Source: Pseudomonadota bacterium (GTDB lineage Bacteria > CALINM01). Taken from it: a DNA stretch of 9,514 nucleotides. Positions 1-9,514 of the stretch are shown here, one piece after another (position 1 is the stretch's first letter; each line of letters starts with the position of its first letter). A program made the position numbers and the translations under genes. Location of the stretch: contig JAOAGA010000063.1 in assembly GCA_026415985.1 (NCBI GenBank), positions 1 through 9,514 of the forward strand, in the 5' to 3' direction. The notes beneath the pieces are model-generated. The model did no database searches and was not told where the DNA came from. It saw only the letters and a list, made by a program, of their open reading frames with translations.

Positions 1-190
1 GTTCAGTATTGGATGCAGAAAAATTTATATCCCTGACTATGGTATTTTTGCCTATCTGATGTATATCTATTGATCCTATATCACCACCTGCTGACCCTAT
101 GGCAGAGGTTATCTTTCCTAACATCCCGACTGTATTAGGATATTCAATCCTTAAAGTGGCACTATAACTGGGGGTTGGCTTAGGACTCAC
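1..190 (-). CDS. NAD(P)-dependent malic enzyme, N-terminal ACT domain (partial, 3' end outside window)
   Basis: Only the first 63 residues are present; the gene runs off the left edge. The translation contains SYSATLRIEYPN, GMLGKITSAIG, GGDIGSIDI and IVRDI, the pattern of the ACT domain that precedes the catalytic part in one class of bacterial malic enzymes (oxidative decarboxylation of malate to pyruvate and CO2 with NAD(P)H formation, cytoplasmic). An ACT domain usually binds a small effector, so allosteric control is likely, but the ligand cannot be told from here. The start is GTG at 190-188, preceded by AGGAGG (200-195) with a short 4-base spacing; an in-frame TAA lies just upstream and no ATG is available before the domain. 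It lies 34 bases after pmbA/tldE and is probably the last visible gene of the nadK operon. The malic enzyme call rests on the ACT domain alone, since the catalytic region is not visible. Confidence 0.82.
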   Translation of the reverse strand, partial: MSPKPTPSYSATLRIEYPNTVGMLGKITSAIGSAGGDIGSIDIHQIGKNTIVRDINFSASNTE

Positions 191-194
191 AAAT

Positions 195-200
195 CCTCCT
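195..200 (-). promoter_or_regulatory. Ribosome binding site for malic enzyme GTG start
   Basis: AGGAGG on the minus strand, 4 bases before GTG. It is the strongest Shine-Dalgarno sequence in the window and decides for the non-ATG start, because no ATG lies between it and the ACT domain core. Confidence 0.75.
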
Positions 201-224
201 TGATTTTAGTTTTTAATTCAAGCT

Positions 225-1520
225 TCATACTCCCGAAACAGAAATTCCTGAAAAAAGGATGGATGGGCTTCCTGTATTACCATAGAATGTTAAGTCATTT
301 CCTACTTCTGTAATATTGCTGAAGAGTTCCTTTAGATTTCCTGAGATGGTTGATTGAGAAAGTGATTTAACAAACTCGCCTTTTTTCAAAAGGTAACCAT
401 CAAACCCAACGGAGAACTCACCTGTTACAGGGTTTACAAGATGCATGCCTATTAAGCTTACAATAACTATAAGCTCCTCTGTTTCATTAATTCTCTGAGA
501 AATATTGCCGGTCTGGTTAGGGGCAATATATATGTTTGTATAGCCATTCTGAGGAGGGACTATAACATTTTTTCTGATTGACCCTCCGTTTGATTTTTTC
601 CCCAACTTTATCCCATAAAAGTTATCATAAAGAAAATCCACAACCTTACCATCTGACAGTAAGTTCTTTTTAGATGTAATAAAACCCTCGCCATCAAAAA
701 AAACTTTTATACTTCCATTTTTTGCAAAAGGATCTTCAAAGATATTAAGTAAGGGTGAAAAAATTTTTTGTTCATCGAAGAGGCTTTTTTTCTTATATAA
801 ATTTTCTCCGATAAAGCTTTTCGCAAAGACCTCCAGAAAATCACAGACAGATCTGCTTTCCATCAAAATATTGAATCTTCCGGTATTAGAAGGGCTTGAG
901 TTAAGTAGTTTTACCCCCCTTTGGTATGCCTTTTTAAAAATCTCCCTCTCATCAAGATCCTTTAAATCATCTGATATTGAATAATCCCATTCGATCTTTT
1001 CATCATCTCCCTTTGCAACCACTACAACAACGCCAAGTGAGTATTTCTGGTATTTTTGTTTTGCTAAACCAGCTTTTGAGTTATAAAACTCAATATCTAC
1101 TTCTTCTCCGCTTACCGAAATACGTTCTATCTTTTTTATGTGAGGGTATTCTTTCCTAACTTCCAGGATTGGTCTTATTTTGTTCCTTAACCTTCTGCCA
1201 TCATATTCCGTCAAATCAGTTTTGAACTCCTGACCATCTTTTATATCAGGGACGGGCAAAACATTGGCCTCATCTTCAAAGGAACTTTTTAATGCAAAAC
1301 TTAAATTTTCAAGAATCAGATCTTCATCGTAGCTTTCCCCGCTTATGTAAATAAAACCTCTCTTACCGTCCTTGAAAACCCTTACCGCTGTATTTAAAGA
1401 AGCGATGAAATCCTCTTTGTTGCTATCATCGGTATTTTCAACAACTCTGACAACCTTTTTTTCCCGCCATATCTCAAAGTCTTTATATTCCTTATTAACT
1501 ATATTAATAATCTTTTCCAT
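225..1520 (-). CDS. pmbA: TldE/PmbA family protein (metalloprotease-complex subunit)
   Basis: A 431-residue protein, close to the usual length of PmbA/TldE (about 450). The C-terminal third is diagnostic: GMHLVNPVTGEFSVGFDGYL (about residues 358-377), then TISGNL, VGNDL and a final GSPSILFSGISVSG block. A VFFDGEGFIT segment near the middle matches the conserved family core. No HExxxH zinc motif is present, as expected: in the TldD/TldE heterodimer the metal site sits on TldD and TldE is the partner subunit. In E. coli the complex trims microcin B17 precursor and degrades unfolded CcdA; the substrate here is unknown. The ATG at 1520 is preceded by AGGGA at a suitable distance. It lies 29 bases after the acetyltransferase gene and 34 bases before the malic enzyme gene, so it is within the operon. 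No tldD is visible in the window. Confidence 0.9.
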   Translation of the reverse strand: MEKIINIVNKEYKDFEIWREKKVVRVVENTDDSNKEDFIASLNTAVRVFKDGKRGFIYISGESYDEDLILENLSFALKSSFEDEANVLPVPDIKDGQEFKTDLTEYDGRRLRNKIRPILEVRKEYPHIKKIERISVSGEEVDIEFYNSKAGLAKQKYQKYSLGVVVVVAKGDDEKIEWDYSISDDLKDLDEREIFKKAYQRGVKLLNSSPSNTGRFNILMESRSVCDFLEVFAKSFIGENLYKKKSLFDEQKIFSPLLNIFEDPFAKNGSIKVFFDGEGFITSKKNLLSDGKVVDFLYDNFYGIKLGKKSNGGSIRKNVIVPPQNGYTNIYIAPNQTGNISQRINETEELIVIVSLIGMHLVNPVTGEFSVGFDGYLLKKGEFVKSLSQSTISGNLKELFSNITEVGNDLTFYGNTGSPSILFSGISVSGV

Positions 1521-1549
1521 TTTTATCCCTGCATTTTCTCTGTTAACTT

Positions 1550-2002
1550 TTAATATAAAAGTTTTATAACCGCAACCTCGTCACAATCGGGAAACTTAGA
1601 ACACTTTATGCAATCAGACCAAATCTTGTGAGGAAGCTCTCTTTTGTCAATCTCCTGAAAACTAAACTTCTTAAAAAACTCAACCTGATAGGTTAGGGCA
1701 AATATCTTTTTTAACCCCAGCTCTTTTGCTTCATCAAGACAGGCCATCAGAAGCCGTGAACCATATTTGTGCCTTCTTTTGTCCTCTCTCACCATAAGAG
1801 ACCTGACTTCTGCCAGATCTTCCCAGCATATATGAAGGGCCGATACCCCAACCAACTCTTCTCCTTCAAAAAGGACAAAGTAATCTCTGATATTATCATA
1901 TATCTCGTTTAGTGAACGGGGTAAAAGCTCTCCTTTTTTAGAGCCATCAAGCAATAACTGATGAATCTTTTTACCGTCAATGACTTTTGCCTTTCTAATC
2001 AA
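1550..2002 (-). CDS. argA: GNAT N-acetyltransferase, short-form N-acetylglutamate synthase (ArgA-like)
   Basis: A 150-residue single-domain GNAT protein. It begins MIRKA, followed by the acetyl-CoA-binding region VREDKRRHKYGSRLL (about 71-85), and has the tail WSDCIKCSKFPDCDEVAV (128-145). That cysteine-rich tail, C131-x2-C134-x5-C140-D-E, is a feature I associate with the short ArgA forms that lack the amino-acid-kinase domain and with the same domain fused to ArgH. The expected reaction is acetyl-CoA plus glutamate to N-acetylglutamate, the first step of arginine synthesis, in the cytoplasm. The usual first Gly of the (Q/R)xxGxG motif is Lys79 here. The start is TTG at 2002-2000, chosen because AAGGAG lies 6 bases upstream; the first in-frame ATG is far inside the domain. 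The gene overlaps the 3' end of recN by 8 bases, so translation is probably coupled. Another small-molecule acetyltransferase function is possible. Confidence 0.8.
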   Translation of the reverse strand: MIRKAKVIDGKKIHQLLLDGSKKGELLPRSLNEIYDNIRDYFVLFEGEELVGVSALHICWEDLAEVRSLMVREDKRRHKYGSRLLMACLDEAKELGLKKIFALTYQVEFFKKFSFQEIDKRELPHKIWSDCIKCSKFPDCDEVAVIKLLY

Positions 2003-3659
2003 TTAGCGCTCCTTTTTTCAAAAGTTCTAAAGCATACTCTCTTCCCTTAGACTTTATATCACCGCCAAGCATTCTTGTAACCTCACTAACCCTTTCTTCT
2101 CCAGCCACCTTTTTTATCACCACATCTATTTTACCATTAATCTCTCTCTTTTCTACTGTAATATGGTTGTCCGCATATACCGCTACCTGAGGGAGGTGGG
2201 TAATGCAAAGAACCTGATGTATTTTTGATATCTCTTTAAGCTTTTTTCCTATCATCTCAGCAGTCATGCCTCCTACTCCGCTATCAACCTCATCGAAAAT
2301 CAGCGTCCTTTCTTTCTCCTTTGGGATAACATTTTTTATGGCAAGCATAATCCTTGAAAGCTCACCACCGGATGCAATCTTATTAAGAGGCTTTTTGTCT
2401 TCGCTTTTGTGAGCAGAGAAATAAAACTCAATTTTCTCATTACCTTTTTCCTGCATCTCTTCAGCAAAATCAAGATTCTCTTTTTCTATCCTCACCTCAA
2501 AATCTGCCTTTTCCATTCCAAGATCTTTAAGCTCTTCTATTATTTCTTTCTCAAAGGATGCCTTTTTTTCATTTCTCCTTGCTGATAGTTCTTCCATTAA
2601 CCTCATGATATCTTTTCTGATTTTCTGCAGATCTTTTTCAATGCCCTCTTTGTAGATATCCAGATTTTTAATTACTTCAAGCTTTTCTTTAATCTCAAGG
2701 AGATAATTTTTTATATCCGGAATTGATTTTCCGTATTTTTTTTTCAGTTTAAATATAAGGTTGAGTCTGTCTTCGATCTCCTCCAAAGGAGATTCTTCTT
2801 CTTTTATCCTTTCGATGAAGCTTTTAATATCTATACAAAGGCTTCTTATTTCTTCTCTCTTTGTATTTAATTCCTGTGGTATCTTTTCTATCTCTGTCCC
2901 ATCCAACGGTAAATCTGAGAGAATCTTTTCGGAAAGAGAAATTTTATCAAAAACAGATCCGTCTCCCTCATAGAGGTGCTGATAAGCTAAAGATAGATTG
3001 TTTATCAGTTTATCTCTCATAAGAAGAATATCCCTTTTTTGCTTGAGGGTTTCTTCTTCATTGTCATCCATAGGCATTGCCTTTTCTATCTCGTCAATCT
3101 GAAAGGTAAGATAGTCTATCTCTTTTTCACGCTCTTTTTCCTTCGACAAGAGATTATCAAGCTCCTTTCTTATTTCTCTGCCTTTCTTTATTAAACCTGC
3201 CAGCTTATCTTTTAAATCATTAACACCGCAATATAAATCAAACATCTCTAAATGATACTCAGCATCATATAGCTCTCTCTCTTCGCTCTGACCATAGATG
3301 TGCAATAGTCTCTCAAGAAGAGATGTCAGCCTTGCCTGTGTGATAAAAGAGCCATTCAAGTAGTTTTTTGATTTACCATCCCTATGAATAATTTTTTTAA
3401 CAATTACAACCTCTTCTCCATTAAGCTCATCAAAGTCAGAAAGACCTTCTTCCATCTCAAAAACAGCCTCTACAACCGCTCGGTCTTCTCCGCCTTTTAC
3501 ATAATCAGAAACACCTCTATAAAAAAAGATTAAAAGGGCATCAATAAGAAGAGATTTTCCTGCACCGGTTTCTCCGGTTAGAACATTAAAGCCTTTCTCA
3601 AAAGAAATCTCTGCGGAGTTGATTATGGCAAAGTTTTTCACCCTAAGCTCAACAAGCAT
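1995..3659 (-). CDS. recN: DNA repair protein RecN (SMC-like ATPase)
   Basis: A 554-residue protein with the RecN layout, matching the usual 550-570. The N-terminal ATPase half carries Walker A GETGAGKS at residues 29-36, preceded by the family-typical LxVKNFAII start. A long charged coiled-coil region rich in Glu, Lys and Leu occupies about 150-390. The C-terminal ATPase half has the ABC signature SGGEL at 430-434 and Walker B LIFDE at 453-457, followed by VDSGVGG and the ITHLPQVA stretch. RecN acts in double-strand-break repair, tethering DNA ends and supporting RecA-dependent recombination on the nucleoid. Its ATG overlaps the nadK stop by one base (TAATG), and its 3' end overlaps the next gene by 8 bases. 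nadK-recN adjacency is common in bacteria, which supports both calls. No LexA-like box was recognised, and control probably comes from the operon promoter upstream of nadK. Confidence 0.96.
   Translation of the reverse strand: MLVELRVKNFAIINSAEISFEKGFNVLTGETGAGKSLLIDALLIFFYRGVSDYVKGGEDRAVVEAVFEMEEGLSDFDELNGEEVVIVKKIIHRDGKSKNYLNGSFITQARLTSLLERLLHIYGQSEERELYDAEYHLEMFDLYCGVNDLKDKLAGLIKKGREIRKELDNLLSKEKEREKEIDYLTFQIDEIEKAMPMDDNEEETLKQKRDILLMRDKLINNLSLAYQHLYEGDGSVFDKISLSEKILSDLPLDGTEIEKIPQELNTKREEIRSLCIDIKSFIERIKEEESPLEEIEDRLNLIFKLKKKYGKSIPDIKNYLLEIKEKLEVIKNLDIYKEGIEKDLQKIRKDIMRLMEELSARRNEKKASFEKEIIEELKDLGMEKADFEVRIEKENLDFAEEMQEKGNEKIEFYFSAHKSEDKKPLNKIASGGELSRIMLAIKNVIPKEKERTLIFDEVDSGVGGMTAEMIGKKLKEISKIHQVLCITHLPQVAVYADNHITVEKREINGKIDVVIKKVAGEERVSEVTRMLGGDIKSKGREYALELLKKGALID
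2009..2014 (-). promoter_or_regulatory. Ribosome binding site for acetyltransferase TTG start, inside recN
   Basis: AAGGAG on the minus strand lies within the last codons of recN, 6 bases before TTG at 2002. It supports the TTG start and suggests that ribosomes finishing recN re-initiate on the acetyltransferase gene. Confidence 0.7.
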
Positions 3660-4477
3660 TATCTGATACCCCAGTGAAGCTTTGTCCGCAGTATTTCAAA
3701 ATAGCTTTTAAAGGGTGATTTAACGATGGAAGTAAATATCCCCGCCTCTTTTATAACAATAACATCTTCTTTCTGAAGCTTAATTCCTTCCTGCCCGTCA
3801 AGGGTAAGAAACAGGTCTGTCTCAGACATTATCACTGCCTTTATCTCCGAATCATTGGATATTACAATAGGTCTGTTTGTAAGGGTATGGGGACAGATGG
3901 GACAGAGAATCATGCATCTCAGTTCCGGCGTTAAAATAGGTCCTCCCGCAGAAAGAACATAGGCAGTTGAGCCTGTAGGCGTTGAGACAATAAGACCATC
4001 GGCCCTGAGGGAATATAAAAACTCATCATTAACAAAGGTATTTAGTTCAATTATCCTTGCCAGGTCTCCCTTATTAATTACACAGTCGTTTAAAACAGAA
4101 TCACTTTTAATCTCCTTGCCTTCTCTAAAAACAACAACCTGAAGCATCATTCTTAAAGAGACATGAAAAATCCCTTTTAAATAATATTCCTCAAAGGCTT
4201 TAAAGGCATCATCAGGAGACAACTCCGTAAGAAAACCAAGCCCACCCATGTTTATTCCAATGATGGGAATGTTACTGCCTTTTATTGTTCGTGCGGTATG
4301 TAATAATGTGCCGTCTCCTCCTATGACTACAACAAAATTACTACCATTAACATCAGAAACAGAAAAGCTGTCTTTAAAGATCTCAACGGAGGCATTTTTT
4401 TTTCTCAGCCACTCACAAAACTCCTGCGCATATGATTGTGCCCGTAATGTTTTTTTTGGAACTATAACTATTTTCAT
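3659..4477 (-). CDS. nadK: NAD kinase
   Basis: The product is about 272 residues, the usual bacterial size, and phosphorylates NAD+ to NADP+ with ATP or polyphosphate in the cytoplasm, the only de novo route to NADP. Motifs (numbered from the TTG at 4483): GGDGT at 55-59, GINMGGLGFL at about 76-85, the N-D pair at 132-133 (family NE/D), ADGLIVSTPTGSTAY at about 161-175, CPHTLTNRPIV near 197-207 and DGQ at 229-231. I prefer ATG at 4477 (MKIVIVPKK), which matches how the family begins; an in-frame TTG at 4483 would add two residues. Neither has a clear Shine-Dalgarno sequence. It is the first gene of the minus-strand operon, and its stop shares one base with the recN start. It lies divergent from the Rrf2 regulator, so the shared intergenic region could affect both genes. 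Confidence 0.95.
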   Translation of the reverse strand: MKIVIVPKKTLRAQSYAQEFCEWLRKKNASVEIFKDSFSVSDVNGSNFVVVIGGDGTLLHTARTIKGSNIPIIGINMGGLGFLTELSPDDAFKAFEEYYLKGIFHVSLRMMLQVVVFREGKEIKSDSVLNDCVINKGDLARIIELNTFVNDEFLYSLRADGLIVSTPTGSTAYVLSAGGPILTPELRCMILCPICPHTLTNRPIVISNDSEIKAVIMSETDLFLTLDGQEGIKLQKEDVIVIKEAGIFTSIVKSPFKSYFEILRTKLHWGIR

Positions 4478-4520
4478 AATCAATTTTGTAACATAAATAA
4501 AAACAAAAATGAAATAAAAA

Positions 4521-4545
4521 ATTCTTGACTTAATTACTCTTTTTT
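4521..4545 (+). promoter_or_regulatory. Candidate IscR/Rrf2-type operator overlapping the regulator's -35 box
   Basis: Compared by eye with the E. coli IscR type 1 consensus as I recall it (ATASYYGACTRWWWYAGTCRRSTAT), this stretch agrees at 18 of 25 positions and at 16 of the first 19. The left half, CTTGACT followed by an AT spacer and TACTC, is strong; the right end is lost in a T-run. It overlaps the putative -35 hexamer of the downstream Rrf2 gene, a logical place for autorepression. The match is by inspection only and the region is AT-rich. Confidence 0.4.
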
Positions 4546-4553
4546 TTTAAAAG
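4525..4553 (+). promoter_or_regulatory. Putative sigma-70-type promoter of the Rrf2 regulator gene
   Basis: TTGACT (4525-4530, 5 of 6 to consensus) and TAAAAG (4548-4553, 4 of 6) are separated by 17 bases. A start near 4560 would give a leader of about 22 bases. The spacer contains a run of nine T (4540-4548). A small perfect inverted repeat, GTAT-TAC-ATAC (4553-4563), lies across the expected start site and could also be an operator, though its arms are only 4 bases. Confidence 0.5.
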
Positions 4554-4570
4554 TATTACATACAAATTTT

Positions 4571-4574
4571 GGAG
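4571..4574 (+). promoter_or_regulatory. Ribosome binding site of the Rrf2 regulator
   Basis: GGAG is 7 bases upstream of the ATG at 4582 and fixes that start; the protein begins with the family-typical MKLSTKxRYG. Confidence 0.7.
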
Positions 4575-4581
4575 ATAAAAT

Positions 4582-5037
4582 ATGAAGCTTTCAACAAAAA
4601 TCAGGTATGGAGTCAGGGCGGTATTTGACCTTGCTTACCATTGCGCAGGCAGTACAGGACAGGTTAAAGACATTGCAGAAAGACAAAATATCTCACCTCG
4701 TTATTTGGAGCAGATTTTTCATAAACTGAAAAAGGCGGGTATCGTAAAAAGCGAGAGAGGGCCCAAGGGCGGTTATACCCTTAGTAAAAATCCTGTAAAC
4801 ATAACTATTGGTGATATATACAGGGCAACAGAAGGAAGTTTTTCACTGGTTACCTGCAAGAAACCTTCTTATCACTGTAAAAACATAGAAGATTGCGTTG
4901 CCCAGCCAGTATGGGATATGATATCCAAAGACATTGAAAAGATTTTCGACAGTATTACCATAGCCAAGCTTTGCGAAATAGCAGAGAGTTTAAAAATACC
5001 CCGTGAGATCGAAAAAAAATATATGTATTTCATTTAA
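4582..5037 (+). CDS. Rrf2 family transcriptional regulator with IscR-like cysteine triad
   Basis: A 151-residue, full-length Rrf2 protein. The N-terminus MKLSTKIRYGVRAVFDLA and the winged helix-turn-helix core are clear: KDIAERQNISPRYLEQIF (about 29-46) is the recognition region, followed by LKKAGIVKSERGPKGGYTLS (about 49-68), the wing. Three cysteines at 92, 99 and 105 (C-x6-C-x5-C) sit where IscR has its Fe-S ligands (C-x5-C-x5-C), so it probably senses Fe-S status, iron, oxygen or NO. IscR, NsrR and other Rrf2 branches cannot be separated by eye. There is no isc, suf, nitric-oxide or cysteine gene beside it in the window, so its targets lie elsewhere or include only its own promoter and perhaps nadK. 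Its 3' end overlaps the converging reductase gene by 8 bases. Confidence 0.93.
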   Translation: MKLSTKIRYGVRAVFDLAYHCAGSTGQVKDIAERQNISPRYLEQIFHKLKKAGIVKSERGPKGGYTLSKNPVNITIGDIYRATEGSFSLVTCKKPSYHCKNIEDCVAQPVWDMISKDIEKIFDSITIAKLCEIAESLKIPREIEKKYMYFI

Positions 5038-5878
5038 AAATCTTAAAAACTGCTGAAAAATCAAGCTCTTCTTCTTTATTCTTATAGGTTAGGCCAAAAA
5101 TCTCTTTAGCAAGACTACCCAAAAAAAGCTGAGATTTCAAGTCCTTTGCAAGGTCCTGAAGATAATGGAGATCCTTGTATATTAGAGCAGATGAGAAATG
5201 GGGTGAAAAATCCTCCTTAATAAGTTTCTCTCTCTTTGCGTTTAAAACCATCGAGTTGCCCGCACCCTTTGATAGTATATCAATAAGAAGCTCTCTATCA
5301 ATACCCGCCTTATCTCCTATTGCCAGTGCCTCTGATATCCCAACCATAAAAACACCAAGCAAAAGATTGTTTATTAGTTTAATCTGGGTGGCAAGTCCTG
5401 CCCTTTCAACAAAAAAGATATTACTCCCCAGTATTTTCAGATAGGGTAATGCTTTTTCATATGCCTCTTTCTCGCCACTTACAATGATTGTAAGATTTCC
5501 CGTTGATGCGGGAATTACACTGCCTAAGACAGGGGCTTCTAAGTAGTGCCCTCCTTTTTCACTGATTTTTTTGTGAAAATTAAGAACACTTTTATAGTGA
5601 TTTGTAGTTGTATCAACAATAATCTTATTTTTAAGCCCTGCAGACAAAACCCCCCCTTCTCTGCAGAAAACTTCTTCAACGGCATTACTGTCAAAGAGAT
5701 TTAAGAAAATTATCTCATTTTGCTCAACTAAATCTTTCACCGTTTCAGAAACAGAAACATTAATATCTTTAGCCTTCTCTTTGGTTCTGTTCCAAACGGA
5801 AACCTCTACGTTCTCAGACAAAAGTCTTTTGACCATTGCCTTACCTAAATTGCCAAGCCCTATAAATCCTGCTTTCAT
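5030..5878 (-). CDS. 3-hydroxyisobutyrate dehydrogenase-family NAD(P)-dependent reductase
   Basis: A 282-residue beta-hydroxyacid dehydrogenase of normal length (about 285-300). A Rossmann fold opens the protein with GFIGLGNLGKAM (4-15). VWNRT (28-32) follows the second strand; Arg31-Thr32 in place of an acidic residue favours NADP(H), as in glyoxylate/succinic semialdehyde reductases. The substrate-binding block EAPVLGSVIPASTGNL (114-129) and the catalytic-lysine motif with K167 in KLINNLLLG (167-175) are intact. KDL at 235-237 matches the conserved late motif. Likely substrates are glyoxylate, succinic semialdehyde or another small 2- or 3-oxo acid; the exact one cannot be read from the sequence. 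The start ATG at 5878 has AAGGAG 6 bases upstream. It is divergent from the large metalloprotease-barrel gene (73 bases between starts) and converges on the Rrf2 gene with an 8-base overlap. Confidence 0.88.
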   Translation of the reverse strand: MKAGFIGLGNLGKAMVKRLLSENVEVSVWNRTKEKAKDINVSVSETVKDLVEQNEIIFLNLFDSNAVEEVFCREGGVLSAGLKNKIIVDTTTNHYKSVLNFHKKISEKGGHYLEAPVLGSVIPASTGNLTIIVSGEKEAYEKALPYLKILGSNIFFVERAGLATQIKLINNLLLGVFMVGISEALAIGDKAGIDRELLIDILSKGAGNSMVLNAKREKLIKEDFSPHFSSALIYKDLHYLQDLAKDLKSQLFLGSLAKEIFGLTYKNKEEELDFSAVFKIFK

Positions 5879-5884
5879 TTATTG

Positions 5885-5890
5885 CTCCTT
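5885..5890 (-). promoter_or_regulatory. Ribosome binding site of the hydroxyacid-dehydrogenase-family gene
   Basis: AAGGAG on the minus strand is 6 bases before the ATG at 5878, a textbook position. It contrasts with the divergent gene at 5952, which has no such site. Confidence 0.75.
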
Positions 5891-5913
5891 ATGTTTATAA
5901 TTTTTCTTAGTTT

Positions 5914-5942
5914 ATGTTATTAATTCAAAAAAGTTAAGTTAA
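5914..5942 (-). promoter_or_regulatory. Weak candidate promoter for the dehydrogenase-family gene
   Basis: On the minus strand, TTAACT (5942-5937) and TAACAT (5919-5914) are 17 bases apart, each 4 of 6 to the sigma-70 consensus. A start near 5907 would leave a leader of about 28 bases holding the ribosome binding site. The region is so AT-rich that chance matches are likely. Confidence 0.25.
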
Positions 5943-5945
5943 AAT
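5940..5945 (+). promoter_or_regulatory. Candidate -10 box for the metalloprotease-barrel gene, possibly giving a leaderless mRNA
   Basis: TAAAAT (5 of 6 to TATAAT) ends 6 bases before the ATG at 5952, so transcription could begin at or next to the start codon. There is no Shine-Dalgarno sequence before this ATG, and the -35 region 17 bases upstream (TTATTA, 5917-5922) is poor. It overlaps the candidate promoter of the divergent gene. Confidence 0.3.
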
Positions 5946-5951
5946 ATTCCT

Positions 5952-8828
5952 ATGAAAAAAAGTTTTTTAATACCTTTTTTTTTATTTTTTTTAATCCTGA
6001 CAACAGATCTTTATTCCTTCAAGATAGTTGACCCTAAAGATGAGTTCAACTTTATTGAGACAGAAAACTTCAGGTTTTACTACCCCCTTAGACTAAAAGA
6101 AAAGGCCTTTTACATAGCTAACTTTGCCGAACCGCTATCAAAAGAGATTAACAAAAGACTAAAACTTAAAACCTATGAAAAAACTCATATCGTTTTACTT
6201 GACTACAGCGATAATATGGATGGATTATCTACCAATCTCCCCTATAACAGAGTATATCTTAACATAGTCCCGCCGGATTTACTTTCTACAGTAGGAGAGT
6301 TTGATAACTATCTGATTAATCTTTTCATCCACGAATACTTGCACATACTTGTGATGGATTCTCAAAAAGGTTATTCTGAAGTAACAAGAAAGATCTTTGG
6401 AAAACCTGTCATACCTTTCGAAAACCCCTCTGCCTTTCCTTTTTTCCTGATAACTGCACCACCCAATGTTTTTCTTCCAAAATGGTTTCAGGAAGGTTTT
6501 TCAACTTTCGGAGAAGGCTATTTTACCGGTAAGGGCAGGGGAAACTTTACCCTCTTAGAGTCCTATTTTAGAGACTCTATAGAAAAAAATGATATCTTAA
6601 GGATAGATGAGATAAATGGTGATATTGGAAGATATCCCTATGGTCATGCTCCCTACTGGTGGGGTCAGAAGATCTTTGATTACCTGGAAAGCAGGTATGG
6701 TATTGAAAAAATCGGAGAACTTATAGAGGATCATTCTGCCAGGTTCCCCTATTTTATAAATGACCTGGCTACCCGTAAATTCAATCAGGATTATGAAAAC
6801 ATTTATTTAAATGCCCTTAGGTTTGAGATTGCAAGACAGAAAAAAAATATTGATACCCTAAAAAGATCAGATCTTACACCCTTTGAGAAAATTAATTACC
6901 CCTATGAAAGTATTAACTCATTCGCTTTCTCTTCCGATGGTTTGTTTATCGCCCTTGATGTATATGACCCCCACTCTGGCAACAGACTCGTTATATACAA
7001 TACAGATAACAACGAAAAGATTTTTGATATAAGAAAATTACCTTCCTGCGGAAGCCTGGCCTTTTCAAAAGACAACAAAAAGCTATATTTCACACAGCTC
7101 TTATTTAAAGATATCTCAAAAAGTGAGCAGGACATCTTCGAACTAAACTTAGAAAATAAAAAAACAAAAAAACTAACAAATAACCTTCGTGTTAAAGACC
7201 TTTCCTACGATGATGCCGATGACTCACTTATCGGGATAAAACGAGACGGCATAATTGAAAACATTGTTATTATTGACAAAAATCTTAATGTTAAAAAACT
7301 TACCGATTTTAAAGAAAGTTACCACCTTTCAGCTCCAAAGATTTCAAAGGATGGAGAATCTATAGTTTTTACAAGAAAAGATCTGTCAGGAACCTATCAT
7401 CTCTCTGTTCTGAACAAAAAAAGTAATGAGATTAAAGATATTATAAGTAGCCCTGATTTGATATATTACCCTTTTTTCTCAAGAGACAATAAAAAGATCT
7501 ATTTTATAACAGATAAAACAGGGGTCTTTAATTTAGCTGAGGTTGAGATTGATACAAAGAGTGTAAGAATTTTAACAAACCACTTCAACGGTATCTTAAG
7601 ACCCGCTCAAAAAGATAGCTACTTATATTTTATCTATCCAACTTCTAATGGCTTCTCTTTAGGAAGTATCAGTAATACAAATCTCTCCCCCCAAACCCCA
7701 CCTGCTATAACAAAACTTGCCTATCAGGGTAAGTTAGAGTTAGAAAAGACAGAAAATAATTTCACGGAACAAAAATACTCTCCCATTGAGTCAATGATAC
7801 CAAAATTTTTCCTGCCAAACCTGTTTGTAGATCAGGAAGGTTCAGTATTAGGAGCCTTTACCGCCAATCAGGATGTTTTAGGTAAACACACCTACTATTT
7901 AGAACTCGATTACGGACTCCAAAGCAATGAGCTTTATTATAAGATCTCCTATGTCAATGAAGACTTTGCACCTTCTTTTAAAATACTTAGTTATTCACAG
8001 CCTGTTTTATATTACAAATTCTATAGAATAGCCGATTTCTGGGAGAGGGAAACAGTTTTAGACCTTTCAGCATCCTTTAAACTTCCCCTGCCCCGAACAC
8101 CCAAACTTAAGGCAGGCTTAAGATTTGAAGATAAAAACTCCCTGTCTCTTCTTCATAATAACACCTTTTATGGCATACCCGTTTTTGAGGGAGAAAAAAA
8201 CTATTTCTATCTTTCCCTTATTTATGGGAGATTCAGAGAATCACCCCTCTCTTTGGGATTAGAATCGGGCTATGAGATAGAACTGACCTATAATAAATAT
8301 CTGCCATCTTTTGCCTCTGATATAAAGGGCTATGAGATTCTTCTCTCATTGGCAAAATATTTTCAGATTGGTGAAATAAGTAAACACAGAACTCTTTTCG
8401 TCAACTATAAGTTAGGCATCTCAGAAGAGACTAAAACTGCCCAAAACGCCTTTTCTCTTGGTGGAATACCTTCCCTTACTAATCCATTTTATTTAAGAGG
8501 TTATCCCCAAAATTTCCAAACAGGCCAGTATATATCAACAATATCTTTAGAGTATAAATACCCCCTTTCTTATATTTTCAAAGGTCCGGGTACAAAACCA
8601 ATCTTTCTTGAAAAACTTTATAATGTAATTTTTATTGATGCAGGAAGTATATGGGATGATAAAAACAGCTTCAGGCTAAATGATGTAAGAAACGCCATAG
8701 GAACAGAGTTAAGAGCAGACATTACCTTAGGCTACTGGGCAAAGATAACTCCCATTCTTGGGATTGCTAAGGGATTAAACAAAGATGGGGCAACTCAGAT
8801 ATACTTTAATATTACATCAAACTTTTAG
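5952..8828 (+). CDS. Secreted zinc metalloprotease - TolB/PD40-like propeller - Omp85-like outer-membrane barrel protein
   Basis: A 958-residue, three-part protein. Residues 1-22 form a Sec signal peptide (two Lys, a Phe/Leu-rich core, likely cleavage near YS-F; no lipobox Cys). Residues about 30-300 form a peptidase-MA-like gluzincin domain: HEYLH at 127-131 (H127, E128, H131) and W178-F-Q-E181-G, where E181 is the likely third zinc ligand. Residues about 318-575 hold five or so propeller blades of the PD40/TolB type, with repeated FSxDxxxxxF-like units at about 325, 370, 464 and 509. Residues about 620-958 look like an outer-membrane beta-barrel: alternating aromatic strands, LRGY at 848-851 matching the Omp85 loop-6 (V/I)RG(F/Y) motif, and a terminal Phe. 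No POTRA domains are evident. Proteins of this layout are often annotated TolB-like or BamA/TamA-like; their function is not established to my knowledge. The ATG is chosen for the signal peptide, although no Shine-Dalgarno sequence precedes it. panE follows after 9 bases. Confidence 0.82.
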   Translation: MKKSFLIPFFLFFLILTTDLYSFKIVDPKDEFNFIETENFRFYYPLRLKEKAFYIANFAEPLSKEINKRLKLKTYEKTHIVLLDYSDNMDGLSTNLPYNRVYLNIVPPDLLSTVGEFDNYLINLFIHEYLHILVMDSQKGYSEVTRKIFGKPVIPFENPSAFPFFLITAPPNVFLPKWFQEGFSTFGEGYFTGKGRGNFTLLESYFRDSIEKNDILRIDEINGDIGRYPYGHAPYWWGQKIFDYLESRYGIEKIGELIEDHSARFPYFINDLATRKFNQDYENIYLNALRFEIARQKKNIDTLKRSDLTPFEKINYPYESINSFAFSSDGLFIALDVYDPHSGNRLVIYNTDNNEKIFDIRKLPSCGSLAFSKDNKKLYFTQLLFKDISKSEQDIFELNLENKKTKKLTNNLRVKDLSYDDADDSLIGIKRDGIIENIVIIDKNLNVKKLTDFKESYHLSAPKISKDGESIVFTRKDLSGTYHLSVLNKKSNEIKDIISSPDLIYYPFFSRDNKKIYFITDKTGVFNLAEVEIDTKSVRILTNHFNGILRPAQKDSYLYFIYPTSNGFSLGSISNTNLSPQTPPAITKLAYQGKLELEKTENNFTEQKYSPIESMIPKFFLPNLFVDQEGSVLGAFTANQDVLGKHTYYLELDYGLQSNELYYKISYVNEDFAPSFKILSYSQPVLYYKFYRIADFWERETVLDLSASFKLPLPRTPKLKAGLRFEDKNSLSLLHNNTFYGIPVFEGEKNYFYLSLIYGRFRESPLSLGLESGYEIELTYNKYLPSFASDIKGYEILLSLAKYFQIGEISKHRTLFVNYKLGISEETKTAQNAFSLGGIPSLTNPFYLRGYPQNFQTGQYISTISLEYKYPLSYIFKGPGTKPIFLEKLYNVIFIDAGSIWDDKNSFRLNDVRNAIGTELRADITLGYWAKITPILGIAKGLNKDGATQIYFNITSNF

Positions 8829-8837
8829 GATGGAGAT

Positions 8838-9514
8838 ATGAACATACTTGTTGTAGGATTAGGTGCAATCGGAACCGTTTTTTCCGTATTTTTAAAGTCT
8901 TCAGGACATAATGTTTACGGTTTGACCAAAAGAAAGTATTTAGAAGAGTTAGAAAAGGAGTTATCGGTAACAGGGATATTCGGCGAGAGAAAGGCAATGC
9001 TTGATAAGGTTTCCGATGACCCTGATAACTTAAAGGACATCCCCTTTGATTTAATTATCATTACCGTAAAATCCTTTGATACAGAAAAGGCTGTAAATGA
9101 TATAAAAGGGCTTGTCTCTGAAAAGACATTGGTATTGTCAGCCCAGAATGGTTATGGAAATTATGAGACAGCGGGTAATATACTGGGATTTCACAGAGTT
9201 ATTCTTGGCAGGGTTATTTTTGGGTCACGTCTGATAAAAACAGGCTTTGCAGAGGTCACGGTAATAGCAGATGCGGTAAGAATAGGAAACCCCCATCAAT
9301 TAATAAATGAAAAAATAATAAAAGATATTGCAGAGACCATTGATAAATCAGGCATACCTACCAAGTATGCCGATGATGTTTATGAGATTCTTTGGGATAA
9401 GATCCTTTATAACTCTGCACTAAACCCTTTAGGGGCCATACTCAGATGCAATTACGGACAACTGGCTGAAAACGAAAACACGAGAACGATAATGAACAAA
9501 ATAATAGAAGAAAT
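8838..9514 (+). CDS. panE: 2-dehydropantoate 2-reductase (ketopantoate reductase) family (partial, 3' end outside window)
   Basis: The first 225 residues of an expected 300 or so are present. The N-terminus has the NADP-binding GLGAIG (7-12). Conserved PanE positions follow: TVKSF with K78, SAQNG with N104, and the helical signature WDKILYNSALNPLGAIL (186-202) with K188 as the likely catalytic lysine and N192 and N196. The enzyme reduces ketopantoate to pantoate with NADPH in the pantothenate/coenzyme A pathway, in the cytoplasm. Other 2-oxoacid reductases share this fold, so the substrate is not certain, and the later conserved Ser and Glu lie outside the window. The ATG is 9 bases after the stop of the metalloprotease-barrel gene, and AGGA (8827-8830), overlapping that stop, is 7 bases upstream, so the two genes are probably co-transcribed. 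A second GGAG at 8832-8835 is too close to the ATG to serve. Confidence 0.88.
   Translation, partial: MNILVVGLGAIGTVFSVFLKSSGHNVYGLTKRKYLEELEKELSVTGIFGERKAMLDKVSDDPDNLKDIPFDLIIITVKSFDTEKAVNDIKGLVSEKTLVLSAQNGYGNYETAGNILGFHRVILGRVIFGSRLIKTGFAEVTVIADAVRIGNPHQLINEKIIKDIAETIDKSGIPTKYADDVYEILWDKILYNSALNPLGAILRCNYGQLAENENTRTIMNKIIEE

Follow-up and report, generated by a model that had tools for sequence, protein, structure and literature searches.

A family of polypeptides joining a predicted zinc protease, a TolB-like propeller and an Omp85-type barrel without POTRA domains

The gene and its predicted domains

The gene described here lies in a window of 9,514 nucleotides, by which is meant the whole stretch of DNA that was analysed. 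Its reading frame of 958 codons has an ATG start, is open throughout and ends in a stop codon, and it occurs once in the 1.57 Mb draft genome of the source organism (Table 1). The genes that precede it (225-5878) are housekeeping-looking, being PmbA/TldD-like, GNAT, RecN-like, NAD-kinase-like, Rrf2 regulator and 3-hydroxyisobutyrate-dehydrogenase-like, and a ketopantoate-reductase-like gene (8839-9514) begins 10 bases past its end. Inspection of these flanking genes revealed no connection to a protease-barrel function.

Table 1. Features of the gene, with a barrel-less relative in the last line
Feature	Position	Strand	Basis
Whole gene, 958 aa plus stop codon	5952..8828	+	Single copy in genome
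Probable Sec signal peptide, residues 1-22, without lipobox Cys	5952..6017	+	Sequence; relatives compared
Gluzincin (clan MA) zinc-peptidase domain (predicted), residues 27-305	6030..6866	+	AlphaFold model, fold matches, Peptidase_MA_2 in relatives
HEYLH, predicted zinc site, residues 127-131	6330..6344	+	H127, E128, H131 invariant in 166/166
Glu181, predicted third zinc ligand, in P.WFQEGF	6492..6494	+	Invariant in 166/166; aligns with M1 and collagenase motif Glu
Tyr235 (PYWWG), probable transition-state tyrosine	6654..6656	+	Invariant in 167/167; aligns with 3cia PYxKG Tyr
TolB-type beta-propeller, about six blades, residues 307-579	6870..7688	+	Profiles; model; TolB Z 24.6
PD40 repeat above Pfam cut-off, residues 495-528	7434..7535	+	Pfam search
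Proline-rich linker at POTRA position, residues 580-615	7689..7796	+	Model; linker lengths
Omp85-type outer-membrane beta-barrel, residues 616-958	7797..8825	+	Profiles; model; BamA Z about 21
LRGY, Omp85 loop-6 motif, residues 848-851	8493..8504	+	R849 90%, G850 98% conserved in family
FxDxG barrel-wall motif (FIDAG 894-898; D896-A897-G898)	8637..8645	+	Sequence; G898 91% conserved
Relative WP_118831798.1, named 'basic secretory protein-like'	NZ_CP030365.1 81325-83226 (L185:3878-5779)

Profiles, structural models and a family alignment upheld the domains proposed in an earlier, sequence-only reading and confirmed an architecture in which a single chain without POTRA domains runs from a signal through a predicted zinc protease and a TolB-like propeller to an Omp85-type barrel. 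The same domain order and catalytic residues are seen again in 166 family members, and this excludes a chance origin of the layout. A hydrophobic N-terminal segment was present in all 111 relatives checked, with a lipobox-like motif in one of them. At the other end of the chain the last residue is hydrophobic in 81 of 94 members (Phe in 49), which fits the expectation for an outer-membrane barrel.

Curated profiles scarcely detect the protein. The PD40 match exceeds its Pfam cut-off (34.7 against 20.9 bits) and NCBIfam weakly matches TolB at residues 456-545 and BamA at 807-926 (E 3e-7). Both the barrel and the N-terminal domain score below the Pfam models, and this would explain the vague annotation of such proteins. 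An AlphaFold model of the whole protein built from ten homologues (pTM 0.78, mean pLDDT 75.9) shows helices in the N-terminal domain, ~24 strands in the propeller and about 15-16 long barrel strands between residues 632 and 957. Residues 315-579 of this model align with TolB over 243 residues (Z 24.6, rmsd 2.6) and residues about 610-957 align with the barrels of BamA, TamA and Sam50 over about 280-307 residues (Z 20-22). Profile matches of the barrel were to TamA (E 5e-9) and BamA (E 1e-7). No POTRA domain is seen in the model, where the propeller runs to residue 579 and the barrel starts at about 616-632, and no POTRA profile was matched. The sequence-only reading called for a closed barrel at 620-958 and no clear POTRA folds in 318-620; the model agrees, with a BamA-like barrel (Z about 21) in the one and a TolB-type propeller and short linker in the other. 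The protein therefore has a C-terminal barrel homologous to the 16-strand barrel of the Omp85 superfamily, with its loop-6 (V/L)RG(F/Y) and FxDxG motifs, without the POTRA domain, at least one before the barrel, of the strict Omp85 definition. Retention of the loop-6 RGY and FxDxG motifs suggests that the barrel lumen is probably plugged. From the end of the propeller to the first barrel strand (positions 575-641) the distance across relatives has a median of 67 residues and a range of 61-187. In one relative (G040, L022:7856-10855) this linker contains about three near-identical tandem copies of the short peptide CDTPPTFNSRETRFLSEAKGSY, which resemble an inserted repeat element.

The predicted protease domain

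The N-terminal domain was also modelled alone by AlphaFold with 60 homologues, giving a mostly helical structure of higher confidence (pLDDT 93, pTM 0.91). Among solved structures it matched M30 lugdulysin (Z 15.5) and, with Z scores of about 13-14, M1 aminopeptidases and M9 collagenases; for so largely helical a fold such scores are by themselves only suggestive. The gluzincin assignment is carried instead by the matching active-site residues, as HExxH, a downstream Glu and a catalytic Tyr are present, in sequence and model, on a gluzincin fold. Profile alignment with the M1 aminopeptidase 3cia placed E181 on the Glu of WLxEG and Y235 on the Tyr of PYxKG, and E181 was also aligned with the collagenase motif Glu. 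In M1 enzymes the glutamate serves as third zinc ligand and the tyrosine acts on the transition state. The GxMEN exopeptidase motif of M1 aminopeptidases is absent upstream of residue 127, and nothing therefore points to aminopeptidase specificity. With Pfam, Peptidase_MA_2 (PF13485) did not match the domain itself and matched 23 of 60 relatives at E<0.01 (best 5e-17); M48 did not match the protein and matched one of the 60, at 1e-4.

The two histidines, the two glutamates and the tyrosine of this putative active site are invariant in the family alignment (Table 1). The pattern HE[YM]TH had served to search for the named set, so that conservation of HExxH is biased there, and the claim of its conservation is based instead on 39 distant members chosen by overall score only, without regard to the motif. 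All 39 retain HExxH; consistent loss of it among homologues, which the sequence-only reading had named as evidence to look for against itself, was not seen. The predicted catalytic set (zinc site, catalytic Glu and transition-state Tyr) is that of a working gluzincin, and its complete invariance argues for the N-terminal domain being an active enzyme that would bind zinc and cleave proteins. It is very unlikely, on the same evidence, that the protease fold is structural only and the protein a non-catalytic platform like a BamA-BamB fusion. A propeller preceding an Omp85 barrel agrees with the proposal of that kind made for WD40-Omp85 proteins in 2014, at least as described there (PMC4104836), but a structural relic would be expected to lose its catalytic residues, whereas all of these including Glu128 and Tyr235 are invariant in more than 160 divergent members.

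Distribution, copies and gene neighbourhood

A family profile gave matches below 1e-40 in 167 of 386 genomes drawn widely across the bacterial domain (43%), so that the suggestion that the architecture probably exists elsewhere was borne out and proved an understatement. Most matches span nearly all of the 941 profile columns and there are often two or three per genome. When 145 genomes were searched with the N-terminal domain, nearly all strong matches fell within frames of about 880-1400 aa, which indicates that protease, propeller and barrel travel together. In one genome this domain gave six matches at 1e-18 or better, of which one lies in a short frame that contains a stop. The named relatives belong to Nitrospirota, Desulfuromonadales, many Myxococcota, Aminicenantes, Schekmanbacteria, Poribacteria, Edwardsbacteria and others; the source protein used as a single query against the named genomes gave no match, being too divergent. 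Spread of the source protein by plasmid was considered and no plasmid match to it was found.

The small phylum of the source organism is represented by three genomes in the sample. The other two have no family member; both keep a protein like TolB, and at least one of them keeps BamA. The family protein is therefore accessory. Its replacing BamA or TolB was rejected because the source genome encodes both separately elsewhere. Co-occurrence with Omp85 proteins was set aside as a test in its own right, because family members themselves have an Omp85-type barrel.

A relative without a barrel is encoded on plasmid pSR116 of Salinibacter ruber (WP_118831798.1, 634 aa; Table 1) and consists of signal, protease and propeller. 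Among the short versions examined it is the only complete barrel-less gene, and its natural existence suggests that the enzyme unit needs no barrel as an export channel. Two others (G200 and G296) were rejected as genuine barrel-less copies because they are cut by contig ends. Two candidate split genes were also considered, the second copy of one genome (L189, G016:C99), which has an in-frame stop inside the propeller, and the copy of another (L190, G104:C88), which changes frame where propeller and barrel meet; either interruption may reflect decay, an error of assembly or real splitting.

Clustering of the neighbours of about 85 relatives gave no general partner gene or conserved operon. A small same-strand gene lies directly upstream of a family member at 12 loci, all of Deltaproteobacteria/Myxococcota type. 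These data bear on the possibility that the protein is a processing translocon or insertase, the barrel inserting or secreting other proteins in trans, the propeller receiving them and the protease trimming them during passage. Homology of the barrel to the assembly and translocation factors TamA and BamA would favour this, as would the keeping of the protease-barrel fusion in nearly all strong matches and the several copies per genome, which could suit different clients. We regard it as doubtful, since no client gene consistently adjoins the family gene in those neighbourhoods, the source genome keeps its own BamA and the Salinibacter variant indicates that the enzyme unit can exist without a barrel.

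Possible role and relation to known systems

The nearest parallel to a single chain with an N-terminal enzyme and a C-terminal Omp85 barrel is found in the patatin-Omp85 (type Vd) proteins such as PlpD. These have a lipase and one POTRA domain where the present protein has a zinc protease and a propeller, and it thus falls outside type Vd. The sequence-only reading drew on them for its analogy of a surface passenger, which is now outdated as the lipase domain of PlpD was found in 2024 to be exclusively periplasmic (PMC11116518); the same finding supports a periplasmic enzyme domain here. That the protein is a self-delivered surface protease, its barrel exporting propeller and protease via the lumen or a hybrid seam as in the older type Vd model, is unlikely. 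A signal peptide, a passenger-like N-terminal domain and a C-terminal Omp85 barrel are all there and the linker varies in length as noted above, but the model case has itself proved periplasmic, and two folded domains would have to pass through a barrel that retains the loop-6 motif, the plug of Omp85 barrels, and is without a POTRA domain to feed substrate. The Salinibacter version, moreover, has no barrel of its own for export. Both ends of Omp85 barrels lie in the periplasm. Together with the PlpD precedent, the intact lumen motif and the barrel-less Salinibacter form, this makes a periplasmic enzyme part the simplest arrangement. Of the two proposals of the sequence-only reading, periplasmic quality control is therefore favoured and surface delivery is less likely.

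We give about an even chance to the protein being a periplasm-facing zinc metalloprotease, tethered to the outer membrane, for quality control of the envelope or of outer-membrane proteins. Three folds, their order, the absence of POTRA domains and an invariant and complete catalytic set were obtained by computation, and the following sequence of events may be proposed around them. The signal peptide would take the chain across the inner membrane and the cell's own BAM machinery would insert the Omp85-type barrel, which would anchor the protein with loop 6 as its plug. The TolB-type propeller, standing where POTRA domains would otherwise be, at the periplasmic opening of the barrel, could dock partners or unfolded chains, and the gluzincin domain would cut the chains so presented. 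Mis-assembled outer-membrane or exported proteins might in this way be removed or trimmed, as BepA does in trans on BAM. The analysis turned up neither a substrate nor a partner nor a conserved operon, and a role in envelope proteostasis like that of BepA is thus put forward by analogy. The patchy distribution of the family and its presence in several copies in a genome would suit an accessory enzyme of quality control or processing. Glycans or lipids, rather than proteins, could be what the propeller binds, and the paralogues within one genome could each secrete or process particular substrates instead of providing general quality control. A wider proposal can be advanced only tentatively, that of an unstudied, widespread proteostasis or processing machine combining a protease with an Omp85 insertase, in which substrates engaged at the seam would be presented by the propeller and folding or translocation would be united with destruction or maturation in one chain.

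If the quality-control enzyme is active and periplasmic, it would rank among the outer-membrane proteases with a wider distribution in non-model bacteria (43% of sampled genomes). Alongside the action of BepA in trans, it would be a second arrangement that couples protease activity to Omp85 barrels, would bear on the need of POTRA domains for Omp85 function and would give the WD40-Omp85 subfamily a testable activity.

BepA is a zinc protease that acts on BAM and degrades stalled proteins there (PMC13067283). An HExxH zinc protease working at an Omp85 barrel on outer-membrane proteins would be common to both, as predicted here, but BepA is an M48-TPR protein in its own right and binds to BAM, whereas the present enzyme belongs to another gluzincin family and shares one chain with a barrel and a propeller. 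TolB has the same propeller fold and PD40 repeats but is soluble, belongs to Tol-Pal and carries a different N-terminal domain; it is encoded separately in the source genome. M30 lugdulysin and the M1 and M9 enzymes have in common with the N-terminal domain the gluzincin fold, HExxH, the downstream Glu and the catalytic Tyr, although in structural alignments they show merely 7-15% sequence identity to it. To our knowledge none of them carries a TolB-type propeller or a barrel of the outer membrane.

Heinz and Lithgow (2014; PMC4104836) listed POTRA-less Omp85 subfamilies, including WD40-Omp85 with a TolB-like propeller, and it is thus not strictly true, as had been stated for this locus, that known Omp85 proteins carry POTRA domains. 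Their text on the subfamily likens it to a BamA-BamB fusion and does not mention a protease; a 2024 paper still described these Omp85 subfamilies as not well characterised. The present family shares with WD40-Omp85 a TolB-like propeller that precedes the Omp85 barrel, the lack of POTRA domains and a scattered occurrence across phyla, whereas the gluzincin active site that here precedes the propeller is not part of that account. Compared by description of architecture, the two are likely to be the same set, and the present results suggest that the subfamily has been taken for a platform of propeller and barrel, its enzyme being overlooked. The same survey defined a separate 'metalloprotease' Omp85 group by PF00149 (PMC4104836). 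In the open-licence literature no experimental study was found of the protein or its layout, nor of PD40, Omp85 and peptidase together, and within that literature a true metalloprotease-Omp85 appears to be previously undescribed. PF00149 is a calcineurin-like phosphoesterase family, and the name 'metalloprotease' as the survey applies it is therefore probably a misnomer. Against the known propeller-barrel architecture, the new element is the protease, in a family that is large and has been neglected.
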